A stretch of DNA of 64,000 bases from a virus, in IMG/VR virus record IMGVR_UViG_3300042691_013609, positions 1-64,000 of that record; one strand, given 5' to 3'. Of this stretch, positions 1 through 64,000 are shown piece after piece. Under the pieces are notes generated by a model that was not told where the DNA came from, made no database searches, and saw only the letters and a program-made list of their open reading frames with translations. Every line of letters begins with the position of its first letter. Position 1 is the first letter of the stretch. Made by a program: the position numbers and the translations under genes.

Positions 1-2
1 CA

Positions 3-65
3 TTCGACGGATATACAATTGCACAACTCGTCAAGGCTCTCCGTAATATGGGGGCGTTGGAATAA
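3..65 (+). CDS. 3' end of a truncated gene
   Basis: An open frame enters from the left edge and ends with TAA at 63-65. Its last 20 residues are FDGYTIAQLVKALRNMGALE. The fragment is too short to assign a family. It is the best of the three forward frames because its composition is protein-like (an amphipathic helix) and a new gene starts 11 bases later. Confidence 0.3.
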   Translation, partial: FDGYTIAQLVKALRNMGALE

Positions 66-76
66 TACATAAAAAA

Positions 77-247
77 ATGACAATACCAGTAGAATTCGAC
101 CAATTAGACGCAATGATTATTGAGCCAAAAAATATACAAGATATGGATAGGCTTTTCAAAATCATAGCAAAGTCAGGCATAAAAGCCAACTATACATTTA
201 CTACAATCAAAAATTTAAAAAGCAAAAATATAAATTTAGCAACGTGA
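77..247 (+). CDS. small hypothetical protein, 56 aa
   Basis: The gene starts at ATG 77 after an A-rich leader and encodes 56 residues beginning MTIPVEFDQLDAMIIEPKNI. Its TGA (245-247) overlaps the GTG start of the next gene, the tight coupling seen throughout the window. I do not recognise the family. It is soluble and mixed-charge, with no motif I can name. Confidence 0.45.
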   Translation: MTIPVEFDQLDAMIIEPKNIQDMDRLFKIIAKSGIKANYTFTTIKNLKSKNINLAT

Positions 248-552
248 TACACACAACACAACTAACACACAACAGAGCGACGTACAGCGACGTGTACTTG
301 TTCCTGAAGCTATACTTGAACGGACCAGGAACAGCGGAGGCTGAAGCAATGATATACGGCGATCAGGCGATGACTGACCAGATTGGAGCGATGCGGCTAC
401 CTAACTATACCTTCGATCAACTAGGTAATGACCCTATGTTGTTCCTGCACGCGCTAACGATAGAACAATTGCAGGCGGAGAACCCGACGGCTACGATCAC
501 GACTTGTAATCCTGTGATAAATGAAAATGCAGAATCAGACAGTATGGTATAA
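244..552 (+). CDS. hypothetical protein, 102 aa, GTG start
   Basis: The frame opens with GTG at 244, overlapping the previous stop, and encodes 102 residues with an acidic, Ala/Thr-rich composition. Family unknown. Its GC content and codon choice (ACG, GCG, GAC) are clearly richer than the AT-rich genes around it, which suggests a separate origin or constraint. Its 3' end overlaps the next gene by 32 bases. A later start cannot be excluded. Confidence 0.5.
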   Translation: MIHTTQLTHNRATYSDVYLFLKLYLNGPGTAEAEAMIYGDQAMTDQIGAMRLPNYTFDQLGNDPMLFLHALTIEQLQAENPTATITTCNPVINENAESDSMV

Positions 553-895
553 AAGTTGGTGGTTTGGAATAGTAATAATGTTATGTATTATATTGTTTAC
601 AACATATGCTATTACTAAAACTACTCAATTTCTAAACTACAGAGAATATTTAAAAACTGAAATAGACTCATTACAAAATCAGGTTAAAGTACTTAATAAG
701 TCAATAGAGAACCTGGAATATAAAAGAGATTCAATAAGAATCATAAGACAAAAAATATCTATACAATCAGAGTTAGAAGCATTAAAAAAGTTAGCTAAAG
801 AATATGAGGCTTTGAAATCTGAGAAACTAGTTGTCAATGACTCAATAAGTTTAGAAGACTTACATATTTTTTACCTAAAACAGATTAATAAATGA
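521..895 (+). CDS. single-span membrane protein with coiled coil
   Basis: The protein has 124 residues. Residues about 13-32 form one hydrophobic span (FGIVIMLCIILFTTYAI), followed by a long heptad-like helix (about 40-105) rich in Lys, Glu, Leu and Ile. This is the architecture of a phage inner-membrane spanin or a small virion membrane protein. The next gene, overlapping at 892-895, also pairs a membrane-type signal with a coiled coil, so the two may work together. The function is inferred from architecture only. Confidence 0.6.
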   Translation: MKMQNQTVWYKSWWFGIVIMLCIILFTTYAITKTTQFLNYREYLKTEIDSLQNQVKVLNKSIENLEYKRDSIRIIRQKISIQSELEALKKLAKEYEALKSEKLVVNDSISLEDLHIFYLKQINK

Positions 896-1350
896 GATAT
901 TTATGTACAATAGCTTTTATTTTTTCATGTATCTTTTTAAGCGGCCAAAGTCTGCCGACATACAGTCAAAAAGATAGTACATTTACATTCTCCTTCCAAC
1001 AGTCTTTAAAGGTAGCTAAGAGATTAGAGTTTTCAGATAAACTACAAAGAGAAGTAGATATATTAAAAGAATCTTTAGGGCACCAAAGTTTAGCAATGCA
1101 AAAGTTAGAATTAAGGGATACTTTGATGCAGATGGAGTTAAAGAAGTCCTATGAAATAGAAAAGGTTCTAAATGATAGGCTTAGGGTATCGGATGAAATA
1201 ATTGGTAACTACAAGGCTTTAGTATTCTCAGCAGAAGAACAATTAAAGTCGGAACAAAAAAAGACAAAAGACCAAGAAATTTGGAAAAATGTCTACAAGT
1301 ATGGTTACCCAGCTTTAATAGGAGTAGTCACATTTTTTATTTTAAAATAG
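892..1350 (+). CDS. exported coiled-coil protein with C-terminal anchor
   Basis: The protein has 152 residues. The N-terminus (MRYLCTIAFIFSCIFLSGQS) looks like a signal peptide. A long charged helix lies in the middle (about 40-130) and a hydrophobic segment at the C-terminus (about 137-151, ending FFILK). ATG overlaps the previous TGA. It could be the partner of the preceding membrane coiled-coil protein, for example spanin-like, but no lysis gene is adjacent. The lysin-like gene is at 39.9-40.4 kb. Confidence 0.6.
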   Translation: MRYLCTIAFIFSCIFLSGQSLPTYSQKDSTFTFSFQQSLKVAKRLEFSDKLQREVDILKESLGHQSLAMQKLELRDTLMQMELKKSYEIEKVLNDRLRVSDEIIGNYKALVFSAEEQLKSEQKKTKDQEIWKNVYKYGYPALIGVVTFFILK

Positions 1351-1351
1351 G

Positions 1352-2227
1352 ATGGAAGACCAAATAACATGTTGTAACGAAAAGAAAGTTGAATCTATTC
1401 ATACTTATAGGAGTATAGATGAGCTTACTTACAAAATTAAAAGTAGGTTATCCTACTTAGCTAATTTAAAAATTAGAAATTTATTTTATGGGTATCATCC
1501 AGAACACTATGTAGATGATGAAATAAATAAACTTTCTGTTTTAAAGGGTTCTTTAGACCGGGTTAAGAAAAGCTTCCTGCATATACAGAAGAGTTGCTTA
1601 GACGATGAGACAATTCAAAAGATTGTAGAGAAAGCCAACAAAATTGTCGGTAAGGAATCATGCCCTAAGAAAAGAGCAGATATAAAAATAGGCGAAGAGG
1701 ACTTAAATAGTTACCTATCAAAAGGTCCAAGATGTGTAAGTTATGACACATGGAATGAGTTCTCAAGATTTATCTGCGGAAGAATAGGGTTTACATTAAC
1801 TGCGGAAAGAGAGATATGCGATATAGCTTTTGAGATTTCCAGAAACATAATAAGTTGTAACCTACTTTACTCACTCTCTGTTTATAAAGAAATGTGCGAT
1901 TTAAAGTACAAAGTAAACAGAACTAAAGAAGAGTGTAAGATAGACTACAAACTTTTAATGGAAAAGAATCCAACATGTGATTTAGAGTTTAAGTCTTACT
2001 TGTCATATGTGCATAAGCACAATCTTTCATTCCCTATTATAGATGAAGTATATTCAAGCGGATTATCTTTATTAGAGCAGGACGGAGAAGTTTTCTTGTG
2101 CACCGCGCTAAATAATTACAACCTAATGAAGATTGCGCCTAATGATTTAGAAGAGCTCCTGAATTTAGGATTTGTCGTTGAATTAAACAAATTTGATATA
2201 ACGGCAGATTACAAAAAGTATATATAA
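1352..2227 (+). CDS. hypothetical protein, 291 aa
   Basis: Unrecognised protein with an unusual number of cysteines (CC near residue 7, then scattered to about residue 252). The N-terminal half is helical and Lys-rich. No signal peptide or membrane segment is visible. It follows the membrane/coiled-coil pair with one base of spacing and precedes the giant Cys-rich adhesin, so a role in the tail or adhesion module is possible but unproven. Confidence 0.55.
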   Translation: MEDQITCCNEKKVESIHTYRSIDELTYKIKSRLSYLANLKIRNLFYGYHPEHYVDDEINKLSVLKGSLDRVKKSFLHIQKSCLDDETIQKIVEKANKIVGKESCPKKRADIKIGEEDLNSYLSKGPRCVSYDTWNEFSRFICGRIGFTLTAEREICDIAFEISRNIISCNLLYSLSVYKEMCDLKYKVNRTKEECKIDYKLLMEKNPTCDLEFKSYLSYVHKHNLSFPIIDEVYSSGLSLLEQDGEVFLCTALNNYNLMKIAPNDLEELLNLGFVVELNKFDITADYKKYI

Positions 2228-2258
2228 ATTAACCACATTAAACTAGAAAAAAATTATA

Positions 2259-5200
2259 ATGGCGAACGTAACGTTAAACTTTTCAAATGTTACCAATAAT
2301 GGTAAGCCATGTAAGGATCCAGTAATTCTTATTTTGGGTTCAGACAACGTTGCCTTTCCTTGTGGGGATAAGGTAGACGCAAATGGCAACATAAAGCTTA
2401 CGGTACCAGACTCTATCTTTGAAGGAAGGCAGTGTATTTCTGGTGTCATTAAGTGTTCTGAATGTGATTCCTGTAAAGAACAGGATTTCACTATTTGTCT
2501 ATGTGACGAAAACAATCCATGCGAGGCTTGCCAAGAGTGCGTAGGTGGAGTTTGTATTGACAAGTGCCCCGACCAGAAATGTGTCAATGGTGCATGTTGT
2601 GATTGCGAAACTTCATCTGATTGCGGTAATGGTTACCTTTGTAATGGATGTAATTGTATTTGTCCAACAGGAATAAAGGATAGTCAAGGAAATTGTGTGC
2701 AGTGTTTAACAAACCAGCAGTGCGGACCTTGCGAAGAGTGTGTAAATGGTGAGTGTGTTTCTACTTGTGCAGATGGTCTTGTTTGCGGACCTAACGGTTG
2801 TACTTGTCCTGCGGGCACAGAATGGGATCCTATCACATTAAAGTGTAAAGCAATTGAGTGCTCTTCAGACAAAGATTGTCCTGAGTGCCAAGTTTGTGTT
2901 AATGGAGAATGTGTTCCTATCAAGTGCCCAGAAGGGATGAAGTGCGTAAATGGGGAATGCGTTCCTTGGCCATGTGATAAGCCATGTAATAATGGTGCAG
3001 ACTGTGGAGAAGGTTGCGGATGTTTAGACGGTCAATGTATTCCTTGTGAATTACTTGATTGTAAAAACGTAGATTCGCCTTTATATGGTAGGTGTGCAGA
3101 AGTGCCTGGTTGCGAATGTAGAGGAGAAGCCTGTGTAGGCGTTGCTAATTGTGGTGAATACTGCGATGAGTTTAATCCTTGTACAACTCCTGGATGTACT
3201 TGTTATAATAACACTTGTGTAAGCTGTTCTAATTTCGAGTGTACAGACACAGAGGGCGGATGTACGAGCTATGATGGTTGTGCTTGCGATGATGCTGGAA
3301 ATTGCGTTGGAGATGCGGCGGGCCCTTGTAGAGATACTTTAAAAATTACAAAGAAAGAAGATTGCTCTGTTGGCACTGGTTGTGCTTTAGTTGCAGATCT
3401 TACTTTAGAAAAGCCTTGTGGTTGTGACGCTATCCGTTTTGAAACTAAGAACATAAGTACTTGTTCTGCTACTTCTGCTGCAAATGTTGTAGCTGATATG
3501 AAGTTGCAAGTTGAATTATTTAAAGGAAATGCTCCTTACGCAAACTATAAAAATGAAATTACTATTGGTGATAATGAGATCATTTCTGGATCTATTAAAA
3601 CTGTAGTTACTCATTATGATGTAAATAACAATATCTTAAATTCAGTTAATGTTTCGCCAGTAGCCGCAGCAACTATTAATAATAATGTTGTAGCTCCTAT
3701 AGATATTAAGCAAGGAACTCACTTTAAGAAAGAATATACAACCCCTTCTGGAAATCTAGGAACAAGAGTTGTAATTGAATTAAAAGCTGAAGCAATAAGT
3801 ATTGTAAATAGTGGCTGTGTTAAATACGATAATGTTACAATTGCATCTTATGAATTGAACTTTAGAAATGATGCAGGAGCTGTAGAAACATGTGCTAAAC
3901 TTGGAGGAGAATTTGCGTCTATTAAAGAATCTTTTACGAACGATAAAGTATCTAGTAAGAGACCTTTATTCATTTGGAGCAAAGGTATTTCTAACTTTGG
4001 TACTGGTAAGTTTGATGATACGACTACTACGTATAATAAAGGAGGTTGGTTTAGAAAAGCTTATGGAACTCAGACATCAAGTGGCTGGAAAGACGAAATA
4101 AATAGACCACAAGATGGATTATGGAATAACTATAATTATCAAGTAAGAGTAAACTGCGGTTGTTCTACAACAGCTACTCTTAACAATTTAGTTTATTGTT
4201 GTCCAACTGATTTCGTAACAGAGTTAACTGATTGCGGTACTAAGCTAAATATAAATGCATTTAATACTTGTCTTGTAAATCAAAATTTGACATCTTTAGG
4301 ATTGACTAAGTTTCCGGAAGAAGTACAAACTTACTATAAGGCGATTATAAACGGAGGAGAACACGAACTTATTTTAAAACAAGATGGGGGTAACTTGCAG
4401 TCTAATACAAGTTACATACATACTAAGCCAATTTCTAACGTAACATTTAAACAGTTTTACAAAGGAAATGCTATAGTTGCGGAAGCATGTGAAAAATCAT
4501 ATGATTTTACACCTGAGAATAAGCCTGAGTATGATGTCGTTGTCTCTTGCGGATCTGTATCAGTTACTCCTAAAGCAGGTAATCCAAATATAGTATCGGC
4601 TAGCGTGAAGATACTTCCAAACGGTCAAAGTTTAAATCTTTCAAAAGTTGGTAATACGCAGAAGTTTGAAATTTCCTCTGCATCTTTAGCAACAAATGTT
4701 AAAATAGGTTTATACCTTTCTTTCCAAGGAAGCAACTGCCAAGTTTATGATGAGTATGATATTACATGTAATTATACTGCTGAAATAAATCCTTTCGGTA
4801 CTGTTGTTGGTAATTGTACAGTAGATAAAACTGGAATTGCTTGTGGAGATGAAACTGAGTTTATTGCAAAAGCTTTAACTGGATTTACTGCTAATTGTGA
4901 ATTTTCAGAATTTGGTTCTAATATCTGGTTAAAACCAGATACAACTACGGCTGGAAATATAACAAAGAAGTACAAAACAAAACCTTATTCAAAGCTACAA
5001 GTACAAGTTAGAGAGTTAGTTAATGGCAAATATATTTATGCTTTAACTACTTCAGTTGAACTTATAAGCCCTATACAGACAAAAGTAGTATCTGTCCCAA
5101 GATGTGGTGATACAAAAGGTAAGATAACTATATCTGGTACTATTTGCGACTTTGGAAAACCTAAGGATATTGATCTTCCAGTTAATGTTACTTATAAAAT

Positions 5201-7442
5201 AAGTAGTACTAGTACTACTTGGAATACAGAAGTAGTGACAAATGGGTCAAATCCTACAATAACTGTAGAAGTTCCTTTACCAGATCCAGGTCATCCAACT
5301 ATTAAAATAGAAGAATCTTACACAGTTGAAATTATAAAGGACGAAACTTATACTAATCCTTCTTATAATATTAAGAATGGAAAAGGTTTAATGTGTCCGT
5401 TTAAAGAAACTATAAAAGTAACAGAAGGAACTGTCACATTGCAGCCAACAATTGCATTTTCTGGAACTGGCTATTGCCAAGGAGATATAATCCCTTTTGC
5501 TATAAGAAACGGACAAGGATACACATATTCTGTTTCAGTTACTGGTGGTTCTTTGGTCAATCAAGATGGGTCATCAGTTAGTAGTAACCTAGTCGTATCT
5601 TCTGATACGTCATTTAATAACTTTGTTAAACCTACTCTTTCTGGTAATTTAACAATTACTATTACAAATGTAAGTAATGCAGGATCAGGTTGCGTGAAAT
5701 TTAGCCAAGCAAGTGGCAACACAACTATAACTCCGGCTCATTATTTGATAACATCTAATGCTGTATGTAGAAATACAACTAAAGTTAATTTCTTTTTAGT
5801 TTTAGGAGGTAACGGTACAGCAGCCCCAATAAGCCCTTCTGAAGGTCCGTTTACTTTTAACTCAACGACTAATAAATGGGAGCTTCTTAATGTAGATGCG
5901 TTACCAGTTGTAGATCCTAATAGTCCACCTAAGTTACAAGTACTTTTAAACCCAATATCAGCAGCTTGCCTAGAAATTGTAGAAATACCTTACCCTGATT
6001 GTGATGCTGCAAGAAATTGCCCAACAGGAAATCAAGTTGTGAATATAGTAGCTAGCCCACAAATACCAACATGTGGTGTAGGTCAAACAGTTACTATGAG
6101 TTTTGTAAGTTCTAGTCTTGGTGTGTTAGATGGAGAACAATATGCTTGGTATGAAGATTTAGGTACATCAGAAGTACTTGTGCCAATAATTGGATATCCA
6201 AACCCAGGCGCTATCGGAACTGGAAATAATATACCAAACTTGGTAGTCGCATCTACAGTTGAGCAAAGAGCTTATAAACTTAGATTATCATTATATGGAG
6301 GTGAATGTGAATATGATTCTGATCCATTATTAGTATACTCTGGTGGAGAAGTAGATTCAAACTTCTTTGGACCTGGTATATCTCCTGACACAACAAATAT
6401 AGTTCCAGGATCTAGTTATAGTTACACAGCTGTGTCATATCCAGATGCAAACTATGTTTGGGATTTAACCTTGCCAGATGGGTCTGTTGTAAATATAGGT
6501 ACCGGGATAAACGTAGCAATTGTTAGTACAAATCTTTTCCAATCAGGTGTAAACCAGATAACACTTACTGTGACTAGAAATGGTTGTACTTCTACAACTA
6601 CGCTTCCAATAAATGTTCCATTAAATTGTAGTGGTTTATCAGCAGTTATAGGCACGTCAAGTTCTGCTACTAATCAAATACAATGTAGTAGTATTGAATT
6701 AAAGAGTTTAGCTAACCCATCAGGGTCTCCAATTATAAATTATGATTGGCAAATTGATTCTGGTTCAGGATTTGTTACTGTCCAATCAGGTGCTGGATTA
6801 GTATCCTCTTTAGATACAGTAATTGTTAATGCGGGTGATACTGTAGACATAAGACTTTATATACAATTAGCTAATAATTGCGATTTTACAACTCTTCCAA
6901 TAACATTTACTAGATGTGCTTGTTTATGCGATCAATCTAATATTTGTAAAACTTCAGATATTACAATATCAGGAAATAACGGAGGAGGACTAGTATATAC
7001 TTCATCAGTTTTCACCACAAATAAGAACATAGAATTTGTTACTAGTACAAATAGTTGGTTAGCTTCCGCAACTGAAAATTATAAAATTGTAGCTGTAAAT
7101 GGTCTTGTAGAGACAGTTTTATTGGAAACTGGATATCCATTTGAAACAAGTAATGCTGGTGATTGTGTTAGGATTAACAATTGTCCAACATTACCCCCTG
7201 CTCCTGGATCTAACTGTGTTGATTTAGGACCTTCCACAATTACACCAGGTGTTACTAATATAGGTTCGCTTGTTCCAGTTAACGCTGGTTCTGTACCAGT
7301 TATAGTTAATTTATATAATAATATACAGATACAATTAGAGTTCACAGTTACTATACCATCAGGATCATTTTTAAGAGTGTATCATAACGATAGTTCTTGT
7401 ACAAGCCAACTTAGTTGGTTATTTAAAATGACTTGTGTATAA
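2259..7442 (+). CDS. giant cysteine-rich EGF-like adhesin / tail-fibre candidate
   Basis: The protein has 1727 residues. Residues about 60-360 consist of repeated short disulfide-type modules (for example CVNGECV, CNGCNCICP, CPEGMKCVNGECV), closely resembling EGF or antistasin-like repeats. The rest is beta-rich, Thr/Asn/Ser-rich sequence with widely spaced Cys pairs and Ig/PKD-like stretches (around residue 1387, YSYTAVSYPDANYVWDL). It ends with Cys near the C-terminus. There is no classical signal peptide, as expected for a virion protein. A strong terminator follows directly, so this is the last gene of its unit. Role inferred: host-surface binding fibre or decoration protein. Adhesin is a fold-level guess, not a family match. 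Confidence 0.6.
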   Translation: MANVTLNFSNVTNNGKPCKDPVILILGSDNVAFPCGDKVDANGNIKLTVPDSIFEGRQCISGVIKCSECDSCKEQDFTICLCDENNPCEACQECVGGVCIDKCPDQKCVNGACCDCETSSDCGNGYLCNGCNCICPTGIKDSQGNCVQCLTNQQCGPCEECVNGECVSTCADGLVCGPNGCTCPAGTEWDPITLKCKAIECSSDKDCPECQVCVNGECVPIKCPEGMKCVNGECVPWPCDKPCNNGADCGEGCGCLDGQCIPCELLDCKNVDSPLYGRCAEVPGCECRGEACVGVANCGEYCDEFNPCTTPGCTCYNNTCVSCSNFECTDTEGGCTSYDGCACDDAGNCVGDAAGPCRDTLKITKKEDCSVGTGCALVADLTLEKPCGCDAIRFETKNISTCSATSAANVVADMKLQVELFKGNAPYANYKNEITIGDNEIISGSIKTVVTHYDVNNNILNSVNVSPVAAATINNNVVAPIDIKQGTHFKKEYTTPSGNLGTRVVIELKAEAISIVNSGCVKYDNVTIASYELNFRNDAGAVETCAKLGGEFASIKESFTNDKVSSKRPLFIWSKGISNFGTGKFDDTTTTYNKGGWFRKAYGTQTSSGWKDEINRPQDGLWNNYNYQVRVNCGCSTTATLNNLVYCCPTDFVTELTDCGTKLNINAFNTCLVNQNLTSLGLTKFPEEVQTYYKAIINGGEHELILKQDGGNLQSNTSYIHTKPISNVTFKQFYKGNAIVAEACEKSYDFTPENKPEYDVVVSCGSVSVTPKAGNPNIVSASVKILPNGQSLNLSKVGNTQKFEISSASLATNVKIGLYLSFQGSNCQVYDEYDITCNYTAEINPFGTVVGNCTVDKTGIACGDETEFIAKALTGFTANCEFSEFGSNIWLKPDTTTAGNITKKYKTKPYSKLQVQVRELVNGKYIYALTTSVELISPIQTKVVSVPRCGDTKGKITISGTICDFGKPKDIDLPVNVTYKISSTSTTWNTEVVTNGSNPTITVEVPLPDPGHPTIKIEESYTVEIIKDETYTNPSYNIKNGKGLMCPFKETIKVTEGTVTLQPTIAFSGTGYCQGDIIPFAIRNGQGYTYSVSVTGGSLVNQDGSSVSSNLVVSSDTSFNNFVKPTLSGNLTITITNVSNAGSGCVKFSQASGNTTITPAHYLITSNAVCRNTTKVNFFLVLGGNGTAAPISPSEGPFTFNSTTNKWELLNVDALPVVDPNSPPKLQVLLNPISAACLEIVEIPYPDCDAARNCPTGNQVVNIVASPQIPTCGVGQTVTMSFVSSSLGVLDGEQYAWYEDLGTSEVLVPIIGYPNPGAIGTGNNIPNLVVASTVEQRAYKLRLSLYGGECEYDSDPLLVYSGGEVDSNFFGPGISPDTTNIVPGSSYSYTAVSYPDANYVWDLTLPDGSVVNIGTGINVAIVSTNLFQSGVNQITLTVTRNGCTSTTTLPINVPLNCSGLSAVIGTSSSATNQIQCSSIELKSLANPSGSPIINYDWQIDSGSGFVTVQSGAGLVSSLDTVIVNAGDTVDIRLYIQLANNCDFTTLPITFTRCACLCDQSNICKTSDITISGNNGGGLVYTSSVFTTNKNIEFVTSTNSWLASATENYKIVAVNGLVETVLLETGYPFETSNAGDCVRINNCPTLPPAPGSNCVDLGPSTITPGVTNIGSLVPVNAGSVPVIVNLYNNIQIQLEFTVTIPSGSFLRVYHNDSSCTSQLSWLFKMTCV

Positions 7443-7450
7443 TAAATTAT

Positions 7451-7480
7451 TAGCCCCGTCTGAAATATGGCGGGGCTTTA
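7451..7480 (+). terminator. hairpin terminator after the adhesin gene
   Basis: Perfect 7-bp stem AGCCCCG/CGGGGCT (7452-7458 with 7471-7477) closing a 12-base loop, followed by TTAAAT. It lies 8 bases after the adhesin stop codon. Confidence 0.75.
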
Positions 7481-7501
7481 AATAAAAATAAAATAAATAA
7501 A

Positions 7502-8533
7502 ATGGCATCATTTTTTACAAATCCTTCAGATATAAACTACCATTCAGGTTCTTCGGTAGGACCTATAAAAAATGGTGATACGCAAACTTCAGTTAATGAG
7601 AAGTTGGCGGCGGAAATAGAATCTTTAAAGAATCAATTATCACAACTATCTAATTCAAAACCAGTATCTACAACAGATGCTATAGAGAATAAGTCTGGGT
7701 TTGGTATCAGCGATACATTTATATCGACAGATAGCAAAGTTAAAGTTACTACAAAGCCGGGCGCAGCAAGTGTAGATGTATTTTATGATTTAACAGAAGC
7801 GCTTGGCAAAGATACGAAAATTTTTAATAAAGTCACGATTGAAGGTGTTAAAAATGGGTTAAATTCTATAATTGTAGATTCTGATAAAATTTCATCAGGA
7901 TTTTCTTTATCACCAGATAGTTTCCCAGCATCTTTATCAGTTGATCTAAGAAAGAAAACAGAATCTGGAGATGTATTTTTGTCAGCAAAAGTATCTTTAA
8001 ATCCATTTGGCGAAAGCAGTTCAAATGTTTTATACGCTAGAAAATTTGGCGGAACAGACTTGAATACACAAACAAAGGTAAACGACTTTTTGTTTAATAG
8101 ATTAAAGGATGTAGAAAGTTCTTCAACAAAAGAAGTGCAACTTGGAAGCGAAACAAAGTCTTTACAGGATGCTTTTAATTCTATAATGAGTGAATTAGAT
8201 AAGTTAAGAAACCAAGACTTATCTTCAGCTATTGTAAAGTCAGGAACAACAGAAGTAAAACTAGTTGATATTATTACATCGGCTATGCCTAGTTTATCAC
8301 AAACAAGTAATACTTCTGCTCAAAACTCCGGATCATCCACATCAACTAGTTCCTCTTCTTCAAGTACAGGAACTACAAATAACACAAGCAGTACAAATAC
8401 AGGAGGCGGAACAGCATCTGAAAATGATGCCTCTTCTACTATTAAAGATACCACTAGTTCTACTAATACTACTCTTTCTAAAGATACAGGTTCAGTATTA
8501 GATATTATCAGTGGTATATCTGTTACTAGATAA
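7502..8533 (+). CDS. coiled-coil protein with Ser/Thr-rich tail, 343 aa
   Basis: Starts 20 bases after a terminator. Residues about 29-50 form a short coiled coil. The middle is mixed beta/helix, and residues about 275-330 are low-complexity Ser/Thr/Asn/Gly. Family unknown; it could be a fibre-associated or trimerising virion protein, given its neighbour. The 33-bp repeat starts 4 bases after its stop codon. Confidence 0.6.
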   Translation: MASFFTNPSDINYHSGSSVGPIKNGDTQTSVNEKLAAEIESLKNQLSQLSNSKPVSTTDAIENKSGFGISDTFISTDSKVKVTTKPGAASVDVFYDLTEALGKDTKIFNKVTIEGVKNGLNSIIVDSDKISSGFSLSPDSFPASLSVDLRKKTESGDVFLSAKVSLNPFGESSSNVLYARKFGGTDLNTQTKVNDFLFNRLKDVESSSTKEVQLGSETKSLQDAFNSIMSELDKLRNQDLSSAIVKSGTTEVKLVDIITSAMPSLSQTSNTSAQNSGSSTSTSSSSSSTGTTNNTSSTNTGGGTASENDASSTIKDTTSSTNTTLSKDTGSVLDIISGISVTR

Positions 8534-8536
8534 CAT

Positions 8537-8569
8537 CCTGAGTTTATTTATACTGCTCAATTTTAGAAT
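8537..8569 (+). repeat. 33-bp dispersed repeat, copy A
   Basis: The 33 bases here are identical to the reverse complement of 62554-62586. Weaker identity continues on both sides (about 8532-8581). It begins right after the stop of the 343-residue gene and lies about 130 bases upstream of the small lipoprotein gene. The ends TGAG and CTCA are complementary. The same position, directly after a TAA stop, is seen at copy B. Candidate phage promoter, operator, processing or recombination site. Confidence 0.85.
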
Positions 8570-8653
8570 TCATTGAAAATCAGCAAGATAATATAATAAG
8601 TTAATTAATTGTTAATATAGACTAAAATAAAGCATTTATAACAAAAACATTCG

Positions 8654-8661
8654 TATATTTG
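8654..8661 (+). promoter_or_regulatory. possible Bacteroidetes -7 box (TATATTTG)
   Basis: TATATTTG fits TAnnTTTG and lies about 40 bases before the ATG of the lipoprotein gene, in a 167-base gap after the 343-residue gene. No convincing TTG element is found 19-21 bases upstream, so activation or a phage factor may be needed. Confidence 0.45.
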
Positions 8662-8700
8662 CATTTGAATAGTATTTTATAATTTAACACTTAATTTCTT

Positions 8701-8880
8701 ATGAACAGAAGAAATCTTTATTTGGCAATGTTTTGTTGTTTAGTTTTTTGCTCAGTATCTTACTTTAGCTGTAAGCCAAGTTGCGAAACTTCACAGGAAG
8801 ACTGTGAAACTACAGAAACTCAAGTAGATAGCACATCAATTCAAGCTGACACAACAAATCAGAGCTTGTTAATTCAGTAA
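8701..8880 (+). CDS. small putative lipoprotein, 59 aa
   Basis: ATG 8701 opens a 59-residue frame ending TAA 8878-8880. It has a basic N-terminus (MNRRN), a hydrophobic stretch (residues about 6-22) and a lipobox-like SYFSC with Cys 24, then an acidic Thr/Ser/Gln-rich tail with more cysteines. This is a typical small Bacteroidetes or phage lipoprotein layout. It has its own upstream gap with a promoter-like box and may be a superinfection-exclusion or lysis-accessory protein; the function is only a guess. Confidence 0.6.
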   Translation: MNRRNLYLAMFCCLVFCSVSYFSCKPSCETSQEDCETTETQVDSTSIQADTTNQSLLIQ

Positions 8881-8895
8881 TTAAAATTTTTTAGA

Positions 8896-10170
8896 TTGGA
8901 TAAGGTAACGTTTTTAAAAAGACTTGTCAACGATATTTATAATGGCGAGAGAAAATCTTGGAAAGAATATTCAAATGAGTATCTCCCTGGTGACCCCGAA
9001 GGACTAAGACAAGTTTGGAGATCATTCAAGGACAGGACTTTTAAAAATGGGGATTGGGTATATAACGTCAAAATAGAGCCTGAGCTTTATCAAAAAGCTG
9101 AGTATGCCATATTAAACACATCTCCATTAAATGTCTCTCTAGGTGAAGAACAGCCGATTTTATCGGCACTAAAACCTGACGGGACTATAATGAATATAGA
9201 AGAATATTGCGATTATTATTCTATACCAGTTGATCATGTAAAATCTTTCAAATTAGTAACTCACTCTGGAAAGGGTGCGTACTATAACATAACTTCCGCA
9301 TCTATTAATTTAGAGACAGACAAGTTTAAAGATTTTGCAGCAGCTATTCTAAATGATTTATCAAAAATAAATACCTTACCAATCACAAAGAGTAGGGATG
9401 AGGTGAAAGACCCTCATCTCCTTCTTTTAAGTTTAGCTGATTTACATATTGGAAAGTTAGCTGAATCATTTGAAACAGGAGAAGATTATAATAATCAGAT
9501 CGCTGTAAAAAGAGCAAAAGAGGGTGTGGCTGGTATTCTAAATAAGTCATCAGGGTTTCCTATAGAAAAAATTATTTTCGTAGGAGGTAATGATATTCTA
9601 CACATAGATAATCCAAAAAGAACCACTACATCTGGAACACCACAAGATACTGATGGCATGTGGTACTCAAACTTTTTGGTAGCTAAACAATTATACATAG
9701 AAATAATTGACAGCCTACTTTCAGTATCAGATGTTCATTTTGTTTTTAATCCTAGTAACCATGATTATATGACTGGTTTCTTTTTGGCGGATTTAATAAA
9801 GACATACTATAAAGACTGCAAAAACATAACATTCGATTGCAGTTTATCACATAGGAAATATATTACTTACGGAGACAATTTAATAGGAACAACTCATGGA
9901 GATGGGGCAAAGGTAGAAAATTTGCCCCTTTTAATGGCACATGAATCACCTGATTGGAGCTCTTGTAAACATAGGTATATTTATTTCCATCATATACACC
10001 ACAAGACATCAAAAGATTATTTAGGCGTTTGTGTTGAATCACTTAGAAGTCCATCAAGCGCTGATAGCTGGCACCATAGAAATGGTTACCAGCATGCCCC
10101 AAAGGCTGTAGAAGGATTTATACATCACCCAAAATTTGGACAAATAGCCAAGTTAACTCATTTATTCTAA
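8896..10170 (+). CDS. calcineurin-like metallophosphoesterase, 424 aa
   Basis: The catalytic motifs of a dimetal phosphoesterase appear in order: DLH (182-184), GGND (230-233), SNHD (287-290), THGDG (near 337) and HHIHH (near 367). The N-terminal 60 residues look like a helical DNA-binding segment (GERKSWKEYSNEYLPGDPEG). The start is TTG at 8896; no ATG occurs until residue 99, inside the folded part, so the TTG start is likely. The substrate is unknown; related phage enzymes are annotated as nucleases or phosphodiesterases. The stop overlaps the next ATG by one base. Confidence 0.8.
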   Translation: MDKVTFLKRLVNDIYNGERKSWKEYSNEYLPGDPEGLRQVWRSFKDRTFKNGDWVYNVKIEPELYQKAEYAILNTSPLNVSLGEEQPILSALKPDGTIMNIEEYCDYYSIPVDHVKSFKLVTHSGKGAYYNITSASINLETDKFKDFAAAILNDLSKINTLPITKSRDEVKDPHLLLLSLADLHIGKLAESFETGEDYNNQIAVKRAKEGVAGILNKSSGFPIEKIIFVGGNDILHIDNPKRTTTSGTPQDTDGMWYSNFLVAKQLYIEIIDSLLSVSDVHFVFNPSNHDYMTGFFLADLIKTYYKDCKNITFDCSLSHRKYITYGDNLIGTTHGDGAKVENLPLLMAHESPDWSSCKHRYIYFHHIHHKTSKDYLGVCVESLRSPSSADSWHHRNGYQHAPKAVEGFIHHPKFGQIAKLTHLF

Positions 10171-10340
10171 TGAAGATAATTTATTGGGTTGTATCTAGAA
10201 ATAATTCTAATATAAATCATTTTTCAGTAACAGGGGAGGGTAGTATTGAAGAGGAATGCTATGTTGATGCTATAAACAAAGTAAATGAAATGGTTCCTTT
10301 TCAAAAAAACGTTCAATTACAGAAGATAACTACTATATGA
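10170..10340 (+). CDS. small hypothetical protein, 56 aa
   Basis: ATG 10170 shares a base with the preceding TAA, and TGA 10338-10340 overlaps the next ATG. The 56 residues begin MKIIYWVVSRNN and contain an acidic centre (GEGSIEEEC). Overlaps at both ends argue that it is translated. Function unknown. Confidence 0.6.
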   Translation: MKIIYWVVSRNNSNINHFSVTGEGSIEEECYVDAINKVNEMVPFQKNVQLQKITTI

Positions 10341-11014
10341 AGATAAGGGATATTATATCTAGATTTAGACATTTTGGAGAAGATATGTCTGGGTATGTAA
10401 GTGATGACACTTCATACTCAGATCTTGCTATTTATGACCAATTAGTTACAGCTAGATCTGTTATAGCACACGATAGGGCTAAAACAGCAAAAGAATATTT
10501 TTCAGATGCTATGTTTCAAACACTACCATGTGTTATGTTTGAAGAGGTTGATTCAAATGAATGCGGTTTAATACCTCCATCTGGTTGTAAAATATTAAAA
10601 TCAACTTGTCCTATACCAAATACATTGAAGCTTATTTCAGTAACTAGCCAGTTAGGAAATAAGACATTTGATTTAGTTAGATGGGATCAGGCTGAAGGAA
10701 AACTTAATAGCAGAATAAAATCTATTAAGGATTCTACTTTTGCTACAATGAGGAAAATCGGTGAGAACCATTATCTTTATTTATTAAATAATGAAAATTT
10801 AAAAAACGCAGTTATAGTTGCGATTTTTGAAGATCCTGTAAAAGCGGCTCAATTTTGTGGGGATAAAGAGGCTTTGTGTAATCCGCTGGATTTAGATTTC
10901 CATACTGATTATAAGTTAATTGACCCTATATTAAAATACACTTGGGATACAGCAGTAAGTGTCAGAAGAGCAGCTAAACCGGATTTAGCTAATGACGACA
11001 CAAACTCTCAATAA
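10337..11014 (+). CDS. putative head-tail adaptor / ring protein, 225 aa
   Basis: A helical N-terminus (RDIISRFRHFGEDMSGYVSD), a beta-rich centre and a helical C-terminus fit the small adaptor proteins that sit between portal and tail in podoviruses. It lies with two further genes directly before the large muzzle-type gene, the usual place of such components. Assignment rests on position and general shape; no diagnostic residue can be named. Confidence 0.45.
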   Translation: MKIRDIISRFRHFGEDMSGYVSDDTSYSDLAIYDQLVTARSVIAHDRAKTAKEYFSDAMFQTLPCVMFEEVDSNECGLIPPSGCKILKSTCPIPNTLKLISVTSQLGNKTFDLVRWDQAEGKLNSRIKSIKDSTFATMRKIGENHYLYLLNNENLKNAVIVAIFEDPVKAAQFCGDKEALCNPLDLDFHTDYKLIDPILKYTWDTAVSVRRAAKPDLANDDTNSQ

Positions 11015-11562
11015 TGAATAAAAAGGAAGTAAGATCAAACTTCGAGCAAACTGGAATAGACTGCAAACTTACAAACCACAATTGGGATAAAAGTAAAAAA
11101 GGTAAAGTAAGATTTGCATATATGCTTACTCATCTCCACGATTATTACGTAAGCAAATTAAAGAATGAAGGCAGGCAACCAACTTTAGATAAAAAAGATT
11201 GGATGCTATTCATAAAAAGTTATTTAAAAGCGGTAGCGGAAAGAACGGTTTCTGAAGGTTTCATATTCATAATGCCATATCATTTAGGCAGAAGGTATAT
11301 GAAAAAATCAAATAGAAGAGGATTTGTACCAAACCCGAAAGAAAATAAGTTTTCACAAACTTTAAATCTTCATTCTTTTAGAAAATTTTATAGTATCAAA
11401 TGGGATAAAGAATTAGCTCATTTCAAGAATAGAACCTTATGGAGGCTGGACACTTGTTCTGAAGTTGATTCTATGGTGGTAGATGAAGTTAAAAATAATA
11501 ACAAACCACTATTAGACAGACCTCTTATTGGGTTCGCCCATAAGGAGTCTAAATGGACTTAA
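11014..11562 (+). CDS. conserved small basic phage protein, 182 aa
   Basis: Basic protein with the signature FIMPYHLGRRYMKK in the middle and FYSIKWDKE near residue 128. From memory this pattern (a +LPxxLG+ strand followed by KWDK) recurs in a small protein encoded among head-tail genes of crAss-like phages. The biochemical role is unknown. The start overlaps the previous stop by one base. Confidence 0.5.
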   Translation: MNKKEVRSNFEQTGIDCKLTNHNWDKSKKGKVRFAYMLTHLHDYYVSKLKNEGRQPTLDKKDWMLFIKSYLKAVAERTVSEGFIFIMPYHLGRRYMKKSNRRGFVPNPKENKFSQTLNLHSFRKFYSIKWDKELAHFKNRTLWRLDTCSEVDSMVVDEVKNNNKPLLDRPLIGFAHKESKWT

Positions 11563-11571
11563 TAAAAAACT

Positions 11572-12543
11572 ATGGCAAACTTTAACTACATACCATTAGA
11601 CCCTATTATAGAGGATTGGATAGAAGATAATAAATTAACCCAAGATCAAGTATCAAAAACAAGATTGAAGAGGTGGGCGGTTGATATCGCTAAAGACTTT
11701 CTTACAGTAGATGCATCTAAACATAAGATAGCTGTCCTACAAGTAAACAATACAAAAGCTGAATTACCGGCGGACTTTCATACAATAATATCTGTTGCTT
11801 ACAGAATTTATGATGATAAAAAAGATTGTACTACGGTACAAAGAGTTAGCCAATATACGCAAAGACAATACGGGCAAGATTGTGATTTAGAGATAAGAGT
11901 TAAATGCAATAAATGCCAAAGTACAGATTGTTCTTGCAATAGAGGAGTGGTAGAAGTCGATGTAAATAAAATATGGGAAATGGAAAATCCTTGGTACTAT
12001 AATGCATCAAGATTTGGAAGACCCTTAGATTCAACAGACTTATACGACCCAAAAAGAGAAAACGGATTTAGGTTGATGGCCTATTCAACAAATCCATATC
12101 ACAATGCACAATACCATGTTCCCAGCTGTGTAAACCTGCATTGCCACAATTGTGAGTTTCATTACACAATTGATCTGCCTTTCATCGAGACAGACATAAT
12201 GACCAAAAATGAGAACGCTGAACTGTTAATCTCTTATTTAGGAAAGAGGACAGATCACAAAGGAGACCCGCTTATTCCAGACATTACTTCTGCCATTGAA
12301 GCTATTGAATACCAGCTTTCATATAAATGGTATAGAGGTGAGTTTGTATCCACTGGGTCTCCTATCGCTCAGAGGATGTATCAAGAAAGCGAACAAAAAA
12401 GAGATAGATCCGCAGGAAGAGCTAAGACTGAATTGGCAATCCCAGATAAGGATGAATTCATTGCATTTACTTCCGAAATTCTTGGAAATAGGCCAAGAGT
12501 AAACGGCCCTACTTTTACTAGAAATATAACTACGAAATACTAA
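11572..12543 (+). CDS. putative tail ring / tubular protein, 323 aa
   Basis: The N-terminal helix (IEDWIEDNKLTQDQVSKTRL) and the strand ELPADFHTIISVAYRI match the style of tail tubular or ring proteins of short-tailed phages. A small Cys cluster (CNKCQSTDCSC, about 123-133) and a later CHNC suggest bound metal or disulfides. The C-terminal part LLISYLGKRTDHKGDPLIPD followed by helices is also characteristic of the neck-protein group, from memory. It sits directly before the muzzle-type gene. Confidence 0.55.
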   Translation: MANFNYIPLDPIIEDWIEDNKLTQDQVSKTRLKRWAVDIAKDFLTVDASKHKIAVLQVNNTKAELPADFHTIISVAYRIYDDKKDCTTVQRVSQYTQRQYGQDCDLEIRVKCNKCQSTDCSCNRGVVEVDVNKIWEMENPWYYNASRFGRPLDSTDLYDPKRENGFRLMAYSTNPYHNAQYHVPSCVNLHCHNCEFHYTIDLPFIETDIMTKNENAELLISYLGKRTDHKGDPLIPDITSAIEAIEYQLSYKWYRGEFVSTGSPIAQRMYQESEQKRDRSAGRAKTELAIPDKDEFIAFTSEILGNRPRVNGPTFTRNITTKY

Positions 12544-12548
12544 AAACT

Positions 12549-15500
12549 ATGGCAGTTGCCGATTTAACAAATACGTTTGAGAAAGGGATGCTACAGGACT
12601 CCCTGAAGTATCTCCAGGTGGGCGGTACGTACCGATACGCTAGGAATATGACGAAGGGGGATAGGAATGCTATCGGCTATGGTTTGGCGGTTGAAGAAAG
12701 CAATAAAAAAGTACATACCTTTGATCATAAAGTAGTAGGTGCATATTACGTAGAGTCATTAGATGCTTCTGTTTATTTCACAGCAGACGGATCTATACAC
12801 TTATTTGACCATACAAAATTAGAGTCTACTTTTGTCTGTAAAGACGAAGAGTTTGGTTGTGATTGGAATTTTAGAGAATGTGAATGGATTTCAGCCACAT
12901 TTAAAACAGACCAACCATGCGATGAGACAAAGGTGTATTGGTCTTCTGGTTGTGACTATTATGTAGTTAACATCACAGAGATGTTAAATCCAAAAAGAAA
13001 GAAGGCCATTGTAGATGGAATAGCTAATGAATATTCCAGTGCATGTACTTATACTTGTGATTATTTTAAGTTAATGAAATGTATTTGTTCTCCTAATTTA
13101 ACACCTATTATTTCAGATAAAGGAGGGCACAAATTAACAGGAGGTACTTACCAATTTTTGGTACAATTGGAAGACAATGGCGGAAACACTACGAATTGGT
13201 TTTCTGCAACTGATCCAGTATCAGTACCATCTGAAAATAATCAGCCGGGAGAAATGTCGCTTTCTTCTATAAAAGTACATATAACAAATTTAGATTGTAG
13301 ATACGATAAAGTAAATATCGCTGTTATAAAAACAGTCGATGGAGTATCTACTGCTAGAATAGTAGAGACAAGACATTATACTACAGATGGTATTACTTAT
13401 ACCTATTATGGTCAGGACAGAGGAAGAGATATATCTCTTTTAGAGATCCAGGCGAAAAGAAAAATGTTTATAAAGGGGCAGGATTTAATACAGAAAGATT
13501 CTCAATTATACCTATATAACATAAGACAAGAGAAAAACTTAAATATGCAGAGGAGGGTACTGGATGAAGCAGTACTTTCTTTCATTGAGATTGAGACTAC
13601 CGCAAAGATGGTTGAAAAACACGGAATGCGGACTTTAGAGAGGGGAGAAAATTATTTATTTGGTGTTGTGTACAACTATTGTGACGGAACACACTCCCCT
13701 GTTTTTTTAATGAAACCAAATGGAGGGGAAACTTTACCTGGGGCAAAACCTGTTAATCTTAATGACTCAACAGGTACAGATCAAAAAGTTACAAGGCCGA
13801 GAGGGTCTGCTTCAGGAGAAGGAGGTCTTTTAGGATGTCCAGGAGGTAGATGTGGAGGATGTGCTTCTGGCGGTTGTGGATCTGGAGGATCTTCCGGATC
13901 TTTCCAAGGTTTGTCAATACCAACACCAGGCGATAATAATGATAATGATGTATCAGGAAATGGTGTTTTAGGCAACATACAAAATTGGGACACAAATATA
14001 CAAGACACAGTTGATGCCGCTAAATGTGATGATTGTACGGAGCCTTGGTGCTGCGATCAAGAAACTTCTGAATGTATAGACTGCGGAAGCAATAATTGTG
14101 AAGGATGTCAAAAAGATGAGGAAGCTATCGCAAATGATATGCCAAACATCCAAGACATCATCGGTAAGCACACTGACGAGCTCACAAAAGCTATATTAGA
14201 TAAAGATCCTGATTATCCTTCGCAAACATTTAAAACTGCCGCAGAAGAGCTTATAAAGGCTACAAATGAAGCAGAGTTTATTGTTGTAAAAAAGAGTGAT
14301 TTTAAAATATCAGTAAGCACAGGATCTTCAAGTACAGGTGGCGGGGGTCCAATTTTAGGTATAGCTTCAGATGAAGGTGGAGGTGGTGGTAACCAAACAC
14401 CTCCTGCCAGATCAGATTGGGCTGACGAATACACAGATGGAAATGGAGAATTCTTATTAGAAGAAGAGCCAAAAGTTGTAGGTAGATTTGCTCCAGGAGT
14501 AAAAGAAACGGAGGAAAGATATCCAGATTCAGTAGATTGTGATGGTGAATTTTTATACGGCTCAATGGCCAATAAAAAATTACAGTTATTTAGAACACCA
14601 GTATCTGATGTATCTCCTATAGTAGAACCAACAGCGGTTAATGTGCCTTCAAAATATTCAACCACTGATCCAATATATGCTGTAAAAATAAGACTTTTAG
14701 GTCTTGAAGTTAATAACGTCCCACAACCTACAGACGAAGATTTACCAAAACCTTTATGTCCAAATAACCCTTATTCTATTGTAATGGTTCAAAGGGACGA
14801 AATTAATAGTACTGTACAGGCTAAAGGTATATTTTTTGGCACTTTTGAGGCAAATGCTGGCGATGCAGTTTACACATACCCAAGACACGCAGCTAATTCT
14901 AACACAAGAGTTGATAGATGGATTGGGACAGCTGATAACTCTAGAAGAGACTACAGTAAACCAGGCCCTGGTCCAGGGTTATGTTTTTTTGGTTTAGATA
15001 CAGCTATAGGAAAAGTAGGTCTTTCTGGAAAAACCCTTAGAGTTGAAGGCACATACAGAGGGACTGGTTTTAGATATGGGTTATACGAAAAAGGTAAAGA
15101 GCCATCAGAAGCTTTAACTGGAAGAAGAATTGACCAAAGAGGAACTAGACAATATTTAAACTTAAATGCCCCTTTTGTAAATATAAAAGGGCAACTATTC
15201 TTTGATAGGTCTAAGGAATATTCTATAAATACTGTAGGGTATATAGAAGCAGATTCTGTTTCGGAAATAACCGGGGCTAAAAATAGGGTATCATCAAAAA
15301 ATAGAGAAAGTTTTGTTTATATAGAGTCAGATTTTAAAGAGTCGGATACTGATGATTCTTTCAAAACAGACACTTTAAATCATCAAAAAGGAATAAGTGG
15401 CTTTGGTAGATATGCTGCCATAGTGAGAGACATACCAGATCAATACGGTTCAGTTAATGGAATGTCTTTTATAAAGACTGGTTTAGAACCAAGAGGTTTT

Positions 15501-17618
15501 GGAAATACTTATAAAGGTATTGTTGGAGATACTTTTATTGGTCCTTATTCTTTTGTTAGAAAAGCATATGTATCAGATAAAGTAGGTAACTCATTTCCTA
15601 CCCCAGAAAGAGACAGAACTGTATGTGATAGCCCGAATGATTTATTATTACAACAATTTGGTTTAGATTTTTACTCCACAAAATTACCTATAAGCGGCGA
15701 TAGATCTGATGCTAAAAACTGGGCAGGTGGATATTTAGATGGTATTGGTGAGGGTGATCCCCAGTTCGACTATTATTATCCAAAAGTAGTTAAAACATTA
15801 ATAACAACTTGGGTAGAAAGTAGAATTAATCCATGGTATAGAGCAACTGGTTTTGCCAGCGGTAAAGAAAGTGGTGAAGTGTTTTATCCTAAGTTAAAAG
15901 ATCTATATTTAGATAGTAATTCAAATTCTCAAAAACACCCTTGGGAAGAATCATTCTTAAATAGATTTTATTATAGACTTGAGCAGCCGTCAGTAGCACA
16001 GCTTTTAAGAAAATATATAATAAAGACAATTATATTAATGGCCTTGCCTATGTTAGGTTTAGATAACCTAAACGATATGGAAGGCCCATTAGATACCACA
16101 GCCACTTTGTTAACTGCTCCAATTATGACAGCCTATTGGTATGTTATGAAGAACTTGTTAACAAGGAATGACTACTTAGATAGGATGCTTGGATTACCTT
16201 CCTGCCAAACAGACGCTGCCGGCGGAGAACCAGATAATTTTATAGAGAACTTTGAAGATAATTACCATGCGTACAATTATGACCACAGTAGGCTTAATAT
16301 TGTCAATGTATATCAGACTATGCCGTCTAACTATAATACATGCGATTGCGACGATTGCCTTAATAACCAAACTACTAATGAAGTCTTTTACTCAGGGAAA
16401 CAAGTCCAAGGTTCGCAAATAGATTTCTATAAACAATTCAAAGCATTAAGTTACTTAGTCATACCGGCAGATATAGGCAAGTTAAGAAAAATGTTTAATG
16501 TAAATGGAGATTTTTATGCACATACTTCTGATTTTATTATTCCTTTAAAATTCAAGAATGTAAATATTCAAACATCTATTGGAACGACAATGCTTGGTGG
16601 AGACCAGATATTAGACGAACCAACTCCATTCTTTGAAGGTGTACAAGAAGGTTTTGCTGGAAATATAGATCCGAATGCAGCCGTTAATACACAACTAGGA
16701 TATGTCTTTATTGACAGGGCAGCTAAAAAGATTTTCTTATTTAATGGCAAATCCCCTACTGATATTTCAGCTATAGGCATGAGCAGATTCTTCAATGAAC
16801 ATTTAGATATCTGCGAAGTTGATGACTGCCATGACGAAAAGAATGAAGATGGAACTTATTACTCAATAGGATACGACCCAGAATTCAAGAGACTTTTATT
16901 AACTAAAAAAGAATTGGACGAAGAGAAATCTTTTACAATGTCTTTAGATATGTCTAGCGAAAATCCAACTTGGGTATCATTCCATGACTATATACCGCAA
17001 CATTACATTTGGGATAGATCTAAACTTTATAGTATAAAAGATAAGTCTATTTACATGCACAATGCAAATGACGGTACTTACCGAACATTCTATGAAGAAG
17101 AGCATCCATCAGAAATAGAATTTGTAGCAGTTGGCGATTCAGAATCTTTTACTTACGACCACACATTTATAAATACTGAGGCGGAAAAAAATCAAGTAAA
17201 GAATTTAGATGAGACTTTCAATAAGATAGCTGCATATAATACAACAGAAGGTACTGGAACTAGGAACACAACTGTATTTGGTGATAATGCAGATACAAGA
17301 TTAAATCCAAATGCGGAGTACACAGAAACTGGCGATATAAAATTACATAAAGTAAAAAGAGGTTTTAGATTTAATACCTTAAAAGACAATGTAAAAAAGA
17401 ATTGCGGCGAGTATCCTTTAACTATAAAAGAAGAATGTAAACCAATAGAGAAAATAAACGAAAGCATCTTTAGTAATTCCCCGGAACAAAGAAGATCCTA
17501 CAGAGGAAAAGTACTACAAGATGACCATATAGTATACAGGTTTACATACGACAAAGACAAAGAAACTTTATTAAGACTACTAAGCGTAAAAACATATGCA
17601 AGCAAGGAAATTAGGTAA
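12549..17618 (+). CDS. large muzzle / tail-hub type virion protein, 1689 aa
   Basis: The N-terminus has the pattern KGMLQDSLKYLQVGGTYRYA, like the KGMN-D...GxYRxAxN start of very large tail or muzzle proteins of crAss-like phages. The body is beta-rich (RFAPGVKETEERYP, DYYYPKVVKTLITTWVESRI). Residues about 430-525 are an inserted Gly/Cys-rich segment (CGGCASGGCGSGG, later CCDQETSECIDCG). Near residue 1270 lies CDCDDCLNNQ. The first ~130 bases are much more GC-rich than the rest. The 3' end overlaps the next gene by 23 bases. Assembly of a tail tip or ejection gate is inferred. Confidence 0.6.
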   Translation: MAVADLTNTFEKGMLQDSLKYLQVGGTYRYARNMTKGDRNAIGYGLAVEESNKKVHTFDHKVVGAYYVESLDASVYFTADGSIHLFDHTKLESTFVCKDEEFGCDWNFRECEWISATFKTDQPCDETKVYWSSGCDYYVVNITEMLNPKRKKAIVDGIANEYSSACTYTCDYFKLMKCICSPNLTPIISDKGGHKLTGGTYQFLVQLEDNGGNTTNWFSATDPVSVPSENNQPGEMSLSSIKVHITNLDCRYDKVNIAVIKTVDGVSTARIVETRHYTTDGITYTYYGQDRGRDISLLEIQAKRKMFIKGQDLIQKDSQLYLYNIRQEKNLNMQRRVLDEAVLSFIEIETTAKMVEKHGMRTLERGENYLFGVVYNYCDGTHSPVFLMKPNGGETLPGAKPVNLNDSTGTDQKVTRPRGSASGEGGLLGCPGGRCGGCASGGCGSGGSSGSFQGLSIPTPGDNNDNDVSGNGVLGNIQNWDTNIQDTVDAAKCDDCTEPWCCDQETSECIDCGSNNCEGCQKDEEAIANDMPNIQDIIGKHTDELTKAILDKDPDYPSQTFKTAAEELIKATNEAEFIVVKKSDFKISVSTGSSSTGGGGPILGIASDEGGGGGNQTPPARSDWADEYTDGNGEFLLEEEPKVVGRFAPGVKETEERYPDSVDCDGEFLYGSMANKKLQLFRTPVSDVSPIVEPTAVNVPSKYSTTDPIYAVKIRLLGLEVNNVPQPTDEDLPKPLCPNNPYSIVMVQRDEINSTVQAKGIFFGTFEANAGDAVYTYPRHAANSNTRVDRWIGTADNSRRDYSKPGPGPGLCFFGLDTAIGKVGLSGKTLRVEGTYRGTGFRYGLYEKGKEPSEALTGRRIDQRGTRQYLNLNAPFVNIKGQLFFDRSKEYSINTVGYIEADSVSEITGAKNRVSSKNRESFVYIESDFKESDTDDSFKTDTLNHQKGISGFGRYAAIVRDIPDQYGSVNGMSFIKTGLEPRGFGNTYKGIVGDTFIGPYSFVRKAYVSDKVGNSFPTPERDRTVCDSPNDLLLQQFGLDFYSTKLPISGDRSDAKNWAGGYLDGIGEGDPQFDYYYPKVVKTLITTWVESRINPWYRATGFASGKESGEVFYPKLKDLYLDSNSNSQKHPWEESFLNRFYYRLEQPSVAQLLRKYIIKTIILMALPMLGLDNLNDMEGPLDTTATLLTAPIMTAYWYVMKNLLTRNDYLDRMLGLPSCQTDAAGGEPDNFIENFEDNYHAYNYDHSRLNIVNVYQTMPSNYNTCDCDDCLNNQTTNEVFYSGKQVQGSQIDFYKQFKALSYLVIPADIGKLRKMFNVNGDFYAHTSDFIIPLKFKNVNIQTSIGTTMLGGDQILDEPTPFFEGVQEGFAGNIDPNAAVNTQLGYVFIDRAAKKIFLFNGKSPTDISAIGMSRFFNEHLDICEVDDCHDEKNEDGTYYSIGYDPEFKRLLLTKKELDEEKSFTMSLDMSSENPTWVSFHDYIPQHYIWDRSKLYSIKDKSIYMHNANDGTYRTFYEEEHPSEIEFVAVGDSESFTYDHTFINTEAEKNQVKNLDETFNKIAAYNTTEGTGTRNTTVFGDNADTRLNPNAEYTETGDIKLHKVKRGFRFNTLKDNVKKNCGEYPLTIKEECKPIEKINESIFSNSPEQRRSYRGKVLQDDHIVYRFTYDKDKETLLRLLSVKTYASKEIR

Positions 17619-19554
17619 AATAAAAAGCCAAGGGATCTACCAATCAGGTGGGCCCCTTGGCAACTTTTTTGGTCAAACAGGCATAACAGATCCAAGTTCT
17701 TATTTTAAATCATACGGGCAAGCTGGCGATGCTTATAAAGGAATTTTTGGAGATGTCCAAAGTTCTGGGATGTTTGCCACAAGAGCACCACTTCCAGAGT
17801 GGGGAGACCAAACTGCCGAACAATATAGGCAGAAAGTAATATCAAACATGAAGTTAAAGAAAGTTGGTGACAAATATGAAACACCAGACGGACAATCTTT
17901 AACTTATGATGAAATTACAGACTTAGCCGGAAAGCTTTACGATCAAACAAAAGAAACTAATAAATCTTTCAACGAGGGAGCTCCAATGGCAGCCCAAATG
18001 GCGGGTTTGTTAGATTTAGGAAGAAGAGAGCAGGATGAGTTAAAAAACAAAAAAGAGACTATACAAAATTACCCAGTAGTTAAATCTTCATTTGCCCCAT
18101 CAGGTTTTGCAGAACAAGGTGGCTACAACAATTTAGTTAGTTTATTTGTTAATGGAGGGCAGCAGGCTATGGGATATAAGGATAATAGCCCTTATAGAAA
18201 CATGCCTTCTCAAGAATTTTACACAGATACGTTAACCATGGATGGTGTTAGCCGACCAATAATGGCTGTACCAAATGTAGGAAAACCTGTTGTGATGGCC
18301 CCTAATGGTGGTAATTATTATTTCCCAGGTGCTTCCCAAATAACAGAAGTTCCAATGGCGAGAGAGGGCGGAAATATGTATAAAGAAGATATAGACCATG
18401 CAAAGTTTGGTGACTTCTTTAAAAAAGTAGGTAATGTAGTTAGTGATTATGGAAGAGGTATGGCTGATTCTTTTGGTAATATGACTGGGTTATACGATAT
18501 TGGAAACGAAGGTTACAAAACAAAGTTTGGAAGAAAAATAGCTGGAAGTGTAGACAAGTATTCAAGAGGTATTGGTAAAGTAGTAGATCTAGCTGCTACA
18601 ACTTTAGGAGGACCCCTTGGTGGTGCTATTGTAGGCACTAAGAACGCAGCAGGCAAAATGATTAATCCCCAAGGTTTAGGTGCCGCACAAGAGCAAAGAA
18701 ATGCCGAAAGAGCCGATATGTTAAGTTCTTTAGATCCAACAGGAAGAAATAAAGGTATGGCAGGATTATCTTCTTTATTAGGAGGTTCTGGAGGAGCTGG
18801 TGGACTTGGAGCATTAGGAGGACTCCTTGGAGGAGCAGGTGGTGGTTTAGGTGGTCTTCTTGGAGGAGCAGGTGGGGCTGGTGGAATGCTTGGGGGTTTA
18901 CTTGGTGGAGGTTTACCTTTTGGAGAACAAGGAGGTAGAGCTTCCTATAGTAACTTAGTTAATTTATTCCAAGAGGGTGGTGAGCCACAAATGCAAATGA
19001 CTGAGGAAGAAATGGCAGCTATGGGCGGAATCCAAGAAGGGAATAAATTCATGGAATTGCCAAAAGAACAACAAATAGAAGTATATAAATCTTTAATAGA
19101 TTTCATATTAGAAAATGGGATAGACGCTTTAGAGGAACAATATCCAGAAGAGTACGAGTTCTTTGATATATTTAATGATTTCATAGAGGAGGCCGGAAGA
19201 GAGGATAACGAAGAAAATGACGATCAGGAGGAGGATGATAATGAAGAAGAAGGAAGTACTGTACAAGGAATGGCTAATGGCGGAATACCACAAAGATATA
19301 AAAATCTAGGATTTACTAAAGTAGGACAAAAAAGGCAATCCACAAGACCTGGTAAAAAGTGGATGGTGTTGGCTAAAAAAGGAGACCAATATAAAGTAGT
19401 CCACGGAGGCGCAAAAGGAATGTCTGATTTTACAAAACATAAAAACTTAAAAAGAAGAAAAAGATTCTGGGATAGAATGGGCGGAACGAACTCGTCAAAA
19501 GCAACAGATCCGTTCTCACCTCTATACTGGCATAAAAGATTTGGAACCTGGTAA
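17596..19554 (+). CDS. Gly-rich internal virion protein with Gly-Gly motifs, 652 aa
   Basis: Residues 15-19 read YQSGG. A repeated module EQGG...NLV-LF--GG occurs near 173-190 and 444-464. Residues about 394-442 are almost only Gly, Leu and Ala. The tail after about residue 560 is basic and contains KKWMVLAKKGD, KRRKRFWDRMGG and a final DPFSPLYWHKRFGTW, a C-terminal pattern I recognise from marine phage virion proteins. An acidic stretch (EDNEENDDQEEDDNEEE) precedes it. It is probably a cargo or scaffold-like virion protein that is processed; no enzymatic motif is seen. Confidence 0.6.
   Translation: MQARKLGKIKSQGIYQSGGPLGNFFGQTGITDPSSYFKSYGQAGDAYKGIFGDVQSSGMFATRAPLPEWGDQTAEQYRQKVISNMKLKKVGDKYETPDGQSLTYDEITDLAGKLYDQTKETNKSFNEGAPMAAQMAGLLDLGRREQDELKNKKETIQNYPVVKSSFAPSGFAEQGGYNNLVSLFVNGGQQAMGYKDNSPYRNMPSQEFYTDTLTMDGVSRPIMAVPNVGKPVVMAPNGGNYYFPGASQITEVPMAREGGNMYKEDIDHAKFGDFFKKVGNVVSDYGRGMADSFGNMTGLYDIGNEGYKTKFGRKIAGSVDKYSRGIGKVVDLAATTLGGPLGGAIVGTKNAAGKMINPQGLGAAQEQRNAERADMLSSLDPTGRNKGMAGLSSLLGGSGGAGGLGALGGLLGGAGGGLGGLLGGAGGAGGMLGGLLGGGLPFGEQGGRASYSNLVNLFQEGGEPQMQMTEEEMAAMGGIQEGNKFMELPKEQQIEVYKSLIDFILENGIDALEEQYPEEYEFFDIFNDFIEEAGREDNEENDDQEEDDNEEEGSTVQGMANGGIPQRYKNLGFTKVGQKRQSTRPGKKWMVLAKKGDQYKVVHGGAKGMSDFTKHKNLKRRKRFWDRMGGTNSSKATDPFSPLYWHKRFGTW
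18781..18921 (+). repeat. Gly/Leu/Ala-coding tandem repeat
   Basis: About 140 bases of imperfect short repeats built from units such as GGAGGAGCAGGTGG and GGTGGTCTTCTTGG. They encode a GLGGLLGGAGGAGG-type segment inside the 652-residue protein. Length variation between isolates is likely. Confidence 0.7.
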
Positions 19555-19583
19555 TAAAAATAAAATAATAAAAACTATAACAA

Positions 19584-21446
19584 ATGAAGAATAAAAAATC
19601 AATAAGTTCTATCTTTCAACAAGGAGGAACACCTAAGAAAAAAGTATTATCTAGTGACGCTTTTATGCCTGCTAGTGAGTTCTATTATCAAATGGGCGGT
19701 TTAGCTTATTTATCTTTAGGTGACAGAGTTTTAAGAGCACAAAATGGTGTTTTGGCCTCTGCCGTAAATGCTCCGGCACCACCTATGACATATCAAGATT
19801 TACAAAATCAATTTCTCAGTCAGCCTGTTCTTAATGGCGGGATGTCCCCAGAAGCTGTAGCTGCTGCAAATTCTGCACCTCCTTTACAACCTATACCTCC
19901 AGATGTAGCTCCTTTTACGCCAGGGGTAACACCACAAGGATTTATTCAATTAGATCAAAAAGAAGGAGAGACTAGGTGGCAGTACAGATTTGATCCAGCT
20001 AACAATGTCTTCCAGGCTTTCGATACAAGAAGACCTGAAAAAGGGTGGATGGTTCCAGACGTTACTAAGGATAGTGGTAAAAAAGCAGATGAGGCAATTA
20101 GGGCTAGATATGGAGCAGATGCCGCAGCTGGAGCAGCAGCATTATCAGCAGAGATTCAGAACAGAGCAGCTGCATTACAACCAGTAGCAAAGATAGGAGG
20201 AGCAGGTATTGAAGCACCAACTTCATTAACTCCTAGAACTATAAACGTAGCAGGAAAGACAGTTACATTACCTTCAGGACCTTTATCTTCTGGTACAGCT
20301 CCAGCAGCCGCAGGGACAGCCCCAGCAGCAGGAGCAGCAGCCGCAGGTGCAGGAGCAGCCACTACACCATCAGTTGCAGCAGGTCAAACAGGAGCTAGTT
20401 ATGAAGATTTAACTAGTCAATTTATGGGCAGATATGCAGAACCAGCTAGACCTAGAAATTGGCAAGGGACTCCTTATGAAGTACCAACTATTGGTACAGC
20501 TACTCCTACAGCACCAGTGCCAGGCGGATTTGTAACTGAGGATAATATGACTATTATGCCTATGAATCCAGAAGAAGCCGCAGCAGCAAGACAAGCAAGA
20601 GGTCCTGTAGAAGCACAGCCATTAGAGACAAGGCCGGTACAAAGATTCCCAGGAATGTATGATAGGACTAACAATCCAGCCGCTGATTTACAGCCAAGAT
20701 ACATACCTACTAAGAAACAAGTTAATGGTTTTGAAATAAACGCAGATAACAAAGGAGATCTTACCATCACAGATAAAAAAGGAGAAACGTTTAGAATTCC
20801 AGAAGAGTTAGGAGTATCCTCAGAAGATTTGGCGGTAATGACTCAAGAAGAATTACAAAATTTGATTGAGGAGTTTAAGTATATAATGTCTGATAAAGAA
20901 CAGAAAAATTACTTTAACGTAAAGAACGATCAAAACACAGAAAGACCTGGAACAGTACCAGCAAATAGAAGGAATGTATTAAGAAGATACTCAGGAGCTG
21001 CACAAGCTGCGCCACAAAGAATGCAGGGTGGGTATACAAATCCTTATGATATTAATTATTTCCTTAATGGTGGAGTTCCAAGTATGCAATTAGGCGGTTT
21101 AGTATCTTCTATGGGTTCTATGTTATCTAATCCATCTATGGCTAATAGCTCATTTAATACAATGAACACTAACAGCCCAGTAGGCGGGACTATGTCTGGT
21201 TTTAATCCATCTACTTCTACTATACCCACATCTTATCAACAGGGTGGTATGCCAATGATGTCTGTAGATATGATGTCTGTAGAGAGAATTAACCCAGTTC
21301 AGGATTTCATCAAAAGCCCTTATAGAATAATGGACCCACTTTTTGAGAATTTCAGTAAAGGGGATTCTTATCCAGGAGTTAAATTAACTAAAGCATCTAT
21401 GGATAGTTATTATAGTATGCCGGGTGTTAAAAAATATGGAAAATAA
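19584..21446 (+). CDS. Pro/Ala-rich virion protein with Gly-Gly motifs, 620 aa
   Basis: Residues 11-15 read FQQGG. More copies lie at MGGLAY (about 37), VLNGGM (about 86), MQGGYT, YFLNGGVP, MQLGGL (about 480-510) and YQQGGMP (about 555). The middle is Pro/Ala-rich low complexity (about 190-330). No known enzymatic motif. Its place in the block and the shared motif link it to the flanking 652-, 501- and 518-residue proteins. Confidence 0.55.
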   Translation: MKNKKSISSIFQQGGTPKKKVLSSDAFMPASEFYYQMGGLAYLSLGDRVLRAQNGVLASAVNAPAPPMTYQDLQNQFLSQPVLNGGMSPEAVAAANSAPPLQPIPPDVAPFTPGVTPQGFIQLDQKEGETRWQYRFDPANNVFQAFDTRRPEKGWMVPDVTKDSGKKADEAIRARYGADAAAGAAALSAEIQNRAAALQPVAKIGGAGIEAPTSLTPRTINVAGKTVTLPSGPLSSGTAPAAAGTAPAAGAAAAGAGAATTPSVAAGQTGASYEDLTSQFMGRYAEPARPRNWQGTPYEVPTIGTATPTAPVPGGFVTEDNMTIMPMNPEEAAAARQARGPVEAQPLETRPVQRFPGMYDRTNNPAADLQPRYIPTKKQVNGFEINADNKGDLTITDKKGETFRIPEELGVSSEDLAVMTQEELQNLIEEFKYIMSDKEQKNYFNVKNDQNTERPGTVPANRRNVLRRYSGAAQAAPQRMQGGYTNPYDINYFLNGGVPSMQLGGLVSSMGSMLSNPSMANSSFNTMNTNSPVGGTMSGFNPSTSTIPTSYQQGGMPMMSVDMMSVERINPVQDFIKSPYRIMDPLFENFSKGDSYPGVKLTKASMDSYYSMPGVKKYGK

Positions 21447-21454
21447 TCTAACAA

Positions 21455-22960
21455 ATGAATAATAAAAGAAATACAGGCACAGTAAGTCCTCTTGTTCAGA
21501 ACATAATGCCAGTAGGCAATAAGAAAAAAATTACAGGATATATTCCTATTGAAAATCTTATTCCTATTCAAACTGAAAAAGATGAGCTTATTGTATTACC
21601 TACAAACGATGTAGTTAAGGTAAATGCCAAAAAAAGACATGGTAAAATGCCAGAAGACCAAGTGACAGACATAGTTCCCGATGGGAGCTATGTCCTTAGT
21701 CAATATGGTCAAGTTGACATTTACAAGGAAGAGGCGGACAATATGATTATAGAGACTGAAAACAAACCCTATAACTTATTTAGCCAAAATCCAGAACCAA
21801 AAGTAAAGACTTTAGGTGACATGATGGGTAAAAAGAAAATGAAACCAGCAGATTTAGCCAGAAAAATATTAGCTAAATATAAGACGGTAGATTTAGACGA
21901 TCCTTTTACAGAGCAAACAAATAGGGCTAACAAATACACAGCCTCTAAATATTTACAAGCTATTGTTGCTTTATCTGAATTAGACAAAGAAAGGAAGGGA
22001 TTAAATGCACAAGAGCAAGTAGATATGTTCCAAGGACAACCTGAAGCAATAGCTAGACAGGGCGGCCTTCTTGCTATTTTAAGAGCACAGAGCGGAGGTG
22101 AAATAGCTGCTATGGTCCCTGGGGCTATATCAGCTATTGGCAGTATTTGGTCTGATGTGGCGAATAGAAATTTATTAAAGAAAAATACTAGATCCTCTTT
22201 AGCTGATATACAATCTACTTATAACCAACAACAAGGTCTTGAGAATTTAGGTTTAGGTGCTAACTTAGCTGGATTTGCAATGCAAAACCCACAGGTAGAA
22301 GTAGCTAGAAGATCAGCAGGTATGGAGGCAGCAGCATTAAGAAATGCCAATTTAGGAAGACAAGAGGAGGATTATGCTGCGAGCAGAATGGCTGCCAATA
22401 GGCCAGATTATTCTTCTTTACCTCCACAAATAGCCGCACAATTAGCCGCACAAGATACAGCTAGAATGTACGAAACAATAAGCGGCTCTAATATCCAATC
22501 TGCAAGAGATAGGGCTAATAGAAACATACAAGCATCTAAATTACAACAAGATATTGCCAATGCAAATGAAGCAGCTAGAGTAGCAGAAGTTATGGGCACA
22601 AGACAGAATGTAGGATCTCTATGGGCAGGTATGTCCGGAGCTGTTAGCGGAAGTGTTGGTAATCAGCAAAATTTACTTTCAAATAAAGTACAATCTCAAT
22701 TAGCGGCTAGAAACCAACAAGCCCAAGGTTTAATGCAATTAAACCAACAGGCGGCACAGAACGCTATGAATACAGCAGCATTATTCCAGCAAGGATATAA
22801 TAGTTTGCAGAACCAAAGAGCGCAAGAAGAATTGCAACAAAGATTGGCTTACCAATTACCGACTACTCCTATGCCACAAACATTAAGCCCAATGGCTGGT
22901 GATTGTATTAAAATGCCTAATGGCGCATTGATAAATAAGTATACAGGTAAACCTTGTTAA
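21455..22960 (+). CDS. Gln/Ala-rich internal virion protein, 501 aa
   Basis: The N-terminal ~110 residues are a compact beta-type domain (IQTEKDELIVLPTNDVVKVN; VPDGSYVLSQYGQVDIY), a pattern I associate with conserved virion proteins of this cluster. Two GG motifs (ARQGGLL about 200-206 and AQSGGEIA about 211-218) precede a hydrophobic segment (MVPGAISAIGSIW). Residues 250-470 are helical, Ala/Gln/Asn-rich (QNPQVEVARRSAG), as in ejected channel-forming proteins. Inferred internal or ejection protein. Confidence 0.55.
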   Translation: MNNKRNTGTVSPLVQNIMPVGNKKKITGYIPIENLIPIQTEKDELIVLPTNDVVKVNAKKRHGKMPEDQVTDIVPDGSYVLSQYGQVDIYKEEADNMIIETENKPYNLFSQNPEPKVKTLGDMMGKKKMKPADLARKILAKYKTVDLDDPFTEQTNRANKYTASKYLQAIVALSELDKERKGLNAQEQVDMFQGQPEAIARQGGLLAILRAQSGGEIAAMVPGAISAIGSIWSDVANRNLLKKNTRSSLADIQSTYNQQQGLENLGLGANLAGFAMQNPQVEVARRSAGMEAAALRNANLGRQEEDYAASRMAANRPDYSSLPPQIAAQLAAQDTARMYETISGSNIQSARDRANRNIQASKLQQDIANANEAARVAEVMGTRQNVGSLWAGMSGAVSGSVGNQQNLLSNKVQSQLAARNQQAQGLMQLNQQAAQNAMNTAALFQQGYNSLQNQRAQEELQQRLAYQLPTTPMPQTLSPMAGDCIKMPNGALINKYTGKPC

Positions 22961-22979
22961 AATAAAATAAATTAAAAAT

Positions 22980-24536
22980 ATGTTTGGGAATTCATTCTTA
23001 ACTAGTAAGTATTTAAAGAAATTGCAGCAAGGGGGTGGGATATCCATCCCCGACCCTGCTAGATTTAGAACTCCAATACAGGGGATTAATCCTTCTGTGT
23101 TCAATTATGATATTAACACAAAGCCACTTGATGTAAACCCTATGTTGCAGGTTATGCAAACTAAGGATAGTATGGATATGGCTAGGGAAAAGGCAGCCTT
23201 AGAAAGGGAAAAACTAAAAGCTCAAGCTGATTTAGAAAAAAGTAAATTACAGCACCAGCAGAATAAGATGATGATGGATTTCATGGGTGATATGTTTAAA
23301 GTTACTGGAGATGCCTCTATGAGTTCTGCGGGAACTCCACTTTACGCAGGAAATGACCTAACTACGTCAAAAAGATATGCACCTATTTACCAGCAATGGC
23401 AAACAAAGGAGTCAGAGATAGTAACCGATATAGCTAAGAGTATGTCTGCCCCAGTTGGTAGTACTCAAGCTAGCACTGTTATTATGAATAAAATGTTGGA
23501 ACTCCAAAGACACAGGCAGAATGCGCCTACAACAATGCAAATGGGTGCAGACCATAAAAGTATGGAAAATTTTTGGACTACTATGTCCGGAAATTCAAAA
23601 GATAAAAATAAAAAAATGAATGGCACTCTAGCTATGAGGGCCTTGAAACAAAGGGAAGAGTTTTTAAATGGTGTAGATAATGGTTACGAACTAGGCATGT
23701 CTGTCAATAATATACCTGGTTTAGTTTATGACAATGAATACGAGAGAAAGAAGTTAGACGATATTTACGCTCAAGTAAACAAACCTATCGAGCAAGAATT
23801 TATGGATTCAGGCGGTGGAGTTATAACTACTAAAAAAACTAAAAAAACATTAGACCCTAAGTTAGCATCTCAAGCTATTTTAGATAGAGTTTGGGGAGAT
23901 GCGAGCCAAAGATCTTATTTATCTGATTTATATGGAATGGATTTATGGGATGTAGATCAAAACAATGAAGCCAGAGTTAAAGAATTGTTAAGAGATAAAA
24001 TAGAGAAAACTATTCAGTACGATGATCAGTTATATGGTGGAGCTACTGGTGTAACTACAGATATATCAGCTCAAATACTTCCTACTAAAGATAAGACTGT
24101 CACTATGAATTATAATGTAGCTGGGGGTACTACAAAAAATATAAATAAAACTGTAACACCGTTAGATTCAGTTGAGCTGCCTAAGAATGTATCAACAAAT
24201 ACAGATGGATCTTATGACGTATCTGGAAATCCGGATACTCTTAAAAAGATAAAAGCTTATAGAGCTGCCAATAAGATTTCAAGTAACAATTATAAAAACG
24301 TTTCAGGAAAAGAATTAGCAGAAGCTCTATCTCCAGGAAGTACTGGCGGAACAACTGCTGCGCCTGCTGCACCAGGAACTTCTGGTTCAGCTACAGCTAA
24401 AACACCACAAGAACTAGCTAGAGAACAATTCCCTGGTATGTATAAACAGATGGAAGAAGTAGACAAGGGTGTAAAAACTGTCGAGACTAAGAAAAAGAAA
24501 GAAATACAAAATCTAAAAAATAAATACGGCTTATAA
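22980..24536 (+). CDS. helical virion protein with N-terminal Gly-Gly motif, 518 aa
   Basis: The N-terminus contains LQQGGG (15-20). A Lys/Glu/Met-rich coiled coil follows (about 60-100), then a mixed central part and an Ala/Pro/Gly/Thr linker (about 440-465) before a charged C-terminal helix. No enzymatic motif. The TAA overlaps the ATG of the giant gene by one base, so the two are probably translated together and may occupy the same virion structure. Confidence 0.55.
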   Translation: MFGNSFLTSKYLKKLQQGGGISIPDPARFRTPIQGINPSVFNYDINTKPLDVNPMLQVMQTKDSMDMAREKAALEREKLKAQADLEKSKLQHQQNKMMMDFMGDMFKVTGDASMSSAGTPLYAGNDLTTSKRYAPIYQQWQTKESEIVTDIAKSMSAPVGSTQASTVIMNKMLELQRHRQNAPTTMQMGADHKSMENFWTTMSGNSKDKNKKMNGTLAMRALKQREEFLNGVDNGYELGMSVNNIPGLVYDNEYERKKLDDIYAQVNKPIEQEFMDSGGGVITTKKTKKTLDPKLASQAILDRVWGDASQRSYLSDLYGMDLWDVDQNNEARVKELLRDKIEKTIQYDDQLYGGATGVTTDISAQILPTKDKTVTMNYNVAGGTTKNINKTVTPLDSVELPKNVSTNTDGSYDVSGNPDTLKKIKAYRAANKISSNNYKNVSGKELAEALSPGSTGGTTAAPAAPGTSGSATAKTPQELAREQFPGMYKQMEEVDKGVKTVETKKKKEIQNLKNKYGL

Positions 24537-27500
24537 TGAATGAAGATTTCTTAAAAGAGCTATATAATAGTTATGGTATATCTAAGAAAAACATCAGTTT
24601 TGATGAGTTTTCAAAAGATATGGCTAAACCTGATTTTCAAAAACTTTTTTACGATAGCAAAAAGTTTTCTGATAAAGGGATTTCTTTTGATGATTTTAAA
24701 TTAGATATTTCTAATAAAGAAAAACCAATATCTTTTAGTGTTGAGGGTACTAGAGAGGCAATGGCCAATGTTGATGAAGCTATTAAAAATGTAAAAGTAC
24801 CTACTAAACCTGTTTCAGAAACAGTAAAAGAGCAGAAGGGCACAGATGTGACCGGTATAAGGACTGATATAAATTGGGAACAAGGTACTACTAAAAATGT
24901 TATTGATCCTGAAAAAGCAAGAATAGAAGCAGCTAAAGTAGCAGCAGAAAAATCTAAGTCTACTGGAGAAATTATACCCGGATGGAAGAGGACTGTCGAT
25001 TTCACAACAGGTGAAGTTACTGATGTAGTAGACGAAGAGAGAAGAAGTGCCTATTTAAAGACCCAAGAAGAAATAAAGAAGGCACAAGAAGCTACGCAAC
25101 AACAATTTCAACCAGGATCTTATACTTATTTCCCAACAATCTCAGAACCAGATTTACCTGTTTACAATTTACAAAAAGCTTTAAAACCATATGAAGATGC
25201 TGTAGCTGAAGCTAATGGAGGTATTTTTCAGGACGCAAAATCTGCTTTTTATAAAGTTTTAGATATAACTAAACTGTCCAGCCCTTATGGGGGTAATATT
25301 TATAATCAGTACCAAATAGAACTTGCTGCGGATAGAAAAGAAAAATTACAAAAAGCTGAAGAACTAAGAGGTAAAATAATGTCTGAATTACCAGAGGAAG
25401 TAACAAATCCTTTGGATTTTGATTCTATATACCAATATGAAGCTAGTACGTCCACTACTAAAGAAGAAGCAGTCAATAAAACAAACGTCAAACTAAAAGA
25501 CCATTCAAATAGGTTACGTTTAGTCGAAGATTATAATTATAAAAAACTCACCCCTCAACAACAGCAAGTAGCCGACTTACTAAAAAAAGGAGAAGATGTG
25601 GACGTGTCTTCTTTAGAGGGTTCCCCAGAGTTTGATAAATGGATGAGATCCGCCGATAACGTAAGTAAACAAAAAGAATTAGTAAAAAATAATATAGACA
25701 AATATACAGGAGTACAGCAGTATATTGGTAATATTCTTGGCGAACTTAAAAATAAAAACTATGACGATGATGTTATAGAGTCTAGCTTGGTGAATTCATT
25801 AGAAACCCTAAGACAACAAAAACCAGAGTGGTCTGATGAAATTAATGATGCCCAAAACTTTATTAGAGAAAAAACTGTAACAGAAGGTGATGCTTTAAGT
25901 GCAGCTGCTTCATGGGGGTTTAATACAGCTAATAAAATAGGAGATACATTTGGGGCGATGCTTAAAGGTGTTAAATCCACTTTTTATACAGAAAGTACAA
26001 GGAATCTAACAAGAGGGGATGTAGATCAAGTCGTTAGGGATGAATTTGGGAAAGACCTTAGAGATATGTTAGTTGGGGCTTCCTCTAAATATAATGCGCC
26101 TATTAGTAGTAATGTTGTAGAAAAAGGAAATTTAAAACTTATAATCGAAGATGGTAAAGTAGTTGATATAAGAAGGAAAGATGATTCAAAAATATTCTTT
26201 CCAACTAAATATGAGTTACAAGTAGCAGAGTCTTATAATCCAAAAGTAGATGGAGAGGGTGAAGTAGATTATAACTGGAAGTCTATTGGTAATACTACAG
26301 GCCAAGTTATCACTGATATGATACCTATGATAGCAGCATCAATGGCTAGTGGTGGGGCTACTTTGCCAACTATGCTAGGGGCTATGTCAACTACATATGG
26401 TTCGTATTACAATGAAGCATTACAAAGAACAGGAGATATGAAACAAGCCACGTTATACGCGGCTATTACTTCTCCATTAATAGGGTATGTAGAGTCTAAA
26501 GTTGGTAATTTAGAGGGTAAATTAGGAAGAGCTTTAACTGGAGCAGAAAAAGGGGCTATTGAACGATTAGCTTTAGAAGTAGGTGAAGAAGTTTCTTCTA
26601 AAGGTATTAAAAATTACGTAGAAGGAAGAGGCGTTTTAACCTACTTAAAAGAAAAAGTAGCCAGATCGCCCGAATTAATTGGGGATATAAAAGGTGAATT
26701 ACTTGAAGAGTTCTCAAATTTCGGCACTGAAGCTGTTACAGCTGCCGCTACTGGTGTAGAAGGAGAACCTCTAACTATGGCTGAAGTAGAAGAAACAGCT
26801 ATTATTACTACTTTAGTTTCTGGTCTTATGGGCGGAGCCCGTATTATGGCGGACAACGCTAAAGAGATCAATGAAATGCTTGGTTATGCAGCTCTCAATC
26901 AAGATAAGTTTGAAGAGGCTGGAGTTAAATGGGTTGAAGCAGGGAGAACTGAAGAAGAGAAAGCAAAAAGAAGAAAAGACTTTGAAGCAAAAAGAGTATC
27001 AGTTACAGAAGTAAAAGATACTTTAAATTACGTAAACGAAAATAACTTTTCAGAAAAAGATAAAGATGAATTATTTAATTTATCTTTAGAGAAAGCTAAA
27101 CTTCTTTATAAGATGGCTTCTTCTGAAAGTGAGAAGACAAAAACTAATTTAGCTAAATCTATAGCCGAGATTGACAAGAGGATGGCGGGGTATACTCCAG
27201 GTGAAGGAGCTCCTGAAGCACCGCCTACACCTGAAGCCGCTATAGAAGAATCTAAAAAAGGATTTGTTACAGAAGAAGAGTTTAATACTTTAAAACAAAA
27301 CGGAAGAATACCTTCTGATGTTACTTTTGACCAGTTTAAAGAACTTCCTTTAAATAAACAACAAGAGTACAGACAACCAAAACCTACAGTAACCGAAGCC
27401 CAGCAAACAGAATTAGATAAAATAAATAAAAGAGCTACCTCTATCCAACAAAGATTGGATGAGGATAAGGCATTAGAGGATGAAGGTGAAGAACCTATAC

Positions 27501-30500
27501 TATCTAAAGAAGAAAGACAAAGACTAGAAACACAATTACAAACATTAAACCAACAAAGAGATGCCATTCAAAAGCAAAGCACAGCAGAGATATCTGTTCA
27601 GCCAGAACCCCAAACTGGCGAAGGAGTGGGCGGACAAGTACAACCAGAACCTCAAGTCACTCCCGGAGAAGGCCAAGTCGAAACCGAAGGCCAAGTCGAA
27701 GAGCAAGCTCAAGGGAAAATAGTAGATAAAAATTTTGATGAATCTCCTGACACTAAATCTTTTGTAGGTTCATATGTAGATTACCAAGGAGTGAGAGGTG
27801 TCTTGTTAGAAGATGGCCAAGGTAATATTATAGTGGACACTGGAGAGGGAGATGTCTTAGTTGAGGGGGCTTTGTCAGACATGACAAACAATGAATTAGG
27901 TCTCAGCAGAGCTGAAAGACCTGAAATAAATGAACAAGACATACAAAAAATAGAGCAAGATGTAACTGCTAATATAGATCCAACTGTTATACAAACAGAT
28001 TTCGGCACCGGTAGGGTATTTTACGGGGGTAAAGAATTTAAGTATGAGTCTACTAATCTAGATAAAGACGGAAATGCTGTATCTATAAGTATGACAGATG
28101 CTGATGGCAATAAGAAGACCATACGTAATAAACAAGCGGTTGAAGAAATAGAACTTCAAAAAATGATTTTTGAAGACTTACTAAACAATAATAAAATAAC
28201 ATTAGACAATGAGTTCGCAAAACAATTCCAAGCCCAAGCAACAGACCTTGGGATCAAACCCACGATTACAGCTCCCCAAAGAGGTCAGAGACGTGTTGAA
28301 CCAGTACAGCAAGGAAGACCAACTGAAAGTGTTAAAGGCGATGAAACAAAACCAGAATTTGTAAAAAGAACTCCTGGGGTCATAAAAGGTTTTGAGGTAA
28401 AGAAAAAAGACGGAACAACTTTACCTCCATCTAATTATACAAAAGATTCAAAGACTGGCAAATGGAGGAGGATAAATGAGACAGGCAAGCCTACAGCAGT
28501 AAATACTCAGCAAATGATTCAGCAATTGGAAGCTGAGGAAAAAAGATTAACAAAAGAAGAACAAAAAGCTATAGCTGAGGCCAAAAAAAGAATACCTGTT
28601 GAGATAAAAGGATTTGAAGTAAAGAAAGCCAATGGTACAACTGTGCCAGCCTCTGATTACGTAAAAGACCCTAACACCGGAAAGTGGAAAAGGATAAATG
28701 AACAAGGTAAACCTATAGCTGTATCCAGCCAACCAATGATAAAACAATTGGAGGCGGAAGAAAAAAGATTAGCACAAGAAGAACAAATGGCTGCCGAACA
28801 AAAGGCAAAGCCAAAGGCGGAGCCTACGCCAGCCACACAGCCGGCAAAAGCAGCTCCAGTTATAACAGTAAAAGCACCTGCAATAGAAGTTACGCCACAA
28901 CCAGAAGCTAAAGGGGAGGGGGTAGAAAAAACTGCACAAAAGGCAGAAACGAAACCAGAAACCGCTACTACGAAACCTACACCAGAAGCCAAAACTCCAG
29001 AACCCGCTGCTGCAACAGAAACACCTACACCAGAAGCTCCTCCTAAACCGCAAGGCAAGGTTGGGGCTAACGGCGTTCCACAAATATTTTTCTCTATGCC
29101 TGGCGTTAAAGCGGTAGGGTTTGATATTTTTGGGAAGTTTTATAATGTTGTATCAAACTCATTTAGACCAAAGATAATGGTGGATATAAACGGAACAATT
29201 ATTCCATTTTATATGACTACTGGATTTGGCGGAAAGAGTACACCTCCTGGATGGTATCCAATTTGGGGTTTTGGGGAAGACGGTTGGTTTAATAAAACCG
29301 TGGATTCAGAGATTATGGATTTCTATTCTAAGTATATTGGAAGGGAAAATGCGGACTTGTTAAAATCTATCGCAGATGAGTTAAATAATTTCTATGGAGT
29401 AGATCCTTTTTTTATTTCTATCGATTATGATAGAGATTCTAATTTACCTAAAGTAGAAGCTGAGGAGAAATTTGAAAAAGAAGTTAATAAGCTTGTAAAT
29501 TCTAAGTTACCTATCAAACCAATACTCCAAAAATCTGGAGACATAAAGACATTAAGTAAAAATATAAAAACACTTGGAGATAATTTATCTAAGAGTGTAG
29601 AAGGTATTAAGAAACAACAGCAAGAAGAGAAAGCTAGGCAAGAGGCACAAAGAAAAGCCGAAGAGCAGAAAAGAGTTGAAGAGCAGAGAAAGGCGGAGGA
29701 ACAGAAAAAAGCTGAAGCTGAAAGACAAAAAGCTGCCGAAGAAAAAGCTAAAAAAGAAGCAGAAAAACCTGCTCCAAAGAAAGAAGAGCCTGCTAAAAAA
29801 GCAGTAGAAGAAGAAGTAGATTTAGAAGAGCCAGCTACAGAAGAAGAGATTGCTGCTTTTGAAGAAGAGATGAAGATGCTTGAATCTGAATTAGCTGAAG
29901 CTTTGGCAAAAGGTTTCCAGGATGGTTTTAGTGTTAGTAATAAATCACAAATAGCTGCGGCTGAATCAGTAACTACTACAAAGGAAAATAAAGATACTGT
30001 ATTAGCTTCAAAAAGATTAATACGGGTATTGAAGTCTGTATTCCCTAATATGGATATTTTCTTACATACAGACGAAGAGTCCTACAATAGGAAAATGGAA
30101 GAACTTGGGGGAAGACCTGATTCTGGTGGTAATTTCTTTTACGCTAAAAGCCCAGATGGCAAAGTAACTAGGGGGCGGATAGATATAAATCTTAATTCGG
30201 CCAGCCCAGTTACTGTAGCGCACGAAGTATCCCACGCTATCTTATTAAAGACTTTTGGGGATAACCCTGTTTTATTTAAAAAATTCCGGGACAATATTGG
30301 AAAAATCTTATTAAATGAAGCTAATCAAAAATTAATAGTTAGAGATAGATACGGAAGATCAGTAAGCTGGGCTAGTGCGTTAGATAGTTTTGAAGCTATG
30401 TATAAAGGCCAAGAAGTGGCCCCTGAAGAATACTTAGTACAATTAACTGCATTCTTATCTGAGAGTGGTAACGCGTTAACGATAGCTAGAAAAGCACCTT

Positions 30501-33500
30501 CTATCTTAGAAAAGATAGTTAGGACTATAAACAGTTTAATATCTACAGCTACTAATGGTAAGTTTTCTCCATTTAAAAATTTTAAGGCTTCAGAACAAGA
30601 ACAATTAGAAAATTTAGTTGATTTCTTTAATTCAATTGGTAAGACTTTATCCACAGGAGGAGAAATAACAGCCGACCAGATTGCGGAAGCAGCAACTCTT
30701 AATGATCTTTTATATCCAAAGGGGGACTATATAGGAAATAAATCTTCTGTTTTTGTACCGAATTCCGGCGGGCCTGGCATAGTAGAGAATGTAGATGCGG
30801 ATGCTTTGGCAATTATGAATTCTTATGAGTTTTTAAATAAAGCTTTAGATTTAGATAAAAAGAATACAGTAGATATTGATATCGATGTTGATGAATTAAA
30901 TAGCAGACTTGATACTCCGCTTAAAAAAGTAAAGTGGAGTGACTTCAAAGGTATGCCATTTATATTTACTATATCAGACCAATTAACTACAGGAGACGTT
31001 ACTAACCCAATTACAAATAAAGTTATAGATAACTTAAAGGGGGGATTAGGTTTTAATGGCACAAATGGAAATACTAATAGTGCCTGGGCCAATATGGGTG
31101 ATGTAGAGGCCACCAATACGATTGACAAAGCCACCACCATTTACGAGAATAATAAAGAATTATTCCAAAAACTATGGAAGGACGGATCACTCCCTAATGG
31201 CCATATCCCTATGGCAGTTGTAAAAATGGGGGAAGCATCTATTACTTCAAATGAAGCTGTTTTCAGGGTAGGTCTTGAAAATATAAAAACATTGCCGTTA
31301 GAAAATAGGCAAAAAGCTGTTAAGGTTCTAAAAGAAAGCCTTAATGAAAAAATAAATACTTTAAAAGAAGATATAGCTCGTGGTGTTTCTAAAGATAAAA
31401 AACCTAAAGTCTATTCAGACAATACTATAGATGGTAAGAAGAAGAAGATAAGTGCATATAATGAAATATTAAAAAAGATAAACCAAAATAAATACACTGA
31501 TATTGCGGATATCATAAAAAATATTTCTAAATTCTCTTTACCTCAAAGAGTTCTAATAGGAGGTGAAGTCTTTTTTGGATCGAGTCCTACTAAGCCAGGG
31601 GCGAAACCGGTTAAACCTAATAAACCAGATACGCCAGTAACTTTGGCTTTACTTGGTGACAATAACCCAGCCCTTCTTCATATTGGACCTATTACTGATT
31701 TGATCACAGAAAAAGCTATAAAAGATGTACCATCAAATCATGTGATAGCTGTAGTAGGTGTTGATGTCCTAAACCCAGAGATAACCACAACAACGCATCC
31801 AAACTATGAGAAAGGAGTTAAGGGTGTGTCTATTGGTGTTTTAGATAAACCAATACACATGCTAGATGCTTTTGGGGAAGCTTATGGGAATGCTATGGCA
31901 TTAGCTGCTAAAAAGGAGGCAGAAAAATCTGAAACAGATACTAAAGCCCTTATATCTCAAGCAGTCCCTGTCCAGGCTGGTCTGCCTAATGCAGTTTTAA
32001 AAGGGGCAGTAGCTACGAATAAGGTAGATGCAATAGATAAGTTAAACGGATTTTTAAGACAGGCTTTCCCAACCACTAGCTTCTTTACTACACAAGAGGC
32101 TTGGGATGCTGTTATGGAGAATGGATCGATAGACAAGAAGTCTGTTGATGGTAATGTCCTTTATGGGTTTACTGCTAATGGGAATGTTTATATCAACCCA
32201 GATATAAAAACAGCTAAAGCTCCTTTACACGAAGTAGGACACTTATGGGTTAATTTTGTTAAGGATACAAACCCGGCTCTTTATGAGAAAGGATTGGCAT
32301 TAACAGAAGGTACTGCCGAGTTAGCCACAGAGATGGAAAAATATGGGGACACAAATCTAGCTAGAGAAGAAGCTTTAGTTAAATTGATGTCTACCAAAGG
32401 TGAGACCATTGTAAATACAGCCCAGAAGGCTGAGTTTAAAGAATGGTTGTTATCTATGTGGAAGTATGTGAAGGATAATTTTAAATCTTTATTAGATATT
32501 CCAGCCGACCAAGTTGAAGACATTACTTTAGACCAGTTCTTAAAGGGGATGTTGGCAGATGTACTTGGTGGAAAAGAGTTAGTTCCGCCTAAAAAAGCTA
32601 AAAAAACTAAAGGTACTAAAGAGATTACAGTAAATAAATCTTCGAGGGAAGATGTTAAGAAGGCTATAGAAGATATTGCTTTAGTTGATAAAGACATAGT
32701 GGCTAATGCGGCTTCAAAAGTGTTTAAAGATCCTGGTTACCATAGGGGCATTTTAGGTAAAAAATCAGATTTCACCGATAGATCTTATCATGGTGAGATG
32801 CCTTATACTGGATATTATTTTGTATCCGACCCTAAAGAAGTTGTTCTAGGTCAATCTAGATGGGGAGACCCAAGGGCTTTTAGAATTGTAGATTTTTCTA
32901 AATATAACTTAGTTAAATTCACTGGGGCGGAAGAATATTTTTCTTTAAAAATAGCTTTGAAGAGTTTAGCGGTAGATCTGTTAAGAGGTGAGATTAAAAT
33001 TGAGGAGGCGTTAAAAAATTTCCTTGAAAAACCATATACCTCTTTACCTAATTCTGTAGTAAGAGCTATACGAGATTACGATGGTAACAAACTTCAAAAA
33101 CAAGATCTTTCAAGAGAGAAGTTTCAATTAGAAGAAAGATTAAACACAGTTCGTAGTAATAAAGAGTTTGATGAGATAAGCAATAGAATAAACGAGATAA
33201 ATTCGGAAATATCTAAGATAGGTAAAAAACCATTTAGCGAGGCTTTGGGTGGTGTATTAGATGAATACGAAAAGCAAAGAAGTGCCCCACAAAAATCAGA
33301 AGAAGATCCTCCAGGAAGGGCTGAAAGGCTAGAAACTTTAATACTAAAAGAGTTAGGTTTTGAGGGTATAGATGCCAGACGTGTAAAAGCTGAGAATGGG
33401 CTAAAATCTCCAGATGATTTTTCACATGGGTCTACTATATTTGATTTAAAGCCTGGTACTGCCACATCATTACATGATGCTTATGTAGATGCTAAAGAGA

Positions 33501-36500
33501 ATAACACTAACCCAGAGCTAGTACAAGCTATGGATGATATGTTAGACCAAGAACGTGAAATAATTGTAAATAAATCCTCTAAAATACCCGGACCCGCTAG
33601 AATTGATAGGGAACTTCCAACTCCAAATAAAGAAAGAATTACAAATGCAACTGAGAATTTGCAGAAAAAATTCAGAAGGGATGGGGTTCGTTTAACCGAA
33701 AAAGAGGGAATGGAGATAGTTAAAGAATTATCTTCTTGGAAAGATTGGTATGAAGGTATAGCAGCTAAAGTGCAAGAAGCTTTTGGTGAATACTCTGCTG
33801 ATTACATGATGTTTATGTTTGGATCCGCTGTAGCTGCGAATAGCGCATCTACTATTGGCACATCTTTAAATAATCTGCAAAGATTATATGAAGGACAAGA
33901 TATAAAAGGTTTGCCTATAATGAAAAGAAATATTTATGAAATTCTTTCTAACTTGCCTGTCACAAGTGATAAGATAAGAAACTTCATAGCCGCCGGATTA
34001 GGCGATAAAAACGCCATACCTGTAGATATGCATGTTTGGAGTTTTATAAATTCATTTCCTACTTTAAAAACACCAAGTAAAAAAAATTTTGAAAAAGCTA
34101 AAGAGTTTGTTAGAAGTATTGCAGATGGTCTTAAATGGGACCCAAGAGAAGTGCAAGCAGCTATGTGGGCAGCTAACATGCTTAGATTAGGATTAGAACC
34201 AGACACTTATGAAGAATACATCCAAAGAAAAGTTGAGCGAGGACTCAAAGATCAGATCCAAAAATGGCGCGAAAAAGGTTATAAGCCAATTTTTGAAGTT
34301 CGTGAAGTCGGAGGGAAGTTAGAAACTTCCTTTATAGACGAAGTTAAGATTGACGCTTTGCAAAAATTAGAAGAGACTAATAGAAAAATAAGTAATAAAA
34401 AAGAAGAAATTACAGTAAGTAAATCTTCAAAAACCCAAAAGACAAAATTTGATCCTAGGGATAGAGGCCAAATGCTGGAAGACGAGTTCCTTAAAACAAA
34501 GGAAACTCTTATAAAAATGATCAGCGCCAGCTATAGAAATTCCATTAGTAAGGGTAAGAAATTTACCGAAGAAGACTTCAAGAAAATCCTAGATAAGTTT
34601 AATATTTCTATAGATGATAGTGGCATAGAGTTGTTGTTTAAGAGGGCTGTTAGATATAACTCTTATCCTAGAACAATCCAAAGAATTATTCTTACCCCTT
34701 CCATCCCCGACAATGTTAAAGATGCTTTATTAGATAACGCTAAACCAAAAGAAGTTATTACTGATGAGCACGTTGAAATCTTAGCAGATGCAATAGTAGC
34801 ACCAGGAAGGGAGGCAGAAACTAATGAAGAAGCAGTAGAAATCTTTGATAACTTACAAAAAGATTTGATTGATTCTTTAGCCAGGGAGTTAACAAACATA
34901 AGAGATGGGGCCCAGAGCCAGATTACTTACGAGATTAGGGCGTTGAAGAAAATTGCCCAAAGTCTTATTGAGATGGGAGATGTGAAGAGATCCGCAGATG
35001 TACTGGCGAAGATTACTTCTTTAGGTTCTTTATTTGGTAAGGAGCTTAGGGAGATTGGTTTGAACTCAATGGATGCAGTTTATATTGTCCACTTATCTAG
35101 GGAATCCGATGAGAATAGAGAAGAAGTTTTAAATGCCCCGGCTAAAGGGTATGAAAAAACAACTAATAGAGAAAGGATCGATAGCCAAAACAAAGCAGCA
35201 GAAGAAGCTTTAAAAGAAGGTGTTAGCGAAAGAAAAAAAGAAACGGCTAAAAAAGTACAAGAGAAATACGATAAGAGGACTAGTACAGAGAAAGTAAAAG
35301 AGGCTACCGAAGAAAGAGAGACTGCGCATGCTGCCGAAAAGAAAAAAGGACTTTTTGATAAGATAGTTGGGTCAGTTAAAGATTTCTTTGGTGTTAGCAA
35401 ATCTTCTTTAAATAAAAAGAATCCTCTTGCAGATACAGCCGGGAAAACTATTCCAGCAGCCCAGTTGGCACAGGTTGCCAAGGACTATTTTATGTATGCC
35501 TTTTATAACAATAATGGTAACACACAAAAAGCCCGCGAAGAATTTTTAAGTAAAAAAGAATTAAAAGGGGCGCACGGAGACATAGACCAGATCATAGGCA
35601 GTTTAGTTAGTGATGGTACATTGGATACGGCTACAAGAGAATTAGCCCAAGCCAAGATATTAGAAGCTCTACAGGAAGTACAAACTCCAAGCAATGTAAG
35701 AAAGCTTAGTCCTGCGCAATTAATTGCCATGAGGGTAAAAGCAATTGATAAGAGAAATGAAAAGGCTAAACCTAAAAGGAAAACTTTAGAACAAAAGATC
35801 GCAGAGAATGATGTAGATATAGAAACATTAACTGAACTTAGGAATGCTATTAATGCTGAATTAATGCAGTTGCCGGCCAATAAGAAAGAAGAAGTATTGG
35901 CAAGGGTAGATGATATTTTAGTTAACCTAAGAGCCGAAAAATTAAAGAATAGGGCTACACCATGGATAACTAAAGCTAAGATTAGGGAAGACTTCAAAAG
36001 AGGTTTATCTTCTTTAGGAGAAACTGTTGAAGACCTAATGGATGATCTATCTAAAATAGATGTCTATACTAATTCTATTGCCCAGGAGTTTATACAAAGA
36101 ACAGGTATGACTGCCGAAGAGGCAGCGCCATTCGTAAAGATTATAGAAGATGAAATTAAAAACATAGTAGATACTAAGGTCAAAGCTGCTTTAGAAAAAG
36201 AATACTTAGATTCTTTACAAGGAAACAGAGACGACTTAGTTAATGCTGCCGAAGAGTACGCCCAAAAAGCTTCAGATTTTGAAGCAGAAGCAGATAAACT
36301 ACGTAATAAAACTAAGACACCTGAAGAAGTTGAAAGGTTAAAGACAGCACAAAGAGAAGCAGCAAGATACAAAAAACTTGCAGCTAGAGCTAAGTCAAGG
36401 TTAAAAACATTTGACGAAAAAGCTGCCAAGCGTTTAAAAAGTGGAGATTTCTACCAGATTTTAAAGACTATTACGCAAGGTGGATTAACACAAGAAACCG

Positions 36501-39340
36501 TAGTAAATGCTTTAGCTAATTCTTTAAGAGTAGAGGTAATCTCTAAAGAGCAACTAAACCATATTGAGATTCTATCTGAAAAGATAAGGAATGCAACTAT
36601 GGCTAAGAATTCTGTGGACGAGGAAAAAGCTATAACTGAATTAAAGAAATACCTATACGGAATAAGTAATGTATCTTTCTTAGATATTTTTAAACGTATG
36701 TGGGAATCTTTTATGTACGGTAATATGCTTTCTAGCCCACGAACAGCAGAGGTTGCTTTCTTTTCTGGTACGATAGGTTTAATTAGAGATGTTATTGCAA
36801 ATTTCTTCCAAGCTTTAGCTGTAGATATATTAAATTTTTCACCTATTACCATAGGCAAGGATGGGATTAAAACAAGACGAGTAAAACCTGATTTTAGAAA
36901 TTTAAGAACATTAGGTAATGCATTATTAGATATAGTTGGTAGTAATAATATTTTTTCTTTTTCTACATTCTTTGAGGTATTAAAAGGTGCCGAAGGTATT
37001 TCTATACAGCAGATGGATGTCTCTGGTAAGACTAAAGATAGATTATCTAATTCTTTAGCTGAAATAGATAAGGCGGATGTTGCTATAGATAGGATAAAAC
37101 AAGATCCTAATTGGAAAATAAAGCCTAATAAAATAGCTGCTGTAGGAGCTTTAGAGGCTTTCAAATTACAACAAAGGATAGCTAGATTACTTGTTGCTAT
37201 GGACTATGCCGCTAGAAGTGCAGCCATACCTTACGCAATAAGAATGACCACTGCCCAAATAGCTACGGAGTCTTTGCCGATTAGTGCTACCTATAAAGAT
37301 ATTTATAATAAGACAAATGAAATTATAAATAGAGGTGAAGCAAAAGCAATAGCAGAAGCGAAAGCAGCCGAGATGGCAGCATTAGGTAAGAACTTTGATG
37401 AGAAAAGGTATGAGAAGAAAGTAGCTACAAGTGAGGCTGTATTACCAGCCGAGGTGCAAAGAAGAGTTAAAGAGTATGCAGATAGATTAGCCTGGACGGG
37501 TAGAATATTTGGTTACTCGGGTTGGATGGCCAACAAGTTAAATGGGGCGTTTGAAAAATTTAATGGAGAACCTATTTTACCAAATGACTCACTCCCAACT
37601 ACTTTAAGAAAATTAGCTATACAAATACCTCTTACCGCAGTTAAAATGGTGGCAATACCATTCCCAGGAGTATTATTTAGAGGTATGCAGTCTGTAAAAA
37701 ATGCTACTATTTTAGGTCTTTTCCAGAGGAAAGTCGTAAAAGGACTTGACGGGAAATACACCCAAGGAAAAGGATGGCCGTTGCAATTCTTTAAAGAACA
37801 TAGATTATATAATAGTGCAGGAAATGTAGATGAAGTAATCAAAGCTTCTAACTGGGAAGTAGCATCGAGAATAGCTTGGTCAACTGTCCCATCTGTAATG
37901 GCTTGGGCTTTATTTCAAGCTATGTTTACTTTTGATTTTGAAGACGATGAAGAAGAAAAAGAGTACAATGAGATGGGTTATTTTAATCCTCTTAAATTTG
38001 GTGCATTTTTTGAAAATGGAGCTACTATTAAGCTAAAATCTGATAGCGATTGGTTAATTACTGGAGAGTATGATTCTGATATGGAGGCAGTATTCAGAGG
38101 TAAAGGTTTACAGTATTTCCCTAATGCCATTTACTATAAAGGTAAGAAACTTCCTATTGTTGGTGGGTATAAAGATATGCCTTGGGGTATATTCTTTTCC
38201 GGGCTGGCGGCAGTGCAAGAAAGAGAACTTTATGCAGAAAAAGTAAAAGGGTCAAGTGATGCTACCAGAGATCCTTTAACTACTAGTGATGTCTTTAAAA
38301 TTATGGCGCTAAGTGGTGTAGGATTCCTTAGTGAATTTGGTTTGACTGGAGCTTTAGAACAACTATCCTTTATTACTGGAATATTTTCAGGAGAAGTTGA
38401 TGACAAAGTTTTCCAAAAAGCACAAAAAAATTTAGTAAGAACAAACATACCTGCTGTTGGTTTCGCCACTTGGTCAGCTAATCTCAAAGGAATGTACAAA
38501 GATGATGACAAAAGAAAAGGCATAGGTGTATTATCCGGAGCTATGGCGAATGCCTATGTGTTTGACGACTTCATTGATACATACGACTTCGACGCTTTAG
38601 GTAAAAGAATACCTTACCAAGAAAGTCCTTATCCTATTTTAGGCTCTGTTGAAAGGGCTGTGGCTTCTATAAATAATTCTAATTATTCTTTATTAACTAA
38701 TTCAACTTTTAAAGACCGCCAAACTAAAGCAGATATAATTAGATCTAAATACTCAGACTTCGCTACCTTAATTAGAAAGCAAAGCCCGAAAGATGTCTTA
38801 AAGAGTGAGAGAACTATTGTGGAGACTTTTGACGATCAGTCTAATTATGATATGGCCTTAGCTGCCGCTACCTCAAAAGGAGAAATGTTGGATACGTACT
38901 ATGAATACTTAGATGGATTAGAGAGAGGAGACTTCTCTAAAAGGCTTAGAGAAATAAACAATATAGGAAACGATCACGCCTTCTGTTCTAAAGTCTTAAC
39001 TGTATTAGAAAATAATGCCGATAAGATAATGAATGAAACAGGACTTTCCATCCAAGATATTGTCTCTAAAATAGGAATTAGACCAAAGAGTAAAATTGGA
39101 TTAACTAATGTGCAGGATAAAAACAGCAAAGGAGAATTCAAATATGATGCCAATGGAAATCCTGTAATGGTACCTGGATACTTTAAAAGATCAAAGCTAG
39201 TAGAATTGCTTTATGAATATGACATAAAAGTTACTAGCGATGGCCAATTAAAATTCAACCAAAAATACCAAGATACTTACGACAGGGAAGAGTTTGAGGA
39301 TTATATGAATTCACAAGCTGGAGATGTAGAGTCAGAGTAA
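24536..39340 (+). CDS. large polyvalent virion protein with two zincin domains, 4934 aa
   Basis: One uninterrupted frame covers almost a quarter of the window. Visible parts, by residue: small helical N-terminus (1-60); hydrophobic segments (about 585-660, 740-770); Pro/Glu/Gln linkers and two 74-residue repeats (1283-1430); first zincin HEVSH (1896-1900); a domain with FTISDQLTTG (about 2144); second zincin HEVGH (2565-2569); an ADP-ribosyltransferase-like segment (about 2735-2980, TGYYFVSDP ... HGSTIFDLKPG); a helix-hairpin-helix-like segment (about 3016-3230, KIRNFIAAGLGD then VDMHVWSF); coiled coils; and YGNMLSSPRTAE at about 4061 before more hydrophobic helices. This is the large polyvalent protein plan: many effector domains delivered with DNA. 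NKSS/SKSS linkers occur at 2068, 2700, 3012, 3295 and 3621. I found no DxDGD RNA-polymerase motif. Domain names other than the zincins are tentative. Confidence 0.8.
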   Translation: MNEDFLKELYNSYGISKKNISFDEFSKDMAKPDFQKLFYDSKKFSDKGISFDDFKLDISNKEKPISFSVEGTREAMANVDEAIKNVKVPTKPVSETVKEQKGTDVTGIRTDINWEQGTTKNVIDPEKARIEAAKVAAEKSKSTGEIIPGWKRTVDFTTGEVTDVVDEERRSAYLKTQEEIKKAQEATQQQFQPGSYTYFPTISEPDLPVYNLQKALKPYEDAVAEANGGIFQDAKSAFYKVLDITKLSSPYGGNIYNQYQIELAADRKEKLQKAEELRGKIMSELPEEVTNPLDFDSIYQYEASTSTTKEEAVNKTNVKLKDHSNRLRLVEDYNYKKLTPQQQQVADLLKKGEDVDVSSLEGSPEFDKWMRSADNVSKQKELVKNNIDKYTGVQQYIGNILGELKNKNYDDDVIESSLVNSLETLRQQKPEWSDEINDAQNFIREKTVTEGDALSAAASWGFNTANKIGDTFGAMLKGVKSTFYTESTRNLTRGDVDQVVRDEFGKDLRDMLVGASSKYNAPISSNVVEKGNLKLIIEDGKVVDIRRKDDSKIFFPTKYELQVAESYNPKVDGEGEVDYNWKSIGNTTGQVITDMIPMIAASMASGGATLPTMLGAMSTTYGSYYNEALQRTGDMKQATLYAAITSPLIGYVESKVGNLEGKLGRALTGAEKGAIERLALEVGEEVSSKGIKNYVEGRGVLTYLKEKVARSPELIGDIKGELLEEFSNFGTEAVTAAATGVEGEPLTMAEVEETAIITTLVSGLMGGARIMADNAKEINEMLGYAALNQDKFEEAGVKWVEAGRTEEEKAKRRKDFEAKRVSVTEVKDTLNYVNENNFSEKDKDELFNLSLEKAKLLYKMASSESEKTKTNLAKSIAEIDKRMAGYTPGEGAPEAPPTPEAAIEESKKGFVTEEEFNTLKQNGRIPSDVTFDQFKELPLNKQQEYRQPKPTVTEAQQTELDKINKRATSIQQRLDEDKALEDEGEEPILSKEERQRLETQLQTLNQQRDAIQKQSTAEISVQPEPQTGEGVGGQVQPEPQVTPGEGQVETEGQVEEQAQGKIVDKNFDESPDTKSFVGSYVDYQGVRGVLLEDGQGNIIVDTGEGDVLVEGALSDMTNNELGLSRAERPEINEQDIQKIEQDVTANIDPTVIQTDFGTGRVFYGGKEFKYESTNLDKDGNAVSISMTDADGNKKTIRNKQAVEEIELQKMIFEDLLNNNKITLDNEFAKQFQAQATDLGIKPTITAPQRGQRRVEPVQQGRPTESVKGDETKPEFVKRTPGVIKGFEVKKKDGTTLPPSNYTKDSKTGKWRRINETGKPTAVNTQQMIQQLEAEEKRLTKEEQKAIAEAKKRIPVEIKGFEVKKANGTTVPASDYVKDPNTGKWKRINEQGKPIAVSSQPMIKQLEAEEKRLAQEEQMAAEQKAKPKAEPTPATQPAKAAPVITVKAPAIEVTPQPEAKGEGVEKTAQKAETKPETATTKPTPEAKTPEPAAATETPTPEAPPKPQGKVGANGVPQIFFSMPGVKAVGFDIFGKFYNVVSNSFRPKIMVDINGTIIPFYMTTGFGGKSTPPGWYPIWGFGEDGWFNKTVDSEIMDFYSKYIGRENADLLKSIADELNNFYGVDPFFISIDYDRDSNLPKVEAEEKFEKEVNKLVNSKLPIKPILQKSGDIKTLSKNIKTLGDNLSKSVEGIKKQQQEEKARQEAQRKAEEQKRVEEQRKAEEQKKAEAERQKAAEEKAKKEAEKPAPKKEEPAKKAVEEEVDLEEPATEEEIAAFEEEMKMLESELAEALAKGFQDGFSVSNKSQIAAAESVTTTKENKDTVLASKRLIRVLKSVFPNMDIFLHTDEESYNRKMEELGGRPDSGGNFFYAKSPDGKVTRGRIDINLNSASPVTVAHEVSHAILLKTFGDNPVLFKKFRDNIGKILLNEANQKLIVRDRYGRSVSWASALDSFEAMYKGQEVAPEEYLVQLTAFLSESGNALTIARKAPSILEKIVRTINSLISTATNGKFSPFKNFKASEQEQLENLVDFFNSIGKTLSTGGEITADQIAEAATLNDLLYPKGDYIGNKSSVFVPNSGGPGIVENVDADALAIMNSYEFLNKALDLDKKNTVDIDIDVDELNSRLDTPLKKVKWSDFKGMPFIFTISDQLTTGDVTNPITNKVIDNLKGGLGFNGTNGNTNSAWANMGDVEATNTIDKATTIYENNKELFQKLWKDGSLPNGHIPMAVVKMGEASITSNEAVFRVGLENIKTLPLENRQKAVKVLKESLNEKINTLKEDIARGVSKDKKPKVYSDNTIDGKKKKISAYNEILKKINQNKYTDIADIIKNISKFSLPQRVLIGGEVFFGSSPTKPGAKPVKPNKPDTPVTLALLGDNNPALLHIGPITDLITEKAIKDVPSNHVIAVVGVDVLNPEITTTTHPNYEKGVKGVSIGVLDKPIHMLDAFGEAYGNAMALAAKKEAEKSETDTKALISQAVPVQAGLPNAVLKGAVATNKVDAIDKLNGFLRQAFPTTSFFTTQEAWDAVMENGSIDKKSVDGNVLYGFTANGNVYINPDIKTAKAPLHEVGHLWVNFVKDTNPALYEKGLALTEGTAELATEMEKYGDTNLAREEALVKLMSTKGETIVNTAQKAEFKEWLLSMWKYVKDNFKSLLDIPADQVEDITLDQFLKGMLADVLGGKELVPPKKAKKTKGTKEITVNKSSREDVKKAIEDIALVDKDIVANAASKVFKDPGYHRGILGKKSDFTDRSYHGEMPYTGYYFVSDPKEVVLGQSRWGDPRAFRIVDFSKYNLVKFTGAEEYFSLKIALKSLAVDLLRGEIKIEEALKNFLEKPYTSLPNSVVRAIRDYDGNKLQKQDLSREKFQLEERLNTVRSNKEFDEISNRINEINSEISKIGKKPFSEALGGVLDEYEKQRSAPQKSEEDPPGRAERLETLILKELGFEGIDARRVKAENGLKSPDDFSHGSTIFDLKPGTATSLHDAYVDAKENNTNPELVQAMDDMLDQEREIIVNKSSKIPGPARIDRELPTPNKERITNATENLQKKFRRDGVRLTEKEGMEIVKELSSWKDWYEGIAAKVQEAFGEYSADYMMFMFGSAVAANSASTIGTSLNNLQRLYEGQDIKGLPIMKRNIYEILSNLPVTSDKIRNFIAAGLGDKNAIPVDMHVWSFINSFPTLKTPSKKNFEKAKEFVRSIADGLKWDPREVQAAMWAANMLRLGLEPDTYEEYIQRKVERGLKDQIQKWREKGYKPIFEVREVGGKLETSFIDEVKIDALQKLEETNRKISNKKEEITVSKSSKTQKTKFDPRDRGQMLEDEFLKTKETLIKMISASYRNSISKGKKFTEEDFKKILDKFNISIDDSGIELLFKRAVRYNSYPRTIQRIILTPSIPDNVKDALLDNAKPKEVITDEHVEILADAIVAPGREAETNEEAVEIFDNLQKDLIDSLARELTNIRDGAQSQITYEIRALKKIAQSLIEMGDVKRSADVLAKITSLGSLFGKELREIGLNSMDAVYIVHLSRESDENREEVLNAPAKGYEKTTNRERIDSQNKAAEEALKEGVSERKKETAKKVQEKYDKRTSTEKVKEATEERETAHAAEKKKGLFDKIVGSVKDFFGVSKSSLNKKNPLADTAGKTIPAAQLAQVAKDYFMYAFYNNNGNTQKAREEFLSKKELKGAHGDIDQIIGSLVSDGTLDTATRELAQAKILEALQEVQTPSNVRKLSPAQLIAMRVKAIDKRNEKAKPKRKTLEQKIAENDVDIETLTELRNAINAELMQLPANKKEEVLARVDDILVNLRAEKLKNRATPWITKAKIREDFKRGLSSLGETVEDLMDDLSKIDVYTNSIAQEFIQRTGMTAEEAAPFVKIIEDEIKNIVDTKVKAALEKEYLDSLQGNRDDLVNAAEEYAQKASDFEAEADKLRNKTKTPEEVERLKTAQREAARYKKLAARAKSRLKTFDEKAAKRLKSGDFYQILKTITQGGLTQETVVNALANSLRVEVISKEQLNHIEILSEKIRNATMAKNSVDEEKAITELKKYLYGISNVSFLDIFKRMWESFMYGNMLSSPRTAEVAFFSGTIGLIRDVIANFFQALAVDILNFSPITIGKDGIKTRRVKPDFRNLRTLGNALLDIVGSNNIFSFSTFFEVLKGAEGISIQQMDVSGKTKDRLSNSLAEIDKADVAIDRIKQDPNWKIKPNKIAAVGALEAFKLQQRIARLLVAMDYAARSAAIPYAIRMTTAQIATESLPISATYKDIYNKTNEIINRGEAKAIAEAKAAEMAALGKNFDEKRYEKKVATSEAVLPAEVQRRVKEYADRLAWTGRIFGYSGWMANKLNGAFEKFNGEPILPNDSLPTTLRKLAIQIPLTAVKMVAIPFPGVLFRGMQSVKNATILGLFQRKVVKGLDGKYTQGKGWPLQFFKEHRLYNSAGNVDEVIKASNWEVASRIAWSTVPSVMAWALFQAMFTFDFEDDEEEKEYNEMGYFNPLKFGAFFENGATIKLKSDSDWLITGEYDSDMEAVFRGKGLQYFPNAIYYKGKKLPIVGGYKDMPWGIFFSGLAAVQERELYAEKVKGSSDATRDPLTTSDVFKIMALSGVGFLSEFGLTGALEQLSFITGIFSGEVDDKVFQKAQKNLVRTNIPAVGFATWSANLKGMYKDDDKRKGIGVLSGAMANAYVFDDFIDTYDFDALGKRIPYQESPYPILGSVERAVASINNSNYSLLTNSTFKDRQTKADIIRSKYSDFATLIRKQSPKDVLKSERTIVETFDDQSNYDMALAAATSKGEMLDTYYEYLDGLERGDFSKRLREINNIGNDHAFCSKVLTVLENNADKIMNETGLSIQDIVSKIGIRPKSKIGLTNVQDKNSKGEFKYDANGNPVMVPGYFKRSKLVELLYEYDIKVTSDGQLKFNQKYQDTYDREEFEDYMNSQAGDVESE
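28382..28781 (+). repeat. two tandem 222-bp coding repeats
   Basis: Residues from 1283 and from 1357 of the giant protein are two copies of one module spaced 74 residues apart. Each has GFEVKK, GTT, TGKW, RINE, GKP and QLEAEEKRL. About 42 of 59 compared residues are identical, showing a fairly recent duplication within the linker region. Confidence 0.85.
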
Positions 39341-39355
39341 ACAATATGGCTAAAA

Positions 39356-39397
39356 CAAAAAAGCCCCACCCCTAATTAAAGGAGTGGGGCTTTTTTT
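39356..39397. terminator. bidirectional terminator between convergent blocks
   Basis: Stem AAGCCCCAC / GTGGGGCTT with an inner GG/CC extension and an A-run before and T-run after (TTTTTTT). It can therefore end transcription in both directions. It lies 16 bases after the giant gene and 3 bases before the stop of the convergent gene. Confidence 0.9.
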
Positions 39398-39399
39398 AT

Positions 39400-39936
39400 T
39401 TACAGTCCTATGAATAACAATTCTATTTGTTTTACCCAACCCTCATCTGTCATATATGGGCCGGGGAAACCGCGAGATTCTAATTCCTCTTCAAACATTC
39501 TTAAATAATTCCTATTGTATTTCCTTTTCCCAGCATTGGCTTCATACAGCATAGTTTGCAAATGATCCGTATCTAGGTCACAAATAAATCTAAAGATCGG
39601 TTCGTCCAATTTAGTTAAGTCTTTATTCAGAAAAGATAACCACCCATGTGATTCTCTTTCAGTCCTGCCAAGCTTCATTAAAATATCTGACTCCTCTAAG
39701 ATATACAAAGGCTCGAAGTAATCACCACCAATACCCATGTTATAAAGCAATTGTCCGAATCTCAAATCAGGAGATTCTAACCAAGTGCCCTCGATTATTG
39801 GCAACATTTCAGTAATCTTCTTTTCCATTTTAACTAAATCAATTATCTCCTTATTGTACTGTTCATTTGGCAATCCCACTAGCTTACTAATATCCAATAC
39901 TTCTAGGAAAGGTTTTATTCTATAATGTGGTCTCAT
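39400..39936 (-). CDS. hypothetical phage protein, 178 aa
   Basis: The ATG at 39936 (MRPHYRIKPFLEVLDISKLV) is preferred over a TTG two codons upstream. The phrase SPDLRFGQLLYNMG near residue 58 is a pattern I have seen in small phage and bacterial proteins of unknown function. Helical, acidic, no membrane part. It is the last gene of the leftward block and overlaps the lysin gene by 17 bases. Confidence 0.6.
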   Translation of the reverse strand: MRPHYRIKPFLEVLDISKLVGLPNEQYNKEIIDLVKMEKKITEMLPIIEGTWLESPDLRFGQLLYNMGIGGDYFEPLYILEESDILMKLGRTERESHGWLSFLNKDLTKLDEPIFRFICDLDTDHLQTMLYEANAGKRKYNRNYLRMFEEELESRGFPGPYMTDEGWVKQIELLFIGL

Positions 39937-40423
39937 ACCCAAAAAATTTATGATTATCTGTTGTGTGAATTAATTTAGTATTTCTTTTTAACCTACTAAT
40001 GAAGGTTCTGTCGGTGGCGGTTTTAAAATTATAGAAAAAAAGAACATCACAATCCCTTCCTATATTATCAAACAACCTAACCGCAATACTATCGGAGAAC
40101 TCAGTCCTCATAAACCTACCATTAATACCATCATACTGCCCACGCTGGAAAACTACATCATGTACGCAATCTGGAAACCTATTATGCTCTATCCTATTAA
40201 GAACAGTGCTGCCTACTAAATAAGCGTCTATAGTGTCATTAGGTGCACTTTCAGCGTTAATGATACATGAGAGTAACTTCTCTTCATTTGTAAGCCCCAT
40301 ATCGATTGTAATAGGCTTATACTCAACCTTATTGATAGGATATATCAACAGCAAAAAAATAGCGACCAAATGGGCCGCTAATGCAATGATAAGTAAGAAT
40401 AAATAATTATTTATATTTTTCAT
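39920..40423 (-). CDS. membrane-anchored SleB/CwlJ-type cell-wall hydrolase, 167 aa
   Basis: An N-terminal transmembrane or signal-anchor segment (residues 7-29) is followed by a SleB-like domain: EKLLSCIINAESAPND with the presumed catalytic Glu 58, then LVGSTVLNRIEHNRFPD and VVFQRGQYDG, matching the AEA...VLNRV...FPDTV...QFS signature of Hydrolase_2 enzymes. The signal-anchor layout fits a secreted (SAR-like) endolysin acting on peptidoglycan at the end of infection. It lies in a coupled cluster of small genes, likely the lysis module. Confidence 0.75.
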   Translation of the reverse strand: MKNINNYLFLLIIALAAHLVAIFLLLIYPINKVEYKPITIDMGLTNEEKLLSCIINAESAPNDTIDAYLVGSTVLNRIEHNRFPDCVHDVVFQRGQYDGINGRFMRTEFSDSIAVRLFDNIGRDCDVLFFYNFKTATDRTFISRLKRNTKLIHTTDNHKFFGYETTL

Positions 40424-40514
40424 ATCTTTTTTTTATTTCAGCTATTTCTTTTTTTACTTCTTGAATAGCCAGGATCAAATACTTCTCTGTATCTTTTCTT
40501 TCTTCTGATGTCAT
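40407..40514 (-). CDS. 35-aa charged helical microprotein
   Basis: ATG 40514 overlaps the TGA of the upstream 53-residue gene, and the 3' end overlaps the lysin start by 17 bases. The protein is MTSEERKDTEKYLILAIQEV followed by a Lys/Glu helix, probably a small coiled coil. Its position suggests a lysis accessory, but nothing in the sequence proves it. Confidence 0.45.
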   Translation of the reverse strand: MTSEERKDTEKYLILAIQEVKKEIAEIKKRYEKYK

Positions 40515-40672
40515 GGCTTTAATTTTTCATCTAAAAATTCTCTTAATTTTTCTTTCCCATTCATGCTTGTTAAAAATAAAACAAGGTCTCCCAATAAGGA
40601 CATATCCCATACTGATTCAGGTACAAAAATATACCTCTTATACATTTTTGTGTCTTTATACTTAATCCACAT
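40511..40672 (-). CDS. small hypothetical protein, 53 aa
   Basis: The frame from ATG 40672 to TGA 40511-40513 begins MWIKYKDTKMYKRYIFVPES and ends in a charged helix. It starts 2 bases after the upstream stop, and its own stop overlaps the next ATG. These couplings make translation likely. Function unknown. Confidence 0.5.
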   Translation of the reverse strand: MWIKYKDTKMYKRYIFVPESVWDMSLLGDLVLFLTSMNGKEKLREFLDEKLKP

Positions 40673-40674
40673 AA

Positions 40675-40935
40675 TTAAACATTTTCTAATTGTAATTCTA
40701 ATTCTTTAATCAACTCTTCAAACGGACCTTCATCCAAGGGCCTAAACCTATACGCAGCAAAACCTCTATAAGGAGTTCCCAGTTCGGTAAGGTTTATTTC
40801 CTCTAACACGAAAAGGGGAACTCCATTCATATCGCTAAGTACGCTAATAACTGTATAGGCATTACCTTTTTTAACCCAATGTGTCGTTGGTATCTCATTG
40901 GGCCTAGCATTGTCGTTTACGCACTCAACCAACAT
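40675..40935 (-). CDS. hypothetical phage protein, 86 aa
   Basis: Beta-rich N-terminal part (HWVKKGNAYTVISVLSDMNG, then FVLEEI) ending in GFAAYRFRPLDE and an acidic helix. The AYRFRPL phrase is common in small phage proteins of unknown function. One base separates it from the upstream gene's stop. Confidence 0.6.
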   Translation of the reverse strand: MLVECVNDNARPNEIPTTHWVKKGNAYTVISVLSDMNGVPLFVLEEINLTELGTPYRGFAAYRFRPLDEGPFEELIKELELQLENV

Positions 40936-40936
40936 T

Positions 40937-41269
40937 TTAACCTAGTGAATTAGCTAATTCATTAAGAGCTTCTTGGTCGGGAAAGAAATTAGAATCAAGA
41001 GTATTCAAATCTAATTCATGCACACCAACACCAGAATAACTAAGAAGAAGACCTGCATTATTCTTAGTCCAAATAGCTTCCAGGTTTTTACTTTCATTTT
41101 CCTGTATATCTTTAAGGCACTCTTCCGCAACTTGGCTGTGCATCTTAGCAATAACTTTAGCTACCTTTTCTGCTTTCTCGTAAGAATCAAAAACTCCTAC
41201 AAGGCCCAGATCAATACCATTATCATCTTCTTCTCCAGGTCTTAAACTTACAATAAAAACTTTACTCAT
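40937..41269 (-). CDS. hypothetical protein, 110 aa
   Basis: Acidic protein with an alternating strand/helix pattern (KVFIVSLRPGEEDDNGIDLG, then an amphipathic helix). No known motif. It lies 15 bases downstream of the DNA polymerase and so belongs to the replication transcript. Confidence 0.55.
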   Translation of the reverse strand: MSKVFIVSLRPGEEDDNGIDLGLVGVFDSYEKAEKVAKVIAKMHSQVAEECLKDIQENESKNLEAIWTKNNAGLLLSYSGVGVHELDLNTLDSNFFPDQEALNELANSLG

Positions 41270-41283
41270 AATTTTAATTTGTC

Positions 41284-43146
41284 TTAGTGCACTGCGGAAT
41301 AACTATCTCCAACTTTTGGGTCAACTGCCATAGTGACATTTAACTTCAACTTTTCGTTAGCCAAAGCCACAGCTTTTTTAAAAATTTTAAATGTTTCCTG
41401 CTCCTTATCTGCCGGAGCGTAGCATAAAATCTCATCATGCATTTGAAGTCTTATTTTAAGTCCAAGTAACCTACAGTACATAATAAAGACATCCATAAAG
41501 TAAGTGGATAAATTTTGGTTCAAAGCACTAAACCTATCCTTGTCATTTCTTAACTCTAACCAAAAGCCAGATACTGGACTTTTAATCCATGAGCATTCAA
41601 AGGCATCCTTAACCTCTGAATTATTTTCTACTTCCAATACCGCCCAGTTCCTTTCCCAATAGGCTTTAATAAAGCCCTTACATGTGTATTCAGGGAATCC
41701 TGTATTTCTTGATAGCGTAGTGGCCCCGCACTTATAAAGAACTGAGAAGTTAATTACTTTGGCAACCTTTCGTTGCTTGCCATGATCCTCCTCTCCTTTT
41801 TTGTGTGCAGCAGCTTGCTCTTGAGTGAGTAGGCTAGTCCTTACTGCCATATCTAAGTGGGCATCAAAGTCTGGCGAACTCATCTCTTCTACGTACTTAG
41901 GGTCATAAGGTTTTATGAAATGATCCCTTGTCTTTGCCTCTGAGGAAACTACGTCAACCCCAAAAACTACATGGTCATCAGGTGCTATAAATAACCCCCT
42001 AATTTCTTTACCCCATGGTTTGTCCACGCCTGGAAGATTTACAACCTTACCATGCTTCATTCTATGTGTGCTAGTTAGCCCAACTAATTCTTGGGACAGC
42101 CATCCATTTTTTGAATCTCTAAGGAAACCTTCTACTTGTGCTATCCTATGATTTAAAACACCTAATCCTTCAAGTTCTGAAATCTCTGGGTGTTTTTCGG
42201 ATAGAACTAAAACAGAATTGCATAACTCTTTATTGTCTTTAATAATTTGAGGTATCTGTTTTATAGTGCCAGTTTCTTTATTCCTTACAAATTTGTGGGT
42301 GGCCGGCTGCCATCCTAAATTAGTTAACCAATCTTTTATCTGTGTGGTGGATGATGGATTAGGTTCTTTATAAGATTTAATGTAAACTACAGGTCCGTTT
42401 GTTTCTTCAGGTAGTTTAGCCCTTCTTAAAAAATCATACCAATCTTTTCCGGAAGCCGATAAAGAACCATCTTTTTTGTAAAGAATTTTTGGTTTAATTT
42501 TATTAGCCAAGATCTTTACTTTTGGCATGACTTGTTTTAGTTTCTCTAATTTCTCATCCCTCTTCACACACATATCTACAAGTATATCCTGGGCTTTGTT
42601 TATATCAATCCTACAAGGATTCATTATCTGCTCAAAAGCACAGGATGCTTTGAATGACATATATTTTAGAAGATCGCCCAATGATTTCTCATCCCCATCG
42701 TATAAAACTTCAAGACGTGATTTGATGCGCATGTAAAGATTTGAATTTATCTTTACGTCTGTCTCACATCTGTTAGTGTATTCTTCTCTACTTAAATTAC
42801 TCCAATCACTTATCTTAACTTTCTCAACCCCAAAGTCTACACCGAAAGATTCCAAAGAATATTCATTTCTTTTCGGGAAAATATAATGAGATAAAAAAAG
42901 AGTGTCATAAAAAGGAAAGTCGATTTCAACACCGACTATCCTTTCAAGAACAGCTAAGTCATAATTACTGATAAAGTGGCCGATAAATATAGCATCAGTC
43001 TGTTTAAAGAAGTTTACTATATCAGAATACTCATACAACGATCTTACCTTCCATTCACCGACTATAGTGTAACTTAAACAGTGAACTTTTGTTACATCAT
43101 TTAAAAGAGCATCAGCCTCTATGTCGAATATTATTTCTTTAGCCAT
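41284..43146 (-). CDS. family A DNA polymerase with 3'-5' exonuclease
   Basis: The 620 residues contain the exonuclease motifs D8-I-E10 and NYDLAVL (about 73-79) with a later Y...D (REEYTNRCETD). The polymerase motifs are A (VDVVSSEAKTR, Asp 398), B (R459 KVAKVINFSVLY 471) and C (H570-D571-E572). The length is short for the family and close to T7-like enzymes. Motif B departs from the usual NFGxxYG: Ser 468 and Lys 472 replace the two Gly. It replicates the phage genome with the helicase, SSB-like protein and primase encoded nearby. There is no 5'-nuclease domain. Confidence 0.93.
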   Translation of the reverse strand: MAKEIIFDIEADALLNDVTKVHCLSYTIVGEWKVRSLYEYSDIVNFFKQTDAIFIGHFISNYDLAVLERIVGVEIDFPFYDTLFLSHYIFPKRNEYSLESFGVDFGVEKVKISDWSNLSREEYTNRCETDVKINSNLYMRIKSRLEVLYDGDEKSLGDLLKYMSFKASCAFEQIMNPCRIDINKAQDILVDMCVKRDEKLEKLKQVMPKVKILANKIKPKILYKKDGSLSASGKDWYDFLRRAKLPEETNGPVVYIKSYKEPNPSSTTQIKDWLTNLGWQPATHKFVRNKETGTIKQIPQIIKDNKELCNSVLVLSEKHPEISELEGLGVLNHRIAQVEGFLRDSKNGWLSQELVGLTSTHRMKHGKVVNLPGVDKPWGKEIRGLFIAPDDHVVFGVDVVSSEAKTRDHFIKPYDPKYVEEMSSPDFDAHLDMAVRTSLLTQEQAAAHKKGEEDHGKQRKVAKVINFSVLYKCGATTLSRNTGFPEYTCKGFIKAYWERNWAVLEVENNSEVKDAFECSWIKSPVSGFWLELRNDKDRFSALNQNLSTYFMDVFIMYCRLLGLKIRLQMHDEILCYAPADKEQETFKIFKKAVALANEKLKLNVTMAVDPKVGDSYSAVH

Positions 43147-43153
43147 AATTTAG

Positions 43154-43783
43154 TTAATCTACGATAGCATAATCGATAAGCATCTCAGCTATTGTAAGAA
43201 CATCATTGACTGCACCTTCAGAATCGACTGACCCATCCGGCTTTACCCAACGGCCCTTTGGGGAGGCTATAGAGAGTATTTCTATAGCAGCCTTAATCGA
43301 ACTCTGTCTAACAATAGAAAGTTGCCTACGTTCGTCCGGAGAGTACTGTACGACCTTATTTAGCCCTACAAAGAAAGTACCTTTACCTTCAACTTCTTTT
43401 GTGTCCGAATACTGGATTAGAGTGCCGGGCTTTAAAGAAGATAAATTCTTTCTAGAATCAGAGAAGTGAAAGCCTACTACTTCGTCTTCAGTCTCTACCT
43501 CCATGTAGAAAGTATTATTATTTCCTACCGATATAGATCCAACTCTTTTAATTTTTGTGGTAACCATGTCTTTAATTTTTGTTAATCCGTTAATTTTTTC
43601 TCGACCAGCAAATACTTTGGTATCAATGTATCTTACTTTACTTCCTTTTGTAAAGGAGGAGAGGGCCTCCCTGTCATTTGGGTAATACCCTCTCGTTCCA
43701 TCTTCTAACTCTAAATCAACGTAAGCATAACCGTGATCATCGGTTTTTATTTTACTTACTTTTTTGATTTTGGTTTCCTTCAT
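43154..43783 (-). CDS. replication-associated protein with two internal repeats, 209 aa
   Basis: Two diverged copies of a ~70-residue beta-rich module are visible (IKKVSKI...GYAYVDLELEDG and IKRVGSI...FYMEVETEDEV). Each has a -SSF/L-KG/PG- turn and a -(R)Y-DTK-V- strand, an OB- or SH3-like layout. The C-terminal ~60 residues are helical. It sits between polymerase and SSB genes. A nucleic-acid-binding or processivity role is plausible; the function is not recognised. Confidence 0.55.
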   Translation of the reverse strand: MKETKIKKVSKIKTDDHGYAYVDLELEDGTRGYYPNDREALSSFTKGSKVRYIDTKVFAGREKINGLTKIKDMVTTKIKRVGSISVGNNNTFYMEVETEDEVVGFHFSDSRKNLSSLKPGTLIQYSDTKEVEGKGTFFVGLNKVVQYSPDERRQLSIVRQSSIKAAIEILSIASPKGRWVKPDGSVDSEGAVNDVLTIAEMLIDYAIVD

Positions 43784-43784
43784 C

Positions 43785-44453
43785 TTAGAAAGGTAAATCT
43801 CCGTCTAAGAATTCATCAGAAGGAATAAAGTCTTCAACTGTCTTTTCTGGTCTTGGAGCAGTTGCCTTTTTGAGTTTTCTCTCGTTGAAGATATTGTTAA
43901 CAACACCTTCAAAGAATTTAAGTTGGTCTGTGTCATCGTAGACTTTCTCTCCTTTGACTACCAACTCTTTTAACTCAGGTCTGCCTTGTGGGTTATCTTT
44001 AGAGTATTTAAACCTAACCCACTCCCAAGAACCATTGTCATCTTTGTGATGCATCCAAATGGCAGTATTCTTTACAGTCTTACCATTCTTCTCCTCTTCC
44101 TTATAAGAACAAGAGATACGGATAGGTCTATCCAAGTTTACATTCTCTACTTGATTCAAGAAGCTTTTAGAATAGCCGGATGAATACTTAAAAGTAATGA
44201 TGTAAACTTCGTCTCCATCTGTTACTTTAACTACCCATCTTTTTCCGTAATCACTGTCTTCAGAATAGACATCACTCAAAAACCCTTCAACGTGATCGAA
44301 CTCTTTAACGTACTTGGTTACCTTCTTTCCGTCTGAAGTCTCCACGTTTCTTTCAATAAATCCTTCGCGCTTTTCTTTAACGCCCCACTCAAATTTCCCG
44401 TTCACGGGCTTTAACCAATAGGTCTTACTTTCTGATCTGTTACCTAGTGCCAT
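43785..44453 (-). CDS. single-stranded DNA-binding-like protein, 222 aa
   Basis: Beta-rich body (RWVVKVTDGDEVYIITFKYS; RPIRISCSYKEE; NTAIWMHHK) with an acidic, flexible C-terminal tail that ends DGDLPF. This tail closely resembles the DDxPF tip with which bacterial and T7-type SSBs bind partner proteins. First gene after a good promoter (44480-44508) and directly upstream of the two-repeat protein and DNA polymerase. The SSB role is inferred from tail and context. Confidence 0.65.
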   Translation of the reverse strand: MALGNRSESKTYWLKPVNGKFEWGVKEKREGFIERNVETSDGKKVTKYVKEFDHVEGFLSDVYSEDSDYGKRWVVKVTDGDEVYIITFKYSSGYSKSFLNQVENVNLDRPIRISCSYKEEEKNGKTVKNTAIWMHHKDDNGSWEWVRFKYSKDNPQGRPELKELVVKGEKVYDDTDQLKFFEGVVNNIFNERKLKKATAPRPEKTVEDFIPSDEFLDGDLPF

Positions 44454-44479
44454 AATAATTGAAATTTTAATTAATGATA

Positions 44480-44508
44480 CAAATATAAGGATAATAAATA
44501 AACAAAAA
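44480..44508 (-). promoter_or_regulatory. Bacteroidetes-type promoter for the SSB/polymerase genes
   Basis: Reading leftward, TTTTTG (44508-44503) and TATATTTG (44487-44480) are spaced about 15-16 bases apart, matching the -33/-7 form of Bacteroidetes housekeeping promoters with a slightly short spacer. The start codon is 27 bases further on. Confidence 0.7.
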
Positions 44509-44524
44509 CTATATTAACAAAAAT

Positions 44525-45556
44525 TTAACTATCGAAATCAATAACGACAATCTTCTCTTCATTGAACACAGGCTTTTGTTTAGTTGTATTTTGTGACAAA
44601 GATTCTTTAGGTCTTTGGTCCTCTTCTATTACTTTAATAAATAAATCTTTTGTGCCGAAGCCATCAGCGAATCTGTTCTTTAGTATTTCAATAAAGACCC
44701 GGCCATAAGTTAAAAAAGAAACCTTAGTACCAGACTTATTAAAATCTCCATAATGTTCAGCAAGATGATCGTAGTAATAAGGAGATACAAGTCTGTATTG
44801 TTCTACACCTAATTTATAAGGTGTTGATAGACAAGCAACTACGTCACTAACCTGGAACAAAGCATCTGATTGATACAAATCATTTCTTCTTGATTTCATA
44901 TCTTCACTCTTGTCGGAAACTCGTGACAAAGATTCACGGTTAAACTGGGATACATTTAAAAAGAATGTATTTGGATATGCTTTCTTTAGAAAATTTTGAT
45001 GCTCAAAGATACCATCCATAACTTTCTTTTTATCCGATCCTTTTGCTAGAGCAACGTGATCGAAATCAATACCTATTAGATCTTTATCTTTAAACTTAAT
45101 ACAGAATGCTTCTATTGATTCTAGAAAATCATCCGCAGTCATAGGTTCTTCATTAAGGTAGAACCTATCATCTGTTTTATATTTTAAATAATCCCTTACA
45201 CTTTGCTTTTCTTCAGCTGTGAAGTGGTTCAACATTATATCTTTTTTAGACTTGCATAAATGAGATGATAAGTTCCTAAGAGTAGTCATAAGATTAGTCA
45301 TCTCCAATGAATTACTTAACCAAACAAAATTGTCCGCCTTCGAGTTATATTCAATGGACATGATATTAGATTTTATATCTTCCATCAGAATAGTCTTACC
45401 GGTAAAAGAAGCCCCAGCTAAAGTAACAATACTTCCTGGGGTTAATCCATCTAAAAATTCATGGCCACTATTTATAATAAGTTTGCGCCTATCTTGGTAA
45501 GACTTTATCTCTTGCAAGGACTCTACGGCTGCATGCCTGTATGGTCTTATATTCAT
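44525..45556 (-). CDS. DnaB-type replicative helicase, 343 aa
   Basis: RecA-fold ATPase with Walker A GASFTGKT (48-55), Walker B-like LIGIDFDHVAL (about 160-170) and an SQFNR segment (about 203-207), which corresponds to the SQLNR motif of DnaB. It carries only the ATPase domain, without a DnaB N-terminal domain, as in several phage helicases. It should unwind DNA for the polymerase next door. The primase is separate, at 53.6-54.5 kb. Confidence 0.8.
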   Translation of the reverse strand: MNIRPYRHAAVESLQEIKSYQDRRKLIINSGHEFLDGLTPGSIVTLAGASFTGKTILMEDIKSNIMSIEYNSKADNFVWLSNSLEMTNLMTTLRNLSSHLCKSKKDIMLNHFTAEEKQSVRDYLKYKTDDRFYLNEEPMTADDFLESIEAFCIKFKDKDLIGIDFDHVALAKGSDKKKVMDGIFEHQNFLKKAYPNTFFLNVSQFNRESLSRVSDKSEDMKSRRNDLYQSDALFQVSDVVACLSTPYKLGVEQYRLVSPYYYDHLAEHYGDFNKSGTKVSFLTYGRVFIEILKNRFADGFGTKDLFIKVIEEDQRPKESLSQNTTKQKPVFNEEKIVVIDFDS

Positions 45557-45557
45557 T

Positions 45558-45932
45558 TTATTTATTTTTAAAATACTTTATAAAAATGTGTGCGGATTTG
45601 TAATTGGTTGCTAAAGGGACTTCATGCACATCGCATAACCTCATAAGCATACTAACGTCTACTTCGTGAGGATGTTTATCAAGTGGGTCTCTAAAAAATA
45701 TTACTGCATCAATTTCTTTCCTGGAAACCATTGCGCCAATCTCTGCATCCCCACCCCTTGGACCACTATTTACACACTCAACCTTCTCCACCCCAGCCCT
45801 CTCTACCATCAACCCTGTCGTACCCGTAGCCACAATCTCTACATCTTCGCGGGTAAAAAAATCTAACCTCTTTAATACAAAAGAAACTAATTCGTGCTTC
45901 TTCCCATCATGTGCTATAAGTGCAATTCGCAT
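45558..45932 (-). CDS. mgsA: methylglyoxal synthase
   Basis: The 124 residues match the bacterial enzyme along the whole length: LIAHDGKK (5-12), ATGTTG (35-40), SGPRGGDAEIG (56-66) and FFRDPLDKHPHEVDV (79-93), then RLCDVHEVPLATN. The residues expected for catalysis are present (His 8, Asp 62, His 89, Asp 92); only the usual PHDPD is PHEVD. The enzyme converts dihydroxyacetone phosphate to methylglyoxal and phosphate. It ends one base from the helicase start. A host-metabolism gene of this kind is unusual among phage replication genes. It may be catalytic or adapted for signalling. Confidence 0.9.
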   Translation of the reverse strand: MRIALIAHDGKKHELVSFVLKRLDFFTREDVEIVATGTTGLMVERAGVEKVECVNSGPRGGDAEIGAMVSRKEIDAVIFFRDPLDKHPHEVDVSMLMRLCDVHEVPLATNYKSAHIFIKYFKNK

Positions 45933-45944
45933 ATTTTGTTTATT

Positions 45945-46226
45945 TTAAGATCCGGTGTATATAAATAAAGGTGTCTGCTCCCCAACGTAACAACAGAATG
46001 TATTAAAATATAAAAACTCACTAGCTTCTTCATCTGTCATTTCACCATCTACAGAACATATACTTATCATTTTTTCTATAGAATAAACTAACTGACCGTC
46101 TTGCGAAAGACCAACTATTGCGTTATCGTATCCGTTTACATCACCGTTAAACCCATGTGGTTTTAAAGCAGCTACTTCTTCTGCCATTTTAAGTATAAGC
46201 TCTAAGTCTATCTCTATGTTGCTCAT
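45945..46226 (-). CDS. hypothetical phage protein, 93 aa
   Basis: Contains YDNAIVGLSQDGQLVYSIEK and EEASEFLYFNTFCCYVGEQT, a combination I recognise from small phage proteins of unknown function. Acidic and soluble. It lies 12 bases upstream of the methylglyoxal synthase gene. Confidence 0.65.
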   Translation of the reverse strand: MSNIEIDLELILKMAEEVAALKPHGFNGDVNGYDNAIVGLSQDGQLVYSIEKMISICSVDGEMTDEEASEFLYFNTFCCYVGEQTPLFIYTGS

Positions 46227-46231
46227 TCTTT

Positions 46232-46555
46232 TTAATTTTTTAAATCTTCAACACAATCAGTGCAACGCAAGCCCCACATAAGTAAGAACATTGCAACCTG
46301 AGTTTGAAGTGCTTTTCCACGAAGATACTTATACCTCTTCTTCATCTCTACCTCTAGCCACCCTCTAAACTCTTGTTCTTTTTCTTTGGTAGTAGTAAAA
46401 CGTCTAAACCATTCTTCTCCAAACGGCATTGCATCTTCTGCTTCTTTGTTAGCTATAAGAATATCGTAATTAATATCTGTATACCCGTTAATCTCAAATT
46501 GCTTATTGATTATTCTTGCTAAAAATTCTTCGTCTGATTCTTTCTTATTTCTCAT
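46232..46555 (-). CDS. hypothetical protein, 107 aa
   Basis: The ATG at 46555 (MRNKKESDEEFLARIINK) is preferred over an in-frame TTG seven codons upstream. Helical, charged, with a C-terminal hydrophobic helix (LQTQVAMFLLMWGLRC) and two cysteines. Function unknown. It overlaps the upstream gene by 11 bases. Confidence 0.55.
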   Translation of the reverse strand: MRNKKESDEEFLARIINKQFEINGYTDINYDILIANKEAEDAMPFGEEWFRRFTTTKEKEQEFRGWLEVEMKKRYKYLRGKALQTQVAMFLLMWGLRCTDCVEDLKN

Positions 46556-46877
46556 CTTTACTATTTGAAGTTTCAAAACAAATTTCTTTTCGGATGCTTT
46601 CTAAGAATGCCCAAAGACTCTCATGGCTATCACAAATTATATTCCCACACCCATCGAAAGCTTCGTATCCTTTTTGTCCAAAGTCATTATGATAACAAAA
46701 CCAATCAAACATTTCTAATCCATGTTTTCCGTATATTTCCTCTATTAATGTAGATATAATTTTATGATATAGATCAACGAACTCAATAAGATCAACATTA
46801 AGTTTGTACAATTCAGAAATTACTCTTCCTTCTTTTTGTAAGGATAAGGTAACTTTTAAAAAATTTTCATAGGTCAT
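46545..46877 (-). CDS. hypothetical protein, 110 aa
   Basis: Starts at ATG 46877, whose bases overlap the TGA of thyX; an upstream TTG is less likely. Contains EIYGKHGLEMFDWFCYHNDF and EAFDGCGNIICDSHESLW, compatible with a small alpha/beta protein. Unknown function; coupled to thyX by the ATGA overlap. Confidence 0.55.
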   Translation of the reverse strand: MTYENFLKVTLSLQKEGRVISELYKLNVDLIEFVDLYHKIISTLIEEIYGKHGLEMFDWFCYHNDFGQKGYEAFDGCGNIICDSHESLWAFLESIRKEICFETSNSKDEK

Positions 46878-47506
46878 AAGTTCCAAGCATTTAAAGTGTG
46901 TTGAAAAGGATTTCCTTCTATATTTTTAACTAAATTAAGCATCTGTCTTGCTATCTCTTGTATTTCAACTTGCGCATGATCGTCCATCCGCTGGGTTAAA
47001 AAGTTATGAAACGATCTCATATTAAACATAACATCAGACTCTATCTGTGAGTTGTATGTCTTAAAGAATCTTGCTGACTCCTTTGCACGTTTTCTACCTA
47101 AGATAGGAGTGAGTTCTTCAAGACATTGATGATACCATTGGTTAGACATTTGAGTAAACCCTATCAAATGACGTTGTGCTTCTTGTGGCCAATCATCTGG
47201 GATGTAATACTTATCTTCTTTTAATTCTTTATAACGAGCCGACTCAGCATTAATTGATGAGATACGATGTTTCAACAAATGTATATGGCTAGCAATATCG
47301 CAGTTAACTAAAAAATGTACCATACCTTTCTCAAAAGGTGTTCCATGCGGTACAGGTTCTGCATTCCATAATTGTTCTATCAATGCAGGAATTCTTTCCC
47401 TTTTCTCAGGTGATAAATCTCTTGAGGTACTCGTCCACGCGCTGCAAGAAATTGCTTCGTCACCTCCGTACCATCCAATTAGTTTTACGCTATTATTCAT
47501 TGTCAT
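46874..47506 (-). CDS. thyX: flavin-dependent thymidylate synthase ThyX
   Basis: The 210 residues carry the ThyX signature KHRISSINAESAR (79-91; consensus RHRxxSxxxxSxR, with Lys for the first Arg) and the later RSFHNFLTQR and FFKTYNSQIESD regions typical of FAD and dUMP binding. It makes dTMP from dUMP with folate, NADPH and FAD. It supports DNA synthesis in an AT-rich phage. An HNH endonuclease gene precedes it with a one-base overlap (TAATG). Confidence 0.92.
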   Translation of the reverse strand: MTMNNSVKLIGWYGGDEAISCSAWTSTSRDLSPEKRERIPALIEQLWNAEPVPHGTPFEKGMVHFLVNCDIASHIHLLKHRISSINAESARYKELKEDKYYIPDDWPQEAQRHLIGFTQMSNQWYHQCLEELTPILGRKRAKESARFFKTYNSQIESDVMFNMRSFHNFLTQRMDDHAQVEIQEIARQMLNLVKNIEGNPFQHTLNAWNL

Positions 47507-48255
47507 TATTTAATTGGTTCAATCGATGGAAAATTCTTTGGATTGGTTGTTGTACTCGATCCTTGCGTTATTTTATAATCCCCATATTTTGCGGGATTTG
47601 GAACCATTTTATTTGCCATTATGCAATTACATATTGTACAACCACACACTATGTGGAATGGTACTAAATCGTCTAATTTATTTATGTCCTTCATTTTTAA
47701 AATTTTAAATCTACTTTGTTGTCCACGCCTTATTTTACCCTCCCAAACATAAGGCCCATTCGCTCCTTCTTCTTCGTACATGTAAAGACTTGCTGTTCTT
47801 ATTGAAGGAAAAATCTTACCTGTTTGAGTGTCAAACACTTGTTGGCTACGAACCTCATTTGCTTTCTTAATCATATCATACCTGCGTTCAGGGTTGTTTT
47901 TATTCCACGCTCTTAGGTTATCTTCTCGTGTCAAATACTCTAAATTAGAGACGTGGTTATTTGTTTTACATTCGTCTATGTGGTTAACAGTCAACGAGTT
48001 ATCTCCTTTAATGAATGCTGAAGCAACAAGGCGGTGAACTTTAAAGCGCTTCATCTTTCCGTCTTTGTACAAGTTTACAAGGTGGTATCCGTATGCGTCT
48101 AAAATAGGCTTTAGGATTTTTTCTTTTACAACTTGATTACCTTTTAAACCGTGTGCTACAGAACGCTCGCAAGACTTAACTTGCCCACAATCTGACACCT
48201 GATAAAGGCCTTCGTATCCTAGTATATCCTTCCAAATTTCCATGTTGTTACTCAT
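47506..48255 (-). CDS. NUMOD4/HNH homing-type endonuclease, 249 aa
   Basis: N-terminal NUMOD4-like part (EIWKDILGYEGLYQVSDCGQ), an HNH core (VHRLVASAFI ... TVNHIDECKTNNHVSNLEYLT) and a C-terminal NUMOD1-like DNA-recognition part (VFDTQTGKIFPSIRTASLYM). The last ~60 residues (PFHIVCGCTICNC...) look unrelated, possibly an add-on. It lies directly before thyX, a classic target of mobile endonucleases, though no intron is evident. It shares its C-terminal module with the HNH gene at 51.3-51.8 kb. Confidence 0.85.
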   Translation of the reverse strand: MSNNMEIWKDILGYEGLYQVSDCGQVKSCERSVAHGLKGNQVVKEKILKPILDAYGYHLVNLYKDGKMKRFKVHRLVASAFIKGDNSLTVNHIDECKTNNHVSNLEYLTREDNLRAWNKNNPERRYDMIKKANEVRSQQVFDTQTGKIFPSIRTASLYMYEEEGANGPYVWEGKIRRGQQSRFKILKMKDINKLDDLVPFHIVCGCTICNCIMANKMVPNPAKYGDYKITQGSSTTTNPKNFPSIEPIK

Positions 48256-48296
48256 TACTAGTTGTTACTAACCTAAAATAATGCACATTAAATACA

Positions 48297-48662
48297 TTAC
48301 TCTCCATAATAATCTTTTAAAGACATCTCTACGAGCTTATCAAAGTATTCTTGGGTATACTTTTCTCTTACTTCTTTTAAATCCCTCTCAAGCCTTAGAT
48401 GGAATGAGTTTTCGCCATCGTCGCCAGATTCAAGATAATCAACTCTGTGCGCGTACACTTGTGCTACCTTAAGAGCTAACACAGCCTCTTGGAATTTCTG
48501 AATTTCCTTAGGGCTATAATTAGAATAAAGAATACCCTCTTCCTCCCAAGAGTGTCTATCCTCTTTTCTTTTAGGTTTTCCATTCTTAATAATAATACCT
48601 TCTATGGTATCTGCTATGTGACCAATCTTATATTGGTCGTAGCCGAAAAATCCTCCTGACAT
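48297..48662 (-). CDS. conserved phage/bacterial protein, 121 aa
   Basis: Begins MSGGFFGYDQYKIGHIADTI and contains YSPKEIQKFQEAVLALKVAQ and DYLESGDDGENSFHLRL. This signature is widespread in phages and Bacteroidetes genomes as a protein of unknown function. It is soluble and helical. Starts right upstream of a 33-residue microprotein's stop. Confidence 0.7.
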   Translation of the reverse strand: MSGGFFGYDQYKIGHIADTIEGIIIKNGKPKRKEDRHSWEEEGILYSNYSPKEIQKFQEAVLALKVAQVYAHRVDYLESGDDGENSFHLRLERDLKEVREKYTQEYFDKLVEMSLKDYYGE

Positions 48663-48674
48663 AATTTTAAAGTT

Positions 48675-48776
48675 TTAATTGTTAATTAAGAATTCAACTA
48701 TAATAATTACAAGTATTGCATTGAAAATAAACCCAATAATAAAGCCTTCCACAAAACTTTTATCGTTATCATCCAT
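48675..48776 (-). CDS. 33-aa single-span membrane microprotein
   Basis: MDDNDKSFVEGFIIGFIFNA followed by a hydrophobic run and NN. Acidic N-terminus and one membrane span (about 9-29). It starts 2 bases after the stop of the upstream gene. It belongs to a set of tiny membrane proteins in this block (also 54551, 62194, 62591). Could modulate the host membrane; no family is recognised. Confidence 0.45.
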   Translation of the reverse strand: MDDNDKSFVEGFIIGFIFNAILVIIIVEFLINN

Positions 48777-48778
48777 TT

Positions 48779-49354
48779 TTATTCTTCTTCTTCTTCTATT
48801 CTATGATATAAATTAACAATCTCACAATATGTAGGATAGGATGGCAATTCATTTCTCAAATCTGAGTTATTTATTTTTTCAAGCATAAACTTCTTCAACC
48901 CTTTTGTGTATACAAAATCCTCTATCATATCAGCTATTTCTTGCATTTGTTTATCGCCTGAAATAGTTATGCGGAGGTCATAATCATACCATTTAGTCTT
49001 CCAATCCCACATAAAAATACCCTTAGTAAGTTTTGTATGCAAATTATGAAGATACAAATTACGCATTCTTACAAGAGAATTGTCGCTACCAAATAGGTGC
49101 AACAATCTTAGGAACCATCTTGGACACCACCAAGGTTTAGCCTTGTAGTCCATAAATATAATAAGAGGTTCCATCATCTTAAACATATCTCCCTCTGATT
49201 TCCAAGGTATTGATCCTAAATATTGATACTTCTCGTAGAAATCTTTAGGAAAGAATACAGCCCTTAGGTGGTCTATAGTTATATCCTGGAATGTAACTAA
49301 ACCACCTTTGTGTTTGTAACCAGGGAATATTACCCAATACTTAAACTTTTTCAT
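48779..49354 (-). CDS. hypothetical protein, 191 aa
   Basis: Aromatic-rich protein (WWCPRWFLRLLHLFG about 94-108; WDWKTKWYDYDLRITISGDK about 137-156) with an acidic EEEEE tail. No membrane helix of full length is clear. Function unknown. Its ATG overlaps the TGA of the upstream gene. Confidence 0.55.
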   Translation of the reverse strand: MKKFKYWVIFPGYKHKGGLVTFQDITIDHLRAVFFPKDFYEKYQYLGSIPWKSEGDMFKMMEPLIIFMDYKAKPWWCPRWFLRLLHLFGSDNSLVRMRNLYLHNLHTKLTKGIFMWDWKTKWYDYDLRITISGDKQMQEIADMIEDFVYTKGLKKFMLEKINNSDLRNELPSYPTYCEIVNLYHRIEEEEE

Positions 49355-50061
49355 ATTGAATCTTTTAGAAATAAAGGAGAATTGTTGTTTCTCAAATCCT
49401 GTATATGCATCAAGGCTTTAGAGAATGAAATATATCTAGCTTCATCGTATGTATCTATGGAGTCTCCCCTATTAGTAGCTAACTCTATATAGGGGTCTTC
49501 TGAAGTATAAAGCATTTTGTTTTCATCGAAAAACATTACAACATAATAATATGTTGACGGCATAATACTATCTAATTTCACAAGTAGATATATGTTGTAA
49601 TTTCTCTTTAACCAATTCTCTAAAAACAAATACTCCATATTTATTTCCCTGCTATCTAAAGAACACTTATCCAATTCTTTAGCTGATATAGGATAATTCA
49701 TTTTATAACCTAACTCACAGGCTCTCTCAAATAAGCCACGACATTTTTTACTTGAAGCAGGATTGTTTCCAGTCACAATAGAAGTCTTTCGACCTACGTG
49801 TAAATCTTTATCTACTTCTTTTTTTACCGGAACTTGGTCTTGAAGTTTGCTTTCCCCATCTTTTCTTATTCTACTCATTGCCGCTTCACAATATAAAGCA
49901 AAATCCATAGCTTCGGCCTGTGCCTCTTTTAACCAATCTATTAGATTGTAATCATCCCTTTCAAGAGTAGTACCATATTTTTCTAACCCAACTATGGATC
50001 TATCTGTAATTTTCCTAATTACGCTGCGGACATGGCGGTCATAAACAAATTCTTCGTGCAT
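49351..50061 (-). CDS. two-part phage protein with MazG-like N-terminus, 236 aa
   Basis: I place the start at ATG 50061 (MHEEFVYDRHV). A longer frame begins with TTG at 50082 but runs over the promoter's -7 box. The N-terminal part (GLEKYGTTLERDD ... DWLKEAQAEAMDFALY) is the pattern of a common helical phage protein, MazG-like in general shape. The C-terminal part (after about residue 120, DTYDEARYISFSKALMHI) is a second, unrelated module. Possibly a fusion; function unknown. Confidence 0.6.
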   Translation of the reverse strand: MHEEFVYDRHVRSVIRKITDRSIVGLEKYGTTLERDDYNLIDWLKEAQAEAMDFALYCEAAMSRIRKDGESKLQDQVPVKKEVDKDLHVGRKTSIVTGNNPASSKKCRGLFERACELGYKMNYPISAKELDKCSLDSREINMEYLFLENWLKRNYNIYLLVKLDSIMPSTYYYVVMFFDENKMLYTSEDPYIELATNRGDSIDTYDEARYISFSKALMHIQDLRNNNSPLFLKDSI

Positions 50062-50079
50062 AATATTTATTATTTTTTG

Positions 50080-50109
50080 CAAAGATAATTATTATTTATT
50101 AATTTTCAA
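50080..50109 (-). promoter_or_regulatory. Bacteroidetes-type promoter
   Basis: TTG (50109-50107) and TATCTTTG (50087-50080) separated by 19 bases, in the gap after the upstream gene and about 20 bases before the preferred ATG at 50061. A close fit to the TTG-N19-TAnnTTTG form. Confidence 0.75.
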
Positions 50110-50112
50110 TAG

Positions 50113-50514
50113 TTACTCGTAAAAATTTGCATCATCTTCCATCATCTGAGTAAGGATTTCCTTTTGTTCTACCTTATCTGGAAATACTTTCTCTTCTCTA
50201 ACAAATTCAAATTCAGAGTAAGACTCTTTCTGATCTTTAAAGTAATAGTCCAAAAGAATATACAACTCCCACACAGCAGCGTAATCTAATTTAATTTTGC
50301 CGAAGTTAAAGTCATCATTAAAATGTTTTACATTAACCCCATTTCCAGTATCAACTAACCTCATCAACTTTTGGCCTTTAAGACTATCTACCCATTCAGA
50401 ATCTTTTCCATAAAACATTGTCCAAATGTCTTTATCCATGCCCTTAACACTTCTCTCTATTTCGTAATTTCCATAATTATTTTCTAAGATTTTTACTTTT
50501 ACTTTATTACTCAT
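50113..50514 (-). CDS. hypothetical protein, 133 aa
   Basis: Acidic protein (VKVKILENNYGNYEIERSVK; LDYYFKDQKESYSEFEFVRE) without recognised motifs. It overlaps the upstream 103-residue gene by 4 bases (ATGA) and ends 4 bases before the promoter at 50.1 kb. Confidence 0.5.
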   Translation of the reverse strand: MSNKVKVKILENNYGNYEIERSVKGMDKDIWTMFYGKDSEWVDSLKGQKLMRLVDTGNGVNVKHFNDDFNFGKIKLDYAAVWELYILLDYYFKDQKESYSEFEFVREEKVFPDKVEQKEILTQMMEDDANFYE

Positions 50515-50822
50515 ATTTTTTCAATTTTGTACAATGAATTTTTTGTTTTAAAAATAATATACTCATCGGTTTGTTCTACAATCTGAGTGACCCCAGTAGT
50601 TTGCCACGTGAACAAGGCTCCAAATTGTGGATCTAACACCAAGCTCCTGCCAAAATCAGGCTCATCAAAGGCTTCCTTAAATGTTCCATTTTCATTGAAC
50701 TCAATCCATTTAATCTTCTCAGCTGTTTTTAGAAAGGAAGGATCATTTGGCTTCGTAAGATTATAATTAACCTCTCCTTGTATTATGTCCATTAGTAGGA
50801 CGGGTCTTTTAATCTTGCTCAT
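50511..50822 (-). CDS. hypothetical protein, 103 aa
   Basis: Beta-rich small protein (ALFTWQTTGVTQIVEQTDEY, IIFKTKNSLYKIEKI) without a known family. It is the first gene after the structured region at 50.89-51.10 kb and may be translated from a transcript carrying that fold in its leader. Confidence 0.55.
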   Translation of the reverse strand: MSKIKRPVLLMDIIQGEVNYNLTKPNDPSFLKTAEKIKWIEFNENGTFKEAFDEPDFGRSLVLDPQFGALFTWQTTGVTQIVEQTDEYIIFKTKNSLYKIEKI

Positions 50823-50889
50823 TATTTTCCAAATCTTTTACCGATTATTTTTTGAAAAAATGCTCCTTATTCTCTTACCCTTTTATTTC

Positions 50890-51104
50890 GGAGCTGACCT
50901 GCTTATCCACATTCTTATAACTTCTCGTGTCCAAATGATTATGGACCGTTGTGTCTTTGAATTGATACGAGTTTCTCAAGGGTACAGGCCAAAATATTGC
51001 AAATTGCAATATACAATAATATTGTCAATACAGATACTCCACCTACGTTTAAGGCTGGCTTGTGGGGCGAGGACTACCTACGGCTCTTTTATCTGTATTT
51101 ATTT
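50890..51104 (-). ncRNA. structured non-coding region 1
   Basis: No supported gene is seen in the 282 bases between 50823 and 51104. The sequence holds several perfect or near-perfect inverted repeats: 10 bp (51027-51036 with 51090-51099), 9 bp with a 1-base centre (50994-51012), and a nest of three helices: 50896-50901/50985-50990 (one wobble), 50924-50928/51067-region partner at 50967-50971, and 50929-50933/50942-50946. It may be a leader structure of the 103-residue gene, or an independent RNA. Confidence 0.5.
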
Positions 51105-51284
51105 TTAATAAGTTCCTCCGACAGTTCTTGGAAGACTTTTTACAACTTTTTGAACCTCTTCTGAATTCAATTTAATTGTAACCCCGTCTTTTGTTATAAA
51201 CATTTCTAAACCTTCAGCCCAGTGCGAATAAGATTTAGTTGAATTGTTACATGATGTTATTGTAAATACAGAAAATTCACTCAT
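51105..51284 (-). CDS. small hypothetical protein, 59 aa
   Basis: ATG 51284 overlaps the stop of the HNH gene (ATGA). The 59 residues begin MSEFSVFTITSCNNSTKSYS and include EMFITKDGVTIKLNSEEVQK, a strand-helix pattern. Its coupling to the HNH gene suggests it was part of the same insertion or is re-joined downstream of it. Function unknown. Confidence 0.55.
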   Translation of the reverse strand: MSEFSVFTITSCNNSTKSYSHWAEGLEMFITKDGVTIKLNSEEVQKVVKSLPRTVGGTY

Positions 51285-51769
51285 GATTTATTTAAAATTT
51301 TAAACCTAATTTGTGTGCCTCTTATTATTTTACTTTTCCAAGCAAAAGGGCCACTCGCGCCTTCTTCTTCATACATATATAAACTTGCTTCTTTAATAGA
51401 AGAAAATACCTTATTAGTTTGTGTATCTAAAACTTTTCTGCTACAGACCTCTTTTGATTTTTTAGTCATCTCAGCCAAATATTCTGAATCGTTTTTTATC
51501 CTGCCTTTATCTACGGCATCTTGCCAATTATCTTTGGCTGAACCTAAGAATAGATGATCCGGGTTAACACATTTTCTATTGTCACATGAGTGACATACAT
51601 ACATACCTTTAGGAATCTCTCCTTTATGTAGAGTATAAGAAAGCCTGTGGGCATCTAATACTTTTCCATCTACTTTGATAGCGCCATAACCTGTCTTACC
51701 TCTTAGACCGGCCGTCCATTCCCAACATCCGTCTTCTATCTTATTTATTTTACTATAAAACCTTTCCAT
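51281..51769 (-). CDS. HNH homing-type endonuclease, 162 aa
   Basis: HNH core AHRLSYTLHKGEIPKGMYVC followed by HSCDNRKCVNPDHLFLGS, with the ligand pattern of the HNH_3 group. The N-terminal part (GCWEWTAGLRGKTGYGAI) is the usual zinc-finger-like start of this type. The C-terminal 60 residues (VLDTQTNKVFSSIKEASLYM ... GTQIRFKIL) match the same module of the HNH gene at 47.5-48.3 kb. It lies between structured regions 1 and 2, consistent with homing into non-coding RNA loci. Confidence 0.85.
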   Translation of the reverse strand: MERFYSKINKIEDGCWEWTAGLRGKTGYGAIKVDGKVLDAHRLSYTLHKGEIPKGMYVCHSCDNRKCVNPDHLFLGSAKDNWQDAVDKGRIKNDSEYLAEMTKKSKEVCSRKVLDTQTNKVFSSIKEASLYMYEEEGASGPFAWKSKIIRGTQIRFKILNKS

Positions 51770-51787
51770 TTATTTTACTTTTTTTAA

Positions 51788-51912
51788 AAAGATATGTGGT
51801 GTCGCTCCACTGCCTCTACAACCTAAGAATTTCGCTCAAAAGGGACTTCTAGAACTTATGTCCGTTTCGTACTAATCCGAATTGCTAACACCATTTTTGA
51901 ATGGATATCTTT
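51788..51912 (-). ncRNA. structured non-coding region 2
   Basis: A 160-base gap between genes contains a perfect 8-bp outer helix (51788-51795 with 51905-51912), a 5-bp hairpin CCATT/AATGG directly stacked on it (51891-51904), GTGG/CCAC (51796-51810) and GGAC/GTCC (51843-51863). The enclosed layout, about 125 bases, looks like a self-contained fold upstream of the HNH gene. I do not know the family. Confidence 0.45.
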
Positions 51913-51929
51913 GTATTAATTGTGGTCAC

Positions 51930-52121
51930 TCATAACCATTTTCCAAATCTAAAATTAGTAAACCCTATTCCAGATATATCTGGATCATTTTTATATATCT
52001 CTTCTAATTCTTTATAATACGGAGATTCTTTAGGTTCGCTAGTAGCCTCTGTTTTATACAGTATTTTTTCACATGGTTTATCTCTACGAAGATAATAAAA
52101 AATATATTCTCGTTTTGCCAT
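51930..52121 (-). CDS. small hypothetical protein, 63 aa
   Basis: Begins MAKREYIFYYLRRDKPCEKI and ends GIGFTNFRFGKWL. Basic N-terminus, strand-rich. It is isolated between structured regions 2 and 3. No family recognised. Confidence 0.5.
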   Translation of the reverse strand: MAKREYIFYYLRRDKPCEKILYKTEATSEPKESPYYKELEEIYKNDPDISGIGFTNFRFGKWL

Positions 52122-52140
52122 TCTATTTTTTATTTTATTA

Positions 52141-52190
52141 TTTTAAAAACCCGCAAGATACATGATGCGTCCATCAGTAGAGCTTGCAGG
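52141..52190 (-). terminator. hairpin terminator of the tRNA/RNA unit
   Basis: Reading leftward, an 8-bp stem CCTGCAAG/CTTGCGGG (52190-52183 with 52057-type partner at 52157-52150, one G-U) encloses an inner GATG/CATC hairpin and is followed by TTTTT. It ends structured region 3. Confidence 0.6.
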
Positions 52191-52485
52191 ATACGTTACA
52201 ATTTATACCTTGGGCTATTCATTGTAACAAGAAGACCAGAGGGCAGTTCTTTGGGATGCTTCCTGGTACGTTATTAAAAAGCCAGGAAAGCGAGCGTGGA
52301 CACCACGCTCCTAAACTCTCCTAGCACGAAATTCTCCACTAAGTCTCGGTATACACAACATAGGAGAATTAGAAATAGGGAGCTACCCATCTTTCCTATA
52401 ACCGATCGCATCCTATAGAGGCTGGTAGTATTATTCCACCCAGAAGTTTAAAACTTCCTTTCATTGCACCTATAGCGAAACTGGG
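52141..52485 (-). ncRNA. structured non-coding RNA 3, downstream of the tRNA
   Basis: A 365-base gene-free stretch (52122-52486) directly follows the tRNA. It contains many perfect inverted repeats: CCACCCAG/CTGGGTGG (52436-52443 with 52481-52488) holding GAAGTTT/AAACTTC; AATTCTCC/GGAGAATT (52330-52337, 52363-52370); GAGCGTGG/CCACGCTC (52292-52310); TCCTGG/CCAGGA (52261-52287); GTTACAA/TTGTAAC (52195-52228); and the terminator stem at the end. With a promoter before the tRNA and a terminator here, it looks like a discrete tRNA plus ncRNA transcript. Position next to a phage tRNA recalls the large ornate phage RNAs (GOLLD, ROOL), but it is shorter and I cannot assign a family. Confidence 0.65.
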
Positions 52486-52559
52486 TGGGCTAAATAGGGC
52501 TTGAACCTATGACCTACTGATTATGAGTCAGTTGCTCTAACCTACTGAGCTATTAGCCC
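52486..52559 (-). tRNA. tRNA with CAU anticodon (Met or Ile2)
   Basis: Cloverleaf with acceptor GGGCTAA/TTAGCCC, D stem GCTC/GAGC, anticodon stem ACTGA/TCAGT with loop CTCATAA (anticodon CAU), and T arm ATAGG-TTCAAGC-CCTAT. The discriminator is A; CCA is not encoded. A CAU tRNA may be elongator Met or, if modified to lysidine, Ile for AUA codons. The acceptor pair C4-G69 and heavy AUA use in this AT-rich genome favour Ile2, but this is an inference. Confidence 0.93.
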
Positions 52560-52572
52560 TTAAAGATGATTA

Positions 52573-52580
52573 CAAATTTA
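52573..52580 (-). promoter_or_regulatory. promoter -7 box of the tRNA unit
   Basis: TAAATTTG fits TAnnTTTG and ends 13 bases before the 5' end of the tRNA. The -33 region is not a clear TTG. Upstream are two ATTTAACAAT direct repeats (about 52603-52620), possible operator sites. Confidence 0.55.
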
Positions 52581-52620
52581 GTACATATTTTTATATTATA
52601 TTGTTAAATGATTGTTAAAT

Positions 52621-52650
52621 ATAGGGGGAGTTTTATTTTCCTCCCCCTAT
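52621..52650. terminator. perfect 10-bp hairpin after the 175-residue gene
   Basis: ATAGGGGGAG (52621-52630) and CTCCCCCTAT (52641-52650) form a G/C-rich stem with a 10-base loop. It lies 30 bases beyond the stop of the leftward gene at 52681 and before the tRNA promoter, so it probably ends that gene's transcript. The following T-run is weak. Confidence 0.7.
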
Positions 52651-52680
52651 CCGTGGCAGACACGTTATCAGAGGCGTATA

Positions 52681-53208
52681 TTATTGGAAGTTAAACTTCT
52701 CTTTGTTTGAATCATACCAAGTAAATAACCTACTATGCTGTAAATTTGGTTGGCTATACGCATTTTCGGGTTTAAAAAATAGGTAATCTAATCTTTTATT
52801 ATACACAGATTCCTCCGTTTCAAAGTAAGAAACAATTAGACTATATATCTCTTTATGGGTAAAAGATGTCTCCGCCCTAAACCAAGCGATAAGTTTTAAT
52901 AGTTTATTTTTTGGACATATTACTAATTCTTCTTCTTTGTATTTATCTAATAGGTAATCGGCAAGTTTCTCATCGTTCTCATGGTAATTAGGTATTTGTA
53001 TCTTGTCTAAGATTTCTTTTCCTTTTTTATTTAATCTTACTTCCCCGTTTTTCAGAGTCTGAGTGTAATCTGATAGATGCAGTATAGTAAAGTTATCAAC
53101 TATGTACTGGTTCAAATCCTCTGTACGATTTTGATGTATCGCTTGCAAAGCCACTATATCTGCTACAGATAGTTCTACTTTTTTCAAGTAGTTAAAATTT
53201 ATATACAT
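52681..53208 (-). CDS. hypothetical protein, 175 aa
   Basis: N-terminal helix-turn-helix-like stretch (KKVELSVADIVALQAIHQNR ... DYTQTLKNGEVRLNKKGKEI), which resembles a winged-helix reader of phage replication initiators, then a helical half (KLLKLIAWFRAETSFTHKEI). Encoded right after the primase operon, so a replication role is plausible. It overlaps the upstream gene by 10 bases. Confidence 0.55.
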   Translation of the reverse strand: MYINFNYLKKVELSVADIVALQAIHQNRTEDLNQYIVDNFTILHLSDYTQTLKNGEVRLNKKGKEILDKIQIPNYHENDEKLADYLLDKYKEEELVICPKNKLLKLIAWFRAETSFTHKEIYSLIVSYFETEESVYNKRLDYLFFKPENAYSQPNLQHSRLFTWYDSNKEKFNFQ

Positions 53209-53561
53209 TGATCTGAATTTTCTATGTTATCTTCCTCCTCTTCTTTAAAGGATACTATGTTGTTGTATTTTATATAAGCTGTTTCCCACCTTGCTAAGTA
53301 AGCAGTTATTACTTTTGATTCGTTTTCTGATGTTTTAAAATTTTTAACCAGCCATTTTTGCATTACATAAACATTGCAATTTTGCTCTTTGTCATCAGTC
53401 TCTTCACAGCCTGGTATAAAAGATAGTAACTCACTATTTTTTAGTGGTTCTATTAATTCATAACCATCCCCGACATCATCTAAATAAAAGTTATTCCTTC
53501 TTTCATAAACAACCTGCCCAGGTTTTAACTTACTTTTTGTTAACTTCTTCAATTTTTTCAT
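53199..53561 (-). CDS. hypothetical protein, 120 aa
   Basis: Basic N-terminus (MKKLKKLTKSKLKPGQVVYE) followed by beta-rich sequence and an acidic C-terminus (EEEEDN). The start overlaps the primase stop by 4 bases. No recognised motif; likely co-translated with the primase. Confidence 0.5.
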   Translation of the reverse strand: MKKLKKLTKSKLKPGQVVYERRNNFYLDDVGDGYELIEPLKNSELLSFIPGCEETDDKEQNCNVYVMQKWLVKNFKTSENESKVITAYLARWETAYIKYNNIVSFKEEEEDNIENSDQCI

Positions 53562-54526
53562 ATCAATATCTTTTCTATAAGGCGTTTTAAGGCGGAATAG
53601 CCAAGGTTTACGGCAACTTCGTCTACATCCTTGATACCTTTCGTATATAGGTAATTGGATACGTCTAAAGGCAAATAAACGCCCTTTATACGGCCATTAC
53701 TTTCATTCTCAATACTTTGTGTGCTGTTTTCACCAGCCCGGTCAAAATCTAATAAACAATAAATATTATCATATTGTTTAAAATCATTTTCAATTTCCTT
53801 TAAAAGACCCCTGTAGTTACCTTCAGCTAATACGGAAGTAGTATCAAATGGTAGTTTTAAATTATCAAAAACCATTTTGTCTTTCTTAGAAGATAGTATT
53901 ACTAAATCTTTATTTATATTTTTGAGCGGGGATTCGTAGTTAACTAAAGAGATGTTGTGCGACATCCACTTTAAATCACCTTGATCCATAGGACTATACA
54001 ACTTCCAAGAAGACTTGTCACCCCTCATGTAATATATAAACTTAGGTAAATCAGGAGTTGATGTACATTTAAACTTACCATCTATTAGAAGCATCTTTAA
54101 AGGAAAGACTAAGTTGTCAGTGAGTTGTGCTTCTGTTACTCCCCTTTTATCCCAATACTCCAACTCAAACTTTCTATAAGATGTGAATGGTATTACATCT
54201 CTTTTTACTTGTTTAACATGTTTTTTGCGTACATTTTCTATTGAATGACTATTACCTTTCAGTATTTCCTTTGCTGTTCTCAATGCATCAGCGAACCCAA
54301 CTGATTCGATAGCCATGATAAACTCAAAAATATTACCACCTTCACCAGTACCAAAGTCTTTCCATCTTATGTTTCCATTTGTTTCGTATGTGGAAAAACT
54401 TGGATTACCCTCGTCTCTTAAAGGAGAGTGTACCCTATAAAATAACTTAACACCGTAGTGTTCATAAATTTGCTCCTGCTCCACAAGAGTAAATAATTTT
54501 TTATCTTGACTAGCAACTAACGCCAT
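53558..54526 (-). CDS. DnaG-type primase with degenerate zinc-binding region, 322 aa
   Basis: The N-terminal part keeps the outline of a CHC2 zinc domain (SPLRDEGNPSFSTYE ... WKDFGTGEGGNIFEFIM, about 33-72), but all expected Cys and His ligands are replaced. A TOPRIM segment follows (NIYCLLDFDRAGENS, about 249-263), with Asp residues of the metal-binding DxD type. It should make RNA primers for the polymerase and work with the DnaB-type helicase. The missing zinc ligands may mean altered template recognition. Confidence 0.75.
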   Translation of the reverse strand: MALVASQDKKLFTLVEQEQIYEHYGVKLFYRVHSPLRDEGNPSFSTYETNGNIRWKDFGTGEGGNIFEFIMAIESVGFADALRTAKEILKGNSHSIENVRKKHVKQVKRDVIPFTSYRKFELEYWDKRGVTEAQLTDNLVFPLKMLLIDGKFKCTSTPDLPKFIYYMRGDKSSWKLYSPMDQGDLKWMSHNISLVNYESPLKNINKDLVILSSKKDKMVFDNLKLPFDTTSVLAEGNYRGLLKEIENDFKQYDNIYCLLDFDRAGENSTQSIENESNGRIKGVYLPLDVSNYLYTKGIKDVDEVAVNLGYSALKRLIEKILI

Positions 54527-54550
54527 TGTTATTTATTTTTTATTTCTTAA

Positions 54551-54625
54551 TCATTCTTCGTATTTGTAATAATATTTATCAATTAAATAAGATATAAGTG
54601 ATAGTATAAATAGAATAATTACCAT
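54551..54625 (-). CDS. 24-aa membrane microprotein candidate
   Basis: MVIILFILSLISYLIDKYYY then KYEE, from ATG 54625 to TGA 54551. One hydrophobic segment. It occupies the gap between the primase start and the upstream gene, without overlap to either, so support is weaker than for the coupled microproteins. Confidence 0.25.
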   Translation of the reverse strand: MVIILFILSLISYLIDKYYYKYEE

Positions 54626-54639
54626 TTAGTATTTATATT

Positions 54640-54663
54640 GTGGGGGGATGTTTTAACCACCAC
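54640..54663 (-). terminator. possible hairpin after the 101-residue gene
   Basis: Leftward, GTGGTGG and the facing CCCCCAC pair with one mismatch around a short A-rich loop. It lies about 50 bases beyond the stop at 54716. There is no strong T-run, so this is only a possible terminator. Confidence 0.35.
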
Positions 54664-54715
54664 ATTTGAAAAAATCAATTCACAAATCAATAATTGGGCA
54701 GCCTCCGCGAATATG

Positions 54716-55021
54716 CTAATCTGTGGAACCTGCTGCTGCGGTAACGTCTTCACCTTTTAAAACTTTATCTAAAAAGTCTTTGAACTTGATTGGTGGTTGC
54801 TTCTTAACATCGTAGAACAAATCGAAATCATCTACATTAACTTGAGACAATATGGAATCCTCCTTCTCATAGAGTGGGTCTGATAAGTTAAACCATTCTT
54901 TTGTTTTGATTATCGCGGAATCTAATTGGACTAGCCCGTCTTTAGTTTCGCCTGATATAGTCCCAATAAAGTCAACACCTAAATGAGAACCATAAACCAT
55001 AGTACCTTTGCTATACTTCAT
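54716..55021 (-). CDS. hypothetical protein, 101 aa
   Basis: Beta-rich N-terminus (GTMVYGSHLGVDFIGTISGE, then GLVQLDSAII) and an acidic, helical C-terminus. Reads like a small SH3-like or KOW-type module, but no specific family is recognised. It has its own good promoter upstream. Confidence 0.55.
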   Translation of the reverse strand: MKYSKGTMVYGSHLGVDFIGTISGETKDGLVQLDSAIIKTKEWFNLSDPLYEKEDSILSQVNVDDFDLFYDVKKQPPIKFKDFLDKVLKGEDVTAAAGSTD

Positions 55022-55038
55022 ATAATTTATTTAAAATA

Positions 55039-55069
55039 CAAAAATAATGTTTTATTATTAATAAGTCAA
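55039..55069 (-). promoter_or_regulatory. Bacteroidetes-type promoter
   Basis: TTG (55069-55067) and TATTTTTG (55046-55039), spacing 20 bases, 17 bases before ATG 55021. The TTG lies at the end of the upstream gene. A close fit to TTG-N19/20-TAnnTTTG. Confidence 0.75.
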
Positions 55070-55371
55070 GAGTTTTTGAGAATATTTTTTATCTCATCAT
55101 TTGTAGTCCATATCATACTATACGATGGCGCTCCTTTTAATGTAGGTATTTCTCTTACCTCCCCGGAATACTTAGATCTTGGTAACAAATCGAGCGATGC
55201 TTCCATATATTTCATAATGCAATTACTATTAAGTATTGATTTTTTATTTAAAGAGATTGATTCTTTTAATCTCGCCCTGTAGGCGGGGCGGGAGACAATT
55301 GTCTTCACCACCCCTACCTCAAGGGAATCAATAACCAAATCAACTAACCTATGCAAATCACTTTCTATCAT
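55066..55371 (-). CDS. hypothetical protein, 101 aa
   Basis: Helical N-terminus (MIESDLHRLVDLVIDSLEVG), then basic and strand-rich sequence with an MIWTTNDEIKNILKNS end. Function unknown. Two bases separate it from the upstream membrane protein gene. Confidence 0.5.
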   Translation of the reverse strand: MIESDLHRLVDLVIDSLEVGVVKTIVSRPAYRARLKESISLNKKSILNSNCIMKYMEASLDLLPRSKYSGEVREIPTLKGAPSYSMIWTTNDEIKNILKNS

Positions 55372-55373
55372 TA

Positions 55374-56012
55374 TTATTTATTTACATCAACTACTTGAGA
55401 TACTTTTCTTTTTCTTCCTCTCTTCTTTAAGACTTTTGCCGGCAACTCTGATTTCTCCTGCTGAGGCTTGTAATCACTATGCTTCTTCGCTAATTCAAGT
55501 GCCGTGTAATACACAGATAAAGGGAAGATAGTTGTGATAAGTGCATAGAAAAAGAATCTAAAAGATAAGTCGTGTTGTATATAAGACATACCTATATTGA
55601 TGAATATAGCAAACCATAGATACATAACTGCCAACTTATGGTTGCCTCTGATGGAGAATATAACAATGTACAACTCAACACAGATTGCAAGTAACGCACT
55701 ATGTAACCATGCCCAAAACCCATCGCCAATGAATGTTAGGTTGGCTATTACCATTGCGGTATGCACTGCCTGTAATAAAGAAGTCGCAGTAAGTATCGTG
55801 ATGATCATATTGCGTGACTTAAAAAACTTTTCTAAGTCTGTTTGATTGTTGCTTATTAGGCTCATCTTTTTTTGATTTTGTTTTAAAGTTAAAATAATAT
55901 TCTTTATATCATCCTTGTGAAACCAGTCGTTGTACTTGTCTTTCATTAAGGTCTTACTCCTATCTGATTCTCTATCGAGCCACAAAGATAATGCATCTAA
56001 ATCATTAGCCAT
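55374..56012 (-). CDS. multi-span membrane protein, 212 aa
   Basis: Helical soluble N-terminus (about 1-65), then about four hydrophobic spans between residues 70 and 175 (for example IITILTATSLLQAVHTAMVI, FWAWLHSALLAICVELYIVI, FFFYALITTIFPLSVYYTAL), and a basic C-terminus (KKRGRKRKVSQ). Possibly an inner-membrane protein that alters host physiology. A 16-base sequence near its start is identical to the promoter area at 59.07 kb, so a start at Met 22 cannot be excluded. Confidence 0.6.
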   Translation of the reverse strand: MANDLDALSLWLDRESDRSKTLMKDKYNDWFHKDDIKNIILTLKQNQKKMSLISNNQTDLEKFFKSRNMIITILTATSLLQAVHTAMVIANLTFIGDGFWAWLHSALLAICVELYIVIFSIRGNHKLAVMYLWFAIFINIGMSYIQHDLSFRFFFYALITTIFPLSVYYTALELAKKHSDYKPQQEKSELPAKVLKKRGRKRKVSQVVDVNK

Positions 56013-56018
56013 ATTAAA

Positions 56019-56174
56019 TTAAAAAACTTGTGAGTTTATTTTATTTAGTTGGTCTTTTGTAAATAGGTATTCGTTGCCTGGTTCTAAGTTTATATATGCT
56101 GAGGTCTTCACCTTGTCTACATATATCCTCCCGATAAGCAACCCTTCAAGTTGTTCTAATACTATCTCTTGCAT
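56019..56174 (-). CDS. small hypothetical protein, 51 aa
   Basis: From ATG 56174 to TAA 56019-56021, beginning MQEIVLEQLEGLLIGRIYVD and ending KINSQVF. It overlaps the end of the upstream gene by 29 bases and fills an otherwise empty stretch. Function unknown. Confidence 0.5.
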   Translation of the reverse strand: MQEIVLEQLEGLLIGRIYVDKVKTSAYINLEPGNEYLFTKDQLNKINSQVF

Positions 56175-56463
56175 AAAATAATTGTAATTGTTTGTTTAAA
56201 AAATTTCTAAGTCTCTGTTCTTCTTCCATGTCAGACTTTGTATAAAAGTATTCCCTCTTCCTTGATGCTGAATCTTTTAATACTATCTCTAACATATCTT
56301 TTAAGTTTGTTAACTTCCTTCCTTGGCTTGATGTAAGATACCATTTACCATCATCCTCGTAACATCTTATTGGCGGCTTCTTCATATTTGAATTATCGAA
56401 CAAGAAGTTTAATTTAGTAACTGCTTCTTTCTTTGACTCATATGGTTTCTTATCTTCTCTCAT
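56146..56463 (-). CDS. hypothetical protein, 105 aa
   Basis: Basic protein (EDKKPYESKKEAVTKLNFLF; RCYEDDGKWYLTSSQGRKLT) ending with a helix rich in Glu, Arg and Gln. Reminiscent of small DNA-binding phage proteins, but no motif is definite. Confidence 0.5.
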   Translation of the reverse strand: MREDKKPYESKKEAVTKLNFLFDNSNMKKPPIRCYEDDGKWYLTSSQGRKLTNLKDMLEIVLKDSASRKREYFYTKSDMEEEQRLRNFLNKQLQLFYARDSIRTT

Positions 56464-56480
56464 TTTAATTTAATTTTTAA

Positions 56481-56690
56481 TTAATCATAATTTCTAATTT
56501 TGTTTGGCTCAATTATTTTCCACGCATTCAATATCCTATCCACACGATTGACATTTAAAACTGCTCTGCCAGCGTGTTTTAAATACAAAGATACGACAGA
56601 TACATGGACACCCGAATACAAAGAAAGCAAACTAATCTCCTTGTGTTGTATAACTTTCCTTATTCTTTTTAGTTGTTCTACTTTATTCAT
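56481..56690 (-). CDS. small helix-turn-helix protein, 69 aa
   Basis: Helical protein with ISLLSLYSGVHVSVVSLYLK (about 19-38), which has the spacing of a helix-turn-helix, in a basic surrounding. A small regulator is plausible; the operator is unknown. It overlaps the upstream gene by 8 bases. Confidence 0.5.
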   Translation of the reverse strand: MNKVEQLKRIRKVIQHKEISLLSLYSGVHVSVVSLYLKHAGRAVLNVNRVDRILNAWKIIEPNKIRNYD

Positions 56691-57138
56691 TATAATCTTT
56701 TACAGATATAACAAAATTCTTTATAGTATCGTATGTTCCGACAGGCACTTGTGTTGAATGCTCGTCTATGATATACCCAAACTCATCTGATATAGTTACG
56801 TGTGACATATCACCAAGCCAAGAGTCTGATACTTTAGAATAGTTTACTTGGTAATTGCTATCATTATAACAAACAATCATATTGTATGAAGTTGTCTTTG
56901 TGCAAGACTCGATGAATGGTGCAGACACACCTGCCGAATTACCATCCCATTCCAAATACTCTATAACCCCTTTATCAAAGGCTTCGTCAATATCTTGATA
57001 GCCATTAACTAAACACCAAAACGTTGCATCTTCAGAGTACTTAAAGAAGTATTCTTCATCATTTAGTTTGGCATAGTAGCCAGAGTTCATACCTTCTCCG
57101 GTAGCGGAGCAAACCTTAGCATAATTGATTCTCATCAT
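56683..57138 (-). CDS. conserved phage-type protein, 151 aa
   Basis: Contains KVCSATGEGMNSGYYAKLND and a following YFFKYSED, a signature (CxxTGEGMNxGY) I recall in small proteins of Bacteroidetes phages. Acidic and beta-rich; no enzymatic motif. ATGA overlap with the upstream gene. Confidence 0.6.
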   Translation of the reverse strand: MMRINYAKVCSATGEGMNSGYYAKLNDEEYFFKYSEDATFWCLVNGYQDIDEAFDKGVIEYLEWDGNSAGVSAPFIESCTKTTSYNMIVCYNDSNYQVNYSKVSDSWLGDMSHVTISDEFGYIIDEHSTQVPVGTYDTIKNFVISVKDYNE

Positions 57139-57386
57139 TGTTGTATTATTTGGTCAGAAAAATAAATGTCAATACTAATACCATCATAGTTTGTATAGTT
57201 GCCTGCATCCACATACTCAGACAAATCTTCTTCTGAGATGTCCCCTTCTTCTTCACGTATTAAATCCATGAACATCTGTTCTGCATCTACAATTACATCA
57301 GATGATTTTTCCTCGTCAGTAATTATGTAGGAGTATGATTCACTAATCATACCCCTATCAGTTTTTAAAACGTTGATTATTCTCAT
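57135..57386 (-). CDS. hypothetical protein, 83 aa
   Basis: Acidic protein (ISEEDLSEYVDAGNYTNYDG ... IDIYFSDQIIQQ) of strand-helix-strand type. Unknown function. Overlaps the next gene by 4 bases and is 2 bases from the upstream one. Confidence 0.5.
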   Translation of the reverse strand: MRIINVLKTDRGMISESYSYIITDEEKSSDVIVDAEQMFMDLIREEEGDISEEDLSEYVDAGNYTNYDGISIDIYFSDQIIQQ

Positions 57387-57388
57387 AT

Positions 57389-57661
57389 CTATTTTAATTT
57401 ATCATCTAAGAAATCTTCCAATAAATCAAAGAACTCTCCGTCTTCTAAAGGAAGATCTCTTGTAGCGAGAAAATGTTCAAACTCAAATGTCAAGTCTTCG
57501 GCTAATTCGTAGAGACCACCTATACCTTGCATGGTATCAATCGTAATTATTTTATCAGAGGTCTCAGCGTTGCTCATAATATAAGACGCTATTTCAAAAT
57601 GTGTTTCTAATAAATTAGACAGACCTCTTGGTGTTTGAATGTGTTGTGTTATTTGCTGCAT
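57389..57661 (-). CDS. hypothetical protein, 90 aa
   Basis: Acidic helical protein (GGLYELAEDLTFEFEHFLAT, LLEDFLDDKLK). No motif recognised. Part of the close-packed early-type block. Confidence 0.5.
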   Translation of the reverse strand: MQQITQHIQTPRGLSNLLETHFEIASYIMSNAETSDKIITIDTMQGIGGLYELAEDLTFEFEHFLATRDLPLEDGEFFDLLEDFLDDKLK

Positions 57662-57675
57662 TGTATTTATTTTAA

Positions 57676-57885
57676 TTAATAAGATACTATTATTTCATCT
57701 GAGTCTAAGTACATTTCATATGGAGCATTGGCGTATGCCTTATCAATCATATCTTGTATGTCTTTGTCAGCGTCTATGTAAGGTACAATATCATTGTCGT
57801 TAAGGTTATTAGGTACTTCTACGATAAGTTCTATCTCCTTAAAGAACTTTACTATACCTGTCAATTTGATTTGTCTTGTTTCCAT
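57676..57885 (-). CDS. hypothetical protein, 69 aa
   Basis: Small beta-alpha protein (RQIKLTGIVKFFKEIELIVE ... DSDEIIVSY) with an acidic second half. Resembles small phage-encoded inhibitors in size and charge, which is not evidence of function. Confidence 0.5.
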   Translation of the reverse strand: METRQIKLTGIVKFFKEIELIVEVPNNLNDNDIVPYIDADKDIQDMIDKAYANAPYEMYLDSDEIIVSY

Positions 57886-57891
57886 TTTAAT

Positions 57892-58167
57892 TTAATTTTC
57901 TTTTGTGTATAAAACATAAGATACAAATACCCCAGACAATGATAAGTCATTGTTTAAGTCATCCATAAAGTCAGATATCCTTTCGACTGATATATAATCC
58001 TCATTGATATCGCTAAACTCTCTTTGAATCATATCCTTAACATACCATTGACCAGACCCTTCGTAGTCGGGCGGTGATGTGAAGACACTATTCTCCAACT
58101 TTTCGCATACCTTACGTGCGTTATGGTAGAATACCCTTATTAATACTATAAATATTTCGTGTTTCAT
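57892..58167 (-). CDS. hypothetical protein, 91 aa
   Basis: I use the ATG at 58167 (MKHEIFIVLIRVFYHNARKV), which lies after the stop of the upstream gene. An upstream ATG would give a hydrophobic extension inside that gene. Acidic C-terminal half (DLNNDLSLSGVFVSYVLY). Unknown function. Confidence 0.5.
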   Translation of the reverse strand: MKHEIFIVLIRVFYHNARKVCEKLENSVFTSPPDYEGSGQWYVKDMIQREFSDINEDYISVERISDFMDDLNNDLSLSGVFVSYVLYTKEN

Positions 58168-58178
58168 TTTAATTTGTT

Positions 58179-58652
58179 TTACCAAGATGCTAAATAAGTA
58201 TAGCCAACCCATACATCATCGTCTTCGTCAATGTCATCAATCTCATTCTGCAATATATCTATTGTGAACTCTACATCTTTAATATAAAATTCATCAACCT
58301 CTTGACCGCCAAAAAAGAAACCAGCGACAGGTGGCATCAACTCCTCAGCACACGCATAGTTTGCGTCACGTATCGCGATAAGCATATCAAGTATGTTTGT
58401 CAAGTCTTCCTTTGTAAGTCGTACCTCTTGGCAATTGTCTACTTGATTTGCAAAGTTCTCAATTATATATCCGTGTAGTGCGTTGAACTTTCTCCAATAG
58501 GCTACCTCTTCTTTGATGTAGGCTACTCTTTCTGGTTTAATCTTTGTGGCATGACCACCTCTTTTTACATCAACATCAAATCTCTCTTCTTTAGAAGAGA
58601 ACGACCAATTCTTTACGTAAGTTTGTTTGTATAAATACATATCAAGTCCCAT
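58179..58652 (-). CDS. conserved phage protein, 157 aa
   Basis: Starts MGLDMYLYKQTYVKNW and contains AYWRKFNALHGYIIENFANQ. The combination MGLDMYL...YWRKxNxxHxW/Y is widespread in phages and Bacteroidetes as a protein of unknown function. Soluble and acidic towards the end. Confidence 0.7.
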   Translation of the reverse strand: MGLDMYLYKQTYVKNWSFSSKEERFDVDVKRGGHATKIKPERVAYIKEEVAYWRKFNALHGYIIENFANQVDNCQEVRLTKEDLTNILDMLIAIRDANYACAEELMPPVAGFFFGGQEVDEFYIKDVEFTIDILQNEIDDIDEDDDVWVGYTYLASW

Positions 58653-58654
58653 AA

Positions 58655-58825
58655 TTATTTATTTAATAAGTTAATATAATTGTTTGCCTCCTCTTGAGAC
58701 CTAAACTGACCTATGCTTTCAACTATCTTCTCGTTGTAAACCTCGACCAACTCGTACCAAAAGTGATTGTACCTTGAATGAATAATTCTGTACTCTCCTT
58801 GTTTGTTTGTCTTTACTGCTTCCAT
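58655..58825 (-). CDS. small protein of the NKQGEYR paralog family, 56 aa
   Basis: The start is placed at ATG 58825 (MEAVKTNKQGEYRIIHSRYN), one base after the stop of the upstream gene. The related 29-residue frame at 59369-59458 begins in the same way, which supports this start. Contains KNY/F-type aromatic residues and an acidic tail. Function unknown. Confidence 0.55.
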   Translation of the reverse strand: MEAVKTNKQGEYRIIHSRYNHFWYELVEVYNEKIVESIGQFRSQEEANNYINLLNK

Positions 58826-58826
58826 A

Positions 58827-59024
58827 TCATACAAATAATTGTTCACAATATTCATCGAACTCTTGTTCGGTACAGCAGGACAGGTACTCTTTCTCTTCGG
58901 TTGCTTCAGAACTTGTATTCCAATTTGTTATCTCCAAATCAGTAAGCCTTATAACGGCTGTGTAGTTATTCCAAATCTCTTGGAAGAATTGAAACTTGTT
59001 TGTCTCTCTAATTAAGTGTGTCAT
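58827..59024 (-). CDS. hypothetical protein, 65 aa
   Basis: Acidic protein (TAVIRLTDLEITNWNTSSEA, then EEKEYLSCCTEQEFDEYCEQ) with three Cys near the C-terminus. First gene after the promoter at 59.07-59.10 kb. Function unknown. Confidence 0.5.
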   Translation of the reverse strand: MTHLIRETNKFQFFQEIWNNYTAVIRLTDLEITNWNTSSEATEEKEYLSCCTEQEFDEYCEQLFV

Positions 59025-59069
59025 AATAAATATTTAATCGTTAAAGAATTCGCTCTCATTTATGAGCCA

Positions 59070-59100
59070 CAAAGATAATATAACTAAAGCAATTAACAAA
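59070..59100 (-). promoter_or_regulatory. Bacteroidetes-type promoter
   Basis: TTTG (59100-59097) and TATCTTTG (59077-59070) separated by 19 bases, about 45 bases before ATG 59024. A CTCAT/ATGAG hairpin follows in the leader. The area shares 16 bases with 55977-55992. Confidence 0.75.
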
Positions 59101-59124
59101 ATAATCATTGGAATATTTTTAGTT

Positions 59125-59367
59125 TCAAGGAATAAGTAACTCATCAATGTGACCAACCACGTTACATTCTAAATCAAATACTGCATTCATAACAGATGAA
59201 TCTGTGTACCATCGCTTAACGAACCTAACTAAGTCACTATGGGATACCCTCTCTTGGGTAGTGAATGAAGCAAAGTCATCTGCTAACTTTTCATTGTCTC
59301 TATCTAAAAAGTGTTTCAATACATCGGATGAGAAGTAATAAGTCTCTGAAAATATTTTATGTGCCAT
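59125..59367 (-). CDS. hypothetical protein, 80 aa
   Basis: Helical protein (SETYYFSSDVLKHFLDRDNE; SHSDLVRFVKRWYTDSSVMN) of unknown function. It starts one base after the stop of the 29-residue frame upstream. Confidence 0.5.
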   Translation of the reverse strand: MAHKIFSETYYFSSDVLKHFLDRDNEKLADDFASFTTQERVSHSDLVRFVKRWYTDSSVMNAVFDLECNVVGHIDELLIP

Positions 59368-59368
59368 G

Positions 59369-59458
59369 TTAAATTATTTTATTAGTTAAAAAATATTGTG
59401 CGTTATTGTTTGAGTGTATAACTCTGTACTCGCCTTGCTTGTTTTTTTTCATATCCAT
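59369..59458 (-). pseudogene. truncated paralog of the NKQGEYR protein, 29 aa
   Basis: ATG 59458 to TAA 59369. MDMKKNKQGEYRVIHSNNNA matches the beginning of the 56-residue gene at 58655-58825 (TNKQGEYRIIHSRYN) and then diverges and stops. Probably a duplicated and shortened copy; it may still be translated. Confidence 0.5.
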
Positions 59459-59463
59459 TGTAT

Positions 59464-59904
59464 TTAACTAAACATATACTCACCGAAAAGAATGTACTGC
59501 AACAGAACGTCGCAGTCCTCAGCATCAGACTCTTCATGATACACCCTATCGAATGCTAATTGGAATGCATCGCTTGGTTCTTCTTCTAAGAATTTCCACA
59601 AGGCTTTCTCTACTACATCTAAGGTAAGGGGGGTTATTTGCACATCGAAACCTTCTTTGAGTACAAACTTTATATCGCCACCTGCAATAATCATCTCAGC
59701 ATATATACACTCAAGCGTTTGGTCTAATTTTTGTTTCGCCAATCGAGACCTTGCTTCTCTATACTTCTCCTTGTCCCAATCAATATAGAATCCATACGCA
59801 CTAAAGTAATAGATGCCATCTGAAAGAATGGTGGAAATAAAATCTCTATAAGAGATCGTAACTTCCTTACAGATACGGAACGTTCCGTTGTGTGTGTTTG
59901 TCAT
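59464..59904 (-). CDS. hypothetical protein, paralog of the next upstream gene, 146 aa
   Basis: Shares with 59925-60335 the N-terminal IxxLSDGIYYFSAYGFxI pattern, a middle helix with AEMIIAGGDI, and a C-terminal EESDAEDCDVLLQYILFGEY. Acidic. No known family. Begins MTNT like its paralog. Confidence 0.6.
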   Translation of the reverse strand: MTNTHNGTFRICKEVTISYRDFISTILSDGIYYFSAYGFYIDWDKEKYREARSRLAKQKLDQTLECIYAEMIIAGGDIKFVLKEGFDVQITPLTLDVVEKALWKFLEEEPSDAFQLAFDRVYHEESDAEDCDVLLQYILFGEYMFS

Positions 59905-59924
59905 TGTGTTTGTTTTTAATTAGG

Positions 59925-60335
59925 TTAACCAAATATAATATCTCCATAAAGAATACATTGCAGTATTACATCACACGTCTCAGCATCGTCCTCCTCTGCT
60001 AAGAGAGTGTCTACTGCATTGGTAAAAGTGGGGTTGACCCCATACAAGTTCTTTAAACCATCTTCAACAGATTGTAGCGTTAGGTCTGCGTTCATCTCAC
60101 CATCACCCTCTATGTCATCAAAATGTAACGTATAACCATCAATAATCATTTGAGTTAATACATCCTCCCATGCTGGGTCTGAAAGTGTAGAACTTTCTTT
60201 TGTAAGTTCATAACCCTTTCGGCTATAGTTTAACTGAATGCCGTATCCGGAAAAGTAATACATACCATTACATAGTAAGTTGCAGATAAATTCTCTGATG
60301 TGAGGGGTCTTATCTATTTGAAGTGTGTTTGTCAT
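59925..60335 (-). CDS. hypothetical protein, paralog of the next downstream gene, 136 aa
   Basis: ICNLLCNGMYYFSGYGIQLN near residue 18, LTQMIIDGYTLHFDDIEGDG in the middle and EEDDAETCDVILQCILYGDI at the end align with the 146-residue gene that follows. Tandem duplication followed by divergence. Function unknown; possibly a host-takeover protein. Confidence 0.6.
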   Translation of the reverse strand: MTNTLQIDKTPHIREFICNLLCNGMYYFSGYGIQLNYSRKGYELTKESSTLSDPAWEDVLTQMIIDGYTLHFDDIEGDGEMNADLTLQSVEDGLKNLYGVNPTFTNAVDTLLAEEDDAETCDVILQCILYGDIIFG

Positions 60336-60361
60336 TGTGTTTTATTTATTTGATTAATTAA

Positions 60362-60922
60362 TTACTTAATGAATTCTCTATAAAATTTCGTAAACCTCTG
60401 CACGAATCTATCGTTAGCAAACAAATCAGATAACGTTGGTGCAACGATATTGCAATAATTTCTTTCCTCCTGCACTACTCTGTAAGTTCCGTCTAATACG
60501 ACGTATGTCTCCCCATTATCAGCAGTGTACCTTTTGCCGTGAGCATAGTACTTTATTACTAAAAATGAAGTGTCAGACTTGCCCTTTATTATTATTTTTC
60601 CAAGAATGTTGTCTCTTTCGTAATCCGGAAGACCTTTCCATTCGTCATCTAACCATATGCTTAATTCGATTTGCATTGTTGGCGGCATATCTTGCTTGAG
60701 CAAATTGAAATCTGTTTCAAGTAACTCTACCAATGGTTTAACCATTGACTTATTTATTATCCTTGCCTCCTCTATCTGCGCTTTAGAACGCTGATTGTCG
60801 GCATCTAAAACTGAGATATCGAAAAAGTTGAAAGACTTGTTTGCAAAGTTTCTTTGCTCGTTGAAAGACAAGAACTCTTGTGTAATTGAGTTAATAATTT
60901 CTTGTTGATTCTGTGTTAACAT
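60362..60922 (-). CDS. hypothetical protein, 186 aa
   Basis: Helical N-terminus (MLTQNQQEIINSITQEFLSF), beta-rich centre (YYAHGKRYTADNGETYVVLD) and an aromatic C-terminus (FVQRFTKFYREFIK). Unknown family. Confidence 0.55.
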   Translation of the reverse strand: MLTQNQQEIINSITQEFLSFNEQRNFANKSFNFFDISVLDADNQRSKAQIEEARIINKSMVKPLVELLETDFNLLKQDMPPTMQIELSIWLDDEWKGLPDYERDNILGKIIIKGKSDTSFLVIKYYAHGKRYTADNGETYVVLDGTYRVVQEERNYCNIVAPTLSDLFANDRFVQRFTKFYREFIK

Positions 60923-60933
60923 TTTAATTATAT

Positions 60934-61035
60934 TTAATTGTTTAATAAAATTAATTTTAAGGTACTTGCGGTGCGTTCTGTTGGACTTTCTCCTATCAAG
61001 TGGTACTTGGTATCATATAATAAAAGAAAGTCCAT
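60934..61035 (-). CDS. possible 33-aa protein
   Basis: MDFLLLYDTKYHLIGESPTE from ATG 61035 to TAA 60934. It fills the 123-base gap between neighbours without overlap. The longer in-frame extension would lie inside the upstream gene and is unlikely. Low support. Confidence 0.35.
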   Translation of the reverse strand: MDFLLLYDTKYHLIGESPTERTASTLKLILLNN

Positions 61036-61045
61036 TAGAATCGAT

Positions 61046-61261
61046 TTAAAAAGCCATCTCTCTTTTTGCTTTTTTATCTGCAAGATAAAGTTCTTTATGT
61101 GCTTTAGACCAATAGGCGTGACCCTCAATGGTATCACCCCATATGAAAGCCTCTTCCAATGTCTTCTGATAAATAGATAACTCAGTTAATCCTGGGCGTT
61201 GTTCCAAAGCGTTGGCTATTGCTCTGTGTCTGAGTACGAGTGGGAGTTTTGCAATTGTCAT
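61046..61261 (-). CDS. hypothetical phage protein, 71 aa
   Basis: LRHRAIANALEQRPG at about residue 10 and LEEAFIWGDTIEGHAYWSKA at about 35-54. The pattern A-F-x-W-x-x-T-x-E-G-x-x-Y/F-W occurs in small phage proteins of unknown function. A palindromic leader lies 17 bases upstream of the start. Confidence 0.6.
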   Translation of the reverse strand: MTIAKLPLVLRHRAIANALEQRPGLTELSIYQKTLEEAFIWGDTIEGHAYWSKAHKELYLADKKAKREMAF

Positions 61262-61277
61262 TTTGAAAAAGATTGTA

Positions 61278-61313
61278 GCAGTTACCTCCGAGGTAACTGC
61301 CGTGTTATAAAAT
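61278..61313 (-). promoter_or_regulatory. palindromic leader element, copy 1
   Basis: 61278-61300 is a perfect palindrome with 11-base arms (GCAGTTACCTC / GAGGTAACTGC) around one C. It is flanked by a conserved TTATAAAAT at 61305-61313 and lies 17 bases before ATG 61261. The same element stands before the gene at 62940. Operator, leader hairpin or intergenic terminator are all possible. Confidence 0.75.
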
Positions 61314-62197
61314 TAGTTTAGTTGTGCAAGTGCTGCGCTGAATGTGTTCTGTACCAATGTATTCACTGAAGAGTAAAGAAGTTTCTCCTCATTCTTATTC
61401 GACTTGTCATGTGTAGCGTACCTTGTGAACCCATTCACAACAGAGAACAAGTTGTCGCCGGTATTACTCATCTCGATAGCCACACTTCTGTTGATTGCAT
61501 CAAGCATTGTCCGTGACTGCGCACTCATGGTCTTGTAATCCTTTGCTGAAAGACCTGTTACTTTCTTAATGAAAGAATCAAGTTCATTACTATCGATCCT
61601 CAATGATGCCATGCGCCCGAAGTCTATAAGGAACTCATTGTTCTTTTCTATGGTGTTGGCAATGTACCCACACAGATTATAAATCTTCATGTGGTTATTA
61701 GTGGTGTTCTTGAATGACATAACTTGTGAGTGGGGCGAAGATGCACCATTACTGCACCAAAGTCTGTACATATACTCTGTAATGGATGTCTTGGTAAGTC
61801 CGTCAAATCCAGTTCTGAATTCAAGTCTACGCTTTATCACATCTCCAACCATAGGTGAACCTTTTATCTCGGTAGTTGGTAGTGCCAATGTGAATGCCAC
61901 CTTCTTGCCACCATGGTATTCTTTAAAGTCCAAAGTTGAAAGATCGATATTCACATCACAACTCATAACAGACTGCACAATACTCTCAAGCATTATCTCA
62001 AGATTCATTGGTGAATATCTGCTGCCGACTACGCCAAGAGCAGCACCGCCTGAGTTCTTATACACACCGAATGCATCAGGGCTATCGAACATCTCGTTGC
62101 CAGTGTGTAGTTGGATAAGTTTAGGTTCAAACAACTTCTCTCTTACTGCTTCGATGTTGTCGAACTCTCTTTCGATTTGATTTAAAATGTTACTCAT
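61313..62197 (-). CDS. DUF932-like protein, 294 aa
   Basis: The arrangement LIQLHTGNEMFDSPDAFGVY ... ALGVVGSRYSPMNLE, then FDGLTKTSITEYMYRLWCSN, fits the DUF932 group of phage and plasmid proteins, from memory. The role in that group is unknown. The ATG overlaps the TGA of a 22-residue microprotein upstream. Confidence 0.6.
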   Translation of the reverse strand: MSNILNQIEREFDNIEAVREKLFEPKLIQLHTGNEMFDSPDAFGVYKNSGGAALGVVGSRYSPMNLEIMLESIVQSVMSCDVNIDLSTLDFKEYHGGKKVAFTLALPTTEIKGSPMVGDVIKRRLEFRTGFDGLTKTSITEYMYRLWCSNGASSPHSQVMSFKNTTNNHMKIYNLCGYIANTIEKNNEFLIDFGRMASLRIDSNELDSFIKKVTGLSAKDYKTMSAQSRTMLDAINRSVAIEMSNTGDNLFSVVNGFTRYATHDKSNKNEEKLLYSSVNTLVQNTFSAALAQLN

Positions 62198-62262
62198 TTG
62201 TTTGATGTTTTAGATTTAAGAATAATTGCTACAATAATTAAGATTAAAAGATAGATGTTCAT
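62194..62262 (-). CDS. 22-aa membrane microprotein
   Basis: MNIYLLILIIVAIILKSKTS then NK. A single hydrophobic span with a basic tail. Its ATG overlaps the TGA of the upstream gene and its TGA overlaps the ATG of the DUF932-like gene, i.e. ATGA at both ends. This double coupling is good evidence of translation in spite of the length. Confidence 0.55.
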   Translation of the reverse strand: MNIYLLILIIVAIILKSKTSNK

Positions 62263-62519
62263 GGCGTGTCTTGTATTACGATTGCGTTTGATTTAATCAT
62301 GCCCCACACTTTAGATACTGCTGAGTTCCAATTGGTTCTCAGTTTAGATGCAAGTTCTCTTACCTTGCCGAGATAGTTACGAAACCAAATGATTACCTTC
62401 CACGCCCAAAGCAGATGGAAGATAGACACCATGTCGTTTCCAAACTTATCCTTCTTTCCGTACAATGATATGGTTTCCTTTGCGTAATGCACATCCACCA
62501 TGCTATAAAAGTTTTTCAT
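62259..62519 (-). CDS. hypothetical protein, 86 aa
   Basis: Basic and aromatic with a central hydrophobic helix (VSIFHLLWAWKVIIWFRNYL) that could lie along or span the membrane, then an amphipathic helix. It follows repeat copy B by 35 bases. Function unknown. Confidence 0.5.
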   Translation of the reverse strand: MKNFYSMVDVHYAKETISLYGKKDKFGNDMVSIFHLLWAWKVIIWFRNYLGKVRELASKLRTNWNSAVSKVWGMIKSNAIVIQDTP

Positions 62520-62553
62520 GCTAATTGATTTTTAAATTATTGATTATCAGTTC

Positions 62554-62586
62554 ATTCTAAAATTGAGCAGTATAAATAAACTCAGG
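62554..62586 (-). repeat. 33-bp dispersed repeat, copy B
   Basis: Reverse complement of 8537-8569 over 33 bases, with weaker identity in the flanks. It starts 4 bases after the TAA of a 31-residue microprotein and stands 35 bases before ATG 62519. Relative to transcription, the element points the same way at both sites. Confidence 0.85.
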
Positions 62587-62590
62587 GTGT

Positions 62591-62686
62591 TTATATATAG
62601 TATAATATGTATGCTATACAACATAGTGTATATAATAAAGCAATAGTAATAAAAGCACCCATCTGAATTAAAGATTTGTTTTCCAT
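62591..62686 (-). CDS. 31-aa membrane microprotein
   Basis: MENKSLIQMGAFITIALLYT followed by another hydrophobic stretch, from ATG 62686 to TAA 62591. One span, short polar N-terminus. It ends 4 bases before repeat copy B. Family unknown. Confidence 0.45.
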   Translation of the reverse strand: MENKSLIQMGAFITIALLYTLCCIAYILYYI

Positions 62687-62712
62687 GTTGATTATATTTA
62701 ATGATTAATAAA

Positions 62713-62940
62713 TTAAAATTGCGCTAAGAACTGCTGCTTTGCAGGGATACGTACTCTTTTCTTTTGCGTTTTCCTACCCTTACACGCATTGAAAACCATT
62801 GTGCTGCTATCCCATACTCCATTCAACTCACGTTGTTTCTGTTTAACCAATAGGTTGAATGGTTTCCAATCACTCTCCCATGGTTGTGGGTAGTACCCTA
62901 ATTCGTAGACTGCCATCTCTTCTGCTAATGAAAGTTTCAT
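62713..62940 (-). CDS. hypothetical protein, 75 aa
   Basis: LSLAEEMAVYELGYYPQPWE at the N-terminus and a basic C-terminus (KGRKTQKKRVRIPAKQQFLA). Unknown. Preceded by palindromic leader copy 2, with a TATATTTG -7 box further upstream. Confidence 0.5.
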   Translation of the reverse strand: MKLSLAEEMAVYELGYYPQPWESDWKPFNLLVKQKQRELNGVWDSSTMVFNACKGRKTQKKRVRIPAKQQFLAQF

Positions 62941-62957
62941 ATCTTGTTTTAGTTTGC

Positions 62958-62991
62958 GGCAGTTACCTCCGAGGTAACTACCCTTGTTATA
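62958..62991 (-). promoter_or_regulatory. palindromic leader element, copy 2
   Basis: 62961-62979 repeats the palindrome core (AGTTACCTC C GAGGTAACT) seen at 61.28 kb; outer arms continue with one mismatch. The neighbouring TTATAAAAT is also conserved. It stands 18 bases before ATG 62940 and about 20 bases after the -7 box at 63002-63009, i.e. inside the 5' leader. Confidence 0.75.
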
Positions 62992-63001
62992 AAATGATAT
63001 A

Positions 63002-63009
63002 CAAATATA
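63002..63009 (-). promoter_or_regulatory. promoter -7 box (TATATTTG)
   Basis: Leftward TATATTTG, fitting TAnnTTTG, 60 bases before ATG 62940. The -33 region is AT-rich without a clear TTG. The palindromic element lies just downstream, so a repressor or RNA hairpin could act here. Confidence 0.55.
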
Positions 63010-63075
63010 AGTGAATTAATTTAATTAAAAAAGTTCCTATTGATTTATTTTGTAGCCTGCCGGAATAATTTCAGA

Positions 63076-63345
63076 CTACCTATTCCAATTGATTTCACCA
63101 CACTTAATACAGACTATGTTATCTTCCTTTACCATTCTGTACCCAGACTTGCACCACAATGTAATGAGACCTTTTGATTCGGGGTTAAACTTCAACCCAC
63201 CGCCCTTCACATCTTTCCTTACCCCAGTTCTGAACACTCGTGTGACCTGCTCTCCTTTCGCACCACTCTTTGAGTCAGTGCTTCTTTCAAATGTCACCGA
63301 TACAAACCTTCCGTTTGTCTGTTTGATTACTTCTCTTGCTTTCAT
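63076..63345 (-). CDS. hypothetical phage protein, 89 aa
   Basis: MKAREVIKQTNGRFVSVTFE at the chosen ATG 63345; longer starts at 63375 (ATG) or 63414 (GTG) are possible. TGVRKDVKGGGLKFNP follows and a C-terminal CIKCGE. The series REVI...G+FxxVxFxK+xx...RTGVKK...GGG is common in phage proteins of unknown function. Confidence 0.6.
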   Translation of the reverse strand: MKAREVIKQTNGRFVSVTFERSTDSKSGAKGEQVTRVFRTGVRKDVKGGGLKFNPESKGLITLWCKSGYRMVKEDNIVCIKCGEINWNR

Positions 63346-63455
63346 ATGTTTAAAATTTGGTGGTTTATCTGCCATCTGCTGCACTTTATTGGCGCAGATG
63401 GACAGACACCCCACAGGTTAAATAATAATTCGTTACAACGTATCTAATGAGGTCA

Positions 63456-64000
63456 TTACAAATCGACCACAAATCCAGACTTGTCTTGCTTCGCCTTACC
63501 CTTGGCAACCAAGCCTATAATGACACCCGATTCGTCCAAGAATCTTGTATCTGATTCGTCACCATCGATTACTTTGTAACCCCAAAAGGTTTCCGGCAAT
63601 CTGTTTCTGAACACTACCGCCACGTTGACCCCATTGGATAACATCTCTTTACAGATGTCATCGTTGTCTTCGCTCCGACTGAACGTGACATGGTAGTTAG
63701 GTACGTTCTTCGATGACCTTGCGAAGTTAGGATTCTTTGTGTAGTCATACCACACTATAGATGGGAACTTCCCATTCATCTTCTTTATGTACGGCATCCA
63801 GTTCAGATCGGACGTACCATTCAATCTGATGGCAAGTTTCTGATGCTTTCTTGAATGCTTTTCTATCTCAGATGTGAGGTTCACCATGAACCCTACCCTA
63901 TCCTTCACATAGTGTAGTGTTCGGTTGACCCTTGTCTGCTGAACGTTTGTAAACTTACCACGACCTGCCGTGTTAAGACACGCAGCCTTGCATCCTGCCG
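63456..64000 (-). CDS. Gp88-like phage protein, 5' part cut by the window
   Basis: The frame continues to the right edge without a stop, so the gene extends beyond 64000. It includes GCKAACLNTAGRGKFTNVQ close to the edge and LAIRLNGTSDLNWMPYIKKM further on. The GC-SxCL-TAGRG...V signature and RLNGTSD match the phage gene 88 family, from memory. Its function is not established; the Cys-rich start suggests metal or Fe-S binding. A GTG at 63908 would give an artificially short protein. Confidence 0.7.
   Translation of the reverse strand, partial: AGCKAACLNTAGRGKFTNVQQTRVNRTLHYVKDRVGFMVNLTSEIEKHSRKHQKLAIRLNGTSDLNWMPYIKKMNGKFPSIVWYDYTKNPNFARSSKNVPNYHVTFSRSEDNDDICKEMLSNGVNVAVVFRNRLPETFWGYKVIDGDESDTRFLDESGVIIGLVAKGKAKQDKSGFVVDL

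Follow-up and report, generated by a model that had tools for sequence, protein, structure and literature searches.

GOLLD, a nanocage RNA of phages, has a representative (env-38) that follows a Met-tRNA in marine metagenomic sequence, and ROOL, an RNA of phages and prophages, often lies near tRNA islands (PMC12286853). An arrangement in which a tRNA is followed by a structured RNA thus has a precedent in env-38. Among crAss-like phages, a permuted tmRNA (RF04321) is annotated near tRNA-Met in cr273_1 and in others; in cr273_1 (NC_055904) we observed that the annotated tmRNA (L171:2527-2900) is a permuted one (RF04321, 46.2 bits vs a gathering threshold of 47) whose 3' end is overlapped by an unannotated tRNA (2832-2900, 53.6 bits), and that related sequences are present in other crAss-like phages. 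Bacteria, for their part, possess small RNAs that tRNA processing frees from the 3' end of a tRNA transcript (external transcribed spacer type). To our knowledge, GOLLD and ROOL are striking tRNA-adjacent phage RNAs to which no function has been assigned. Here we describe a compact phage locus in which a tRNA appears to lead a transcription unit that ends in a structured RNA belonging to no named family.

The DNA analysed (hereafter the window; 64,000 bases) covers bases 1-64000 of virus record IMGVR_UViG_3300042691_013609, which is 121,238 bases long, and positions are those of the window unless the record is named. Because the record encodes a Crassvirus major capsid protein (PF23898), a tail ring protein 2 (PF25702), a PolA-type polymerase and a DnaB-like helicase (nearest to those of Cellulophaga phages phi17:2 and phi4:1, with 32% identity), we classify its source, on these marker proteins, as an uncultured crAss-like phage. 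Its host is probably a member of Bacteroidota, since, outside IMG/VR, the capsid protein finds its nearest relative (70% identity) in a MAG labelled Chitinophagaceae (L161), a label that is open to binning error. Besides the tRNA described below, the record harbors a single further one, a tRNA-Leu(TAA) at record positions 74680-74765. Two HNH endonuclease genes (47506-48255 and 51281-51769) are located near a thymidylate synthase gene (46874-47506) and the tRNA unit; the second of them is separated from the neighbouring ORF63 by 160 nt of non-coding sequence (51770-51929), whose minus-strand end is a hairpin with a T-run and whose plus strand carries a promoter-like TATCTTTGTA at 51906. Elsewhere in the genome, perfect 19-bp palindromes (AGTTACCTC-C-GAGGTAACT, some of them extended to 27 bp) occur in about 14 mostly intergenic copies confined to 61.3-68.0 kb (61278-61300, 62961-62979 and 12 more up to position 68045 of the record, G000), and may represent operator sites or a mobile hairpin. 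A sub-threshold type II hammerhead ribozyme candidate is found among these palindromes (record positions 67062-67134; L006:3062-3134, minus strand), with the core elements CUGAUGA, GAAA and GUC present and a score of 30.4 bits (gathering threshold 37; E 0.0002-0.002).

On the minus strand, a promoter box is succeeded by a CAU tRNA, about 340 nt of non-coding sequence and a terminator hairpin with a U5 tract. The preliminary description of this DNA had proposed such a series, with a helix-rich and gene-free stretch between tRNA and terminator, and ARAGORN, Rfam, helix counts and codon scores confirmed it. The features are as follows:

52573-52580, minus strand: promoter box TAAATTTG of the Bacteroidota -7 type (TAnnTTTG), recognized from the sequence, a motif census and the published consensus
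52486-52559, minus strand: tRNA with CAU anticodon (ARAGORN; RF00005, 76.6 bits)
52145-52485, minus strand: non-coding, GC-rich and helix-rich RNA of ~341 nt, the 3' part of the predicted tRNA transcript (helix counts, fold z, GC, codon scores)
52436-52488, minus strand: 8-bp helix CCACCCAG/CTGGGTGG that pairs the tRNA acceptor end, discriminator included, with the trailer and encloses a small hairpin (52457-52443)
52254-52413, minus strand: long-range 6-bp helix GGATGC (52413-52408)/GCATCC (52259-52254), which closes a central domain in the minimum-energy fold
52330-52370, minus strand: 8-bp hairpin AATTCTCC/GGAGAATT with a loop of 25
52281-52325, minus strand: two-storey hairpin, a perfect 8-bp stem GAGCGTGG-TGT-CCACGCTC (52310-52292) on top of an 11-bp stem with G-U pairs
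52195-52228, minus strand: 8-bp hairpin GTTACAAT/ATTGTAAC with a loop of 18
52145-52190, minus strand: intrinsic terminator, a two-part hairpin (52190-52150, -18.5 kcal/mol) followed by T5 (52149-52145)
51930-52121, minus strand: ORF63 (63 aa, coding-like codon use), which starts 24 nt past the terminator and lies outside the unit barring read-through

TAnnTTTG is the -7 box of the Bacteroidota sigma-A factor and occupies positions -12 to -5 (PMC9723704), a spacing that would place the transcription start at about 52568, 9 nt ahead of the tRNA. As the motif occurs 105 times on the minus strand of the record (121 kb), the probability of a chance match at most 30 nt upstream is ~2.6%, and similar boxes (TATCTTTGTA, with an TTTTTTAATTA-like sequence before it) precede other minus-strand genes of the phage. 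Further upstream, a 10-bp hairpin (52650-52621) may terminate the preceding operon. The tRNA itself (bounded at 52559-52484 by ARAGORN and at 52559-52486 by RF00005) is called as tRNA-Met and could alternatively be a tRNA-Ile2; its gene encodes no CCA, the discriminator (A73, 52486) being followed by CCC.

The stretch behind the tRNA forms a local GC peak (43% vs 35% for the record) in an AT-rich genome, is single-copy, has no repeat in common with other parts of the record and contains no repeat element. A small protein was rejected, given that the ORFs within it (40-46 aa) have codon scores resembling those of out-of-frame ORFs; by the same test the flanking ORF63 and HNH gene appear coding-like. 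Perfect helices are in clear excess over dinucleotide shuffles, with 4 of 8 bp or longer (0.2 in shuffles) and 6 of 7 bp or longer (0.9 in shuffles), neither count being reached by any of 200 shuffles. When only stems of 7 bp or longer that hold at least 3 G/C pairs are counted, the stretch has five, a number equalled in 0 of 942 background windows drawn from this genome (from which the palindrome cluster at 61.3-68.0 kb was left out). The fold energy of the minus strand (z -3.5 to -3.8) is unusual and not unique (approximately the top 5% of the phage's windows), and is a poorer witness than the helix counts because windows across the genome already tend to low values (mean z -0.9, s.d. 1.6; 13 of 160 random windows, or 8%, at z <= -3) and the complementary plus strand scores as well (z -4.3). 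In the predicted fold, the domain closed by the long-range helix holds the hairpin at 52370-52330 together with the two-storey hairpin, the 3' arm of which (52291-52281) can pair either with 52325-52315 or, partly, with 52266-52260. The terminator was not reported by a simple terminator scan, for which the outer loop of the hairpin was too long.

We propose, with moderate confidence, that the tRNA heads a single transcription unit and that the 341-nt RNA at its 3' end, once tRNA processing has set it free, persists as a stable phage small RNA. According to this scenario, a host-type RNA polymerase would initiate ~9 nt before the CAU tRNA, read through the tRNA and the ~341 nt of structured RNA, and halt at the intrinsic terminator. 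Host RNase P would subsequently cut the 5' end of the tRNA, and RNase Z or exonucleases (proposed since no CCA is encoded) would make its 3' end, so that release of the tRNA would leave the 341-nt RNA to accumulate as a stable small RNA; we infer that it could act in trans, as a regulator, sponge or scaffold. Consistent with this proposal are the promoter box at the right distance, the tRNA, the terminator, the helix excess, the GC island, the absence of a coding signal and the presence of a single copy, in which neither a tRNA remnant nor a repeat element was detected. Counting against it are the lack of any homologue in the collections searched (see below), a fold energy that reaches only about the top 5%, an opposite strand that folds equally well and the position of ORF63 behind the terminator, which also fits a leader RNA. 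That the unit is self-contained (a promoter, the tRNA, a non-coding body and an intrinsic terminator, all in the same orientation) is well supported by its anatomy, and the same anatomy makes a functional RNA plausible, albeit unproven.

The position of ORF63 introduces the first of the alternatives, namely that the stretch is a 5' leader or attenuator, in which the transcript of the tRNA promoter would reach a terminator that gates ORF63 and, downstream of it, the HNH endonuclease gene. ORF63 lies only 24 nt past this terminator, looks coding and showed no TAnnTTTG box of its own in the motif census, and alternative pairings are available to the two-storey hairpin. However, we saw no clear antiterminator overlapping the terminator stem, and ORF63 could equally be served by a phage polymerase or by read-through from upstream operons; we consider a leader role unlikely.

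About as improbable, in our estimation, is that the trailer has no RNA function and is a chance or decaying hairpin-rich sequence, i.e. the remains of a mobile insertion beside a free-standing HNH endonuclease. The two HNH genes of the neighbourhood are in keeping with such an origin, as are the palindromes found elsewhere in the phage and the many windows of its genome that fold well. A further argument in its favour is the outcome of the homology searches, which recovered no relative in any collection searched (the closest records to the genome of the window were excluded from these, so that nearly identical copies, too alike to inform a covariation test, may exist). Thus, blastn of the region found no homologue among 50,697 phage records, and IMG/VR scans with two exact non-tRNA patterns from the RNA returned none either, their one 16-base match (L162) showing no similarity beyond it. 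A tRNA-based IMG/VR pattern scan retrieved 50 loci, 0 of which carry the trailer RNA behind the tRNA. Seven contigs of the same or near-identical phages (G001-G007) are fragments that end before the region; a contig of this kind, IMGVR 3300021594_000287, breaks off within the primase gene not far from the RNA. Queries of IMG/VR with DnaB, primase and MCP yielded no relative spanning it, and no homologue of the RNA was present in 22 records found via distant MCP or in 399 genomes of the family Chitinophagaceae, to which L161 is assigned; L161 itself matches the tRNA only. A single-sequence covariance model, run over 40 records (39 besides its own), recovered only itself and a 20-nt hairpin. On the other side, the perfect-helix excess goes beyond all shuffles and (in the GC-filtered count) beyond all background windows, and it would be unexpected for decay to have spared perfect 8-bp helices and left the adjoining promoter and terminator intact.

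The strongest hairpin of the RNA (21 nt) has exact copies in two contigs of one other IMG/VR phage (L024:5752-5772 and L025:1445-1465), in which it interrupts the D-loop of a tRNA-Leu (with the insert removed, ARAGORN calls a normal tRNA-Leu). As the collection is large and hairpins are common, this sharing is possibly due to chance. Directly behind the tRNA-Leu with the insert an ORF begins. In a further phage contig (L035, minus strand, ~4000-3870), a tRNA gene located beside a tRNA-Met shows an apparent insertion of ~80 nt in its anticodon arm.

The preliminary description had also drawn attention to a helix (52436-52488) reaching into the acceptor end of the tRNA, and had suggested that folding of the downstream RNA could compete with that of the tRNA or guide processing. 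The helix exists: its two strands (52488-52481/52443-52436) form 8 perfect base pairs, 6 of them G/C, and involve the discriminator as well as the two acceptor bases before it. Competition survives as a thermodynamic possibility, to which the evidence lends weak support, the ensemble pairing probability being ~0.35 for the trailer helix and ~0.59 for the acceptor stem under an energy model that reproduces the tRNA cloverleaf poorly. Forcing the trailer helix gives -130.6 kcal/mol (best fold -132.7 kcal/mol), and when the acceptor stem is forced as well, with 6 of the 8 trailer pairs kept, the energy is -125.3 kcal/mol, ~7 kcal/mol above the best fold. Were folding coupled to tRNA maturation through this helix, one precursor would provide both the phage's tRNA supply and a regulatory RNA; we nevertheless regard as very doubtful the proposition that the RNA typifies a new class of tRNA-linked RNAs in aquatic crAss-like phages with such a coupling. 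A trailer that serves chiefly to control tRNA maturation, by hiding the acceptor end and discriminator so that the RNA would exist as tRNA or as blocked precursor, seems to us slightly less probable still. The perfection and G/C content of the helix and its predicted pairing speak for it. In opposition stand the order of events (the tRNA is transcribed and folded before the trailer), the 7 kcal/mol that the leftover 6-bp trailer helix would cost with the acceptor stem retained, and the consideration that a single 8-bp match among many possible ones is unremarkable on its own.

At the gathering threshold, the tRNA was the sole Rfam match of the region, and at E up to 10 no relevant match was added, whether 1001 or 350 bases were searched. 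The covariance models of GOLLD (at gathering or E up to 10) and ROOL (at E up to 10) were unmatched, in agreement with the earlier reluctance to assign the RNA to either. Likewise rejected were a group I intron, the known ribozyme families and the known sRNAs (no Rfam match, E up to 10), a decayed tRNA array or tRNA remnant (no further tRNA signal in the stretch, E up to 10), and a tmRNA, standard or permuted (no Rfam/RF04321 match, none called by ARAGORN, no T-arm and no tag reading frame). Remote kinship with GOLLD, with ROOL, with another ornate phage RNA or with the crAss-like permuted tmRNA, perhaps in shortened form, would fit the setting next to a phage tRNA (permuted tmRNAs lie near tRNA-Met in cr273_1 and other crAss-like phages), but these Rfam and ARAGORN results, the missing T-arm and a length half or less that of GOLLD already disfavour it and make it highly improbable.

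We return therefore to the tRNA-led unit with a small RNA as its 3' part, and to its standing among known systems. Like GOLLD, the RNA is phage-borne and located beside a tRNA (in a crAss-like phage record, tRNA 52559-52486), non-coding and helix-rich (PMC12286853), but GOLLD exceeds 800 nt and assembles into a cage, whereas the present RNA has ~341 nt, no Rfam match and no known multimer. ROOL is similarly a phage RNA near tRNA, from which the RNA described here differs in being shorter, in lacking an Rfam match and in accompanying a single tRNA only. The resemblance to both is thus one of place only. With the permuted tmRNA of cr273_1 it has in common a structured nature, a similar length and the proximity to tRNA-Met, and it differs in the absence of a T-arm, a tag reading frame and an RF04321 or ARAGORN match. 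Closest to the processing proposed here are the external-transcribed-spacer small RNAs, which also reside within a tRNA transcript and are freed by its maturation; the present RNA departs from them in its 341 nt and its multiple hairpins. We accordingly place the trailer RNA, for now a candidate and not a class, as a new orphan among the tRNA-linked non-coding RNAs of phages. Being compact and equipped with a promoter and terminator of its own, it would offer, if transcripts and relatives were found, a tractable third example beside GOLLD and ROOL.
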